From contig CP084613.1 in the NCBI GenBank assembly GCA_025917655.1, positions 1,054,001-1,118,000 of the forward strand: 64,000 nt of DNA. The letters run 5' to 3'. How positions within the stretch are numbered: position 1 is the stretch's first letter; each line of letters begins with the position of its first letter. The stretch comes from Chlorella sorokiniana. Taxonomy: Eukaryota; Chlorophyta; Trebouxiophyceae; Chlorellales; Chlorellaceae. The notes under the pieces are model-generated. The model was not told the origin of the DNA. It ran no database searches and saw only the letters and a program-made list of their open reading frames with translations. A program made the position numbers and the translations under genes. This document shows positions 1-64,000 of this stretch, piece by piece.

Positions 1-1647
1 CGCTGCGTGGCGGCACGAGTTCTGGCCGCCTGTGTGCGCCGAGCAGGCGGCCTCCCTGGTGGGGGGCCTGCTGCGCCGCGCCGGCTGGCTGGCGGCCCGC
101 CCGCACAAGCTGGCGTACGTGCAGGCGGTACCGCTGGCCGTGCTGCGGGCGTACCGCGAGCGGCTGGGGGCGTGCTGGCGCAGGCGGAGCAGTTCCGGGG
201 CTGCTGGGCGACACCTGGCTGCCGCGGGTGGGCGCCGCCATCAACGCAGCGCACCACCTGGAGCACCAGCTGCGCGAGCCCCAGGGGCTGCTGCTGCTGG
301 CGGAGCTGCAGGACGGCCCCGCGGCGGCGGCCGACGCGGCGGCGGGGGAGGGCGCAAGCGGCGGCGGCGGCCTGACGCCACTGGTGGAGCGTGAGGCGGC
401 TGCGTTTGGCGCGCTGCGCAAGCAGTGGGCCTACAGGCTGGCCAAGCAGGCGGTGGATGCGTTTGGGCAGCTGCTGGTGCCGTACAAGTGAGCGGGGCGG
501 GGCCAGGAGCGGGACTGTGGCGCATGCGCCCTGCACCATTGTCCTGCTGAACTGAGCATGCCCTGCTGAATTTGGCTTGGATGCCAACTGTTTGGGGCTG
601 GTCAAAGTCCTGTCATGCCCAGCTTGCCCACAGAAACTCTGAGCAGCCGCCCCCGCCCGTTCTGACTGCCGCGCTGCAGGCGAGACGCCTCCGCCTTCAC
701 CGCCGGCTACGTGGAGGGCCAGCCGCCCGAAGAGGCGGCTGCCGCCGCGGCCGCCCGCCGGCCCGCCCGCCCCCTCCCCCGCGCGCTGCTGCGCGCCGCC
801 GACGGCCTGCAGCAGCTGCTGCGTGCGCTGGCGCAGCAGCTGGATGCCGTGGCGTTCAGGTGGGGGGAGGGCAGGGGGCACCTGCTGCTGTGATGGGTTG
901 GGCAGCCCCCGCCATGTGAGCGCTGGCTGTGCCGTCTGCCACTGCTGGGGCTGCCCGCTGGCCGGCCTCTCCGCCGCAGCTGGCTCCACGGCTTCCCTGC
1001 AGCCGCGCGTGACAGCAGCCCCCGCCCCGGCCTGCCGTGCTTCCCCGCAGGGATGTGTGGCGCGGCGTGGCTCTGGCCGTCAACGCCGGCCTGTACAACG
1101 AGGTGGCCACAGAGGCGCTCTTCTCGGCGCAGGTGGGGCGGGGCCCGGCGGAGGGGCGGGGCAGCGCTGGCCTGCTGCCTGGGCGCGTGGAGCGACGGCG
1201 CTGAGGGCCAGCTCAAGAGGTGCCCTTGTCCACCGTACACGCGGTGGCGCTGTTGAGGGAGCGCCCATGCTCCCAATGCAAGGTGCTGCATCTTCTTCGC
1301 CCTGCTGACCCCTGCCCTCCGGCTGCATGTGCAGGGAGCTGCTCAGCTGGAGGCGGACTTGGGAGCGGCGTGTGCGGTGTTTGGGGAGTTCACCAGCCGG
1401 CCCGCTTCTCACTTCAGAGAGACCCGCGAGGCTGTGCGCCTGCTCACGCTGCCCCCGGGGGGCTGCGCTGCAGCTGCTGGCGGCGCTGCAGGCGCAGCCG
1501 CGTGCCGCACAGCAGCTGCTGGCACCACACGGCGTCAAGTCGCTCAACGCGGAGCAGGCGGCGGCGGTGCTGCTGCAGCGGCTGGACGTGCTGGGCAGCG
1601 GGGGTGCCGGGGCTACAGTTGCAGCCGGAGACATGGCTGCTGTGTAG
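1..1647 (+). CDS. RINT1: RINT1/Tip20/MAG2-type ER tethering protein, 3' part
   Basis: This is the C-terminal part of a RINT1-family protein, a subunit of the Dsl1/NRZ complex that tethers COPI vesicles at the ER. The 5' end lies before the window. Four exons are readable: 1-487, 680-859, 1051-1132 and 1335-1647 (TAG). Phase is kept across GT-AG introns; for example AA|G spans 487/680. Family-like helical peptides are LPRVGAAINAAHHLEHQLRE, LVEREAAAFGALRKQWAYRL, DVWRGVALAVNAGLYNEV and LLAPHGVKSLNAEQAAAVLL. The frame slips by -1 near 168, 198 and 1455. Each slip lies in a G run and would be cured by one extra G, so it is probably a sequence error. The family call rests on remembered patterns, without a search. 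The golgin gene follows on the same strand. Confidence 0.75.
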
Positions 1648-2223
1648 GGCCCTGCGTCCCAAATGTCACATTTTTCGTGTTGCCAGTTTGGACAAGATCA
1701 GACATGGTGGGATGCAAGGCTGTTAGTGTCAGGGCGGCGCATGACAGCTGCGACAGCTAGGCAGCAGTACAAGGGTGCTACTGTTGCGACGCTGTAAGGA
1801 AGCATCGCGCTCTCCCAACCCCAAAGACGTCGGGGCGGGCCGCCCAGGGACGTTGTTAGCCCGCCACTATGAGCGGCAAGCCGGGCGACCATCTGGAAGC
1901 CGGAAGGCGCAAGGTGCACCCGCAGCAGTATTTAAATGATGTTGGGGTTGCAGTGATCGCCCTGATTCTTTGGAACCGGACGCCAAGTTGTGCTAAGAGT
2001 GGTGTGGCGCGCCAACCGTGGCCTGTGCACGCCGTCGCGCCCCACAAAGCTTTTCCAGTGCATTCGGGCTCGAAGAATTGCGTGGCAGGGCGCCACAAGT
2101 TGCCCGCGCTTGCTTGGAGCTCCATCACTGGCCGCCTGTACCTGTTGCGGCTCGGCTGCCTCCTCTGCCGCCTCGACTGCTTGCCCATGCGCTTGCTGCC
2201 CATCTGCAGTGTCTTTGTTCCCT
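1648..2223 (+). other. Intergenic: RINT1 3' end and golgin promoter side
   Basis: I see no convincing gene here. The left part holds the TGTAA signal of the upstream gene. An AT-rich TATTTAAA at 1929-1936 stands out in this GC-rich setting about 290 bases before the golgin ATG and could be a core promoter element. Confidence 0.4.
1793..1797 (+). terminator. Poly(A) signal of the RINT1-like gene
   Basis: TGTAA, the green-algal polyadenylation signal, lies about 145 bases after the TAG stop at 1645-1647. Confidence 0.55.
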
Positions 2224-5200
2224 ATGATGCAGCTGGAGGAGTTCAAACGAAAGAAGCAGGCTGCCCTGGCTGCCAAGAAGGGCCCACCGTCGGCCTCCGC
2301 GTCGCCCGCCAAATCGGGCGGCCTCCCAGCTCAGGCCAGCACGACGCTTCGCTGGCAGGCCTGCCGCCGGGCCTTCCGTTGCCCCCGAAGGGTTGCCCGG
2401 TCCTCAAGCGCAGGCGTTGCACCCGCTGCCCGCCTCCACAGCAGCTGCTGCGCCGGAGTCGGGCGAGGCTGCTGCGCTGCGCGACCAGGTCGGCCAGCTG
2501 CTGCAGTCGGTGGATGAGCTGCACAGGGCGCTGCGGGACGAACGTGCCAACAGCGCGCAGCTGGAGCAGCAGACGCAGGAGCAACAGGCACGGCTGCGCG
2601 AGCTGACCGACGAAAACCGGGCGCTGCAGCAGGCGGCGCACGCCGATGAGCGGCAGCAGGGTGAGGCGGCAGTGCACGCCGAGCTGGCGGAGGCTCGGGC
2701 CCAGGTGCAACGGCACGCAGCAGCTGCCGAGAACTTGTCGGCGGAGCTGGGTGCCACTCGCCAGGAGCAGGAGGCTGCCGCCGCGGAGCTGGCGGCGGCG
2801 GCGCGGGAGGAACACGCGGCAGAGCTGGCCGCCGCTCAGGAGGGCAACTTCAGCCTGATCGGCGAGTACAAGCAGCAGCTGGACGAGGCGCAGGAGGAGC
2901 TGGAGCGGCGGCGTGCTGAGCTGGACGCAGCTGCGCGTCGCCTGGAGGATGCGGGGGCGCAGGCCGCGCGCTCAGAGGAGCAGCTCGTCGCTCTCAGCAC
3001 CCAGCTGGCGGAGCAGCAGGCCGCTGCTGCCGCCGCCGCCGCGGAGCTGGAGCAGGCGCGGCAGCTCAACGCGCGCATGCGGCAGCAGCTGGCGGAGCAG
3101 GCGGCGGCGGCCGAGGACGCGACCGCTGCGGGCGAGGCGGAGGCGGCGGCGCTGGCGGCGGCGCGGGCGCGTGTGGCTGAGCTGGAGGAGCGTGCCTTGC
3201 TGGCAGAGCGCCAGCTGGCTGAGGCCGAGGCCAGCCTGGGCGCCGCCGACGAGCAGCAGCGGGCGGCGCTGGCGGAGGCGGCGGAGGCGGCGGCGGCACG
3301 CGAGGCGGAGCTGCACGATGAGGCGGCCCGGGCTGCGGAGGTCGTCGCTGCGTTGCGGGCGGAGCTGCAGTCCAGGGGCGAGGCTGAGCAGGTGGGGTCT
3401 GGGGATGCGGGATGGGTTGGTAGCTGTGGCTGGGAGTGGGGCGCCCTAGGCGTGGCGTCGGTCAGCATGAGGCTGCGCGTTCGAAACAGTTGAAACCTGT
3501 TCCCTTGCCTGTCGTACTTGTCATGGCTGCCTGCGTGGCATGCTCCCAACTCCACTCTACCGACCCCTGCTCAGCCGTCCCCAGCCTCCCTCCCCGCGCC
3601 CCTCCTCTCCAGGGCGGCCAGCAGCAGCTGGCTGAGCTGGCTGACCTGCGGGGGCGTACGCGGCGGCACAGCAGCAGCTGGAGGCGAATGCGGAGGCGCA
3701 GCGCGAGTTGGCGGCGCTGGTGGAGGAGCAACAGGGGCTGCTGGAGGCGCTGCAGGGGCAGGTGGGCGAGGAGCGGGCTGCCAAAGCCGACGCCGAGCGG
3801 CGGCAGCCGCCTCTGCCGCGGAAGCGGTGCAGCTGAGGGCGCGGCTGGAGGCGGCGGAAGCGACTGACGCGGCGCGCGGGGAGCAGGCTGCTGCGGCCGA
3901 GGAGCGCGTCGCGGCGCTGCAGCGCGAGCTGGAGGCTGCGCAGGCTGAGCTGGCGACAGCAAGGCAGGATGGCGCCGCGCTGCGGGAGCAGCTGCAGGCG
4001 GCGACGCAGGACTCTGCCGGCGCAGCCGCTCTGCAGGAGCAGGTGGATGGCCTTGCTGCTGAGCTGGCGGCGACCAGGCAGGAGACCGCTGCGGCAGTGC
4101 AGCAGGCCGAGGAAGCTGCGGCTGCGCTGCTGGCAGCGCAGGGCGAGGCGGCGCAGCGCGAGGCCGCGCGGGCGGCGGCGCAAGAGCAGCTTGCGGGGCT
4201 GGAAGGCGAGCTGCTGGCCAGCCGGGAGGAAAGCGCGGCCCTGCAGCAGCAGCTGGCGGCCGCTGCGGAGCGGGAGGGCGGCGCCGACGAGTTGGCAGCC
4301 CGGCTGGCGGCCATGCACGGCCAGCTGGCGGCGGCGCAGCAGCGCGGCGAGGAACTCGAGTCTGAGCTGACTGCTCGGGCGGACGGTGAGGCCGAGCTGC
4401 GTACCAGGCTGGAGCAGGCGGAGGCGGAGGGGGCGGCAGCAGAGGAGCGGGCACAGCGGGCAGAGCAGGAGCTGGTGGCTGTGCAGCAGCTGCACGCCGA
4501 AGCGGCGGCGGCGGCTGAGGCAGCACAGGCAGACGCCGCCGCGCAGCGGACGCAGCGGCAGCAGCCGCGGCTGAGCTGGCGGCCAGGGATGCTGAGCTGG
4601 CGGCCCTGCAGCAGCAGCTGCAGGATCTGCAGCTGCATGGCGGCGCCGCCACGGCGGCGGCGGCGGCCGCTGCCGATGCGGCGCGGGCCCAGGCCGCTGA
4701 GCTGGCGCAGCAGGCGGCGGAGCTGGGGCAGCAGCTGGAGGCAGCCGCCGCCGCCGCCGCCGCTGCGCAGGAGGAGAAGGGGCACTATGCGTCAGAGCTG
4801 GAGACCCTGATTGAGCAGACGGAGGGGATGATTGCCGAGCGGGCGCAGGTGTGCGATCAATCAACGCGCAACTTATGTTGGAAAGTGCCACTCTCACGCG
4901 TGACAGGCCGCCCTGCCCGGGCTGTGACGCACTGCGGTGCGGCGCGCTGCTCGCTCCCTCACTTTTCCTTGGCCCTCCCATGGCGCCTGCCGCCCTTCAT
5001 CCTTCACAGCTGGAGCAGCAGGTGGAGGAGCTGCGCCAGCGGCTGGATGCGGCAGAGGCGACGGCGGCGGCTGGGGGCGGCGTCGCGGCACAGCTGACGG
5101 CGGCGCAGGCTGAGCTGGCGGAAGCGCTGAGCTGGCGGGAGCAGACGGAGGCGGAGCGCGACGCAGCCCTGCGGCGTGCAGCCGAGCTGGAGGCGCAGCT

Positions 5201-6796
5201 GGGGGCTGCGGCCGAGGCGCAGCACGCTCTACAGGAAGCAGCGACGGCCGCCGAGGAGGCCGATGAGCGCGCGCTGCAAGCAGAAGAGTGGGGCCGGCAG
5301 CAGGCAGAGGCGGCTGCCGCCGCCGCCGAGCGCGTTGCGGAGCTGGAGGCGGCGGTTGCGCTGGGGGCCCGGGACGGGGAGCATGCCGCGCAGCAGCAGA
5401 GCCAGGTGGAGGCGCTCGCCGGGAGGTGTCACGGCTGCAGGCCGCCGCCGCCGCCGCCGCCGAGCAGCAGCAGGCGCTGGCCGAGGCGCTGCAGCAGCAG
5501 GTGGAGGCGCTGTCGGCGAGGGTGCGGGAGCTGGAGGCGGCGGCGGCGGAGGGGGCCCGGCGGGCGGGACGCGGCGGCGCCAGCGCTGGACGACCTCCAG
5601 CGGGAGAATGCCGCCCTGCAGGTGCGGGCAGCCGCTGCCTGGCTGCTGCCTGCGCATGGGAGGGCTGCAACGCGCGGGGCCCAGCGTGTCGCACAGCAGC
5701 CAGCCTCGCGTGAGCAGCAGGGACGGGAGATGGATGGCCTCCGCCACGCTGCCGCCTGCCCCCACCTCCATCCGTCCCCCTCCAACCTGCGAACTTTCCG
5801 CTGGCCTATCGTCGCGTACCCTCCCCCTCCCCGCAGGCTGCGGTGGCTGAGTACAGCTCCCAGGCACAGCAATGGGCGGAGCGGGTCCGCCAGCTGGAGG
5901 CGGCGGCGGCGGCGGGCGGGTCGGCTGGCGACGCCATTGCGCGCCTGGCGGCGCTGCAGCAGCGGGCCTCCGAGGCCGAGGTGGCTGCCACGTCGCTGCA
6001 GGCCGAGAACAGAGCGCTGCGTTCTCAGGTGGGTGGGCAGTTGAACGAGCGCGGGGGCAGGTGGGGTTGGCAGGCGTGGGTTGTGCTGCCTGCTTCCTCC
6101 TTCCCACCACCCAGCCAACCCACCTGTTCCGACCCTTCACTCCCCACCAACCCGGCCCACCAGTGTCCACCCCTCACACACTCACGCCCTCCCCCTCCTC
6201 CAGCTGGAGTCTGAGCAGCAGCGCGCCGTCGAGCTGGAGAGCTTTGTGAAGCAGCGGGGCGGAGCGCAGGTGGGCGCTCTGCGGATTGCTGCCTGTACGC
6301 CACGCCGCACTGGCCGCACAGCCTGGGCTCCCACCCTTAGGGTTGTTCCTGAGGCGCACACCTGTCCCCACCTTTTCGCCGCACCCATCCCACTCTTCTG
6401 GTGGCGCCGCCCTCCTTGTACCCTCAATCTCACTCCCAATCGGCAACCACTCCACCCTCCTGCCCTGCCTGCTGCCAGCACCGCCGCTGCCACCCTCAAA
6501 GACCCCCACACGCTACCCCCATGCAGCCCAGCCCCGCGGCGGGGGCAAGAAGAACGAGGACGACTCGTTTGACGTGGAGGCGGCGGCGCTGACAGGGGGT
6601 CTCTGCCTTCAGGCCCCTGGCGGGCGTGGTGCGCGCGCTGCCGCCGCCCATCAGCACCCAGCCCGCCGTCATGCGCGCCGCCACCGCCGTGGCGCTGCAG
6701 CTGGACAAGGCAGCCATTGCGATGGATGCGCGGCCGCAGCTGCGAGCGGTCATCATGCTCTACTTCCTGCTGCTGCACCTGTTTGTGCTGCTGTGA
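2224..6796 (+). CDS. Golgin-84-like coiled-coil Golgi protein with C-terminal anchor
   Basis: This is a large coiled-coil protein of the tail-anchored golgin type (plant golgin candidate 1/golgin-84), expected to tether vesicles at the Golgi rim. It starts with MMQLEEFKRKKQAALAAKKG, runs through long Ala/Glu/Gln/Leu heptads, and ends with a basic juxtamembrane part and the hydrophobic AVIMLYFLLLHLFVLL before TGA at 6794-6796. Exons are about 2224-3391, 3613-4848, 5010-5621, 5837-6028, 6203-6269 and 6532-6796. Frame slips occur near 2345-2390, 3648, 3800, 4553, 5425, 5555 and 6595. At 3648, 3800 and 4553 one more G restores the heptads, and at 5425 one more C does. The short Lys-rich N terminus differs from the land-plant golgin start, so an upstream exon is possible. 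CASP or TMF-like golgins are the alternatives. Confidence 0.7.
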
Positions 6797-7229
6797 GGCG
6801 GCACAACTGGCTGGAGAGCATCTAGCAGGGATGCCGCTGCATGCGCCGAGCTGCGCTGAGCTATGCTAGCCAATTTTTGACAGTCCGCATTGCGCACTCG
6901 TGTACATTGATTTCCAATGGACATTATTTGATCGGTTCCAAGGCGGTCAGCAGGCACGGGAGCACGGCCCGCTGCGAGCCTGACCCACTGTTGCCTTGTT
7001 TGCACATGAAACTCAAAGCGCGGTATCCATGGCAGGAGACGCACGCAACGGTGCGTCCCGCACCGTCTGGCGATGCCGCTGCCGCCCACCGACAGCGACT
7101 TGCTCTCTTCACCCATTATACCCTGGACGTGCCATAAATACTTGCAGGAAACGTACACGATGATGGGTTTGGGGCTCTGGCCCTCTTCACGCTTGTAGGA
7201 GCCGCCGCCGCGCCATACCTCGCTGGCGG
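6797..7229 (+). other. Intergenic between golgin and antiporter
   Basis: There is no supported exon. Part of 7029-7200 could encode a short variable N terminus of the antiporter, since ATGs occur at 7029 and 7072, but no frame joins cleanly to the first conserved exon. The stretch is less GC-rich than its neighbours, as expected of a promoter. Confidence 0.3.
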
Positions 7230-10200
7230 ATGCTTTGCCGCTGCTTTGCCGTCTGTGCACCTTCACATGGTCACTATCTCAACACCTTGCGCACTGTTTA
7301 TGTGCAGGCGGCACTGCTGATTGCCACTCTCATGTGTGGCCACGTGCTGTCACGCAAGGGCGTCGCCTGGATCTCAGAGGCCGGCATCGCGCTGCTGCTC
7401 GGCTTGGCCGTCGGCGGCCTGGTGCTGTCGCCGCTGCTGGACACGCATGGCACCTTTGGCGCATACGTGGGCTTCTCCAAGGATTTCTTCATGCTGGCCA
7501 TCCTGCCGCCCATCATCTTTGAGGCGGGCTGGAGGTGGGTGCTGTCGACGCCAGCATCGCCAGGTGTTTGCCGTCAGCACCGCAACCGCTGCGCAGCTGC
7601 TGCAATCGGGCCGTTGCAGCCAGCCGCTGCATTCGATGCCTGCCTTCCGAAGCGATCCCCACCTTCTGCCCTGCAGCATGGACGTCGATCGCTTCTTTGC
7701 CAACAGCGGCGCCATTGGCTGCCTCGCGTTCCTGGGCACCGTGGTTTCCACGTTTGTCATTGCGCTGCTCGTGTGGGCAGCGGGCGCTCGGCCTTTGCGC
7801 CGCCCTGAGCTTCCTGGAGGCCTCGCTGTTCGGCAGCATCGTCAGCGCCACAGACCCGGTCAGCACCGGCCCTTGCATCCCCTGCCTGCCCTCCGCCGCC
7901 ACTGCACGCACCCGGCCACGCAGCGCTGCCGCCGCTGCTGCACGCCGTTCAGCCCGCTGCCGCCGCCGCAGGTGACGGTGCTGGCTGTGTTCCAGCGGCT
8001 GGGCGCCGACACCGACCTGTTTGCTCTGGTGCTGGGCGAGTCGCTGCTGAACGACGCCGTGTCCATCGTCCTCTTCCGCTCCCTCTCCACCTTCCTCCAC
8101 GCCCCCGTCACCGGCGCCGCGGTGGCCCACTCCATGTTGGTGTTTGTGGGCATCTTCCTGGGTTCGATGGCGGTGGGTGGTGCGCTGGGCAGTGTAGCGC
8201 TGGTGCCGCCGGGAGGCTGCTGTTGCGCGCTGCTGCCCGGCACAGCCTGCGTGCATGCTGGTTGCCCACAGCTTGGCGCTGCAGGCGCACCAGCGCCGGC
8301 ATGCTTGTCAGCATCGCTGCGCCGCGCCGGGAACCTCACCAGGGGCTGCCGCGCCCGCGCCGCCGCCGCAGGTTGGCGCGGCAACGGCGTTTGGCGCGGC
8401 CGCCCTGGTCAAGACGCGCCGCTTCCGCAGCGAGCACATGCCGCTGGAGAGCTGCCTGGTCACGCTGCTGGCCTTCGCCTCCTACTGGCTGGCCGACGGG
8501 CTGCGCCTGTCTGGCATCGTGTCCATCCTCTTCCACGGCATCACCGGCGCCCACTACGTGCGCCCCAACCTCAGCCAGCGCAGCCAGGACCGCGTGGGCA
8601 GCTTCTTCAAGCTGCTGGCCTGCCTCGCGGAGACCAGCGTGTTCCTGTTCATTGGCTCCAGCCTGTTCCTGGACCAGCAGGAGCTGTCGGGCGCGCGCCT
8701 GCTGCCCTTCACGGTGGGGCCACGGCTGCGGCAGCGCGCCGTCTGGACAGCTGCCTGCGCGCCAGCCACCTGCCTGCGTGCCGGCTGGGCCTGCCCAGGC
8801 AAAGGCACGCCGCTCAGCCCACCACCTCCATCCACTGCCCCTGCATGGCCACGCCCCACAACGACGCACTGTTTCCTTACATCTGCATGAACTTCCACCC
8901 GAGCAAGTTCCTTTGCCATGCGCTCCTCGCTGTCCCTGCTGTGCAGATGGTCTCCTTTGTTGCCTTGGCGGTGTCCCGGGCGGCAAACGTGTGGCCCTGC
9001 GCTGCGCTGGTAAACTACCTGCGGGTGCCAGCCCAGCGCATCCCGCAGACGCACCAGCTCATGCTGTGGTGGTCCGGCCTCAGGTACAGCCCAGCTCAGC
9101 ACCTGCAGGCAACTAGCAGCACCCTGATGCACCCTTGGCTTCCTGTTCCCAGCAAGGCTGTGCATGAGGGCTGCGCCGTGCTTCCCGTCTGCCGCTGCGC
9201 TTGCAGGGGGCCATGGCCTTTGCGATCGCTCTGGAGGCCGCTGACATTGTGCCAGACAGGCGTGGCGACATCATGCTGTCAGCCACGTATTTGATTGTGC
9301 TTGCCACGGTGCTCGCCAATGGCGGCGGCTGTGCTGCCCTCATAGACAGGCTAGGGCTCGGGCAGCAGCATCGTCAGGACCGGCAGCTTGCTCTAACCCA
9401 GGCAGACAGCACGGGCGCTTCTCCCACAGCCCCTCTTAAGTGAGCTATGATGCATCGCGTGACTTCGAGTGTGCAGGCGGGCATTGCTTGTTGCCTGCCA
9501 TCGATGCATGCGCTTCAAGCTTGGTGCCTGAGAGGGGCTTGTGCAAGGCGTGGTTTGCCGTCGCAGCTCTACCCACTCATGCTGGTATTGAGCCTTGTAC
9601 TTGTGTGAATGACACCCTTCCTTCCCTTCATGGGCATGCAGGCAGCAGGAGCTGGAGCTGCATGCCCACCAGCAGGCCCCCACCAGCCCCGGCACGGCCA
9701 CCTCAGCGGGGGCACACTCTGGGGAGGCCCTCGTGCCGTTGGACAACACTTGGAGCGACACCACCGGCCCCTTGCCTGCACTAGGGCCGCTGCCGGTGCA
9801 CTCCTCCGCAGCACGAGGTGGGTATCAGCAGCCGCCTGACAGTCCTTCCTGCGATACCCTGTCTTGTGCCTGCCCGCCTGCTCCAACCTGCTTGCCACCC
9901 CGGGCTGTTTCGACTAGGAGCAGAGAAGGTCCGGTCCCCTGGAAACATCAACAGCAGGAGCATTGAGCGGCTGCGGGAGGCCAACCAGGAAGGCCTGTTG
10001 AGGTGGGAGCTTGTGTTTTCCAGCTTGGTCCGCCCCAGTAACTGTCAACCGTGCACTGACCCAATGCAATCCCCCATTGTCTTTCTGATTACCCCCCACC
10101 CCCCACCCCCCACCACCCCACCCCGCACACACCCACCCACCCGTTGATTTGCTGCTGTAGCAAGCTCGAGCAGCTGGACAAGCGAGTCTTGGGCCCGCTG

Positions 10201-10344
10201 TTCCTAGCTTCCGGCAGAAATGCGGCTCCTGAGCACGGAGGCCACGTTGCAGGTGACATGGATCACCCGACAGATGTGGCTGGTGCGCAGCTTGGCAGCG
10301 GAAAAGGGCAGGGCGGTGGCCCGCCGCCCGCAGGGCGCTTATAA
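7230..10344 (+). CDS. Na+(K+)/H+ antiporter, NHE8/plant NHX5-6 type
   Basis: This is a CPA1 cation/proton exchanger of the endosomal NHE8/NHX6 branch, which sets Golgi and endosome pH. Exons are about 7230-7534, 7677-7858, 7972-8202, 8372-8713, 8947-9083, 9207-9439, 9642-9817, 9918-10002 and 10161-10344 (TAA). Conserved segments include the LPPIIFEAG drug-binding helix, SATDPV|TVLAVFQ, LGESLLNDAVSIVLF, VSILFHGITGAHYV, LAETSVFLFIGSSL and WWSGLR|GAMAFAIALEAAD. The cytosolic tail ends near KLEQLDKRVLGPLF, resembling the NHE8 end. The true start is uncertain: 7230 is the first ATG open into the first conserved helix. The frame slips near 7780 and at 9207, where the invariant R-G junction lacks one G. 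Confidence 0.85.
10087..10144 (+). repeat. C-rich pyrimidine tract in antiporter intron
   Basis: Runs of CCCC broken by A or T precede the last intron's branch and acceptor region (acceptor at 10160). It is simple sequence with no coding potential. Confidence 0.6.
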
Positions 10345-10732
10345 CAATGCATGGCCATCTGGCGCCGTGTGTTCATAAGTCGGCTATGTCCGAAGTATGT
10401 CACTCACTTTCAAACTGCAAAAGTCCCCCTCACCCCGGGCATACATTGCAAGTGATCCTTGGATGCGGAGTCAACCCTGGTGCCTGCGCATGTCAATGGC
10501 AAACCACATGCTTGCCAGCATGCCCTTCATGAAGGCGGAGGAGAATACAATACGAGTGTGAATGGCAAGCGCTGGAACGTAAAGAGGGGCACAGGAGGGG
10601 AGGCAGAGAAGTCGGCACCTGGTGCTGGCTGTGCTGCAGGTCATGGCGCATGTACTGCCCCATCTTCCCCATCACATCTTCCCCGTTGCTGACAACTTAC
10701 TGCCAGCGTAATTGAATGCAATCCTTGTCACC
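10345..10732 (+). other. Intergenic between antiporter and NAT
   Basis: No gene is seen. It should hold the 3' UTR of the antiporter and the promoter of the acetyltransferase. I found no TGTAA. Confidence 0.4.
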
Positions 10733-12059
10733 ATGGCTGCTCTGAGCCCTCCACAGCTCTCGGGCTACCTCAAGCGCATCGGCCTGGCTGCCAAGCATCC
10801 CTCACCACCACCCCCAACCCTTCGCACGCTCGCCGACATTCAATGGGCACACCTGACGACGATACCGTTCGAAAACCTGAGCCTGCGCCTGGAGGCCGCT
10901 GGCCAGCAGTTCGGCATCTCCACAGATTTGGAATTGATTTACAAAAAGCTTGTAGTTGGAGGACGAGGAGGCTACTGCCTAGAGGCACGGAATGGGCAGG
11001 GCGCTGGGTTTGCATTCCTGCGTGGAGCGGGGGCCCTGCACCCGCCTCGCGCTGCCGTCAAGTTTGTTGTGCTGCATCCAACCAGGAGTTGCCGTGTCCT
11101 TGTGCTGCAGCAAAACGGCCTGCTGGGATCGGCGCTGCGCAGCCTGGGTTTTGAGGTGTTGGACGCTGGGGCGCGTGTGGTGCGCAGCGGCGGCGCTGCC
11201 CCGAGCCGCCGGTGCTGAACGGGCACGACCACCGCTTCCTGCTGGTTCACATAGACGGGTCCACCTGGATGGCAGACGTGGGTTTTGGCAGCAATAGTAT
11301 CCCCCAGCCGCTCCTGCTGCCCGCGGGGCGGAGCTCTTCCCTCCCTACCCCGGCGCCAACGCCGCCGAGGCATACGCCGACTTTGCGTGGCCTCCGGAGC
11401 TGCCTCTGGCGCGGATGCAGCGCTACCGCCTGCGCCTGGGCTTGCCCAACAGCTTGGAAGTGCCGGATCCGGCCTCCACGCCCTTTTTGCCTCCCGAGCG
11501 GGCTACTACCTGCAGCGGTACAGCGAGGGAGCGGGGGATGCCACCTGGCGGGACTTGTTCTTCTTCCGGTGCGTGCCCGCTGCGCAGAGGCTGCTTGCCT
11601 GCTGCTGTCTGGCATGCAGGCAGCAAAGCCCTTGTTTGAGGGCTGATGTGGCACCAGCAACTCAACAAAGTTCCCAAGAGCTCCATCAGCAGGGTGCTCC
11701 GTTACCCCCTGACCCCCCCCCTCCGCCCCTCCTCAACATTCACACATAACAGCCTGAATGAGTTTTTGCCCACGGACTTCGAAGACATAAACTACGGGCT
11801 GACCGCCAACCCGGCTTCCTTCTTCCGCTGCAACCTGATGCTGGCGCTGCAGACGGTGGAGGGGCGGCTCACAGTCGACAACGACGCCTTCCGGCGGTGG
11901 CGCCACGGCGGCGCTGAACCCGAAGAGGAGGTGCTTGTTGGGGGCGAGGAGCACCTGCGGTCCATCCTGGTGCAGCACTTCGGCGTCCGGCTGCCCGACA
12001 GCGTGCCGCTGCCTGACGGCGGGGAGTCGGCAGGAAGCCCTGGCGACGGCGGTGCGTGA
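10733..12059 (+). CDS. NAT: Arylamine N-acetyltransferase
   Basis: This enzyme moves acetyl from acetyl-CoA to arylamines, hydrazines and related xenobiotics in the cytosol. The ATG at 10733 has a good context (ACCATGG). Exons are 10733-10984, 11111-11568 and 11753-12059 (TGA). All three catalytic residues are visible: Cys in RGGYCLE|QNGLL, His in GHDHRFLLVHID and Asp in TWMADVGFGS. The N-terminal WAHLTTIPFENLSLR and C-terminal NPASFFRCNLMLAL also fit. Intron 1 starts with GC rather than GT and splits the conserved Glu-Gln-Asn. The frame slips near 11200, 11335 and 11485 in C/G runs. The family is unusual in plants. The gene is convergent with the LRR kinase. Confidence 0.9.
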
Positions 12060-12470
12060 GCGGGCGTCAGGGAGTCGAGCGGGCAGGCACTGTGCTGGCG
12101 GGGAAGGATTGGCAGCGACCCCTTCCCACTGAACTGCCTGAACTGCATGGTCTGCGAGCGTGCAAAGCTTTCAAAACTTTCTTTTCTGCCATACGGTTGA
12201 GCTGCGGGCCAACGTTGTTGTCGGGAAGAGGCAATGGTTGTTGACACATCAAGAAGGTACAGTGCAAAGCAAATAGGAGTACTAAGTGCTGCGACACAGC
12301 CGGAGCGCACTCACAAGCAGGGCTCCACCTCACATGCAGGGCATCCGACGTTCCTCGGCGGCAAAGCTCCCGACCAGCTTCAGCCGGATGGATGCACGGG
12401 GAGCTAAGCCAACCCTGTCGGCTAGTGAAAGCCCATGGCTGCTTAGCTCAGCCGGGTCGTGCCGGGAGCC
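12060..12470. other. Convergent intergenic space
   Basis: The 3' ends of NAT (+) and the LRR kinase (-) face each other here. I see no gene, and no TGTAA on either strand. Confidence 0.4.
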
Positions 12471-15400
12471 TCACAGCCTGAAGGGACTGCGCGGCGTCGG
12501 CATCTCTGTGACGCATGTGCGCGGGGTGAACATGCCGGCGTCGCTGCTGCAAGGAAGGGGAGAGGAGGCGGCGGCCTGCTTGCACCGCACACCAACAGGA
12601 GCAGCTGGCCGTGCTGCCAGCAGAACTCCTGCCACGGCTGCCCTGGGCACGCAGAGGCGGCCGGTGGCGCCGCGCCGGGCTCACCCTCGAGGCGTCTCAG
12701 TGGCCAGCCCAGCCCGCGCCGCGCTCTTCTGGATGGCCCGCAGGCGGCGCCCACCGCGCCAAACGTGGGCCGCTTGACGGGCGGGCCCCCCACGCACACC
12801 TGCACCAGGGCCAGCAGCTCATGCTGAGCCTCCAGCAGCTGCTCCATGCCTGTAGGCAAGGTTGAGGAGAGGAGGCGGGAGATTTGACTACAAGCTGTGA
12901 GACCAGCGTGTCCCTTCACTGGAGGCGCGTGAGGGTGAGGTCGGCACGACCAGCATGCAGCCACGGCACCGCCAGCGTGCAGGGCCCCCCAGCCAGCCTT
13001 GCGCCCTGCACGCAGGCACCGCCACCCCCAGCCCAGCCTACCCTGGAAGCCGATGTCCAGCCGCTGCACCATGTCTGCCAGCATCAGCCCAAAAGCGCGC
13101 ACCTGGGGGGGTGGGGGTGGGGTTTTCAAAAGATGTTCTCAAAAGGGGTTCTGCCCCGCAGCAGGAGTGCTGCCCTGCGCATGCAGTCAGGCTCAACCAA
13201 CAGCCGCACCCAGCATAAGAACCACGACAGCTGGGGCCCCCAGTCCACATCACCGCGCAACCAACCCCCCGTCAGTACAAGCCCGACCTCCCGAGCTGCA
13301 CCTCCCCCACCTCATGCGCCTCGTACGGTACGGGGCCCCCCTTGCGGTACGGGAAGGAGGCGCCGTAGTCGCACAGCGTGGCCTGCCCCGCCTCGTCAGC
13401 CATCACGTTGTGCGCGTACACATCGCCGTGGGCAATGCCCCTGGGGCGGGAGGGCGCAGCGCAGCGGCGCCGGCTGGGCAGAGAGGGAGGAAGGGGCAAG
13501 CCAGCGGCTGGCCCCTGCGCCCGCTGCGCACGCGGCCGCCGCCCCCTCTCCAACACACACGCAACCCTACAACACACACACACATCATGTACCTTCACAC
13601 CACACCACCACCAACCACCACCCCACACCGGCCCACCTATAGTGCATGTGCTCCAGCGCTGCCGCCACGCCAATCGCCACCTTGAGCAGCCAGCCCAGCG
13701 GGAAGGCCAGCCCCGGCGCCCAACGACAGCGCAACAGCGACTGCACAGAAGGGGTTGAAGCGCCGCCGCGGGCTGCCGTTGTTACAGATGCCTCCACCCT
13801 TTCAATCTCAAGTCGCAGGGCAAGGCAGCGGCAGGCAGCCGCCCAGGGCAGCCCAAGCCAGTCTGTACGGCTGCATGCGGAGGGTCGGACCCTGGCAGCC
13901 TTGCCCTCCACCCCATACACCCCCACGCCCTGGATCGCACCACACCTCCAGGTTTGGCTTCTCGGCGATGGGCTGCCCCTCCGCAAACTCCATGACCAGG
14001 CCCAGCGGCTTGGACAGCTGCGCCACCACCCTGACCAGGTGCCGCTCAGACACTGGGGGAGGTGGATGGCAGGGCGGCGGGCAGATGTGGTAAGACGGCT
14101 GGGGAAGTGGGGTGCCGACGCCCATCTCCCCTTCCTCTGCAGAGACGGCAGGCGCCTCCTTGACCAATCACCCAGACAAATCACATCCCAAGCCAGCGCG
14201 GGCTTGCCACGCCGCAGCCCCGCACGTCGCTGCAGCCCCACCGCTGCAGGCGATGGCCATCTCGTCACGGGAGTGGCCGTCGGGCGAGCGCTCCGCCACA
14301 AACACCTTCACCGCCACGCGTCGCCCCCGCCAGCTGGCCAGAAACACCTCGCCGGAGGCGCCGTCGCCTGGACGAGGGGGTAACGGTGGCGAAGAAGTGT
14401 GGGGGCGGGGCAGTGGGTAGTGCACGGTGTTGCCCCGCGAACAACTCGACTGGTCCAGCTTACACAACTTCCACTTGATGCGAGAGCCAACAAGCGGGAG
14501 GAGGCCCCAGCGCACGCCTCTCACTGAGACGCAGCAGGCGCAGGCGCAGCCCAGGCGCAGCGCAATGGGCACAGCGCGGCAGCGTGCGGCGCACCCAGCT
14601 TGGGCCCCATCTCCAGGTCCGACAGCTCCACCACGGGCGGCTTGCGGGGGACAGCGAGCGGCACACCGGGTTGGAGGCCAGGCTGCAAGGTAGAGGGGGC
14701 CGCGGGGTGGGGGTGGGGGTGGGGTGGGTTGTAAAACGGGGGGAAGAGCGGGGGCTGACGGTCACGGTGGGGCTGGCGTCATGGGGGCGAGGTGTGCAGG
14801 CCGCCCAGCGGGGCTGTTCCAGCTGGGGGCTGGCATGCTCCCTGGCCTCAACTCGAGATCTGAGTCAGTCCACGCGAAGGAATGCGGATATTAGACGTGC
14901 CCCTCGTCCAGCCACACACCCAGCCCCATGCCCCCTCACAGGGCCCACCTCATCCACGCCAGGCGTGGCGCGTTGCGCAGCGCCGCCGGCACCTCGCCAA
15001 TCTGGCAGGAGGCTGCTCGCAGCATTTCCAGGTGCGGCAGCCGCCCCAGCTCCGCTGGCAGCGACTGGAGGCGGTTGAAGGAGGCCTGCGGAGGGGTGAG
15101 GGTTGCGTGAGCTTCAACTGAAGGGCTGGCGCTTCAAGAAGCGTCTGCAGCCCAACCAACACAGCCAGGGCAGCAGCGGCCCTAGCCCCAGCTAGGCCTA
15201 CGGCATGCCCCCTCCCGCCTTAACACGCACCTGCAGCTTGACCAGGCGCTGCAGGTTGCCCATCTCGGGCGGCAGGGCCTCCAGCAGGTTGTCTGTGAAG
15301 GAGCAAAGAGGGGAAGGGGGGGCGGGGCCACATTGCAGCAAGGAGGGCAGTGATTAGCGCAGCAGCGCACGCTGAAGCCCCCTGGCGCCCACCACACCCC

Positions 15401-16352
15401 ACTGCCGCCTTCAAGACCCTCCCGCCTTCCCCGTCAGCCCCCACCTGTGAGGTACAGCTCCACCAGCGAGCTGAGCTGGCCGATGGAGGCGGGCAGCTCC
15501 GTGAGGCTGTTTCCCTTGAGGCCGCAGCGGTGCAGCGCAGTCAGGCCGCCGATGCTGTCGGGCAGGCTGGCCAGCTGGTTGTTCATGGCGTTCAGGAAGC
15601 GCAGGCTGGCCAGCGCGCCAATGGAGGCGGGCAGGGCGGTCAGCTGGTTGCTGCTCACATCCAAGTCCACCAGGGCGGTGAGGCTGCCCAGCTGGCTGGG
15701 GAGCGAGGACAGCCGGTTGCCCGACAGGTTGAGCCTGCCAGGGGCAGTGCGAAAGCGGGGCGGCAGCAAGTACCTAAGCAACGACCAGCCAATGCCGCTC
15801 TAATCTGGCGCTACAAGCAATCAGCCAAGATCATCAAGACAGCAGCGGCGGCAGCTCCAAGAGGGGAGGCTCAGCGCGGCAGGCCGACCCACACAGACTC
15901 AACCTCCGCGCACCGCGTCAGCGTTGTAAGGCGGCCGATCGCGGGCGGCACAGCCTCGATGGCGTTGCCCCGGAGGTCCAGCTCCCGCAGTTCTCGCAGC
16001 TTGCACAGCGCTGCAGGCACCGCTGCAAGCGCCTCACCCTGCCGCACCACGCACACGCTCAGCACGGGCGGCGCAAAGAGCACGCGCACGGCGGTTGAGC
16101 GGCGCTCCAGCTCCCGCAACTGATCCAGCGTGGTGATGGCCTCGCTGCCTGCAGGCGCCTGCTGTACCTGAACCACCTGCTCCATCTGATCCTCCAGGGC
16201 TGCATGGGGCCCCGGCGGCAGCGGCGGGCCACCAGCACGACTGTCAGAACGGCAGTGCCCGCAGCCGCCGCCGCCGCCCCCACCGCCAGCGCCTTCCTGT
16301 CCGCGTCGCCCAGCCGGGGCAGGCTGGGCAATGCGGACCACGCCGGTAACAT
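12471..16352 (-). CDS. Leucine-rich-repeat protein kinase, HGD-YAHN type
   Basis: About twelve exons run from the ATG at 16352 to TGA at 12471. The N terminus has one membrane segment, ALAVGAAAAAAGTAVLTVVL, followed by RRCRRG. Then come LRRs such as LRELDLRGNAIEAVPPAIG, LNLSGNRLSSLPSQLG and LDVSSNQLTALPASIG, out to about 14950. The kinase follows: glycine loop GASGEVFLASW, RRVAVKVFV with the ATP-binding Lys, the catalytic loop HGDVYAHNVMAD and metal-binding CDYGASF in place of DFG. HGD with YAHN marks a family I recall from bacteria and plants. The last exons end CVGGPPVKRPTF and PTPRSPFRL. The frame slips near 16218, 14640 and 12757, each curable by one G or C. The substrate is unknown. The topology (membrane anchor, LRR, kinase) differs from that of receptor kinases. 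Confidence 0.8.
13551..13630 (+). repeat. CA-rich simple repeat in kinase intron
   Basis: A run of CACACA and CACCAC units lies between kinase exons. It is simple sequence. Confidence 0.6.
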
Positions 16353-16902
16353 AGGCGCGTGGCTGCCAGTGCTGGTATTGGAGTCGTAGGACAGCCCGTG
16401 TTTACAGATCGCTTCTCGCCACCCTGTCTGTCGCTATGCTTTGAATATGAGGCTCCCGGAGTGCTTGTGTCAAATGGATGGAGGAACAAGCTCCTGCTAA
16501 ACTGGGCTGTACAACCACTCGTGCAGCCTTTCATGCTTATTCGCGGCACAAGGGCCTGTCTTATCACCCTAATCAATGTTGCACAGACCGACAAAACTTG
16601 TGGATGCAAGGATCGTTCAACCCTACCCTGGTCCCTCTGCAGCCAGGCAGACGACATGCCGCCAGGCCGCTCGCGAGAAGCTTGTGTTCAGCTACTTTGA
16701 CAGGCATTGTCTTACAGATTAACAGGCAGTGTCACACACACTGAATCATCGAGCAACCAAGACATTCGGAACATTCAATTGGAAGCTGTGCATACGAATG
16801 CCATCACTCCTGCTTTGTACAAAGTGAAAGCAGGACATGTCCTTGCCTGACCAGCCAGGCCAACGAGCGCTCCCATGGCACCCACCGACACTAGGCCCGC
16901 AC
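16353..16902 (-). other. Intergenic: LRR kinase promoter and ShKT gene 3' end
   Basis: This stretch is noticeably more AT-rich than the coding DNA around it. It holds the LRR-kinase upstream region and, at 16712-16716, the poly(A) signal of the ShKT gene. No gene is supported. Confidence 0.4.
16712..16716 (-). terminator. Poly(A) signal of the ShKT gene
   Basis: TTACA on the + strand reads TGTAA on the transcript, about 190 bases after the stop at 16903. Confidence 0.5.
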
Positions 16903-18141
16903 TCAAGCGGCAGCCGTGGTGCAGCGGTTGCATGTCTTGAGGCAATACGGGCCCGCCAAGACGGTGGTGGAGTTGCATTGGTCCGCGGTGCAGCTGCCGC
17001 CAGAAGGTGCCGTGTCCACGCAGTTGCCTGAGGGTGGGGGTGGAGTAGGGTCTGGGTGGGGGCAGCAGCCAGGCAAGCTTTGCTGTCTTACGCCGTGGCC
17101 AATCCACCCAGACCCCATCGCTGCTCAGCCGATGCACACAGTGCAACCAGCTGAGCAGGCCGTGCAGGTGTGCAGGCTGGCCACACACACCTCCGCAGCG
17201 GTTGCACGACCTCAGGCAGAAGGCGCCCCGTATATGAAGTCGGCATCTGCAGGAGGCGCTCATTGGTGAGGATGTGCTGCAGACGCTTGAGCCGCAAAAA
17301 ACAGCAGTGCAGGCGGCCCCAGCCTGTGGGGCTACCCGGTGCAGGAGCCACAGGAGCGCCCTGCCTACTCACCGCACTTTCCAAAGCGAGCCTGCTCCTG
17401 GCACGTGAACTCGGCGGAGGGGGCAATGTCGGTGCAGCCGGAAGACCTGTCTGCGGCAGGGGAGAAACACAAGAGGGCCTGGCTGTGAAGAGGCTGGCGC
17501 TGCGCCCGGGCGCTTGGCTCTCCCCACCCTTTCCCACCTGCGGTGGTCAGGGTCTGGCACGCGGCGGAGTTGGCGGGGCCGCGCTGGCAAATGTCCACCT
17601 CCCCGTTGACCTGGGAGACGCCCAGCACCTGGGAGCCGCCGCCTGTGGCGCTCTGCTGGGTGGAGGCGCTGGTGGGGGTGGCTGATGCCCTTGCGGTGGC
17701 CGACTGGGCGCCGGAGGCGGAGGAGAAGGCGGAGTTTCCGTTTGCGCGCAGTCCACGCCCTGCAGGTTTGAACGGTGCCGAGAGCTGGTGCAGGGTGCCA
17801 ACCGCATCGATGGGTGACACCTGGCAGCCCCTCGATGGATATCCTCCCGAAACAGGGCGGCTGCGGCGGCAGGCTGCTAGCCCAGCTACACCAAAACTCA
17901 CCCCCAGCATGCAGCTCTTTCACGCTCTCGCGCAGCAGTTGCTGAGCCTGGACATCAGGGCGCCTGCACCAACAAGGGGCTTGGCTCAGTTTGGGCCACC
18001 CAAGGCCAGGCAGTGCCTGCCCGGTGTCCAACCTTACCCTGGACTCCCTCCTGCTGCTGCCCACAAAGCGCCTCACCTGGCCAAGGCGGAGGCCCCGAAG
18101 AGGGCGCACACGGCCAGCAGCGCGAATGTGATGCTCCTCAT
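16903..18141 (-). CDS. Secreted protein with two ShKT cysteine-rich domains
   Basis: The ATG at 18141 opens a clear signal peptide, MRSITFALLAVCALFGASAL. A short helical exon follows (QQLLRESVKELHAGG), then a Ser/Thr/Ala-rich linker (17817-17545). Two six-cysteine ShKT modules end the protein. The first is split over two exons (GCTDIAPSAEFTCQEQARF at about 17450-17375, then FCLRSCNRC at about 17215-17190). The second is in one exon (about 17026-16903), with NCVDTAPSGGSCTADQC and YCLKTCNRCTTAAA before TGA. ShKT modules are common in algal and animal extracellular proteins, often as add-ons to enzymes; here no catalytic domain is seen. The name comes from a sea-anemone peptide and does not imply toxicity. 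The frame slips near 18078 and 17220. Confidence 0.75.
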
Positions 18142-18663
18142 GGCGGTGCTGCGGCGACAAGAATGAGAGGTGGGGCTGAAAGCAAGGCTCAGATGTATAC
18201 AAATCCAGTCACGAAAGAGCACCGCGGCCAGACACAGCACGACTTCAGGCAACTTCCTTGGATGCAACGAGGAGGACCCTCACGCGGGTTCCGCGGTCTA
18301 CCTCGGAAGCAAACCTTGTAGGAAGAGACAATAATCGATCAACAGACAAGGAGGATTGACGAGTGGACCCTTAGCATCTCCCACGTGGACAGGAAGTAGA
18401 AGAAAACTAGCGCGGTGCAGCTGGGCTGGCTATGGCACATCTTACTTCCAATAAACCACTTATTATCGTCGGCTGTCTCCTATAAACGATGAGCGCGACT
18501 TCTTACCGATATTGCAGGTAAGGGGGCGTTCAGCGTGCTTAGGGTCTGCCCTGGGCCACACAAGCCATTTGTTGATGATCTGTAACCCTGGCGCGCTGGT
18601 ACGCTCCACACTCGCAGGGTGCCACCCTGCTGTGCAGCAGGCTACTTAACAAACAAGCTTGCA
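18142..18663. other. Divergent promoter region, ShKT gene and cupin gene
   Basis: The region lies between two divergent genes. A possible first exon of the cupin gene starts with ATG at 18489 and ends at a good donor (CAGGTAAGG, 18515-18523), but its phase is one base off from the next exon, so I do not call it. Confidence 0.35.
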
Positions 18664-20251
18664 GGGGCTCAAGTTTACACGTTACCAGGTGTGTAGCATC
18701 ATTCGGAGCGCGGGTTTGCGAGGGGCGTCACCACTGGGCACGACGCTTGCCGCCACCCCCCACTGCTCGCCCTCTTCAACAACTTGCCCTCTTTGTGTCT
18801 GTGGTGCAGGTGGCCGCAGCATCGTGCCCCTGCTGAACCCTCAGCAGCATGGACTGCCCTTCGCCCTCACACTCGAGCTGCACGCCAGCCAGACGGCCGC
18901 AGCCGCAGAAGCGCGCCACCCTCCCATCGGCCAGCTGCCGCACCTCGACCGCAGCGTGCTGGCCCTGCACTACGTGCTGGCTGGCGGCGGCCACCTTGTG
19001 CGGCCGGGGGCCGCCGAGGAGCTTCAAGCGGGCGACGCGGTGCTCATGCAGTCGGGCGCGGCGGCCTGCGTGGCTGGGCTTGCAGGGTCGGCCGCCGGCC
19101 CCGTGGCCCTCGCCTCGCTCGTGACCTACATGCCGCAGCAGCTCTTTGACCAGGCGCAGCAGCAGCAGCAGCAGGCCGACGAGCTGGCGCTGCAGCATGC
19201 CGCCAGCCTGCAGCCGCTGCTGCAGCATGCCAGCGACGAGGCGGGGTGCTGCCTGAGGCCGTGGTCGCGGAGCTGCTGGCAGGAGCCAAGGAAACCGCAC
19301 GCCAGGCGTTGTTTGCAGACCCGCCGGGGCAGCCAGCAACCTCCAGTAGCACTGCCGGCAGCCACGATGGCGACGGCAGCGGCAGCAGCAGCAGTACAGG
19401 CAGCGGCGGCCTGCGCTGGCCGCCATTCTTGCAGCCCTTGGTCAGCAGCTTGTCGAGTTGGTGGCAGCGCCAGCAGGCGCGCACGTGCCCGGTGACCAAG
19501 CGCAGCCTGGCGCAGCTCACCGCCTTCCAGCTGCCCAACCAGACCAACCGGCTGGCAGTACAGTTTGACCCCTACAGTCGGCCGCAGGTGGGACTTGGGC
19601 TTGTTTGCTGTGCGATGGGTATGCAGCAGGCAGCTTGCTGGCGACAAACCTCCAATTGAGCACTGGTGCAACCCTCCCGCAACCCTCCCCCACACACCCC
19701 TCTGTGTTCTCTCGCGTATCCTGCAGGTGCCCTTCATCTCCGGCATTGAGGTGTTTGAGCGGGGCACCGCACCGACCCCCACGTGCATCCCCGCGCGCCC
19801 ACGAGCTCTTCTTCATCCTGGCGGGCAGGGGGAGGGGTTCTGCGGGCCGCCAGGCCCCGCGCAGGATCGCTTCCCGGTGGCGGCGGGCGACGTGGTGGTT
19901 TTCGCCCGGGCGCGGTGCACGGCATAGACAACAGCGCTGCGTCCCGCATGTACTGCCTGGAACTCATGGTGCCCAATGAGCAGGTGGGCCAGGTCGGGGG
20001 CAGGCAGGAGCAGTTGACCCAGCTGGGGCCAGGCCAAACATCTGCACCTGGACCCGCGGCTGGGGTGTGGAACGAAAGCATGCCCTCGGCAGCAGTGCAC
20101 AGGCACGGCAGCTGATCCCTCTGCCCTCTAAATCGCCACGTTTCCCTGCTTCCCTGCCCCGCAGTTTGCTGAGTTTGTGCGCATGGGCACCGACACGGGC
20201 CACCTGGCGCAGGAAGACCTCTGCGTGCTGGCATCCATCGGCTGCCGCTGA
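18664..20251 (+). CDS. Double-cupin (RmlC-like) protein, function unknown
   Basis: Supported exons are a short one at about 18664-18688 (AQVYTLPG), then 18810-19587, 19727-19983 and 20165-20251 (TGA). The first half carries a degenerate cupin (LALHYVLAGGGHLVRPGAAE, LQAGDAVLMQSGA). A Gln/Ser/Gly-rich insert and a Trp-containing linker follow. The C-terminal cupin is complete: HVHPRAHELFFILAGRGRGF gives the His-His-Glu metal ligands and GAVHGIDNS the last His. It ends FAEFVRMGTDTGHLAQEDL and CVLASIGCR. Such two-cupin proteins exist in plants and algae with no firm function. The start is unknown. The frame slips near 19245, 19775 and 19910. The gene is convergent with ACP. Confidence 0.65.
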
Positions 20252-20334
20252 ACGGGCGCAGCCGACGAGCGGGTCCCCAGCGTGGCGGCGTCCCTGCAGC
20301 AGCACCTTCCACGCTCGGCTTGCTGTACATATGG

Positions 20335-20339
20335 TTACA
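20335..20339 (-). terminator. ACP: Poly(A) signal of ACP
   Basis: TTACA on + is TGTAA on the ACP transcript, about 290 bases after its stop. It lies upstream of the cupin gene's own signal, so the two 3' UTRs should overlap. Confidence 0.55.
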
Positions 20340-20360
20340 TGAATGCAGCAACCGTCATCG

Positions 20361-20365
20361 TGTAA
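20361..20365 (+). terminator. Poly(A) signal of the cupin gene
   Basis: TGTAA lies 110 bases after the TGA at 20249-20251. Confidence 0.6.
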
Positions 20366-20627
20366 AGAATATTGCCACCATCGGCCCGCGCGTCCAATCA
20401 GGCGCAGCGCGGCTGGTCACTGATTCAAGGCGACGCTCAGCGCAAGCAGGAGTTGCGGGTGCAGTCTTTGGGAGGGAGGGAAGAGGAGTGAAATCAGTAC
20501 AGGGCCGGTGAACAAGGGTGTGGGAGGGAGACAAGCTTGGGACGGGGTAGACACGATCACACAAGACAGCCGGGTGAGGTGCCCCGCCGACGCCCGCCCG
20601 GCTGCCACCGCGCCGCCGCTGGCTGCT

Positions 20628-21867
20628 CTACTTGTCGATCTGGGCCGCGATCAGGTCAGCCGCCTCCTGCACGGTGGAGATCTTCTCGGCGCCCTCCTCG
20701 TCCAGCTGGATGTCAAACTTCTCCTCCCTGCAGCGCCGGGAGCAAGGGGCAGCAGGGTCAGCCCTGCCAAGCGCCCAGCGCCGCTGCCCAAGCGACCGCC
20801 CTATCCGCGTCAACAACCCACATCAGAACAGCAACATGATGTGGGCCCGCAAGCACCATCAACAGCCCCAGGCCAGCAGCAGGCCCGGCAGACCAGCAAG
20901 CGCTGCCTCAGCGCTGCCGCCTGGAAAGGCGGTTGGAAGCAGGGGGCGGCGGCGGCGGCTCACAGCGCCATCATGATCTCCACAGTGTCCAGGGAGTCGG
21001 CGCCCAGGTCCACAAACTTGGAGTCAGCGGCAACCTGCTCGTGCGAGGAGGGAAGGGGGAGGTGCGGTGCAGCTTGGGGCGGCTGCTCGATCAACGGCGC
21101 GCCAGCGAGGGTCAGCCCCACCGACGACAGACAAGGGTTGGCAGCGTACAGGACCCCCTCCAACAGCTGCCAGGGTGCAAGTGTGCAGCCACCCTGGGAA
21201 TACAAGGCTTGCTGATGGCTGCCAGGAATAGGGTTGAGCAAAGTGCGGGGCTTGGTGGTGCAGGCGCCACTTGACGGGCTGTGCGTAAACGTGCCTGTGA
21301 CTTCCAGGCTTAGCTTGCCACCCCAAGCTGTGTGGCGCTCAAAAGCTGCCTATGCCAGGGTATGGCTTGCTCGCGGTAAACACAGCCAACCCAGCCGCAG
21401 CGCTGCAACACGCACCTTCTCCAGGTCAGTGCCCAGCTGCTCAGCGATGATGCTGCGCACATCAGACAGCACCTGCGCCTTGTCCTGCAGCAGCAGGCAG
21501 GTCGAGGGTTGCAATGAGCCGATATGGAGTCCGTGGTGATGGGCCCCAACATGATGGGGGTCTACTCCAGCCCTACAGGTGTCCACTTACCGACGAGGCG
21601 TGCACAATCATGCGCTGAGCGCGCATGGTGCGGGGGCCTTGGCCTGCAGCCCGAAAAGCACAGGAGGGGTCAGCACAAACATGACGCTGATGCCAGAAAG
21701 AGGCCGGACGGCTTGGCGCAGACAGTATGCTGAAATCGGCAGCCATCACAGCTTCAAGAAGCACATCAGGCCTGCACCAGGCCTCAGGACACAGCACTGG
21801 GCAGAGTGGGCACCTTGACGGCCAGGCGGCACTGCACGCGGGCGTTGACAGCGGTGAGGGCCTGCAT
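20628..21867 (-). CDS. ACP: Plastid acyl carrier protein
   Basis: This small carrier holds growing acyl chains on phosphopantetheine during plastid fatty-acid synthesis. Five exons run from the ATG at 21867 to TAG at 20628. A transit peptide (MQALTAVNARVQCRLAVK, then MRAQRMIVHASS) precedes DKAQVLSDVRSIIAEQLGTD. The attachment site is VDLGADSLDTVEIMMAL, with the modified Ser after GAD. The last exon reads EEKFDIQLDEEGAEKIS and AADLIAAQIDK. The exon 4 donor overlaps an apparent stop: CT|GTGAGC joins to G|GAGGAG and restores the canonical MALEEKF. One C appears to be missing at the start of exon 2 (C5 near 21635), where the frame slips. Confidence 0.95.
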
Positions 21868-22604
21868 GGTGCCTTGGTTGACCGAGAGATCGACAATGCG
21901 GTAGCAATGAGGCAGAGAGGCACCTCGGGGTGCCTAGTGGAGGTGCCCACCCAACCAGGCTGGCAGCCAGGGTCATCCCAGACACTGATTCAGCGCCGGC
22001 CATTACGATTCATTGCTGGCAAAACAGACAAGATAACGCGATCGCGCTTGTTGCCTGGCGACCGCTATCGGCCTAAGTCCCGACGGCAGTGGTCGGTTGA
22101 AAGTGGTTCAGACAGCGGGGCATTCTCCAGTTTGTGTGTGTTACAATAACAGAAGGGCGAGAACAGCGAAGTCACGGGCAGTGGAGAAGGGTTACGGTCT
22201 TGGCAGCACTGGCGGCCACCAAGAACACAAGCAGTGACGGCAACAAACAGGGGTTCGCCTGCAATTGCAGGCCTGCTCCAAAAATTGTATCATGCGCAAT
22301 AGGCGGGTGAGCAACCGAAAGCAGTCAATGGAGTCGAAACAGCAACAGGGGCACAGGTAATCAGTGAAGCATTGGGGGTTCACGTAGCGGGCATCCGAGG
22401 CGGTGAGCTGCAACCGCTTTGCAGCCTGTGCTGGGCTTGGCATCAGCCTGCCAGAGAATGTCCCCGGCCAGCAATGCGCCACGGCATGCCAAGTAACCCA
22501 GCGGGCGCACAGCAACCGCAGCCAGTGCACAGGCCGTAAGGCTGGCCACGCAAGGGATACCCGCGGTCAGGGCCAACAAGCACAGCGCACTGGGATGGCC
22601 GCGA
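21868..22604 (-). other. Intergenic: ACP promoter and CXC-gene 3' UTR
   Basis: Both flanking genes run leftward. The right part should be the long 3' UTR of the CXC gene, with its signal at 22141-22145; the left part is ACP upstream DNA. No gene is seen. Confidence 0.4.
22141..22145 (-). terminator. Poly(A) signal of the CXC gene
   Basis: TTACA on + (TGTAA on the transcript) lies about 460 bases after the TAG at 22605. Confidence 0.45.
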
Positions 22605-25600
22605 CTAGCACACCGAGGAGCTCAGCTCAAACAGAGCGGAAACGGCGTCGGCGTCCTCGGCGGAGGGAGGCCCAACGTCGTTGCAGCGCGGCAGCGCCCC
22701 AGCTTGTGCTGCGCGGCAGTAACCGCCGCCGTCTCCCCTGCCAGGGCGCGCTTGAGCAGGGCAACCCGGTCTGACACCTTGCCGCCGCGCTGCGGCGTCG
22801 ATGACGACCTGCAGCCCCAAAGGCAGGGCAACAGCGGAGACGGGAGTGGAACAGGGCACAGAACGCAAGCGCGCATTGCTGCTGGGCTCTCCTCTGGCCC
22901 CCCACTCTCGACACGGCTCCCGCTTACCGGCAGCGAGGTGGCGCGCTTGAGCGGCGGTGACGCAGCGTCTGCAGCACCCTCCCACTCGGCTTCTGCTGCC
23001 ACCGCTCCCAGCACGCCGCCACTGGCAGCCCGCCGCGGCCGCTTGCTGCATACCCAGAAGGAGGGAAGCAGGGCCGGAGTGAGGGGGAGTGGGGCCCTCG
23101 GGCCGGGCGCGTGCGCCAACCTGCCAGGCACTGCTGGCGGGCAGCGTGCACCGAGACTGAGGCACTGGCTGCCACAGGGGCAGGCCTCACCTGCGCTGCG
23201 AGCCCGAAGTGTTCAGGCTGTCGTTCTCGTCGGCTGAGCCCTGCGACAGCGGGCTGTTGGCACGGCTGCGCCCGCGGCTGCATGCGGGGGGTGGAGGCGA
23301 ATGGGTGGGTTGAGCGAGAAGAAATCAAGGCGGCGGATCGTGCACACACAAGCGCAAATTAGCAAAAAACGTGCAAGTCAATGCCATATGTTTCGGGGCA
23401 CACAAACGCATCGACTTGCCAGTTGGGCAGGGGCGGGCGTCCGCTGCGGTCGCCGCCCGTGAGGGTGGGGCCCATTGCTGCGCCCAAATCGCGGCGAGCG
23501 GCCAGCTTGGCAATGGCCATGTGGGGGCAGGGGATGTGGCCGTATCTGCAGGCCAAGGCAGGCTGGTGAGTGCTGATAAGGATGGGGATAAGACAGGAGA
23601 GGCCTGCAGTCAGACATCAAGCCAACCCAGTGCCATCAGCAGTGCTCGCTGGCCGCGCACCGTGCATCTCGGACTCGCAGGCGGCGCCCGCCACGTCAGA
23701 CAGGTGCGAGGTGAGGGCGGACGCCACCCTGGCGCCGCCCGGCGTGGCCGCCACGCCGGCGTGCGGCGCAGGCCCAGCTGGCTGGCTGGCGCTGGCTGGC
23801 AGCGGCCAGGAGACGGCCTCCGCCATGCTCTCTTCCACAAGCTGCTGCTGCCCGCCAAGGCTGGTCGTGGCCTCAAAGCCAGGCGCTCGGTGAGCGAAGA
23901 ATGCCGCAGGGTCCAAGGACGGCAGCGGCGGGGCCGCAAACAGGCCGGTGCTGGGCAGGGCGTCGCTGCCAGCTGCCTCGGGCATGGGCGGCAGGGGGAA
24001 GGCGAATGCGGCGGGCATGGAGGGCAGCAGCGGCAGCTGCGCCGCGCGGCTGCGGCTGCCGCGCCGGCTGCCGAGCGAGCCATAGGCGGCGACGCCCCTG
24101 GGATGCTGGGTGGCTGGGACGGGCAGCGCCTGGAACATTGCCAGCACGTCGGCAGAGGGGTCGGCCCAGGCCGCGCCCATGGCGGGGTCACCCATGGCGG
24201 TGCCCACGCCGCACACCGCCATGAGCATCGCGTCGCCCTCCCTGCACCGTAACGGGCCGAACACCGAGCAGCGTCGACTCAGAGGGGCATGATGGACGGC
24301 ACAGCCAGGCGACTCCCTTCATGGAAAGCGAAGGTGTGCCAGCCAGGCCACAAACAAAGCTTGCACCCCAGGAGAGCCCAGCCTGCCCAGCTTGGCGCCA
24401 CCCCCACCCACATGTTGCGGCAGTCGTCGCACTGGCAGACGTCGGGGTTGCAGCGCGCCCCGCATGGAAACACTCGCAGTACTTCTTCAGGCACTTGCTG
24501 CGCTTGCACCGGCAGCCCCGCTTGTGGCCGTCGGCGGCGGTGACCTGCAGGGGAGGTGAGGGAGAATCGCCACGCCCAGGTCACCAGTGGGCAGAAGCGC
24601 AGAGTTTGTGGGGCAGCACGTCCCTTTCCGCCGGTCAAGGGTTTGGGGGTGCGGATGGGCATCCACATCCCATGGCCTAGGCCAGCGCTGGAGCCGGCGC
24701 GGCGGGCCCACCTTGGCCTCAAAGGCGCGCGGGTTCTTGGCCAGCACCACCGCCCGCGCCGCAGTCACCGCCTCCATCTCCACGGGTGTGTTGCTGCAGT
24801 TGAAGCAGGAGCAGGAGGGCGCGCAGAAGCCGCCTGCGACCGGTGGGGCGGGGGAGGGCAGGGGGCAGGTGAAGGTTGAATAGGCCACAGCAAGAAAGGG
24901 CAGGGCAATCCGACAGGCATCCAGGGAACATGCAGCACCGCCCGCCCCACCTGCTGCAAAGCACTCGCAGTACATCTTCAGGCACATGCTGCGCTTGCAG
25001 TTGCACGGCCGCTGCTCGCGCTGGCCAGGCGGCGCCGCGAGAGCCAAGCTTGCAGATGCACGGCGTGGCGGCAGCAGGGCTGGGCCCGCTGCTGCGGCGG
25101 CTGCCGCGGCCATGGCTGCCGTGTGCATGGGCAGCGAGGGGGCAGCAGGTGTGTGTCTTGCAGCAAGGCGGCTAGGGCGGGCGCCAGCTGGGCCTCCCTC
25201 TGCCGCTGCGCAGGGTGCGACGCAGGCGGTGGCTCCAAGCTGCCGCTGCACAGGCCGCTGAGGGTGGCAGCCGCGTCGCCGTCCGCCTTGTCCATTGGCG
25301 CAGACGCTGCCTGCTGGATGGTTTGGCGCGTCGCAGCCGGCTCCTGGTTGTTCAAGCTGGCCAGCACCTCCGCTGCCAGGGGGTGGTGGCAGGCACGCCG
25401 CCAGGGGTGGGGGCTGGGGCCTTCATGGCGGTGGCGGGACCGGCCGCGGGAAGTCGCCGCTGGTCAAAGGGCGTCGCCGGCAGGCCAGCCTGCGCAAGTG
25501 AGGGAAACGGTATGTTCAAGAAAAGGGTGCGGGATGCTGCTGCCAGGCAAGGGAGGCAACTCCAGAAGCGGCAGGGGCCTCCCTGGCCGCTTGCCTTGGG

Positions 25601-25999
25601 CAGCAGCACAGCGGAGGGCTCAGCGCCGAGTGCGGGGGCAGCGCCTGACGCCTCTGAACCACGTGCATTCTGATCAGCGGGGGTGGGGGCCGCTTCTTCC
25701 TGCTCAGGCTGCAGCAGGGCCTCCAGCTCCTGGGTCAGGGCCCTGATGGCGGCAACAGACTGTTGGGCATCCTCGCCGGCAAGCTGCTTCTGCGACACAG
25801 CGGCCTGCAAGGGAAGTGCGATGGATATTATTTAAAAGCAATTGTAGGCCGCGCGGTCAAACGGGAGTTCGAACAAAACAAAGCGGTTGCTTTCGGCGGT
25901 TGCCCCCGAAAGGCAGGTGTGTCAGGGCGGTGGCCGCACCTTCAGGGTCTCAAGCCGCACCGCAACATCTGCAAGAGCATCCTGCACGCTGCTGGGCAT
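22605..25999 (-). CDS. Tesmin/TSO1-like CXC (CRC/CPP) DNA-binding protein
   Basis: This is a nuclear CRC-domain protein of the tesmin/TSO1/LIN54 type, which binds CHR-like promoter elements and in animals and plants joins DREAM/MuvB cell-cycle complexes. The ATG at 25999 opens MPSSVQDALADVAVRLETLK, followed by a coiled region. CXC1 is PCNCKRSMCLKMYCECFAAG (about 25010-24945), then FCAPSCSCFNCSNTP. The linker is AVVLAKNPRAFEAK. CXC2 is GCRCKRSKCLKKYCECFHAG followed by CNPDVCQCDDCRN (about 24540-24420). A long Pro/Ala-rich tail with AFFAHRAPGFE follows, ending ADAVSALFELSSSVC at 22605. The frame slips near 25380, 25135, 24460 and 22695; most fit one lost G or C. Confidence 0.9.
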
Positions 26000-26567
26000 T
26001 GCGCCCCGCGGAGCTTGGGGAAGGGGTTGTTGAGTTGACGCGACACGAAGAGCCTTTTCAAAGACAGGCCAATGCACGTCGAACAGCAACGAGAGGATGC
26101 TTAAGCGTAAGATTTAACGGGGCGGATCATGGGTTTGTTTTTCGATCCAACCAACTCAGGACAGCAGGCACAGCAGCCATTTGGACGTTCATTATGAAGC
26201 GGCTGTTGGGGACGTTTCGCCACTGATAGCCGTGTATTCATCCAAGCTCTGAGACAACAAGTGAGGACCGGCTCTCGTTTGAGGATTCCCTTGCCGAATG
26301 TCAAAGACTTGTTTCTTGAAAGAATTCTTTGAGTAATTGCTTTGTGGTCCTCTGGGTTCATCTTGAGCGTCTGGATGTTCGTGCCGACCTCACAAACAGT
26401 GTGGGCCCCCGACCCGTGGATCTTGCTGCATGCATTGAGACACAAGCAAAAAGAGGGCCACCAACCTGGTGTGTGAGGCTGCAAACTTACATTTTATTGC
26501 CAAAACAGTAATTCCGGTCATTATTGATACGGTCATTATTTATAGCAAGAACACAGCCCGGGCCCTA
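26000..26567 (-). other. Intergenic: CXC-gene promoter and MORC 3' UTR
   Basis: This is an AT-richer stretch without supported genes. It holds the upstream region of the CXC gene and the MORC poly(A) signal near 26487. Confidence 0.4.
26487..26491 (-). terminator. MORC: Poly(A) signal of MORC
   Basis: TTACA on + (TGTAA on the transcript) lies about 80 bases after the TAG at 26568. Confidence 0.5.
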
Positions 26568-29500
26568 CTAGGTAAGGCGGGGACGTTTAGCGGCGCTGCC
26601 ATCCTGGGCACCTTCGCCGAGGAGGAGGGCCAGCAGATGAGGCAGGCCCGGCTGGGCAGCGGGGGCGCAGAGCCCCCAAGCAGCTGCACGTTTGCGCTCT
26701 GTGGCTGCCCTTCTGCATGCTGCTTGTCGCCGTTTCCAACAGGTGCGCAGGCGCCAGGCATGTTTGGTGCGGCGGCGGAGAGGAGCAGTTGAGCCAGGCT
26801 GGACAATGGGTCTGGCTGCTGCTGCTGCTGCTCCTGCCGCATGCTGTTGAAAGCATGGGCATTGGTCACAGGCTGGGGTTGGACATGCTGCGACAGCTGC
26901 TGCAGCTGCTGGAGCTGAGCTGGCGGCGCCTCGCTGAGCAGGCTGAGCAGCGCGGCCAGGGGCCCCAGCTGCTGCTGCCGCCGCTGCTGCTCCTGCTGCA
27001 GCGCAGCTGCATGCTGCGCCTGCGCTGCCTGATGGCCGGCGGCCACCGCCACAGACATAAGCTGGCGCAGCAGGTCGGGTGTGATGCCCTGCTGCGCAGC
27101 AGGCAGCCCAGGGTGGGGAGCAGAGCCGCCCGCGACGTTGGGGAGCCCCTCGGACGCAGCCGGCGCCGCCGGGCCCACCGTTGCCAGCATGCCGGCCAGC
27201 TGGGCGGCCTGCGGGTTGGTTGGCGCCTGCTGCATGCCGGCATGGGTGCGCAACACAGTGCCGCGCAGCTGTGCGAACTGCTGCTGCTGGTGCTGCGGTG
27301 CGGCAAAGGCCACCGAACGCACGCCGGGCCAGGGGCCCGACGACGGCGGCGCGCTCGGCACAGGGCGGTGAGGCACCCAACGGGGCGGCTGGGCGGGCTG
27401 CCCCGTGGGGGCCGCACCGCCCGCCAGCAGGTGAGCGTGCCGCTTCCAGTAGGCGGGCACGGCTCGCTTGAGGAAGGCCTCCAGCTTGGCCAGCACGTGG
27501 GTGCGGCGGAAGTCGTGCCAGCCGGGCATCGGCTCCAGGAAGTCCGCCTCCAGGCAGCCCACCACGCCACGACCCACTGCACCCGCACGGCGACAGCAAG
27601 GCGGTTCGTGTGTGTTGGTGGGTGGATGGGTGGTTGGGATGGGGCGGGGGCGACGTTTGGGTCAGGCCCAGGATCCAGGATGCAGCGCAGCACCACGCTG
27701 GGCTGGCAGCGCGCAGCTGCCCAGCAAAAGCGCGACGGGCGGAGGCAGGCAAAGAGGGGTGAGGCTGGGAAGGCCCTCTGTTTTGAAGGGCAGGCACCTG
27801 TGGCGGAGGCGTAGGCACGCCAGAAGGGCGCACCAGGCGGTTGTCGTGGTAGAGGCAGATGCCCTGCCGGGCGGTGGGGTGGGCAACACAAGCCAGCTTG
27901 AATGTCAGCGAGGCGGGCTGTCACCCTGCCTGCCACCCCGCCCGCAGGGCCCGCAGCCGTGTTTCATGTGTGTTGGGCTGGGGAGGGCAGCCGGACTCAG
28001 GTGAGTGGGCCGCGGGCGGGCGGGCGGGAGGGCGGCGTGGCGCACCTGCACCGCGGTGTGGGGCGCCTCCTGCAGCACGCCCAGGTGCACCTCCACCACG
28101 TGCTGCATCTGGAAGCCGTGCTCGTCCACCTGGTCGCTGCGGGGGGCACACAGGCGCAGAGCAGCGGGGGGTAGAGAGTGAGAGCGGGGCGGCATGGCGA
28201 CGTGATTGCAGAGGAAGCGGTCTACCAGGGCGCTGGTGACAGGCAGGCACCAAGATCAGTGCCAGAGCCGCAGCGGAGCGGCGGGGCGCCGCCGCCTCAC
28301 CGTATGCCGCGCGGGCGGTACTCCTCCTTGGCCGGCCAGCGCAGCCAGCCGCGCAGCGACGCGTGCGGCACGGCGGCGCCGCGCAGGCGCAGGGCGAAGC
28401 CGCGCGGCCAGCGCAGGAAGAGGAGGCCCAGGTAGGCACGCAGGGAGCGGCGGTGCGCCAGGCAGCGCTCCTCCCCGGGTCGCTTGCCTGCCGGCTCAGC
28501 GCCGCCTGCAGCGAGCCTGCACGCGGGGGAGGGTTGAAGATGAGCAGGACCCAGTCCCTCCCTGCATCCCTCGCCGACAGCACACCACCTCTCAAGGCAG
28601 CAGGCCACAGGCGGCGTGTGCCCAGGCGGGGCTCACGCCCCGATGCGCCGACCCCTTGCCTTGCGTGCTGGGGCGCCCTCAGGCCCCAGGCTGTCGGCGG
28701 TCGCCAGCTCAGCCTGCGGGGCCGCCACGATGTCGGCAGGGTCCACACGCCAGTCCAGCTCGTGCCCCTGTGCTGCGCGCGGGCTGTCCCCCTGGGCGCC
28801 GCCTGTGGTGCGCAGGTGCGCAATCAGCACGCGTGTCCCCTGATCTCCCATCGCCGCCAGCTGCTGCCGCAAGCTCGCCTGGCTGCCGCCCTCGGGCCAG
28901 CCCCCTCCACCATCTCCAGCGCTGCCTGCCACGCCTCCCGCGGCGGCGGCAGCTTCCGCCGGGCCACGTGCGGCTGCGGCGTGCTTCCCTGCTGGCGCCA
29001 GCTGGCGCTCACCGTCGGCCGCAAAGTCCACCACCGCAGCTGCTACCGCAACGTCGCTGTGGGCGCCGCCCGTGCAGACAAGCAAGGCCACGCTGCCGCC
29101 CTGTCCCCGCCGCCGCGTCAGCACCAGCGCCGTTGAGCCCAGTCGCAGCGCGGCGTGCACAAAGTCGGGCCAGCTGGCACCCCGCCGCTGCGGGCGTGCC
29201 GCCCTCGCACCCCGCAGCGCCGTCGTGGGGCGCGGGCAGGCTGCCGCGGGCGGTGTTGGCGCGGAGCGGACGCCGCACATGCGGCGCAGATGCTGCGGGC
29301 TCAGCCCCGAGCCATCATCTTCAACCAACAGCAGCGGCGCCTGAGGCGGGCAGGGCCCCGCGGTCGGCGGTTGCGCGTGCTGCTGGGCATCCGTGTCCCC
29401 GGCTGGGCCACGGTCCTGGGCTTGCTGCGTGACTGGAAGCTGCACGTCCACATGAGCATTGCTGCCGGCCCCCTGCTGGCCCGCTCAAGGCTGCCCGCCA

Positions 29501-30256
29501 GCAGGGTGGCAATTGCATTGAACGGAGACGGGTAGTGGCTCGGGAAGGGCGCGGGGGCATGGCAGAGGAGGCGGAAGTGGCCGCTCTGAGCGAGGCTGCC
29601 GCTGGGGCTGCTGCTGGGGCTGCTGTGGGTGCTGCCACCGGCGCTGCTGCTGACGCTGCTGTGGGTGTTGCCACCGGCGCTGCTGCTGACGCTGCTGTGG
29701 GTGCTGCCGCCGGTGCTGCTGCTGACGCTGCTGTGGGTGCTGCCGACGGTTCTGCTGCTGGCGCTTCCACTGGTGCTGCCGCCGGTGCGGCTGTTAGTGC
29801 TTCCACTGGTGCTTCCACTAGCGCTGCCGCTTGTGCTGCCGCTTGTGCTGCCGCTGATGCTGTTGTTGGTGCTGCCGCCGGTGTTGCCGCCTCTGCCTGG
29901 ATGGGAGCTGCGCCTGGGATTCCATGCACACCAGCACCACTGCAAGGGCGGCATGCGGCACACGCATGATGCGGCCAGGCGTCCCAACTCTCAATCAGCC
30001 TTCAAGGGGCCCCGAAAGAGCAAGCTCCTCGCACACACAGCAGCAAATTGCGCCTCTGTGTCAGCCAGCCATACCTGCTTGGTGACCCCGCTGGGCCCGT
30101 GGGTGGCTGGGTTGCCGGCGCAACAGCTGGGTCACTTGCCCGTGCAGATGCTTTCTCAACAGGCGCTTCAGCTACTGCAGCTTGAACCTTGCAGGCCTGG
30201 GGTTCAGTGCCTTTGCTGATCACACTCAAATTCACCATCTCTGGAGACATCCGCAC
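26568..30256 (-). CDS. MORC: MORC-type GHKL protein with eroded ATPase motifs
   Basis: This is a Microrchidia-family nuclear protein; plant relatives compact chromatin and silence transposons. Exon 1 is 30256-30077 (MRMSPEMVNLSVISKGTEPQ). Exon 2 starts at about 29930 with an Ala/Pro/Thr repeat, then enters the GHKL fold: PSPFNAIATLLAGSLE, LLLVEDDGSGLSPQHLRRMC, DFVHAALRLGSTALVLTRR and GTRVLIAHLRT with HELDWRVDPADI. Later exons give RSLRAYLGLLFLRWPRGFAL, DEHGFQMQHVVEVHLGVLQE, GICLYHDNRLVRPFWRA and GRGVVGCLEADFLEPMPGWH, all fitting plant MORC. The Gln/Ala-rich tail ends AAKRPRLT, a likely nuclear signal, at 26568. Motif I lacks the Asp-Asn pair of ELLDNA, and the GNGFK segment is not recognisable. 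The frame slips near 29570, 29485 and 26650; one C or G each would restore it. Confidence 0.8.
29593..29890 (-). repeat. 36-bp tandem repeat in MORC exon 2
   Basis: Imperfect 36-base units are clearest from 29629, 29665 and 29701, then decay towards 29890. Exon 1 splicing sets the frame as AAPTAASAAAPA-like 12-residue units, although other frames on both strands are also open. Confidence 0.8.
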
Positions 30257-31459
30257 ATAGGGCCCTTGGGATGCAGGGGGCCGCCTGCCAGGGCGCCTCC
30301 TCCCGTTGGAGTCACCCCCTGCCCCTCCACCTCCTGGCCCGCCAGCTCTGCCTCAGATAGACTTGCTTTATACCGCTGCGGGCGTAGTTCAGACGACCTA
30401 GCTCCCAAGGTGCTTGGCCCGGAGGAGAAGGTGGACAGTGGGCTCACGAAAGATGCCGTCGGAGGAGCACGGTTGCCTGCAGCGCCTGTGCAAGCCCACC
30501 CCGCGCATTGTTGAAGAGCGAGGCATTCGCAAACGAAATGCCACACCGGACAAAAGATGCTTTGGTGCTTCGCGCTTATTCCTTGCAGTAAAATGACGAG
30601 AAAGTTTTCCAAGATCTTTCTCGGCCCTCTGACAGGCGTTGATGTATTATACAGCGATGGCAAGCCGGGGAGGAGTAGGGAGAAGGCCCCAAACGCCAGA
30701 GCAGGTACTACCCCTTGCCGCCAGCGCCGCCACGTGGCAGGTGCACCTTGCTGCTAGCGCAAGCACGCCAAACCACATGAGAATGATATTTCTGACACTC
30801 AAGCCATCACATCATGCAAACTTCACAAGTTCCCACTTCTATAACTAGGCGTAGCGACGGATTTGAAGATTTCTGGATGTCGCTGGGCCCTGTGACTTCG
30901 CGGCCTCGACGGCCATCATTGGTACGTTGCTGAAGGATAGGTTACGATGACAAACATGAATTGATCCTAGCGACAGGGAACCAGTGGGCATCGTACCTGG
31001 CAAAGAATGAAAAACAATCAAAGACTGCTCCCTGCCTGGCCTTGCGGCAACGTGGACCGCCAAAGGTGACGGCATGGCAAAGCTGAACGAATCGTCGTGT
31101 GTGGGGCAGCCTGAGTACGTACGTTCTTACGTGTTTCATTCTGCAAATGCCATTGTGGTTAAAAGAGTCGAAGTTGCAAGCAGCCGCGGCATCAGAGCGC
31201 CCAGATCAGTTGCTTTCCGGAAGGCGGAGCTCTTTCGTCGCCTTATAGCACTTGCGAGTAGGATAAGGAGGCAGCTTGATTACAGAAAGCCCACGCCGAC
31301 GTACTCGCGAGTGCTGCCTATCCCAGCCTGCCTGGCAACCCAGTGTTTCACGCTCTGGATGGGTCAAAGATCGCTGAACCCCACGCGCCACTGCTCACGC
31401 CCACCCAGCTGAAGGCTGGGTCGCCAGCGTTGCGCAACCCTAGCGCTGCCCCCGTCGCC
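30257..31459. other. Divergent intergenic region between MORC and DENND6
   Basis: About 1.2 kb separates two divergent genes. It is clearly less GC-rich than the genes, especially 30580-31170. I see no conserved peptide, RNA gene or repeat, so it is probably a two-way promoter region. Confidence 0.4.
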
Positions 31460-34400
31460 ATGGCTCTCTGCGCCGCGGCAGAGGTGCTCTTTGACGTAGA
31501 CAGGGGGCACGAGGTGCAGTATGTGTTCCCTCCCAACGCGCTGACGCCGGAGGAGCTGTCGGATGTCGCCTTCAGCGCCTTCCCGACTCGCTGTCCCTGG
31601 AGCTGCGCGGCGGCAGCAGCGTGCGCGACAGCTCCTTCTGCCTCTGCCTGCGCCGCCGCCCTGCGGCCGCGAGCGCACCGCCCCCACCCAGCGCGTTCCT
31701 GTATGGGTGAGAGCTGCGCTCAGGGAAAAGGTGACGCAAACTGGAAATGGGGCTGCACGCGACAGCGCGGCGGCACCGCCACATGTGGCGTGAGGCCGCC
31801 GATCTGCCGTGAGCACGGGCCGCTTGTGTGCTGCCCCGCTGCCCCGCCCACCTGCAGCCACGCCTTCTGCCGCCAGCGCCAAGACGACCGGCTGCGGCGC
31901 GGCTGCGAGCAGAGGTCGGTGGTGCTCCTGTCGCACCTGCCGCTGTTGCCGCTGTTGGAGCAGGCGGCGCGGCTGGTGGGGCCCGCCGTGCTTTCCTACG
32001 GCCCCGCCGCGCTGCGAGGCGCGGTGGAGGAGGCGCAGCGCTGGCCGCCGCTGGAGTGGGGGTGCCGCGTGGAGCTGCCGCTGCTGGGGGTGGAGGCTGT
32101 GCGGGCGGAGCTGCCGCTGCTGACGGCGCTGCCGGGGTCGGCGCTGCCGGCTGCTGTGGGAGCCACGCTGGGACTGCACCTGCCGCCAGGCCAGCCTGGA
32201 CAGCAGCAGCAGCAGCAGGAAGCCGAGTATGGGGCAGCTGGTGGCAGAGGCGGCGCAGCAGGCTCCAGCAGCAGCTCGCTCGCGACCGGCGCAGCACCGG
32301 TCGGTGGGGAAGCGGCGGCCAACGGCTCGCTGCCCCCAGCCAGCTTCGCAGCTTGCAGCGAAGGAGTAGGCGGCGCAAAGTCAGATGGCGGCGCGGACGG
32401 CGCTGCAGCGGCGGCGCTCGGCCCGGCGGCCGCCTCCCGGCTCAGGTGGCGGCGGCGCTGGCTGCTGAGCTGGACGGTTGCGACGGCGTGCCGCTGTGCC
32501 TCCTGCCGCAGGCCTACGGGCGGCAGGAGCTGGCGGCCAGCCCGTTTGGCGCCGCCGACTGCTTCACGCCGCTGCGGGGTCGCTGCCGCAGCTGTGGGCC
32601 CTGTGGGAGCTGCTGCTGGTGGGGGAGCCGCTCATGGTGGTGGCGCCCTCGCCAGGTGGGTGCCAGCTGGCGCGTGGCTCAGCACGCGCGCCGAGCGCAA
32701 GCGCTCGCCGCCGCTGCCGCTCAGCTGCCCAGGTGGGCGGGCATGCCAGCGGCGCCCACGTGGCTCACACAGCCCCTCCCCTCCCCTGCCCCTCCTGGCC
32801 CAGGCGCCTGCTCCGGCTGCGTGGCTGCTCTGCTGTCCCTGCTGGCGCCCTTCCCCTACTCGCTCGACTTCCGCCCCTTCATGACCATACACGACCCAGC
32901 CTTTGCGCCGCTCGCAGCCGGCGCGCCCCCACCCCCGCCAGCGGCCTGCCGCTGCTGCTGGGCACCACCAACGCTTTCTTCCTCAAGGTGGGCCCCCTAA
33001 GCAAGCAAGCGGCTCAGGGGGCGATGAGGAAAGATGTGCTGTAGCAGGGGGCACACTTTCTGGCCTGTGTCCTTGTGACTGGAGGCCGCGTGCGAGTGTC
33101 CCCGCCGCTCACCCAGCTGCCCGTCGCCCCGCCCCCTGCGCAGGCGCTCCCTGCCTGGCCCAACGTGCTGTCTACGGGCCACACAGCAGCCACGGTGCCC
33201 CCCTCCAGCAACAGCCAACCGCTGCAGGAAGGGGGCGGCAGCAGCAGCGCGCTGGCAAGGAGTGGCCCCGCCTTGCCGCCCCCGCCCGCCCGCCCCACCA
33301 GCAGGCTGCGCAGCCTGCTGCGGCGGCGCGCCCCGCCGGCCCAGCGGCGCTGCTGGACGAGCCCCTGGACCACTGCTGGCTGGGCTACAAGCCCCTCAGC
33401 CGCCCCGACAGCCGTCTGCTGGCCCAGCTGGCGCAGCCTGAGCAGTCGGGTGAGGCGGCGGCACCCAGAGCTCCTCGCATGCCAGGCCCGACTGCCAACC
33501 GCCGCTGGCGGCCATGCGTGTCACTCACGCCTCCCGGCCTGGGCACCCAGCCGCGTGCAGGATCATAGGATCAACACCCCAGCGCTCGCCCTGCTTTGTG
33601 CCCTGCTTTGCTGCAGACCCCGCCGACCGCTGGCGCCGGGTCGCCGCCGCCAACTCGGGCCTGCTGCGCCGCCACTTCCAGGAGCTCACCAAGGCGCTGC
33701 TGCTGCCGTTGCTGCCCTACTTCACGCCGGCCCTGCCTCCGCCGCCAGCCAGCCAGGCCAGCGACCCGCGAGGTGGGTGTAAGAAGGGGGGAGAGGGGGC
33801 TGGCATGGCATGGTGCTGGGTCTTGGCTGCATGGCGCACTCGGTTTGGAGCTGTGCGGGTGCAGCCCTCCGCAGCCCACCGCCTCCATGCCGGCTCATCT
33901 CCGAATTTCCTGGCCCCCCTCCCCCGCCTCCAGCCTTACTTGACAGCTGCGCTGCCACTGCTTGGCCGCCACAACCCGTGCAGGTCCGCCATTAGAGCCG
34001 CCGCCGCTGCCTGTGTTTGAGCCGGCGGCGGCGTTGGCCCAGCTGTCGGCTCCGGACGCGGCGCTGCCGCCGATGCTGGCGGAGCGGTTTGGGGGCGGGG
34101 CGGCCTGCTGGCCTTCTACGCACGCTTCTTGCGCTCGCCAAACCTGGTGGCCTTCCTGCGCCTGCGCCGCCTGGCAGCCGAGGAGTGGCAGCGGCAGGAG
34201 TGGGTGGCTGCTGCCGCCGCGGCGCGTGCTCCCACAGCTGAGCTGCTGTCGGTGCAGTCCTTCCACCAGCTGGAGCAGCAGCTGGCGGCGGCGCGGCGGC
34301 ACCTCTGCGGCAGCGACGGCAGCTGCACTCCTGGCGACGTGAACCCAGAGGCTCTGATGCAGGAATTGGAGGAGAAGCTGCGCCTTGCATTCTCCCAGCT

Positions 34401-34497
34401 GCCGGAAGATCTGCAGGAGACCGTCCTGCGGACGCCCTCACATGCAGCGCTCCTGGGCAAGCAGCAGCAGCCACAACGTCGGCACAGCTGCGATTGA
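31460..34497 (+). CDS. DENND6: DENN-domain protein DENND6 (FAM116), Rab exchange factor
   Basis: Human DENND6 proteins activate Rab14 on recycling endosomes. The ATG at 31460 opens MALCAAAEVLFDVDRGHEVQ, with YVFPPNALTPEELSDVAFSA next. Then come RGCEQRSVVLLSHLPLLPLL, RWPPLEWGCRVELPLLGVEA, LWALWELLLVGEPLMVVAPS, LDFRPFMTIHDPAFAPLAAG and LLLGTTNAFFLK. C-terminal segments are DHCWLGYKPLSRPDSRLLAQ, LLRRHFQELTKALLLPLLPY, LLAFYARFLRSPNLVAFLRL and FSQLPEDLQETVLRTPSHAA before TGA at 34495. The order matches human DENND6A along its length, with Ala/Gly/Ser-rich inserts near 32180-32430. Frame slips (about 31580, 32430, 32575, 33345, 34100) fit single lost C or G. Confidence 0.9.
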
Positions 34498-35174
34498 GGG
34501 TGAGCAGGCACCTAGTACTGGTTGCGCACAGTGGTGTGCCAGTGCTGGTTGTTGGGAAACCAATGATCTGCAGTGCAACACTGCTGCAGGACAGCTTGGT
34601 AGCAAGCTTTCAGATGGCACAGGAGTGCCATGAGCACCAAGAGAAGTTGCGGCTGGAAGGTGGCGGGCACCGCAGCTGACCCTTGCAGCTTCGTGTAAGC
34701 TGTCTCCGCGCTCCAGGCCGACACAAACCACATGCTTGTGGAAGCGTGTGGGGCCTTTCCGGAACGGTGTGTTAGGCCCTTGCACGGGCCACCCTGGCAC
34801 TCTGGGGCGCGAGGGGCCCAGAACCCTCACGGCGTATGAGACGGATAATCGTGCAACTCTTTTATTGTCTATTTGAAGTTCCATCCATTTGCAGGCCAGT
34901 TTAGCGGCAGGGAAGGTTGCCGACGGCCACCATCTGGCATCGAAGCGGGCCACACGGCTTTCCGCAGCATCCTGAACGCAGCACCCCGCCAATCGGTCCA
35001 CTGGTGGTCCCAACAGCAGGAGACCCTCCGCCCACCCCCGGGGCCATCCCAAATCGACACCAGATCCCCCTTCGCCACGCCCTTCCCTCTTACTCCCCAC
35101 CCCTTCCGCCCGACCTGGAGCGCCAAGTGCTCCACGCTTCGCGCTGCTGAGGCGCAGAAGCGGTCTTTGCGAGC
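34498..35174 (+). other. Intergenic: DENND6 3' UTR and subtilase promoter
   Basis: This holds the DENND6 poly(A) signal and the upstream region of the protease. An A/T-rich stretch lies near 34850-34885. No gene is seen. Confidence 0.4.
34694..34698 (+). terminator. DENND6: Poly(A) signal of DENND6
   Basis: TGTAA lies about 200 bases after the stop at 34495-34497. Confidence 0.6.
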
Positions 35175-38141
35175 ATGGCGAGCTGCACCGCCGCCGTCGC
35201 ACCGCGGTGCCGTTGCAGCACGTTGCTGATGCTGGCTGTGCTGGCCCTGATTGGCAGTGCACATGCCGCAAGAAACCTGGTTCGGGAAAGGTGAGCATCA
35301 GCTGGCTGTGAACCTTCAGCAAGTCGAAAAACTCTGCCTGCCCTTTCCCTGGCGCGGCGGCTGTGACGCCTCTCATGCGATCCCTGGTGCCGCCGCCGCC
35401 GCCGCTGCAGATGCCTTACAGGGTGGCCAAACGGCGCATCATCGTCAAGCTGCGTCCCGACATAGTGGCAGCCATGGACAGCAGCGCAAACGGCCTGCGC
35501 TTTGCGCGCCCGACGGGGCTGCCCAACGCGGCAGTGTACAACATCCTGGATGGGACCGACGTGCACGAGAAGGCGCGCCAGATAGCCAGGCTGCCAGGTG
35601 CGTCCCATCCGTTGCTGCGCCGGCGATGCATGTCGTCAGGCTGATTGATTGGTGGGAGCCTGCAGTTTCCGCCCGTGCTGGCTGCCATGGTTGGCAGATG
35701 TCCCGCGCTGGGGAAGCACCGGCTGCCTTCTTGGGGCACCCCATCTCACCGTCATTCCGTCCCCCTGGCCTGCAGCCGTCGAGTTTGCTGAGCCTGACTA
35801 CCTGGTGCGGGTGGACTGGGAGCCGAACGACAGCCTGATGAGGGCTGAGTGGCACCACACCGCCATCAACAGCCGGACAGCTTGGAACGTTTCGCGCGGC
35901 AGCAGCTTGGTCAAGGTGTGTCCGGGCTGCACCAGGGCGCATGCAGGAGAGGCAGCAGGGTCCGTGCGTTTGCATCATCAAGCAGGTGGGCCGTGGATTC
36001 TGTCCCATGCACCACCACCCTGCCGCCCTTTGCAGGTATGTCACATCGACAGCGGCGTGCGCACAGACCACCCAGACCTGAAGCGGCGCGTGCTCAAGGG
36101 GTGGAACCTGGTGCCCGAGGTGCAGGTGGGTGCCCGGCCAGCCCGCTTGCAGAATGCTGCTCAGCCTCCGCCAGTCACACCCCTATCTGCTGCCGCCTAA
36201 GCGGCGTCGGCAACGGGCACGGGGCTGAGCCAGGGGAGCATCAGTGGCCAGGAGGCCTGGTTAGCGCCCGAGGCGCCATCGAAGCTTGCGTCTGGCGCTT
36301 GCATGGCTGCCTGCACCTGCAGGATTTCGACTCGGACAGCCCCGCCCCGGCTCAGCTGCTTACACCGACATCAACGACACCTACGGACACGGCACTCACA
36401 CGGCAGGGCTCATTGCTGCGGTTGGCAACAATGGGTGGGCGCTTGCCAGGGGTTGGCACACATCACACGATGCTCGCAGCGCGCCGCCCTGGCCGCTCAC
36501 AGCCTGGGCTTCCAGTGGCAGGGGTGGCTCTCATGCATGCTGTGTGCTGAAGTGCCTGCCCAACTCCCAGCACCGCTCAACCCCCCGAGCCCCCTCTTTT
36601 CCCCGGCCGTGCAGCCTGGGCGTGGTTGGCGTAGCCATGGACGTGCGCTTGCTGGTGTGCCGCTTCATCTGGGACGACGGCTTCGGCTCCATCTCGGACG
36701 CCCTGGAGTGCCTGCGCCTGTGCCGGGAGGAGGGCGCCGCCATCTCCACCAACTCCTGGGGCGGCGTGCCGCACTCCCGTGAGCCCATCCCGCCCGCCGC
36801 CCCGGCGCTGAGGAGGCCAGCACCGCCGTATTTCGGTGCCTGACCTTGCGGGCGCAGCAGGGGGCAAGGAACAGGCTGGCACACCACCCAAGGCCGCCAT
36901 TCCCCTGCCCCTGGCTCTGCAGAGGCCATCGACGCCGCCCTGAAGGAGATTGAGGCGGCGGGCATGCTGTTTGTGGTGGCCTCGGGCAACCAGGGCACTG
37001 ACCTGGACGCCCGCCCCGCCTTCCCCGCCTCCTCAGGGTGAACAGCAGCAAGCATGGCTGGATCGTGTGCTGCTGGGGCCGGGGGCTGTGTGCACTGTTT
37101 GCGGGGCTGAAATTTTGGAGTGCAATGGCTGCATGGCTCATGCTGCCCCCGCCTGCATGACCACAGGATGGGCAACATGATCGTGGTGGGTTCCAGCGAC
37201 CGGGACGAGAGCCTCTCCTCCTTCTCCTCCTACGGCCGGCGCACCGCGCACCTGCTGGCCCCTGGGGAGGATGTGCTGAGCACCACGTACAACAACTGGT
37301 GAGGGGGCCCGGCGGTACCGCGCAGCTCGTGCCCAGGCTGTTGGGAACCCGCCCAACAGCCCCTTGGATGCATGGCCTCGTGTGTGTCGGGTCACCCCTA
37401 AGCCCCCTCCATCCTCCCACCCCATCCACTCAGCGCCCTTTCCCCCGCCCCCGCTTTCCTCCCAGGTACGGCACCATGGACGGCACCTCGATGGCCTGCC
37501 CCCTGGTGGCCGCCGCTGCAGCGCTGCTGCAAAGCGCAGCGTTGAGGTGGGCAGGGGGCTGGGCATGCAGGCGTGGCTGGCAGTGCAGGCAGGGGCCTGC
37601 TACTACCTACACAGCTGCCCAGGGGCCCCTAACTTGCCCCAACCCCGCTGGTACCACCTTCCCCGCCCTGCTGCAGCCGAGACGTGACGCTGAGCTACGA
37701 CGAGATGAAGCGCCTACTGCTCAGCACGGTAGACCCCAGCCCTGGCAGGGCCGCCACCGCCACCGCCACTGGGGGCGCCTGAATGTGGGCGCCGCCATGC
37801 TGGCCCTCAACCTCATGCTCCAGGACCGCGGCCTGGCAGCGCTGCCGGGAGCTGCACTGGGGCCGGCAGAGGAGGAGGCGCTGAGGGGAGCGGTGCTGAG
37901 CACCCAGTGGGGCCAGGGCCTGCTGAAAGAGCCGCCCAGCGTGCGCAGCGGCCTCGGCAGCGGCCTGGGCGCGCCCAGCAGCGGGGAGCAGGGCGGCATC
38001 ACCTTCGTGGACGACGGCGAGGGGCTGCTGCTGAGCGAGGGACTGGTGCAGGCAGCCTCCTACTCTGGCCGCCCTGGGCAGCCGGCGCAGGGGCAGGGCG
38101 CACAGGCGCCAGGGCTTCCACCGTCCCATCGGCGCCGATAA
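35175..38141 (+). CDS. Secreted subtilisin-like serine protease (S8)
   Basis: The ATG at 35175 starts a signal peptide (STLLMLAVLALIGSAHA). A propeptide of the I9 type follows: RRIIVKLRPDIVAAM and VEFAEPDYLVRVDWEP. The catalytic Asp is in VCHIDSGVRTDHPDL, His in DTYGHGTHTAGLIAAVGNNG, the oxyanion-side Asn in FVVASGNQGTD, and Ser in DGTSMACPLVAAAAA. IIVGSS-like MIVVGSSDRDESLSSFSSYG and LLAPGEDVLSTTYNN are also typical. About ten exons run to TAA at 38139. The C-terminal 120 residues are Gly/Pro-rich without a recognised domain. The frame slips near 36350 and 37760. It could mature other wall proteins or digest external protein. The next genes include another secreted enzyme. Confidence 0.9.
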
Positions 38142-38282
38142 GCGGCGGCTGTGCCTCGTGGCAGGCCGACAGCCGCGCACAGCTTGCACACCCTGTCAAC
38201 ACTCAGCCCCAGGCCATGCAATGCGCAGGCAATCAGCGCCCTGCAGCTTGCATTGCACGTGCGGCCAACAGTGAGCGGGCCC

Positions 38283-38287
38283 TGTAA
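38283..38287 (+). terminator. Poly(A) signal of the subtilase gene
   Basis: TGTAA lies about 140 bases after the stop at 38139-38141. Confidence 0.6.
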
Positions 38288-38416
38288 ACCCCTTCTCTTT
38301 CTCTCCAATGTTGTTCTCCCGCTTTGTTTCCTTGCGACCTCGCCAGACCCACGAGGCGCGTGCTGGGCCCCTTTGCCTCCCCTCATTTCATGTGCCCGCA
38401 GGGCGCCTATACTCCC

Positions 38417-38421
38417 TTACA
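38417..38421 (-). terminator. Poly(A) signal of the FHA gene
   Basis: TTACA on + (TGTAA on the transcript) lies about 400 bases after the FHA stop at 38818. Confidence 0.45.
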
Positions 38422-38817
38422 CATTCCTTTGAGTTGGCGTTCTGCGTTGGTGTTCTGCTGGCTGCTTTTTCAATGAACAAGCATGGAACGCCCGCCTTTG
38501 CACAGCCTCCCTTCCTGATTCCTCACGATCTGTCCACGCACAGGCGGCCCGCTCGCCGCTTCTGCACTCTTAACATTCCACCTCTGTGATCCAACATCGG
38601 CCACCATGTCACCGTTGAGTGTGCAGGCGGCTCTGTAACGACCGCAGAGCTGCTCTCAGTGTCGCTTCTGTTCTGCTGGCTGCATGCGCTGGCTGCCAAG
38701 CGGTGCCAAACAGCATCACAGGTTGAGCTTCTCCTGCACCTCCTTGCTTGCCCCAGCAGCCAGACCCTGCAGTGATGCAACGCACGCGTGATGGAGCCAG
38801 GCAACAGCAGCTGCATG

Positions 38818-39586
38818 TCAAGCCGCATCAGCATCACGCAAGCCTGGCCAAGGGCAGCGCCTCGCCTTCAGCATCATCTCCGCCACCCCGCTGCTGCCGC
38901 CCTCCTGGAAGCTGCACGCTACACAGTTGTCCCGGCTTCCGACAGCGATGCGTGCGCCAGGGGCCACCAAATAGCTCACCTGTGTGCATGGGGGAGACGT
39001 CATTGCACGGTGCCCAGCATGCAGAGCCTGCGCCCTGTTGCGCAGTGCAGCTTGACACGCATGCCCCAGCGGCAGCACGCAATACATGCCCATGGGGCAC
39101 ACCCATGAGCTTGGCGTTTTCCCGAACTATTGCTCACTCCGGGGCGCAGCTCCACACCATCCAGCCAGCAGTGTGTGGGCGACAGCAGCAGGTCCGCATC
39201 GCCGCCGAGAGCGGTGCAGAACAGGCGGCCGCCCTTGTGCTCCAGGCGTGCGTGCTGCGGCGCGATGTTACTGCCTTGAAGCTGCACATCCGCGTCCCCA
39301 GCGCTGCCGATGACCACAGCTGCCCTTGGCATGGCCAGCTCGCGGCCGCAGGGCAGCGTGAGCACGACTGGCGGGGCAACTGCGCCGTCGCCGGTTGCCG
39401 CAGCCGCTGAGACCACGCGGTGGGAGGCTGCAAGGCGACGCCTGGTGGGGCATTGCACTCTCAACCCAATGCACAGACTTGATGTGCTGCTGCAGCGTTG
39501 CCGCGAGCCAGCGTTTGGGAGCCTCGGTACAAAGAGTGTTGCTTGCGTCTGCGCGCACGACATCGTCAGGCTGGAAGGATTTCTCA
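38818..39586 (-). CDS. Small FHA-domain protein, probably plastid
   Basis: Two exons: 39586 to about 39130 and about 38990-38818 (TGA). The first 60 residues (MRNPSSLTMSCAQTQATLFV, then Arg/Ser/Cys-rich) look like a plastid transit peptide. The FHA core follows: VVIGSAGDADVQLQGSNIAP, with QHARLEHKGGRLFCTALGGD, LDGVELRPGVSYLVAPGARI and a C-terminal stretch ending GLRDADAA. Gly-Ser at the GS motif, Ser-Asn, and His in the QHARLEH strand match phosphothreonine-binding FHA domains. Plants have similar one-domain plastid FHA proteins. The intron begins GTGAGC and the downstream exon also begins GTGAGC. Confidence 0.8.
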
Positions 39587-39771
39587 TAACGATCGATGTG
39601 TTCACAAACTAGCGTTGGCCATGGCACGACTCTCACCATCAAAACCCAGAGACGGCTGTACAGCCAGACATGCCCAATGCCTTGCTTATTGATCACAGAC
39701 GGAATTGGCATTCACAACTTCACATGCACCATCAAAGCTGCATGCTGCTACAGTTGTGCAGCTTCAGCAGG

Positions 39772-42700
39772 ATGGCATCTGCTGATCGCTTGTTGTTGCG
39801 GAGGTTTCTGCTGTTGCTCGTTTTACTGATTATGCCAACAGCATTTAGTACCCAAGTCGGCCCCTCCGAAACATTGCCGCCACCGCCGCTTCTTGCCGCT
39901 CGCCACCGCCACTTTGCGGACCGCGCGGATCGGCTGCTGCGCCAGCTCACGCTGGAAGAGAAGATTGGCCAGATGAGCACCGCAGCGCCAGCGGTCATGC
40001 GGAATGGGCACACGCTCATACCTGCCTTCGACTTTTGGCAGGAATCCCTGCACGGCATGAAGGTGGATGCGGCGGATGAGCCCGGCGGCACCATCTTCCC
40101 GCAGGTAGGCCGGCGAGCCGCGGCGCAGCAGCGAGGGGGTGTGTGCAGACTCCAGCTTGCGCTCATGCGGCTGGGGTTGCGGTTGTGGTTGGCACCGTGA
40201 GTCCTCTAACGTGGCCATCCTCCCTTCTTGCCCGCACAGCCCATCGCCCTGGCCGCCAGCTTTGACCGCCGCCTTGTGCGCGACGTGGCCGCCGCCATCG
40301 GCTCCGAGCTGCGTGGCGCCAGCAACGCGGCCGAGGCGCGGGGTCAGGGCCCCCGTGCCACCAACGCCTTTGCCCCCAACATCAACCTGTTCCGGGATGC
40401 GCGGTGGGGCGCGGCAGCGAGACCTTCGGGGAAGACCCAGAGCTGACCGGACGGCTGGCGGTGGAGTATGTTCGGTGCGAGGCAGCGCAGCAGGGCCCCG
40501 CCAGGATGCTTCTCTGACGTCAGTTTTGCGAGCGAAGAAAGGAACCCGGTGTGCTCATCTCAGCAAGGTGCCCTTCATTCTTCCCCCACGGTCCTCGGAG
40601 CCTCCCTCTGCCTGCAGGGGCCTGCAGGGCAGCCACCCGCGCTACCTGCAGGCGGGGGCCACCTGCAAGCACTTTGCGGCGTACTCGTTCGAGGAGCACG
40701 AGGGCGTGTCCCGCTTCGAGTTCAACGCCCAACTGGACCCTAGGTGGGGGCGGGAGGGGCTGTGTTCCAACAGCAATGTCACCCGTTGGCCCTACGATGC
40801 CCTGCCAGCCATTCCCGCCGACCAGGCCGTGCACAAAGCACCCCCGCCTCCTCCCTGCCCCGCCTGCCTCCAGGGATGCCCGCGACTCGTACCTGCCGGC
40901 CTTCCGCGCCTGCGTGGCCGAGGCGCAGGCCGCCAGCGTGATGTGCAGCTACAACTCCGTCAACGGCACGCCCGCCTGCGCCAGCCACTGGCTGCTGCGC
41001 GAGCAGCTGCGGGGGTGCCTGCGCTTCAGGTGGGCGGCAGGCCGGCCGGGCCGGCATGCTGCGAGCAGCGCGCAGGGCTGCTTGCGTGCCTGGCGCAGCC
41101 GCTGGGCAATAACTGACCTGGGTCAGCCCCCTGCTGCGCGCCGCGTGCAGCGGCTTTGTTGTGAGCGACTGCGGCGCCATCGACAGCATTACAGGTGGGG
41201 CCTCCAGGGAAGGCTGGGCGGCACCGCTGCTGGCTCCCTGGCCGGTGCCGCTGCATGCACGTGCCGCCTCCCCCTGTGGCTCAGGGCCTCCCTCGCTTGC
41301 TTGCATGCTTGCTTGCTTGCTGCGCGCAGAGCATCACGAGTGGACGCGCAGCCACGCGCAAGGCTTTGCGGCGGCGCTGCGGGCAGGCACTGACCTTGCA
41401 TGCACCAACTACGGCCACATCAGGCGAGAGGCCGTGTGGGTGTGGGTGGCGGGAATGTGGATGTGTAAGTGGGCGGGATCTTTGCCGCTATCGCAGCGGT
41501 CGCTATCTGGCGCATAGGCGTGCATTGGAGGCGGATTGTACGGCAGCGGTCACCCTTGCTGCCTGCCTGGTGCAGGGACAGCCTGGAGGCCGGCCTGGTG
41601 AGCGAGTCAGACATCGACGCTGCGGTGCGGCGCCTGCTGCTGGCCAGGTGCGGCGCAGGTGCTGAGACCTCTCTGCCAGCCTGAGACTTGAGCTGCCTCA
41701 CCGCTTCCGCCCTATCTGCATGCCGCCATCTGACACTCCAAGCTGCACATGCTGCGGGCAGGTTTGCTCTGGGCCACTTTGACGGCGGGCGGGACGGCAA
41801 CCCGTACCGCCGCATTCCCCGAGCGTGGTGGGCAGCAAGGAGCACCTGGATCTGGCCCGAAAGGCCGCCGCCGAGGCCATTGTCCTGCTTAAGAACGAGG
41901 CGCCAGTCCCAGCTGGCACAGGTGCAGCGCACGTGGGGCCCCGCGCCGCTGCTGCCCCTCCAGCTGGCCGGCCTTCGGCGGCTGACGGTGCTGGGCCCCC
42001 TGGCCAACCGCTCGGGTGAGGGGCGCAGCACGGGGCGCTGCATGTGCTTGCTGGTTTGGGGTGCGTGCGCCCATGAAGGGCTCCCCATGCCGCCCATCAG
42101 CCCATGACCGCGCTGCTGGGCCTGCTGTGCAGAGTACATGCTGGGCAGCTACTACGGCTGGCCCAGCGGCCCCGTGGTCACTCCTTACCAGGCTGTCGCC
42201 GAACGCGTGGCTGCGCACAACCGCCGGCATGAGAATGGCGGGGGCGTGGAGCTGCGGCTGCTGACGGGGGCAGAGGTGCTGGGCACAGGCGAGCCTGGAC
42301 CCCTTGCCTGTGAGGGGCTGCGAGGGGGCCTTGCCGGCGCTCGGCTGACGCAGCTTCTCTGCAGGGGGCCTCGACGGTGCCCGGCTGACGCACCCGAAAG
42401 CCTGCTCTCCCCTGCCGTGCGCAGGCGCCGACACCGAGGCTGCGGTGGCTGCCTGCCGCGCCTCGGACGTCTGCCTCTTCTGCCTGGGCACTTCGGCGGT
42501 GTGGGGCGCCGCCCGGGAGGCCGCGCGCTTCGGCACGCTGCCGCTGCTGTCGCCGGTGATGGAGGCGGAGGGTGGGACCGCGCCGACCTGCTGCTGCCGG
42601 GCGCCAGCTCAGCCTGGTGCAGGCGGTGGCCCGCCGCACCGCCACCCCCTCGCTGTGGTGCTGCTGCACGGTGGCCCGCTGGATGTAGAGTGGCTGCAGC

Positions 42701-43692
42701 GCAGCCCGCGGGTGGCCGCCATACTCACGGCCTGGACGCCAGGGCAGGTGTGCTCGGTGGGGCGGGCGCAGACCAGGATGCATGGGCTTGCCACCGCCTG
42801 CCTGCTGAAAAAGGCTGCTTCGCTTGAGCGCATGACCGGCCTGTGAACAGTCATGCTGGCCCCAGTGATGCCCCCCGTCCTTCCGCACCTCACCTATTCT
42901 TCTCTGGCTGCCTCCTCTGCCGGCAGGGCGGCGCCGCCGTGGCAGATGTGCTCTTTGGCGACGCCTCTCCGCGGGCGCCTCCCCGTCTCCTGGCCCTTCA
43001 ACAACTACACCGTCCAGTCCGCCTTTGGCGACATGAGCATGCGGCGCTGGCCGGGGCGCACCCACCGCTACCTGCAGGTGCCTGTGCTGTACCCCTTTGG
43101 GCACGGCCTGTCCTTTGCCAGCTTCCGCTACTCTGGGATGGCGGCAGAAGGCGGCGCGGCTGCTGCCGGGACGGGCGCTGCCGGCTCGGCAGACCGCAGC
43201 CCAGCCCTGCTGCGCGTCGTGCTCACAGTGAGCAACAGCGGCGGCATCCAAGCGGACGAGGTGGTCCTGCTCTTCCTCAGCTTTGTGGGCGGCGGCGTGC
43301 AGCAGTGCCAGCAGCGGTCGCGGTGGCGGCGGTGGCTGCCGCGATGGTCCCACGGGGAGAGGCAAGGCGCAACCTGCAGTTCACAGCCAGCGGCCAGCCT
43401 GGCCATCCCCTGCTCCAGCGACGAGCCTGCTGAGGGGCTGCCGCAGCAAACGCTGGCTGGCTTTGAGCGCGCGCACAGGTTGGCGCCAGGCGACAGCGCA
43501 GCGGTCGCTTTCCACCTGCTGCCCCGCCACTTTGCCCCCTTCAGCCCCCTGGGAGGCGGCTCTGGAGGGGGATTCGATGCTGGCGGGACAGCCGGCGACC
43601 ACCCTGCACCGTACTGCGGGGAGTATCTGCTGAGAGCCGGCACAGAGCGGCTGGCAGTCAGTCTAGGTGCCCCCTTTGCGACAACCCTGTAG
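39772..43692 (+). CDS. Secreted GH3 beta-D-xylosidase-like glycoside hydrolase
   Basis: This is a family-3 glycosidase of the plant beta-xylosidase/alpha-arabinofuranosidase (BXL) type, acting on wall xylan side chains. The ATG at 39772 gives a signal peptide, RRFLLLLVLLIMPTAFS. Conserved parts include LLRQLTLEEKIGQMSTAAPA, FDFWQESLHGMK, FAPNINLFRDARWG, ATCKHFAAYSFEEHEG, AASVMCSYNSVNGTPACASH and SGFVVSDCGAID, whose Asp is the nucleophile. The GH3 C domain shows ARKAAAEAIVLLKNEA and VAAILTAWTPGQ; the fibronectin-III-like end has RYLQVPVLYPFGHGLSFASF. The stop is TAG at 43690. The frame slips near 40415, 41910, 42570 and 42965. An upstream in-frame ATG at 39670 would bury the signal peptide, so I prefer 39772. 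Confidence 0.9.
41295..41320 (+). repeat. GCTT tetranucleotide repeat in xylosidase intron
   Basis: Six near-perfect GCTT/GCTTGC units just upstream of a splice acceptor. It is simple sequence. Confidence 0.6.
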
Positions 43693-43769
43693 CTGCTTGC
43701 TGCTGCGCTGCTTGCCATCATCATGCCATGTGTCCCCAGCTCTTCACGCTTGTCTTCGCTTGTTGTTAG

Positions 43770-43774
43770 TTACA
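43770..43774 (-). terminator. Poly(A) signal of cysteine-rich gene A
   Basis: TTACA on + (TGTAA on the transcript) lies about 100 bases after the stop at 43875. Confidence 0.5.
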
Positions 43775-43874
43775 TGCCAGTGTTGAACGCAAATCTGCAC
43801 TACGGGGGAATAATGTATGTCCGTTGGTTCTACTCAGGGATCACTGGGGAGTCGTCGTTCTTGCCAGCGCGAAG

Positions 43875-44650
43875 CTACATCACGAGGGCGGCAGCAAGAA
43901 GCGCGGTCGCCACCATCACAGCAGCCTGCGCAGGGCAGGGGCAGTGCCCGTGCTTGATGCACGCACGCGTGTTGAGAGGGGCGAAGGTGTTGCATGTGGC
44001 AGGAGGGTCGCAGCACGCGGTCACCTGAAGCGTGCTCGGCGCGGCGGAGCTGCCAGCCTGGGTGTCGTCTCCGTGCGCGGCGGCCTGCTGGGCCTGGCCA
44101 GCGCTGTCGGTTGTGGCCTGCTCCGCCGGCGATGCGTCGGTGCTGGGGCCGTCCGTGGCGATGGGTGGCGTGCTGGTCCCTGGAGTGGTGGTGCCTCCAG
44201 TGGAGGCCTGGCTGGCACAGGCACAAGAGGAAGACACTGCGGAGGATCCGCCGCTGCCATCGGAGTCGCACTTGAAATCGGCCACGGAACCCGGGGGCAC
44301 TGGCAGGCCTGTCTGGCCACCACACAGGGGTCCTGAGCTGGGTTGTCAGTGGATGAGGCTTGTACCACGCCAGCAGAGAGACTGGGGGCATCACCATTGG
44401 CAGTTGGGGTGGGGGGCAGGGGGTGGGGTGCCGCCAGTGGAGGTCTGGCTGGCGCAGGCGCACGACGACGACACCGCTGACGATCCGCCGCTGCTGTCGG
44501 AGTCGCATTTGAAATCGGCCACGGAACCCGGGGGCACTGGCAGGCCTGCCTGGCCCGCACACAGGGGTTCTGTGCCGTGGAGCTGCTGGCCAGGGCGAGC
44601 AGAACAACCGCAGCCAGGCAGGCGGGGGCGAAGCGTTGGGCGCGAGCCAT
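43875..44650 (-). CDS. Secreted two-repeat cysteine-rich protein A, likely GPI-anchored
   Basis: The ATG at 44650 opens a signal peptide (FAPACLAAVVLLALASSSTA). Two copies of a six-cysteine module follow: CVRARQACQCP...DFKCDSD...SCACASQTSTGG and CVVARQACQCP...DFKCDSD...SCACASQASTGG. A Ser/Thr/Pro-rich stalk leads to a third cysteine cluster (TACCDPPATCNTFAPLNTRA, then CIKHGHCPCP) and ends in the hydrophobic tail AQAAVMVATALLAAALVM before TAG at 43875. This suggests a GPI-anchor signal. The reading frame slips after each QCP at an identical C5GGG run; the related gene at 47240 shows that the DFKC frame is the real one. A further slip lies in the C-rich linker. No known domain is recognised. 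Gene B (47240) is a relative. Confidence 0.65.
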
Positions 44651-44819
44651 GCCGGCTTGTGCACTGACCTGGGCTGCAAGGTTGCGGGACGAAGAATACG
44701 GACGAAAGACAGAGCTGAACGCGTCACTGGAGCTCAACTCTTGGAGCGGCCTGACTGAGTGGAAAGCACAGCTTGCATGCAAGTGAAGGTGCTGGCAACT
44801 GCCACTGTGCACTGTCCCT

Positions 44820-44824
44820 TTACA
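44820..44824 (-). terminator. Poly(A) signal of the MYND gene
   Basis: TTACA on + (TGTAA on the transcript) lies about 95 bases after the stop at 44917. Confidence 0.55.
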
Positions 44825-44916
44825 TGATTGCCACTGCTTGCATGACAGGTGAAAATTTTGCATGCGTGTTACGTTGCAGTGCTGTCCCACAGCACCCCTT
44901 TTGCTTGCAGCCTGGC

Positions 44917-46923
44917 TCAGGCCGCCGCCGTCTTGCACTGCTCCTTGTGGCCGCCCTCCTTCCAGTGCTTCTTCTGGCACGCCTTGGAGCAGTACCAAGC
45001 CTTGCGGCAGCGTGCGCAGCAGCGCAGATGCGGCTGTATCTCGCCGCACTGCGTGCATCGCTGCGCCTGCTCGACGGCTTCCTCCCAAGCCCGACCAGGC
45101 GTGGTGATGGTGGGCTTCCCTGTGGGGGATTCAGGCAGCAGTGAGGCGATCGACACAGCCCACCCAGGGACAGAACATTGCAGGCAGCCGCTGCTGATAG
45201 AAAACAACCTTGGAAGGCAGCGTTTGACTGGCTGTTGGCTTCCGTGAGCAGCTGTGTGTGCCTCTGTGCAGTCCACACCCTCATCCAGCATGACTTGGCA
45301 GCCCACCTTCATTCACTCTCGCGTGTTCTTCCTCAAGCCTGGCCTGATAGGATGCATACACAGCCATCATCTGACCCGGCAGCCACGACTTAAGGTGCGA
45401 CAGCGCCTGACGAGCCTCGCGCAGCGACCGCTCGCTCCTTGACAGCAGCCCGGCCCTTGATGGCTCCCCTTCATGCAGGTCCCCGGCTTCGTGAAAGCAC
45501 ATGGAGGAGTGTGTCCAGGCTGTGGCAGCCGCTAGCAGCCACCCTGCAATAGAGATGGGTGCTACTCATGATCAGCAGCATGCAGCAGAGCCAAGGCTGT
45601 CAGGGTTACAACTACTGCCACAAACGGTGGCTTGGCTCACGCTTCTCTGCAACAGCCCGAGTCTCGGCCTCCTCCAACAGTTGGTGCAGGCGCTTCTCCC
45701 GTCGCAGACTTTGCAGGCACCACTCCGTCGCCATGAGTCCGTTCAAGGCCGCCAGGGATGCTGCGCTCAGTGCAGTGGCAGTAGCGGGATCACCGCCATG
45801 GCTCCAGCACCTGCTGGCTATCCAGCATAACAGCAGGCACGCGGGCCTCGTGTGCCGCTGTTTCAACATGCTGCGATGCAAGATCGGCTGCGCAAATGCG
45901 CAGCTGCAGGGCCAGGCTGAGCAAGTCTCCCAGGCTGAGGTGGGGGCAGTGTCGGGCAAGATCTTCCGCAAGGGCGGTGCCAGAGGGCGTGATGGGCAGC
46001 TGGGCGTCCTGCGGCGGCTGGACAGCAGCAAACGTAGGGCACCAGTCGTTTTCGACCAGCTTCTGCTCCGCCCTGCGGGTGGCCGGAGAGCTGCCGGCAG
46101 GCCACACGCCCTCAATAGCTCGGTCTAGGAGCTCCAGTGCCATTGAGGGATCGCTGAGCGCGGAGCAGCACATAACGCTCGCGACCAGCAGCTGGACGAC
46201 TGTAAGCGGACTTAGAACGGCACCTGCACAAGGAAACAGATAGAAGGCGCCTGCTCGTTAAGGACAGTGAAGTACATGCCAAAACATCAAGAACGGCTGC
46301 AGCAAGTGGTAGGGTCTGCGGCAGACAAGGGCGCTGCTCTACGGACCCTCCTGCGGCGGCTTGCGAACGTACACTTTGCTGGCGTCCATGCGGGTGAGCG
46401 GCTGCAGGAGCGAAAGTCGCATGAGGGAGCGTCAAGCGGGCGGCACAGTTTTACAGAATCCGATGCCGTTTGTAGTTTCCCGCAGGCAGCATCACCCGGG
46501 CTTGCCTGCAGGCTGGTGCCAAGCAGCAGTGTGGACAGCTCCTCGGTGAGCCTGACGGCCATGGGGGTGTTCTGACCCTTCACCGCCGCCTGCAGTAACT
46601 CTAGCAAGCCCTGCAGGAGGATGGATGCATGCAGACCTTCGCTCAGTTCCGATGCCCATCAGATGCTGCCCAGTCACAACTCAATTGTTGCTCACCCTGA
46701 AGAGGTGGGGATTGCGATCAGCATCATGCAGCCCCCACCAGCCGCTGCCAGAGGGCTTTGGGCCCTTTGCGGCCTGCTGCAGATCCTTCTCCGCTGTAGC
46801 GAGGCTCTCAAGTACCGCGAGTAGGTCGTCCAGATCGGGACTGTGCTCGTCAGGAGAGAGTTCAAGGCGGCGCCTGTGCAAACGCTCTATTGCCAGACTT
46901 GGACTCTCGTCTCCGGAGTTCAT
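44917..46923 (-). CDS. MYND zinc-finger protein
   Basis: The ATG at 46923 opens MNSGDESPSLAIERLHRRRL. Six or so exons follow: 46923-46696, about 46609-46505 (GLLELLQAAVKGQNTPMAVR), about 46393-46335, about 46215-45610, about 45502-45310 and about 45150-44917. The body is helical without a recognised domain. The last exon carries a complete MYND finger: CTQCGEIQPHLRCCARCRKA followed by WYCSKACQKKHWKEGGHKEQ and C, giving all eight zinc ligands, and ends KTAAA. MYND fingers bind Pro-rich partners and are very numerous in chlorophyte genomes. The molecular role is unknown. The frame slips near 45800. It is divergent from cysteine-rich gene B. Confidence 0.8.
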
Positions 46924-47239
46924 TGCGCTCTTGAAGCTTTGAGCACCTCGTGCTATAGCTAATAGCACAAGATGCGCCGCCTCAAAGGAAGAAGACCGGG
47001 CGACACGGCCGGGTTGGTTGCAACAGGCTCGTTGTCAATGCCTTGCTGCGCCCTGATGCAATCGAGACTCGATATCAGATGGGTAGGGAGTTTGTCCGAG
47101 CCTGCCGTTGCACGCATCGACCGCGGAAGAAGGTGGAGGAATGCGCCCATCCCATACAAAGTATGGGAGGTCAAGAACTTTGCCGATTCTTCCGTTTTGC
47201 TTTTTAAGAATAACCATCAACACGCGAAACCTGCCGATC
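46924..47239. promoter_or_regulatory. Divergent promoter space, MYND and cysteine-rich gene B
   Basis: Only 316 bases separate the two divergent ATGs, so both promoters must share this stretch. The right half (47150-47230) is A/T-rich. No core motif can be named with confidence. Confidence 0.45.
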
Positions 47240-47686
47240 ATGAAGACCTTTGCCTTTGCAGTTTTGCTTGGAGCCGTGCTGCTTTCGGGGCACCTTGTCT
47301 CCGCGCGTGAGAGCGAGTGGTGCGCCCAGCAGCGTCAATCATGCGCGGCGAAGTGCCCCGCCGACGCCAAGATGGACTTTAAGTGCCAGGATAGCGACGG
47401 TGCGGCCGCCGCAGCCGCGCCGCTGGCATCTGCACGCTAGGCAGCCAGAGCTTGGCTTGGCCTGGGTTTGAGCTACCTGCTCACGTTGTACTTCTGCCCC
47501 TCTGAGCCATCTGCAGGCAGCAGGGCTGTGTCGTGCGCCTGCGTCTCCGCCGACGGCACCATCCTGAGCTCCTCCTCCTCCTCCGGCGGCACCGGCGGCG
47601 GCGGCATGGCGTTCTCGGGGGCTGGGCCAGCTCCAGCTCCAGGGCCTAGGCCTGAGCACCTGGCCGTGTGTACGGCGCCATACTAG
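47240..47686 (+). CDS. Secreted single-module cysteine-rich protein B
   Basis: Two exons: 47240 to about 47400 and about 47516-47686 (TAG). The signal peptide is MKTFAFAVLLGAVLLSGHLV. The module reads CAQQRQSCAAKCP, five residues, DFKCQDSDG|SRAVSCACVS, matching both modules of gene A: C-x3-RQ-x-C-x(1-3)-CP-x5-DFKC...SCAC. The intron (donor GTGCGG, acceptor CTGCAG) joins G|GC and keeps the frame, while reading through it stops at 47438. A Ser/Gly/Pro-rich tail follows. Unlike gene A it has one module and no hydrophobic tail, so it should be free in the wall or medium. The function is unknown. Confidence 0.75.
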
Positions 47687-48009
47687 AAGCATGGTCCTTT
47701 TGTTAGGAGATCTGTTTCGTCTAGCCTTTGGGATGGCACATCTCACGTCCCTGCCTGTTGTCCCTGCCCTGGCATGCCCTGATTTCGTTTGCTTGACAGC
47801 GATCAACAATCTACGCTTCAGTATTCTGCTTGCTTGCACAAAGGCCAATCCAAATGAAAAGCTGTCTGCTCTGGCAAAAATGTAAATAAATTCATGGCAG
47901 TTCACCTTTCCACATCGCCTTCACACGCTCGCAGCGCCAGTGGGTCAAGCTGAGCTCAAAGAAAACCGCGCTGACAAATTGATATGCAGGCGCATCCTGC
48001 TCTGCACGC
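47687..48009. other. Convergent space between gene B and the CIA30 gene
   Basis: This is the 3' UTR of gene B and the downstream side of the CIA30 gene. No other gene is seen. Confidence 0.4.
47881..47885 (+). terminator. Poly(A) signal of cysteine-rich gene B
   Basis: TGTAA overlaps an AAATAAAT stretch about 195 bases after the stop at 47684-47686. Confidence 0.6.
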
Positions 48010-50481
48010 TCACAGCCTGGCATCGGCTGGCAGCTTCTTCTCCAGCTGGGCGGCGCGCCAGCGGCGGATCCACTCGCGTGCCTCTGCCACGTTGGCCGGC
48101 ACGGCAGCATCGCCAGCAATCTCTGCAGCATCGCCGGCGCGGTCGCCCTGCTTGGCCTTCCACGCGGCAATCCAGGCCCGCGCCTCAGCCACGTTGGGAG
48201 CCACGCCACCGCTGCTGGCCGCCGGAGCAGCAGCGACGGCGGGGGCGGCCTCTGCTGGCTTTGCTGCGGCCGCAGGCTCGGGTGCCGCTTCCGCCGCCTG
48301 GGCGGCTGCGGGTGCCGGGCTGGCCTCCGCCTCCTTAGCGGCGGCTGCCGCCTCGGCCACCTTCTCGCGGCCATCGCTGGTCACGGTTATGCTGGAGGCC
48401 TGGGCAGACTCTTGCTCATCCCGCACGCGGCCGCCCCGCCCGCCATGGTCGCCTTGACGACACGCACGTCTGCAGGCAGCAACGGCGTTGCGCTCGGGGA
48501 TGGAGCAATGCGCAGGCTGGAGGGCGCGAGCAGGGACCCAGCCACAGCCCCAGCCCCCTTGTCGCAGACCCCTGGGCCCCACTGCCCTATTAAAAGAGCC
48601 CCCTGCCACCGCTGCCCTTCAGAACAGCCCCTGCCCACCGCCATCCTCCTGAACAGCCCCCTGCCCCACCCCCAACCCCTCTGCCCGCCACCCACCCGAC
48701 AGGATCTCCTTCTTGCGCTCGTCGGTGACGGGCTTGGGCGGCGGCGCGGGCGCGGGAAAGGTTCCACCCCCACCCGCGTCCGCTCCCGGTCCTCGGCCAG
48801 GCCCAGGAAGAGGCGCAGGGTGTCGTCGGCGCCCATGCGCCGCCCCGCGCCGTCGGCCGCCTCGGAGCGCCGCAGCTCAAAGGTCTTGCCCGCGGCCGCA
48901 GGGCTGCCCAGCGCCGCCGTCAGCACCGCGGACAGCTCCTCGCGGCTCAGCCGCCCCGTGATGCGGTCGCCTGGGGGTGGGATGAGGGGGGAGGAATTGA
49001 GGGGTGGAGGACAGGGAATGGAGGGGAGGAGGGGTGCGTGAGGTCGACGGAGGGGCAGGCAGGGAGGAGGGCGTTCCTGTGGCAACGGCAGCGGCAGCCA
49101 CAGCTTTGCGGAGCATCTGGACAAGTGGCAGGCACTGCACTGCGGAAGCTGGCTGGTGTGCAGCGTTGAGCTGCACTCGAGGCACAGGCGCAAGCACAGC
49201 CCGCAGGCAGCGGCGGGCAGGCCAGACGGCAGGCGGCGGCAGAGGGCGCGGCACGGCAGCGACGGCGGCGGCGGCGCCCACCCTGGGCTGCCTCGATGAG
49301 GAACTCCCGGGCTCGCTGTCGTTGACCAGGCCCGTGGGGCGCAGCACGGCGTAGGAGAGGCCCGAGGAGCGCACCGCAATCTCGCCTGTGAAGTGGACAG
49401 GGGTGGGGTGGGGAGGGTGGGTTGGTGGCTGCGGGGTCGGTGCGAGGATGTGGCGGAGGCGGGTGAAGGCTGCGAGAAGGGGCTCCCCAGCTCAAAAGGC
49501 CGTGCCCTGTCCAGCGCCGCCGCCTCACCCGTGTACTTGTGGTTCAGCACGCCGCCCGGGTTGAGCTGCACGATGGGGATGTCGCGCTTGCGAGCCTCGT
49601 CGTCATCGCCGATGCGCGCGTTGCGCTCCACGCCCGCTGCGGTGGGGGAGGCAGGCGGGCAGCGTGCGCGTGTGAGTGGGTGTGGGAGCAGGCAGGGGCC
49701 CGCCAAGCAGCGTCAGAGATGGGTGCGTCGCGTGCGTCGGGCCGCTGCAGGGCTGCACGCGCGGCAGGCGGCTGATTCTCTGCTGCTTAGGCAGGCCTGA
49801 GTGCAGGTGGGGGCCAGGCAGCGCCTGCCGGTGCAGAGTGACATGCGCAAGAGGCGCAGGCTGCCGCGTGGTGCAGGCGCCGCGTGCTGTGTGTGGCCCA
49901 CCCGAGGAGACCATGATGAGCTGGGGCGGGGGTCGCGGTAGGCGCGGATGCCGCCGTCGATGGCCAGCTCAAACCTGCCGGCCTTGTAGCGCGGGTTGGG
50001 GAAGCCGTTGAACTCGAAGCTGCGGGTGCGAGGCAGGGGGGGACGGGGGGCGTCAGGGCGGGCGAGGAGCGGGGCTGGAGGAGCGGCAGATTTAGGGCCA
50101 CATGGATGGTGCGTGCTGCTGCCCATGTGAACCCGCCCACACACACACATCACACCCACACACACCCCACACCACCACCACCACCTTACAGAGACACACA
50201 CACGCCCCCTCACCGGCTGTAGACCAGGCCAAACTGGCGGATGGCGGCCGGGTCGATGGGCGCGCCGCCGGGCACCGTGCGGTTCTTGTTGACCAGCACA
50301 AAGGCGTGCCAGGGGATGAAGACGGGGTCCAGTCGCTGCCGGGCAGCGTGTCAAAGGTGGCTTGGTACGTGTCCTCCGGCTTCTCGGTGGTGGTCTGAGG
50401 CGGGGGGTGGTTGGGGTGGTTGGTGCATGTGTGTGTGGGGGGCCAGCGGTGTGGTTGGTGTGGGTGCGCAGGGTGGGGACT

Positions 50482-50512
<31 letters not shown>

Positions 50513-52589
50513 AGTGTGGTGTGTGGACTGAAAGGGGGAGATTAGAGGTGCTAGCCACAGACGGGGCAAGGCCGTGGGGCAGCCCTGACGGGCCCTCAGC
50601 TGGCGGCGGCAACAGCAGGGAGCGGCTCTGGCGAGAGAAAGGAGGCCCGCCACAGCTGACAGGCAGCTCGCAGCAGGGCCGCAGGCAGCAGCTGAGCAGC
50701 GCTGCTCCAGCAAGCGCAGCCGCCGCCACCTTCCGAGCACATCGGCTTCCCAGCACATCGGCGCCTGCAGCCCGGGCTGGAGGCAGCCCCTCCCTGGCAG
50801 CTACCCACCGTCTTGATGTTGAGCTTAAAGGTCTGGCCGCCGTCGGACTTGACCCTCAGGTGGATGCCGTCAAAGGCAGACAGGTCAAGCGGCTCGGCCT
50901 TGGTGCGTGTGCCGCAGAAGCCGCCGCCCTCAACAATCAGCTCGCCTGCAGCGGAGCAGCACGGCAAGCGGGGGTGCAGCAGGGCAGCGGCATGGGCAGG
51001 GAGGGGCAAAGATGGGAGGGCAGCGAGGCCCACATGGAAGCCTTGTGAGCCGCCGATACGTTGTACTGCCCTACCCGCCGTGTCCTTCACACACGCCCCT
51101 CCCCCCGTTTCGCCCCCCCCGCCGCCACTCACCGCTCCACACAGCCCCGGAGCCGTCCTCCGCAGGCACCAGGGCGGAGGCGCTCTGCCCCCATGATGAC
51201 GTCGTCCAGCCGCTCCCACTTGGCCAGGTCGTCGGCGGAGCGCATGCGCACCGCGCCCTCGCTGCTGCGGGCCGCGGGGGGCCATGCAGCGCGGCGGCGG
51301 CCGCCACGTTGGCCACGCCGGCGGCATCGACGCGCTCCGGGGTCATGTCGTCCAAGTAGCTGTTGCGGCGGCAGGGCGGCGAGGGGGTGGGGTGGAGGCG
51401 GGTGGGGGGCCTTCAGGAAAAGCTTCTTCCAGCAGCAGGTGCCCACCAGGCAACACACGGTGGGCAGAGGGCTGGTGTGCTGCAGCCATGCCATGCGGCG
51501 ACCACCATGCGCCTCACAGCTGGCAGCATCACACGACCAGCACCAAGCGCGAAAGGCAGCTGGTTGACGGCAGGCAGCGCGGCGCGCTCACCCCATGGTT
51601 CCCTCTGCTGTGCGCCCAAACACGGCGCCCACGCAGGTCACAACCTGGCTCACCCCCGCAAAGATGAGGGGGTGAGGGTGCCTGGGCTGGTGATGTCCAC
51701 GCCGCTCTCCACAAACAGGATGCCGCGCCCGTCGGGCTGCCGCCCCTCCTTGATGCCAGCCTTGCCAAACGCCTCCTGGGCGCGCTCGGCGGGCGCGCGG
51801 CGGCAACCACGGTGCGGCCTTGCGCCAGCAGCTGCACGGGGGCAGCCGGGTGGGCAGGCCAGGGCCGGAGCACGATCAGTCCAACAGTCTGGCAAGGTCC
51901 GTAAGTTTGCAGGGGGAGAAATAGGAGCCCGAGAGAGTTGAAGCCGTGCTGCACCCCAAGGCTGAACGAGGCTGGCCAGACTGTTGCTCCTGTACTAACC
52001 CCCTCCCCTCAACCCCAGCCCATTCACCGTCTGCACCACTGTGCGCCCCATGCGCCCCGTGGCGCCAAACACCAGCACCGCGTTCTCCCGGGGAAGGGGC
52101 TGGGCCGCAGGGCCGCCTGAGCGGCCGGCCTGCCAGAGGGTGCCGCCCTCGTTGGCGTTGATGGCGGCGTAAGCGATGCCGGCGATGGAGGCCAGCACGA
52201 TTGCGCCGCCCGCAACCAGAGCCTCAGTGGGAGCGTCCTGGAAGGAGATGGCACCCTGCAGAGCATTGCCGGGAACGAAAGCAGCGTGCAAGCGTTATAG
52301 AAGGCTGGCGACCGGCTCAGCAGGCGCGCGTCCGCCGCCGCTCGCAAGCTCAGAGCAGCAGATGCTTCTAGGGTCACATCAGGTTGGCATTAGTGGTATT
52401 CGCCCCATAAAAAAGCTAATGAAGTAAGCAGCACCCGAAATGCGCGTGACTCACTTGGACTGCGAGGTCCACAAGGCTGGCCTTGACTGGGTGCGCAGTG
52501 CGACGAGAAACTGGTCGTGATGCCGCCCTCGGGGCAGAAGACTTGGCCGCAAAGGGCGTGTAGCCCCGCAGCCCAGTGGAATTCAGCAT
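48010..52589 (-). CDS. Plastid NmrA-like Rossmann protein with CIA30 domain
   Basis: It resembles Arabidopsis At4g18810: an atypical SDR fold interrupted by a CIA30 domain, linked to thylakoid biogenesis by similarity to HCF173. The ATG at 52589 opens a transit peptide (MLNSTGLRGYTPFAAKSSAP). A hydrophobic segment (LVAGGAIVLASIAGIAYAAI) comes before the nucleotide loop AVLVFGATGRMGRTVVQ. CIA30 begins LAKWERLDDVIMGA and continues IVEGGGFCGTRTKAEPLDLS, FDGIHLRVKSDGGQTFKLNI and FEFNGFPNPRYKAGRFELAI. The SDR resumes with RDIPIVQLNPGGVLNHKYTG, SSGLSYAVLRPTGLVNDSEP and DRITGRLSREELSAVLTAAL. A Glu/Ala/Pro-rich tail holds two copies of NVAEAR-x-WI-xx-W and ends at TGA 48010. At least four frame slips (about 48440, 48755, 50340, 51780) fit single lost bases. 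Confidence 0.85.
50137..50205 (+). repeat. CA-rich simple repeat in intron
   Basis: CACACA and CACC units lie in the intron on the 3' side (in transcript terms) of the exon at about 50396-50216 of the CIA30 gene. Confidence 0.7.
50486..50512 (+). repeat. (TG)13 microsatellite in intron
   Basis: A perfect dinucleotide run lies in the intron on the 5' side of the same CIA30-gene exon. It is complementary to the CA tract at 50137-50205. Confidence 0.9.
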
Positions 52590-53785
52590 CGCACGCTTCC
52601 TACCACTTCTGCTCTGCTCTGTGCTGCCCGACGTGAGTTCTGATCTTATGAATTGAACACGTACTGTCTGAACATACGCCAGGCAGCCACAGAGCCCACA
52701 TCCTGGCGATGGTCGCATGCTTGGCACGACCCGTCCAGCGGTCATCTTGCAGCGGAGCGACAACCCCTGGACACAAGCAGCCTCTGCCTAACAATAGAAA
52801 GGTACGCAGTGTGCTTTACACTCACAATCTACTCTGCACAACAACAAAGCAACAAGGAAGAGGGACATTGCGGTTAGGGCCCATCAAGGAAAACGGTTGG
52901 GCTGGGTGTCATCTGCAGCGTTGAGAATTGGTGCAATGGAGGAACCGAGGGGGTGCACGCAGGAGAGGAACAATCAAGGGGGCTATGCAAGAAGCAAAGG
53001 GCAAGTGTTCGCGATGAAAGGAAGGCGGTATGGGCATTGTTTTGCATGTGGGGCGCAAGCGCGAGCCGGCGCCCCACCATCTACATTTCGTTTCAATCGG
53101 GCTGGTGTTTGGAAGGTACGCTAGGCCGAGCGGGCATCAGGAGAGAGACAGAGCCTAGGCAGTGGGCAGCAGCTTGTGCTGGCTGCCATTAAAGGGCTGC
53201 AAGGTACAGCGTCAGAGGAACGGATCTAGGTTCAGAACAAAGGGAGCGGGTTAGAAAGCTGGGAGGGGTTAAGAGCGACGGACGCTTCTTTCTCGACAGA
53301 ACCAGCTGTGTGGAACGGGTAACGCGGTGGGGATCAGAGCGCAAAGGGAGGGGGACGGACAGGGTGCCAGGTACGCCGGGCATGGGAGAAGTTTTCTGTG
53401 AGGGGCATTAAGAAGAGGCCTGGGAAGGCATTGAGAGGGCTGGATAGATAGATACAGCCCGAGGAGCCAGCGAGTCACGGCTCAGCAGCCAGCAGGAGGG
53501 GACTGAACGAGGAAGGCCGATGAGGCGCGAGTGTGAGTGTGGTGTGGGGGGGGCGCCCAGCAGCAAAACAGAGCGGGGCAACCAGGGCAGGAAAGGGAGA
53601 CGAGAACCACAAGGTGAGGACAGGGGCAGAGAGGGTGCCGGGGGAGCCGCCAAGCCTGCCCCGTCATGCGTGCACATCCTGGGAGGCATCGGGGGGGAGA
53701 AAGCGTGGTGGTACAGGCTCGCTTGACGTGCAAGCGTGGGGGCCGGGCGTGCAGCAGCGGCCTGCTGCTGCGCGGAGCCAGGCGG
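52590..53785. other. Intergenic between CIA30 and PPR genes
   Basis: About 1.2 kb. The left part is upstream DNA of the CIA30 gene. From about 52920 to 53700 the + strand is strongly purine-rich (GA-rich), so the PPR transcript's 3' UTR would be pyrimidine-rich. I see no gene and no TGTAA on the PPR strand. Confidence 0.4.
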
Positions 53786-56700
53786 TCAGAAGATGCCAGC
53801 ACGGATCATGATGGTGCCAGCGGCGGCCACCGCAGCGGACAGCGCAGCAGCGGCAGCCTGCTGGCTTTCCACGGCACGCACGCCTCCCTTGCACACGCCG
53901 TCAAGCAGCTGCGAGAGAGGAAGGGGGTGGCGTGCACGGATCGCGTGAGGAGGGGAAGAAAGGAGGCAGGCGCAGGGAGCAGCCACCAGGCTGCCACAGA
54001 TAACATCACATGCCCCCGCCGGTCGAGTAACCACACACATTGCTGGTGACGCCGCGCTGGGAATCAGCTGATCCCCACCACTCACCGACTGAGTCACCGA
54101 GTTGGCGGCCACACCAGCGCGGCGCATCTGCGCTGCAACCTCCATTGCCCGTTCGTACTGGTGCGCGCGGTCGCAAGCAGCGATGAGTGCGTTGTAGACG
54201 TGCACTGTGGGCTGCACCCCTGCCGACAGCATGCGCTCCCGCACCCCCAGCGCCGCGCGCCAGTCTCCCTTGAACGAGTGGGCGGCAATGAGGCCGCAGA
54301 AAGCGTAGTCGCGGGGGCAAAGCCTGCGAGCAGCGCGTTCATGTGTCAGTGCTATTGGCCGGGCAGCGTCCAGAGAGAGCCGCAACCTGGGCACCAAGCC
54401 CCCACATGGGGTGGTGACGCAGCAGCGCTGCAAAGCGCAGCCAGCAGCTTCCGAGCAGCCCCACCTGCTTTGCGCATGCGCTCAAAGGCCGCCTCCGCCT
54501 TGTCCGCCAGGCCGCTCATGCCGTAGGCGGCGATGAGGGTTTCGTGTGACACGGCGTCGGGGGCGGGCATGCGTGCAAACAGCGCCTCCGCTGCCTCCAC
54601 CTGCAGCGCCTTGCCCAGCGCCGACATGGCCGTGTTGAACATGATGGTGTTGGGGGCGATGCCTGGGGGGGGCAGAAAGGGGTGAGGGCTGAGCGTGGAG
54701 GTCCAGACGAGGAGGCGGGAGGTCGGGTGTGGAGTGTGCGAAGTGGAGAGCCAAGGGAGGGCGGCAGCGGGAGACAGGCGCAGCTGTGGCTGGGAGTGAG
54801 CCATGCGGAGGGGAGCCGCAACAACACAGACCGGCAGGCAGGCAGGGCCCAGCGCGGGCCTGGGCGGCCACTCACCCAGCACCTCTGCGCGGTCCAGCAC
54901 AGCCACAGCCTCCTGCCACCTCCCCGCCCGCTCGTACGCCAGCATCAGCGCGCCGCACACCACCTCGTTCACCGGGCCCCGCCCCTTGGGCAGGGGGCGC
55001 AGGCGCTGGCCCGCCGGCAGGATGTTGCTGCTCCCCAGGGCGGCCGGGGGGGACGCCAGGTCCTCCAGGTGCAGCGAGAGGCCGCGCACGGCGGCATTGT
55101 CGCTGGTCCACGCGCCGCTGGCTGCCGCGGCGTCGGCCACGCTGACGGGCGAGCCGGTGTCGGGGGCAGCGGCGGCGGCGGCCTTCCGGGAGGACCCGAG
55201 AAGTAGCTGAAAGGCGTGCCGGGGGTGCCTCCTGACCGGCATCCACTGCCGCCTGCAGCGCCTCGCCAGGCCCCAGCCTCAGCAGCGGCAGCTGCTCCAG
55301 CAGCGTGGCGGACGCGCCGCCCTCGGCCAGCTGGCGCTGCCGTGCAGCGGCCATGGCCGCCACGGCCGCCGCTGCAGCCGCGATCGCCCGGGGAGCTGTG
55401 ACCGCCTGCGGGCGCCGCCTTGCTCATGCCTGGGAAGGCAGGGGCGGGCGGGGCCTCGGCCGCGGCGGCAGCTGCGGCGGCGGCGGCGCCGCGCCGCGCG
55501 GGCGCCGTCGCCGCCTCCGCGCCTCCCGCCTCGCGCGCCATCATCTCCAGCTGCTCCGCCTCCAGCTCCCGGAAGAAGCGCTCCGCCATCTGCCAGCGCC
55601 CCTGCTCCCCATGGTCTTCAGCAGGGCGGAGTAGGTGTAGGCGTTGGGCTCCAGGCCGCCGGGCGCGCTGCGACGCATGCGCCGCACCACCTCCAGCGCG
55701 CGGTCCCACTGCCGCGCGTTGCCCAGGGCTGCGGGCAGGGGGTGGGGGAGGGGGAGACAGTCGGGGAGGAAGGACCTGCAGCACGTGAGCCCCGCGTGGC
55801 TGGCAGCTGCTGTAGGGATAGGGGCGCGAGGAGCCGCATGCCACGCCAACACTCGCCAACCAAAACACCCCAAGGCAAGCGCAAGGTACGCGAGGACGAG
55901 CTCAGTGCTGTGCGCCCGCAGCAGCGGGGCAGCCACGCGTGCCGCAGGCCACCAGGCGCCGCCGCCGCTCACCGGTGATGAGGGCGGTCATGGTGCGCAC
56001 GTTGGGCTTGATGTCGGAGCGCTGCATCCACTCCACCACCTTCTCCGCGCGCTCCCACTGCCCGTCGGTGCCCAGGGCGGTGACGAGGGCGGTGCAGGAG
56101 ACGACATCGGGCGCACCCCCACGCCAGCATCTCGTCAAACAGCGACACGGCGCGCTGCCACTGGCCGCCCGCGGCGCAGGCAGAGATGACGGCGGCAAAC
56201 GCGTGGCCTAAGGGTATGAATTGGGGGTGGGGTGGGAGGTTTGTGGGCGTGGGTGTGGGAAAGGATTACGCAGGCGGGGCTGCATGAACTCCAGGCATGC
56301 CGCATAGGCATCTGGTTGACGCCACCAAGAGAGCACTGCCATCCACGGCAGGCAGGCCCGGGCAGCCCCGCCCGCCAGCCAGGTGCATGCAGCATCGGGG
56401 AGCAGCACGGCGTGCGGCCCGGTGCAGCCGCGCACCCGTGGGCTTGCACCCCGCCTTCTGCATGTCCTCCCAGATGGCCAGCGCCGCCTCCCAGCGCCCG
56501 CCCTCAGAGGCGGCGCGCATGGCGGCGGTGTAGGCGTGCACCGAGGGGGCCATGCGGCTCTCCTTGGGCGCGTCCCGCATCTGCAGCGGAGCGGGGGTGG
56601 TGGTGGGGGAGGGAGGTGGACCGCGCAGGCGTGGGTGCACGCCAAGCAGAGGCCATGCACACGTGCCAGCACACGGCATCCGCAGGACATGCGCGTGCTG

Positions 56701-58045
56701 AGCGGCCCCCATAAACAACACACACACACACGCATCCACTGGTGCAGCCCCCACCTGTGCATACGCCTCCAGCGCGCGGTCGGTGTCGCCCTTGCGCCCG
56801 CACACACCTCGATCAGCGTGGTGCACAGGCGGCAGTCCACCTCGCACCTCGCGGCCAGCGCGTCCTCCCACACCGCCAGGGCGCGCTCCATCAGGGAGCC
56901 AGTCAGCGCGGCGCGCATGGCGGCGGTGTAGGTGAAGACGGTGGGGGTGAGGCCGGCGCCGCCCTCCTCCCGCGGCGTGCGCATCCAGTCGTAGAGGGAA
57001 AGCGCGGTGGCGGCCTGGCCGTGCTGCGCGCAGACCCGCATCAGAGTGGTGCACAGGCGGTCGTCGGGCGGTGGCCAATCTGAGGAGGGGGAGGGAGCGG
57101 AACCGCAGTCAGCCGGGAGGGACAGGCGAGCAGCGGATCGGGCACGGGACTGGCACAGTGACAGATACGGGTGTTGACGGCGGGGGCCGGCTGATGCGCT
57201 GGGCCTGTTGTGGCGCTGCCGCCGCCGCACCTCCAGCAGCCACTCGTGCAGCATGAGGGCGCGGCGCCAGGTGGCCTTGCTGCGCCCCAGGGCCGCCACC
57301 AGCTTGTCCAGCTCCCGGTTGTCGCCGTCGCGCAGGCTGACAGAGCCGGCAGCGGGGAGCTCCACCGCCGCGGCGGGGTCCAGCAGTCGGTACAGTGCGT
57401 CCGGCAGCGAGCCACTGCCCTCCGGAAACGCTGGCACCACCTGCAGGGGCGGGCAGAGGGGGCGTGTGCCTGGGTGACGCGGGCGTGGGGCGTGCGCAGG
57501 CGGCCGCCAGGTGCCCCGACGGGCGGCCGCCGGCAGGGCCCCTGCAGCAGCCTGCTGAGAGGCTGCGGCGTTCAATGGAGGCAGCCTGGCCGCCCACACG
57601 GGCCCAGGAGGCACAGGCCAACCCAGCACCCGGAGTGGTCCCCTGCTCGAACGCAGACAAGTAATCCCGTCCGCGCCTCGCTGGCCAACAGGCCACCCGC
57701 GCGCTGGACACGCGCTGCAAACGTTTTGTGCGCGACTCCCGGTGCATGCGGCGCCCCAGGGCGACTCTGCATGACAGCACCCACCTGCAGGTGCCGAGGA
57801 GCCTCCTGAGACCGCCTGCCGCTGGCTGCATAGCTGCGTGTATCAACCTCGGCTACTGCCTGCGCCTGGATGGCCAGCCGAGACTGAGAGTTCCGCTGAG
57901 GGAGGGAAGCGGAAGGGCGCGAAGCTCCCTGGGCCGCGAAGAACCCCTTTTGCGAGGCGATAATGGAGCCTTTGGTGCTGCCAAGGCTGGCAGCCGTGGA
58001 GGGCTCGAGGGAGAACCCCGCCCCTCGGCCCAAAGTTCCTAGCAT
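53786..58045 (-). CDS. P-class PPR protein, probably plastid
   Basis: The ATG at 58045 opens MLGTLGRGAGFSLEPSTAAS with Ser/Arg/Gln-rich sequence, a likely transit peptide; exon 1 ends near 57786. About ten more exons encode 35-residue PPR units: DRLCTTLMRVCAQHGQAATA, TVFTYTAAMRAALTGSLMER, SVHAYTAAMRAASEGGRWEA, VVSCTALVTALGTDGQWERA, NAYTYSALLKTMG, NTIMFNTAMSALGKALQVEA, VSHETLIAAYGMSGLADKAE and TVHVYNALIAACDRAHQYER. Such proteins bind one organelle RNA and protect or activate it. No SMR, DYW or endonuclease domain is visible; the C terminus is AAAGTIMIRAGIF (TGA 53786). Ala/Glu-rich inserts lie between 55100 and 55550. The frame slips near 55300, 55600 and 56790. The target RNA cannot be told. 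Confidence 0.85.
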
Positions 58046-58372
58046 GGCGCTGTGTGCTCAAAAACTACAGTGGGTGTGGCTCAAGACGGCATACTTGTGA
58101 ATAAGTGGGCGAACGTGTGGACAAACAAGGGTGACGGCTGGCGTGCTAGGCACAAGAGGGGCCTGCGCCGGGCAGGCCTCGCCTAGCTGGCGGCGCCGGA
58201 GTCCATCAGCACGCCACAAGCATCCATCTTTAGCAAGCTTCTGGCGGGTTTCCTGTTGGCAGCCTCACAAAACTTGTTTGCGAGTACAAAACAAAGGCAA
58301 TGCCGCTCCGGCTGTGAGCAAGCAGAAGGGTTTTGTGGTGGTGCTTGGTCAGCCGCCGGGCAGTGGTAGGCG
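58046..58372 (-). other. Intergenic: PPR promoter and WDR82 3' UTR
   Basis: Both genes run leftward. No further gene and no TGTAA on the WDR82 strand are seen. Confidence 0.4.
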
Positions 58373-61038
58373 TCAGCGCCCGCCCCACCCATGCGGCGGC
58401 GGCTGCTGCATGGGCGGCTGCTGCCGATACATAGCCGGCGGCTGCTGGTGTGTCACCTGCTGCTGCGGGTGCTGCTGCGGCGCCCAGCCCTGCTGCATGG
58501 GCGGCGCTGCGCTGTGCATTGGCTGCGGCTGATACTGCTGCACGGGCGGCGGCTGCGCTTGCTGCGGCGCGGCGTGCTGCTGCTGCTGTTGAAGTGTGGG
58601 CTGCTGCTGCTGCAGCTGCTGCAGCTTGGCCACATCCGGGATCCACATGCCCAGCGCGCAGCAGGCCGAAGCAAAGAGCATCTTGCGCGGCGAAAACTGC
58701 GCCAGGGAGGGGGATGCAGCCGCGTCTCAGCCAGGTGTCCCCCGCAGCAGCCGCCAGCAGCAGCCAGGCACCCGTACCCCACCCAATCAGCCCAGGCGTA
58801 CAGCGCGCCGCCGGGAAGCCACCGCATCCCGCCCCTTCTCGCCTTGAGGCAGGTTGGCACGCCCGCGTGCCCCGAAAACTGCGCCACCTGCTGCCCGCTG
58901 GCCACGCTCCACGCGCGGATGGTGCTGTCTGGGTTGCCCGACAGCACGTACTGGGCGTCTGGGGTGAGGCAGGCCTCCAGCGCCTGACCCCCTCCCCCAC
59001 GCCCGGGTTGATGATCTGCGGCGGCGGCGGAGGGCGGATCGCTTCAGAAGCGCGGGGCAGGAGGGCAGCAGCACCCGCTGCCCTGGCAGGCGGACACGTC
59101 CAACCATCCACGCTTTGAGAGGCAGCCTGGGTTGGAGCGGGGCACGGCGGCGCCTGCAGCCCAGCCCGCCCACCTTCTGCTTCAGGTGGCCCTCGAACGA
59201 GTCCAGGATGTAGATGCGCCCCTCCGCCACCGCCAGCAGCAGCGAGCCGTCCAGCGAGAACTTGAGGCAGGCGAAGAGAGCGCCCGAGTGGATCTCGTCG
59301 CTCACCTGGCAGGTACAGGGCGGCAAGGGGGGCCGGCTAGGGCTGGGGCGGCACGCCGTTGCCAGCTCGGCAGAGCAGGCACCCGGGTGCTGCTGTGCTG
59401 GTGGTCGCAGGCAGGGAGGGTGAGCAGCCGCGCCTGCTGCCAGCACAGCCCTCCCTCTGGCGCCCGCCAACCCAAACAGCGCCCGCATCACCCACCGGGA
59501 AGGAGGTGAAGGGCCCCGCAGCCCAGTTGCGCGCATCATACAGCTTCACCACGCCGCGCTCCGCGCCCACCCCAAACACCAGCCCCTGCTCGTCAAAGGC
59601 GGTGGTGGGCAGGCCGGGGGCCTCCAGCAGCGCCTGGCACCCGTTGACGCGCAGGTCCCACAGCCGCACCTGCGCCGCTCGAGGGGGTGTGGAGGGGAGG
59701 GGAGGGGTGGTGTGAGCAAGTGGTGGTTGGGCGGGTGCATGGGGGTTCGCATGTGCGTACGCGAGCCGTGGCAGCTCGTGAGCTTGCTGAGTCGACGCAA
59801 GCCGCGGGCCTGAAGGCCAGAACGAGAAAACTGGCTTCGCGGCTGCCGCCTGGCATGCGCGCTGCCTGCTGCGGCTGCCCACCGTCTTGTCCTCAGCCGC
59901 CGACAGGAAGGTGTCAGACTTGGGGGACATGGCCAGGGTGGTGACACGCCCGGTGTGGCCGCGGAAGTACCGCACGAAACGGTTGGCATGCAGGTCATGG
60001 TAGCGCAGCGCGTAGTCGGAGCCCTGCAGGGGGAGGAGGGGGTGGGGGGGTTGGGGGGCATGGGTAGGGAAGGGTGGGAAGCAGCACGACTGTCCTGCCG
60101 GGGTGGTGCGTGAAAGGGGGCAGCTGGCCAGCGCTCCCACGGCCGCCGAATCGTCGTCGGTCAGTGCTGCCGTATGCGTCAACGCTGCTCCTGCTCTCTC
60201 TTTCCCTTCTAACCCCCAAAACAGTGGAAAGAGTAGAAATGAAATCCGTTCACAAACTGCCAACCAACCCCAGCGCCCACCGCCCGGGCCCCCTCTGCCC
60301 CCACCTTGTTGGATGAGGTGATGACTGAGAAGGGATCGTGAGTGTACGTGATGTTTGCGCACCCGTACTTCTTGCTGAGCAGCAGCCTGCAGAGGAGGGG
60401 GCCGCGCCGCTCGCCAAGCACGAGAGGTGACCAGCGGGCGGCGGCGGGCGCGAATAGCAAGTTCAGATGGTAGAGATACCCTTCACATCAATCCCAAACG
60501 CACCGTTCCTGGCTGCCGCTCTGCGTGTTATACACGCGGATGGCATCGTCGTCGCTCGCGGACACCAGCAGGTCGGCGGTGCGATGGAAAGAAACTGAGT
60601 TGATGCGTGCAGAAGAGGCCTCACCCTGTGGACGCTTGGGCGAACACGAAAACAAACGGTTAAGAGGCATGGGCAAGGAGTAAACGCACAAGGGGCAATG
60701 GGCAGGTGCGGCGTGAGCACCAAAACGAGGCGAAGGGCAGCTGGCGGTGCCGCTAGTGTGGCGTCGGGTAAAATGTAGCGGGCGACGCTGGTGCCGCAGC
60801 CATGGCGTTAAGAACACACGAAGTTGCATTAATAGTCTCACAAAGCATGTAAAAGCGCAGTTTGAGGGCAATTGTGGATGGCATACGGTAGAGAGGGCCA
60901 TCGGGACGAGAGGCTGCTGTGAACGTTGATTCAACGTATCTTCAGGTCATGGGAAGCAAAGCGCCGCAATGAGCGCACCTGGTTCTTGAACACCCGGCCC
61001 AGGGCGAACGATTGCAGCACGTTGACGTCTAGCCTCAT
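58373..61038 (-). CDS. WDR82: WDR82/Swd2 WD40 protein with Gln/Pro-rich tail
   Basis: WDR82/Swd2 is the WD40 subunit of COMPASS (H3K4 methylation) and of transcription-termination phosphatase complexes. The ATG at 61038 opens MRLDVNVLQSFALGRVFKNQ. Later exons read INSVSFHRTADLLVSASDDD, KKYGCANITYTHDPFSVITS, HANRFVRYFRGHTGRVTTLA, MSPKSDTFLSAAEDKTV, VRLWDLRVNGCQALLEAPGL, ERGVVKLYDARNWAAGPFTS and FACLKFSLDGSLLLAVAEGR. These match human WDR82 in order, down to MLFASACCALGMWIPDVAKL, where the usual protein ends. Here about 80 more residues follow, rich in Gln and Pro with His, Tyr and Met, ending PPPHGWGGR (TGA 58373). The frame slips near 58850 in the exon with the penultimate blade. Confidence 0.9.
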
Positions 61039-61285
61039 GGTAGACGCCGAATGAAGACGTGAGAAGTACAGAAACGCTAACAGACACACGACACCCCTGA
61101 CAGGCGCACGAGGTGTCCGCTGTGAGCGCACCGCTGTAACGAACTACACCCTTGATCTCATCCGCAATTCTAGACATTTTCGGTTAGCGACAGTCAAAAT
61201 CATTGATGAAATTTCAAGTAATTCAGAGCAACTGACAGCAGCGCTGCTGGCATGACAGCCCGGCAAACGCAGCTGCCGGCCATCA
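61039..61285 (-). other. Short intergenic space, WDR82 promoter side
   Basis: About 250 bases between the WDR82 start and the CIPK stop hold no recognised feature. A TGTAA-like TGTAACG on the + strand near 61134 faces the wrong way for both genes. Confidence 0.35.
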
Positions 61286-64000
61286 TTAGCAACCGCCGCC
61301 GCCGTCGGCCCCCTGGCTCCCGCCACCGCTGCCCACCGCGCCCTCTGGCAGGGCCGGCATCGGCTGCCAGACCTTGGAGCTGCTGCCCGAGACAGGGCTG
61401 CCGCCGGCGGGGCTGCTGCTGCTGCTGCTGCCGGGCGCGAGGCCCGGTGGGTGCCAGGTGCCACCCTGCCCCCCTCCTCGGGCAAGCTGCCGAGCGAGGA
61501 GCGTGGGGCGGCGCAGCCAGGGCCCCGCTCTGCGCCCTGCCCTGCACTGGGTGCGTCCCCCGCCTCGCTGACGTCCGAGGGGGAGGGCAGGGGCAGGTCC
61601 TCGATCGCCTGCCGCTCCGCCTCGCTCATGCTGGGTGTGACCTGCAGCAGCGCCGCGGCCTTGGTGGCGGTGGGGAAGGCGTCGCGCCGCATCATCACGT
61701 GCTGCAGCCGCGCCGCCAGCTGGGCATACACCCTCATGAAGTCCAGCGAGGATCCAGCCTCCAGCTCCAGCTGGCACACGTGCATGCCCGGCAGCACCTC
61801 AAACAGGTGCGCAGCAGCCTGCACGCTGCGTCCGCCGCTGGCCGGCACCGCCAGCGCTGCTCGCCGCTCGCCGTGCCGCGCCGCGGAGCCGCCCAGGCCT
61901 GCCGCCGCTGCCTCCAGCGCATCCAGCACCTCAGCAGGCGGCTTGCGGCTGCTGAACTGAACGTGGCGGGAGGTGGCCTCCCCCTCCTCAAAAATGGCTC
62001 CAATCTGGGGGACGAGGGGTGAGGTGCAAGGGGGTGGGGGGGCAGGAGCAAGGCTAAGTAGCCTCGCGCATGCAGGCCGGCAGGGCTAGGCCCCCGCCTC
62101 GCTTTTCCTGCATGCCAGGCCCATGCACCCTGAGCCCCGTCGCTGCCATCTGCACACCGCTCCAGCCAGCTTCTTCGCCCCTTCCCCGGCCGCCTCCCCT
62201 CTCACGTTGATGCATGAGGAGATGAGCTGGAAGGCGTTTGCACGCAGCCGCCCCGCGCCAGCCTCGCGGTCGGCGGCCCTTCGCGCCGCCACCGCGCGTG
62301 CGCCCACATCCCCGGCCCTGCCGGGGTCTTCTTGCTGATGATGGAGGCCAGCACCTCGGTCAGGTCGGCATACCAGCTGTAGAACTCAACTGGAGGACAC
62401 AAAAGGAAGGTGAAAAGTTGGCTGTGTGTGAGGGAAAAGGTAAATGTGTGTCATGGCCAATGAGGGAACAAGGGAGGGCAGCAGCGGCACACGGCGGGCC
62501 AGCGCAGGCTGGATCCAGGGCCCGGGGCAGCCGGCCCCAATGATTGCTACGCCCGGGCTGCGCCTCCCCGCGCTTGCCCCACCCGTGTTGCCCTTCACTT
62601 TCTGCAGGTCGACCATGTGGGTGCCCGGAACCACCTGTGCCACCTCAGCCAGCACCTGGATGGTGCCCCGCGGGTTGGGGATGAACAGGCGCAGCCTGGG
62701 GGCACAGGGGAGGGGAGGGGGCACAGGGCAACGTGTCCTTAGGCCCGGCATGGCGCAGTGCACAGATCCATTCTTGCAAGGTGTGCTGCACGCTGCGCAC
62801 GCGGCGCACGCTGCGCACAGCCCAGCCTGCAAGGAGCGCAGGCAGGCGGCCAGACTGGAGAGGGCAGGGCACGCCCGGGCCGGGCGGGGAACCCACCTGC
62901 ACTCGTGGTCGCGCGTGACGCGGCCCCCACCGCCACCGCCGCATTCTCCAGCGCTGCTGTGATGGTGGGCAGCGGTGCGCGCGAGGAGAAGCGCGTGTGG
63001 CGGGTCACAACGTCGTCCCGCGCCTCAAACAGGGCGGAGATGTCCAGCCCAGACTTGATCAGCTCAAAGGCGCTGACCTTGCGCTGCGCCTGCCCGCCAG
63101 ACGTTTGTGCCAGCAGGCGGCGCTGCACGGCGGGCAAGGGGGCACACGGGAGGGTCGTGGGGCAGACGGAGGCCTGCGGGCAGGCCCTCCGGGCAGGCCA
63201 GCGTTGCTGGTTTATATGCTTCGCCACAAAGGGTGCAAGCAATCCAGGCACGCGCACCCCCAGGTCGGCCCCAGAGCTTGGCTTGCCTTCAGCGCTGCCC
63301 CCGACCCACCCGCCGGCTTCAGCATCCCTCACCGATGTTTCAACCTGGTACGCGTTGCGAATGACCTCGGGCTCCACATTGGGCGCAAAGATGTCGGCCT
63401 GCAGCTCGGGCGGCGGTACATGCCACCCCGCAACGCTGCGCCGCACCAGCCCCGACCGCATCCACGGATGCTGCCACAGCTGCTCCGCTGTAGGCCTGGA
63501 GGGGCCAGTCGGGAGGGAAGATTGTGTGCGTGTGTGGGGGGGGGGGGCACGACCGATGAAGATGGGTGCAGGATGGGGTGGGATGGGACGAAATCAAAGG
63601 GCAAGGCTCCGGCACGGCCTCAACCAACCACTAGCAGCATGCCCCTCATCCCCTCTCAACCATGAACAACAACTGAACTGCATAGTCAACGAGTGAGAAG
63701 CAACCACCTGCGCACCTGTCCTCCGGCCGCGGGCTAAGCATCGCCGCCAGCAAGCCCACCGCGCCGCGCGACAGCCAGGGCGGCACCTCGTACCGCGCAG
63801 CCGAGATGGAGCGGAACAGCGCCGCCAGGTCGTCCTCGTCGAAGGGCAGGCACCCAGCCAGCATCACGTACAGCGTCACACCTGCAGGGGTGTGGGGATG
63901 GAGGGGTTTGGAAGGTTTTCTGTACTTCTGCTGTGTTCTGTGTAAGGTGTCAGGAGCAGCTTGTAAGCAGGGTGGCAGCCAACCGCCCGCTGGCCCCCCC
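61286..64000 (-). CDS. CIPK: CBL-interacting kinase (CIPK/SnRK3) with two NAF modules, 5' end missing
   Basis: CIPKs are Ca2+-signalling kinases held inactive by a NAF/FISL segment that CBL calcium sensors bind. The N lobe and active site lie beyond the window. The last part of the kinase is present: LYVMLAGCLPFDEDDLAALF, RYEVPPWLSRGAVGLLAAML and EQLWQHPWMRSGLVRRS. Module 1: VSAFELIKSGLDISALFEAR, DDVVTRHTRFSSRAP (about 63080-62975), then VLAEVAQVVPGTHMVDLQKV and VEFYSWYADLTEVLASI (to about 62350). Module 2: RANAFQLISSCIN (about 62247-62207), IGAIFEEGEATSRHVQFSSR, AAHLFEVLPGMHVCQLELEA and SLDFMRVYAQLAARLQ (to about 61700). Both fit the SOS2/CIPK24 regulatory half. A Ser/Pro/Gly-rich tail ends at TAA 61286 (or at 61144 in another frame). 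The frame slips near 62920, 62320 and 61470. Confidence 0.85.

Follow-up and report, generated by a model that had tools for sequence, protein, structure and literature searches.

A CIPK gene of Chlorella sorokiniana with a duplicated NAF-PPI regulatory module

The CIPK locus and its frame breaks

We analysed a 64,000-nucleotide stretch of the Chlorella sorokiniana genome (contig CP084613.1, positions 1,054,001 to 1,118,000), referred to here as the window. The source genome comprises 38.8 Mb in 15 contigs. A CIPK gene lies on the minus strand at the edge of the window and was modelled with 11 exons, starting past the window edge (65534 on the window scale) and ending at 61286. Exons 1-5, which encode the 5' half of the kinase, are outside the window. 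Nine of the ten modelled CIPK introns have GT-AG ends. A GC donor was observed in the intron after exon 2 (window-scale 65077; position 4078 of locus L002).

The translation reads, in order, kinase, SAFELIKSGLDISALFE, TRFSS, PPI, a 30-residue linker, NAFQLISSCINIGAIFE, VQFSS, a second PPI and a low-complexity tail. Exon 6 (63716..63881, minus strand, as are all features below) encodes the kinase C-lobe (GVTLYVMLAGCLPFDEDD...PEDR), and exon 7 (63345..63495) encodes the end of the kinase domain and the junction (RPTAEQLWQHPWM...NAYQ); both were placed by the gene model and by tblastn with the C. vulgaris protein P0001. Exon 8 (62897..63122; gene model, Pfam NAF match) holds the first NAF and the initial part of the first PPI domain (PPI1), with a frame break in a G-run at about 62933-62917. 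The first NAF/FISL motif, SAFELIKSGLDISALFE, occupies 63024..63074 (Pfam NAF match, motif pattern). PPI1, assembled from joined exons, extends from 62996 to 62328 with introns included, and its strands (LRLFIPNPRG...DLQKVKGNT) lie in exon 9 (62583..62695), which matches P0001 residues 394-431.

Exon 10 (62206..62389; gene model, tblastn) contains the final PPI1 helix (VEFYSWYADLTEVLASIISKK, to 62328), the linker and the start of the second NAF (NAF2), and has a frame break in a G-run at about 62318-62304. An intron (62205-62005) interrupts the second NAF/FISL motif. Its first part, NAFQLISSCIN, was found at 62206..62238 (Pfam NAF match, motif pattern) and its end, IGAIFE, at 62004-61987 by joining the exons. 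Exon 11 (61286..62004; gene model, tblastn, CIPK24 match) encodes the end of NAF2, the second PPI domain (PPI2) to 61681, and the low-complexity tail, which has the stop codon and a frame break lying between about 61474 and 61426. PPI2 (HVQFSSRK...LQHVMMRRD; 61681..61965) was delimited by its match to CIPK24 and CIPK23, and its identity to C. vulgaris is 55%.

The gene end at 61286, which had been proposed from the letters of the window, was upheld by the C. vulgaris C-terminus, which aligns in the frame ending at that stop (E 2.3e-14). The same tail alignment ruled out an alternative end at 61144 in another frame. A WD40-repeat gene lies directly downstream of the CIPK gene in the same orientation (window 61044-58625, minus strand). 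In Micractinium conductrix P0005, the CIPK and the WD40 protein are joined in one sequence, probably a read-through prediction of conserved neighbours.

We counted five breaks in the CIPK frame, two beyond the window edge (one each in exons 2 and 3) and three within the window (exon 8, exon 10 and the exon 11 tail). We observed that adjoining tblastn matches to the C. vulgaris protein switch frame where exons 2, 3 and 10 and the tail are broken. The exon 8 break was deduced from the intron phase where exons 8 and 9 meet, together with the alignment to relatives. Five breaks in the coding region, one of them between the modules, could mean that the locus is a decaying pseudogene, or that the two halves do not form a single protein in this alga. 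At the exon 10 break, a strict reading of the assembly leaves the modules unjoined; homologues join them. However, four of the five breaks were pinned to runs of at least three G. Such runs account for 7.2% of the first 1,900 coding bases. The fifth break falls in an interval with a run of six G. The WD40 neighbour has a frame break of the same kind at a G-run (about 59000-58983), which suggests homopolymer errors in the assembly. Repair takes one base more in exons 2, 8 and 10, and two more or one fewer in exon 3. With these four breaks bridged, we obtained 771 residues without a stop codon, the final part being read in the wrong frame. The catalytic motifs are present and the homologues are continuous. 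We therefore regard decay of the locus, or a separation of the two halves, as very unlikely, and the five breaks are most likely assembly errors at homopolymers.

Identity of the two modules and their occurrence in relatives

In the frame-bridged model, the kinase domain matched PF00069 at 9.2e-70, and the kinase translation contains the VAIK, HRD, DFG and APE motifs. PF03822 (NAF) matched twice (32.4 and 30.5 bits; cut-off 25). A phmmer search of solved structures matched both modules to the CIPK24 regulatory domain, module 1 over residues 16-136 of 140 (E 1.1e-16) and module 2 over residues 20-142 of 155 (E 5.1e-11). The alignments to 2ehb_D and 4d28 extend past the NAF, showing a PPI part after it in each module. 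The earlier note had described two successive regulatory halves, each with a NAF, a TRF or VQF strand and a PPI part, and all of these were found where it placed them.

We also assessed the resemblance of the PPI parts to KA1 domains. KA1 (PF02149) scored 13.7 bits in module 1, below the cut-off of 23, and was unlisted for module 2. A fold search with the structure model of a relative's PPI1 returned a KA1-like domain, with matches to the KA1 domains of Chk1, AMPK and MARK. Both PPI domains in the relatives' models have the same topology at fair to high confidence; the NAF parts of these models are of low confidence (pLDDT ~28-45). The fold of PPI2 is thus a predicted one, based on this topology and on the sequence match.

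Like CIPK24/SOS2 and CIPK23 of Arabidopsis, the window protein has a kinase domain, a NAF/FISL motif and a PPI domain, and each of its modules spans most of the CIPK24 regulatory domain. Unlike these proteins, it has two NAF-PPI modules rather than one, a NAF loop two residues shorter in both modules, and VQF in place of TRF in module 2. It differs from the KA1-domain kinases AMPK, MARK, SAD and Chk1, in which no NAF motif or CBL docking is known. These data support the view that the window gene encodes a single CIPK protein in which the NAF-PPI module is duplicated.

Three protein searches yielded 27 relatives, among them sequences from Chlorella vulgaris, C. sorokiniana, C. ohadii, Micractinium conductrix and Nannochloris 'desiccata'; Micractinium and Nannochloris are Chlorellaceae. 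The second module was present in 25 of the 27 homologues. P0013 and P0021 stop inside or right after module 1, so one-module forms are possible. Searches 1 and 2 used both modules as the query and were biased to two-module proteins; search 3 had only the first module of P0021 as its query, and both modules are present in 22 of the 23 matches it gave. A search for two NAF hits per protein, as the earlier note had proposed, gave two Pfam NAF stretches in 22 of the 27 relatives. P0016, P0018 and P0020 have one Pfam NAF, and their second motif was found by pattern. The pattern missed NAF2 in P0006 and P0024, both of which were recovered by a slightly wider one. The second modules of P0006 and P0007 are interrupted or cut by frame loss. 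The search lists, which consist of close relatives only, contain no land-plant CIPK and no one-module green algal CIPK; because land-plant CIPKs are missing from them, the absence of one-module green algal forms is uninformative.

To place both modules on one RNA, we compared P0006 (contig up to 16,935 bases) with P0007 (contig up to 2,548 bases). P0006 has extra stretches where, in the window gene, exon 8 joins exon 9 and exon 10 joins exon 11. P0007 is nearly identical to P0006 around these junctions and is without both extra stretches, and we infer that it probably derives from spliced RNA. It runs through the kinase, NAF1, PPI1 and NAF2 into VQFSSR, after which the frame is lost. P0004 (763 residues, contig of 2,481 bases) is probably also a transcript. 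The proposal that one transcript contains both modules is thus supported in a relative, whose probably spliced sequence includes both NAFs; this strain lies outside that evidence.

An assembly chimera or a prediction that fused two CIPKs was rejected because the same order and spacing occur in other sequences, and because the genome search turned up no second CIPK (59 of 123 candidates scored). NAF-to-NAF spacing was 134-159 residues in 24 relatives and 191 in P0006, which retains introns. The C. ohadii sequence P0003 is without kinase pieces ahead of HRD and around APE; exons were probably missed in its prediction.

Age of the duplication and constraint on the two copies

We built a tree of module sequences with 26 rows for module 1, 23 for module 2 and two from plants (left out: module 1 of P0006 and P0013; module 2 of P0006, P0007 and P0024). 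First and second modules formed separate clades (support 91/85 for module 1 and 100/98 for module 2). The tree program warned of long branches, from the second modules to the plant rows, and the rooting is unsure. The separate clades indicate a single tandem duplication that is older than the sampled algae. A recent tandem copy was rejected: the modules within one protein are 29% identical on average (n = 23), which is lower than the identity of the same module between proteins. Intron positions inside modules 1 and 2 are not the same, which also weighs against a recent copy. Mean identity between proteins was 58.8% for module 1 and 47.6% for module 2, so that module 2 diverges faster.

We observed that the NAF is more conserved than the rest of its module in both copies (mean pairwise identity in 23 proteins: 79 vs 56% for module 1, 65 vs 45% for module 2). 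The difference was similar after the set had been reduced to 14 proteins less than 80% identical to one another (77 vs 55% and 65 vs 43%). Ala-Phe is invariant in both copies (23/23 proteins). NAF2 keeps Ala-Phe, the next Leu-Ile and the second-helix Phe in 23/23. The inter-helix NAF loop is two residues short of CIPK24 and CIPK23 in both copies, again in all 23 proteins, which suggests that the duplication came after the loss of these two residues. Taken from these alignments, both copies appear to have been distinct and under constraint since the duplication. The duplication would have occurred in an ancestor of the algae sampled, and the species identified among them are Chlorellaceae.

As had been noted from the letters, the second NAF of the window protein has Asn-Ala-Phe and the first Ser-Ala-Phe. 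Among 23 proteins with both modules aligned, the window protein alone has the module 1 Ser. The mirror change, Ser-Ala-Phe in module 2, was observed in five Nannochloris-type relatives (P0018, P0019, P0020, P0023 and P0025). Ser as a sign of a dead or degenerate first copy was rejected, since the module 1 Ser is private to the window gene and five other proteins have Ser in module 2. Thr is described in place of the NAF Asn in canola CIPK7 (PMC3890537), and PMC4990929 gives the NAF as invariant across all species analysed there. In both relatives' models, Asn stands immediately before the first NAF helix, in parts of low confidence; Ser could act as a helix cap at that position.

The PPI arginine is Gln in 23/23 second modules (VQF for TRF). 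It is kept in 21/23 first modules, with Gln in P0026 and P0027. In the window protein, PPI1 has the Arg-Phe of the phosphatase-docking motif, whereas PPI2 has Gln-Phe. PMC3890537 counts that Arg among the small number of conserved positions in the phosphatase motif. The phosphatase-docking role is thus probably retained by the first module only. Module 1 looks canonical apart from Ser and the shorter loop; module 2 keeps the NAF helices.

The CBL partner and the possible roles of two modules

We searched the genome for further CIPK and CBL loci. One CIPK locus was found: past residue 310, the C. vulgaris protein matched the window gene only (59 of 123 candidates scored). One CBL was found, ~113 kb from the CIPK gene on the same contig (C3:1230663 onward). 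It is 55% identical to AtCBL2 over 42-124, and its first EF-hand loop aligned without gaps. The CBL locus (L004, G000:C3:1226500-1234500) has several exons at ~3716-5211, in which no frame break was seen. Its inferred first exon starts MGCAASS, in keeping with the dual-lipid motif given in PMC4030171. These searches score exons separately and may have overlooked a second, divergent CBL or CIPK. The remark that CBL-CIPK pairs are sparse among chlorophytes agrees with PMC4030171 and PMC4990929, in which such pairs are described as absent in some chlorophytes.

The best explanation of these data, to which we give a probability of about 0.5, is a CIPK whose regulatory half was duplicated once and whose two modules would dock the same CBL, leading to avid or cooperative activation. 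Each NAF helix pair would occupy the groove of a molecule of the one CBL found, and a kinase could thereby bind as many as two copies of this CBL. Capture of both inhibitory NAF segments would make the calcium response steeper, and two acylated CBLs would serve as anchors for tighter membrane association.

The inter-helix NAF loop is described as setting CBL specificity in plants (PMC3634423). The same two-residue-shorter loop in both copies fits binding of the same partner. The loops also differ by copy (the first module has, for instance, NDY or KSG, and the second GSN or SSC), as would be expected if the modules served two different EF-hand sensors, a CBL and another such as calcineurin B, in a two-input gate. 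The earlier note had raised two sensors and an AND/OR calcium gate. This was weakened by the exon-by-exon genome search, which detected a single CBL-like gene alongside a single CIPK and so makes it unlikely that two different sensors are involved.

Other observations count against docking of the same CBL by both modules. Module 2 diverges faster and has Gln, and its job may have changed. Module 1 alone might dock CBL, with module 2 as a KA1-like domain that acts in kinase autoinhibition, lipid binding or dimerisation. Such a change would be consistent with the faster evolution of module 2 (mean identity to CIPK24/23 of 25-26%, vs 33-34% for module 1), with VQF instead of TRF in 23/23, and with the KA1-like fold of a relative's PPI1. 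In addition, the PPI is described as resembling KA1, and KA1 domains as binding lipids (PMC3634423). However, the invariant NAF2 residues, and the higher conservation of NAF2 than of the rest of module 2, would be unexpected if groove binding had been lost. A new job for module 2 is therefore possible, though somewhat doubtful.

The earlier note knew only of CIPKs with one regulatory module. The novelty of the doubled module is reduced, as two NAF domains in a Chlorella CIPK (UniProt C4P7Q5) were noted in 2014, in one sentence that called their significance and accuracy unknown (PMC4030171). From this description, C4P7Q5 most likely belongs to the same gene family as the window CIPK. Both are Chlorella CIPKs with two NAFs; here, the second NAF-PPI module, its conservation and its age were tested. 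In the portions of the open-licence literature covered, we found no mention of a two-NAF CIPK or of C4P7Q5 beyond that source. Our analysis adds evidence that the second NAF-PPI module is genuine and ancient and that it is shared and under constraint, and resolves the doubt left in print in 2014 on the reality of the two-NAF architecture.

Tentatively, the Chlorellaceae pathway may have shrunk to one sensor and one kinase and gained steepness from two docking sites within the kinase; a 2:1 CBL:CIPK complex, with capture of both inhibitory NAFs required, would form a cooperative calcium switch with two acylated anchors. Land plants have numerous CBL and CIPK genes. In this alga, where one CBL and one CIPK were found, the doubling sits in the docking module inside the single kinase. 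This offers a small system for dissecting how calcium might be decoded cooperatively and for telling the role of NAF from that of PPI.
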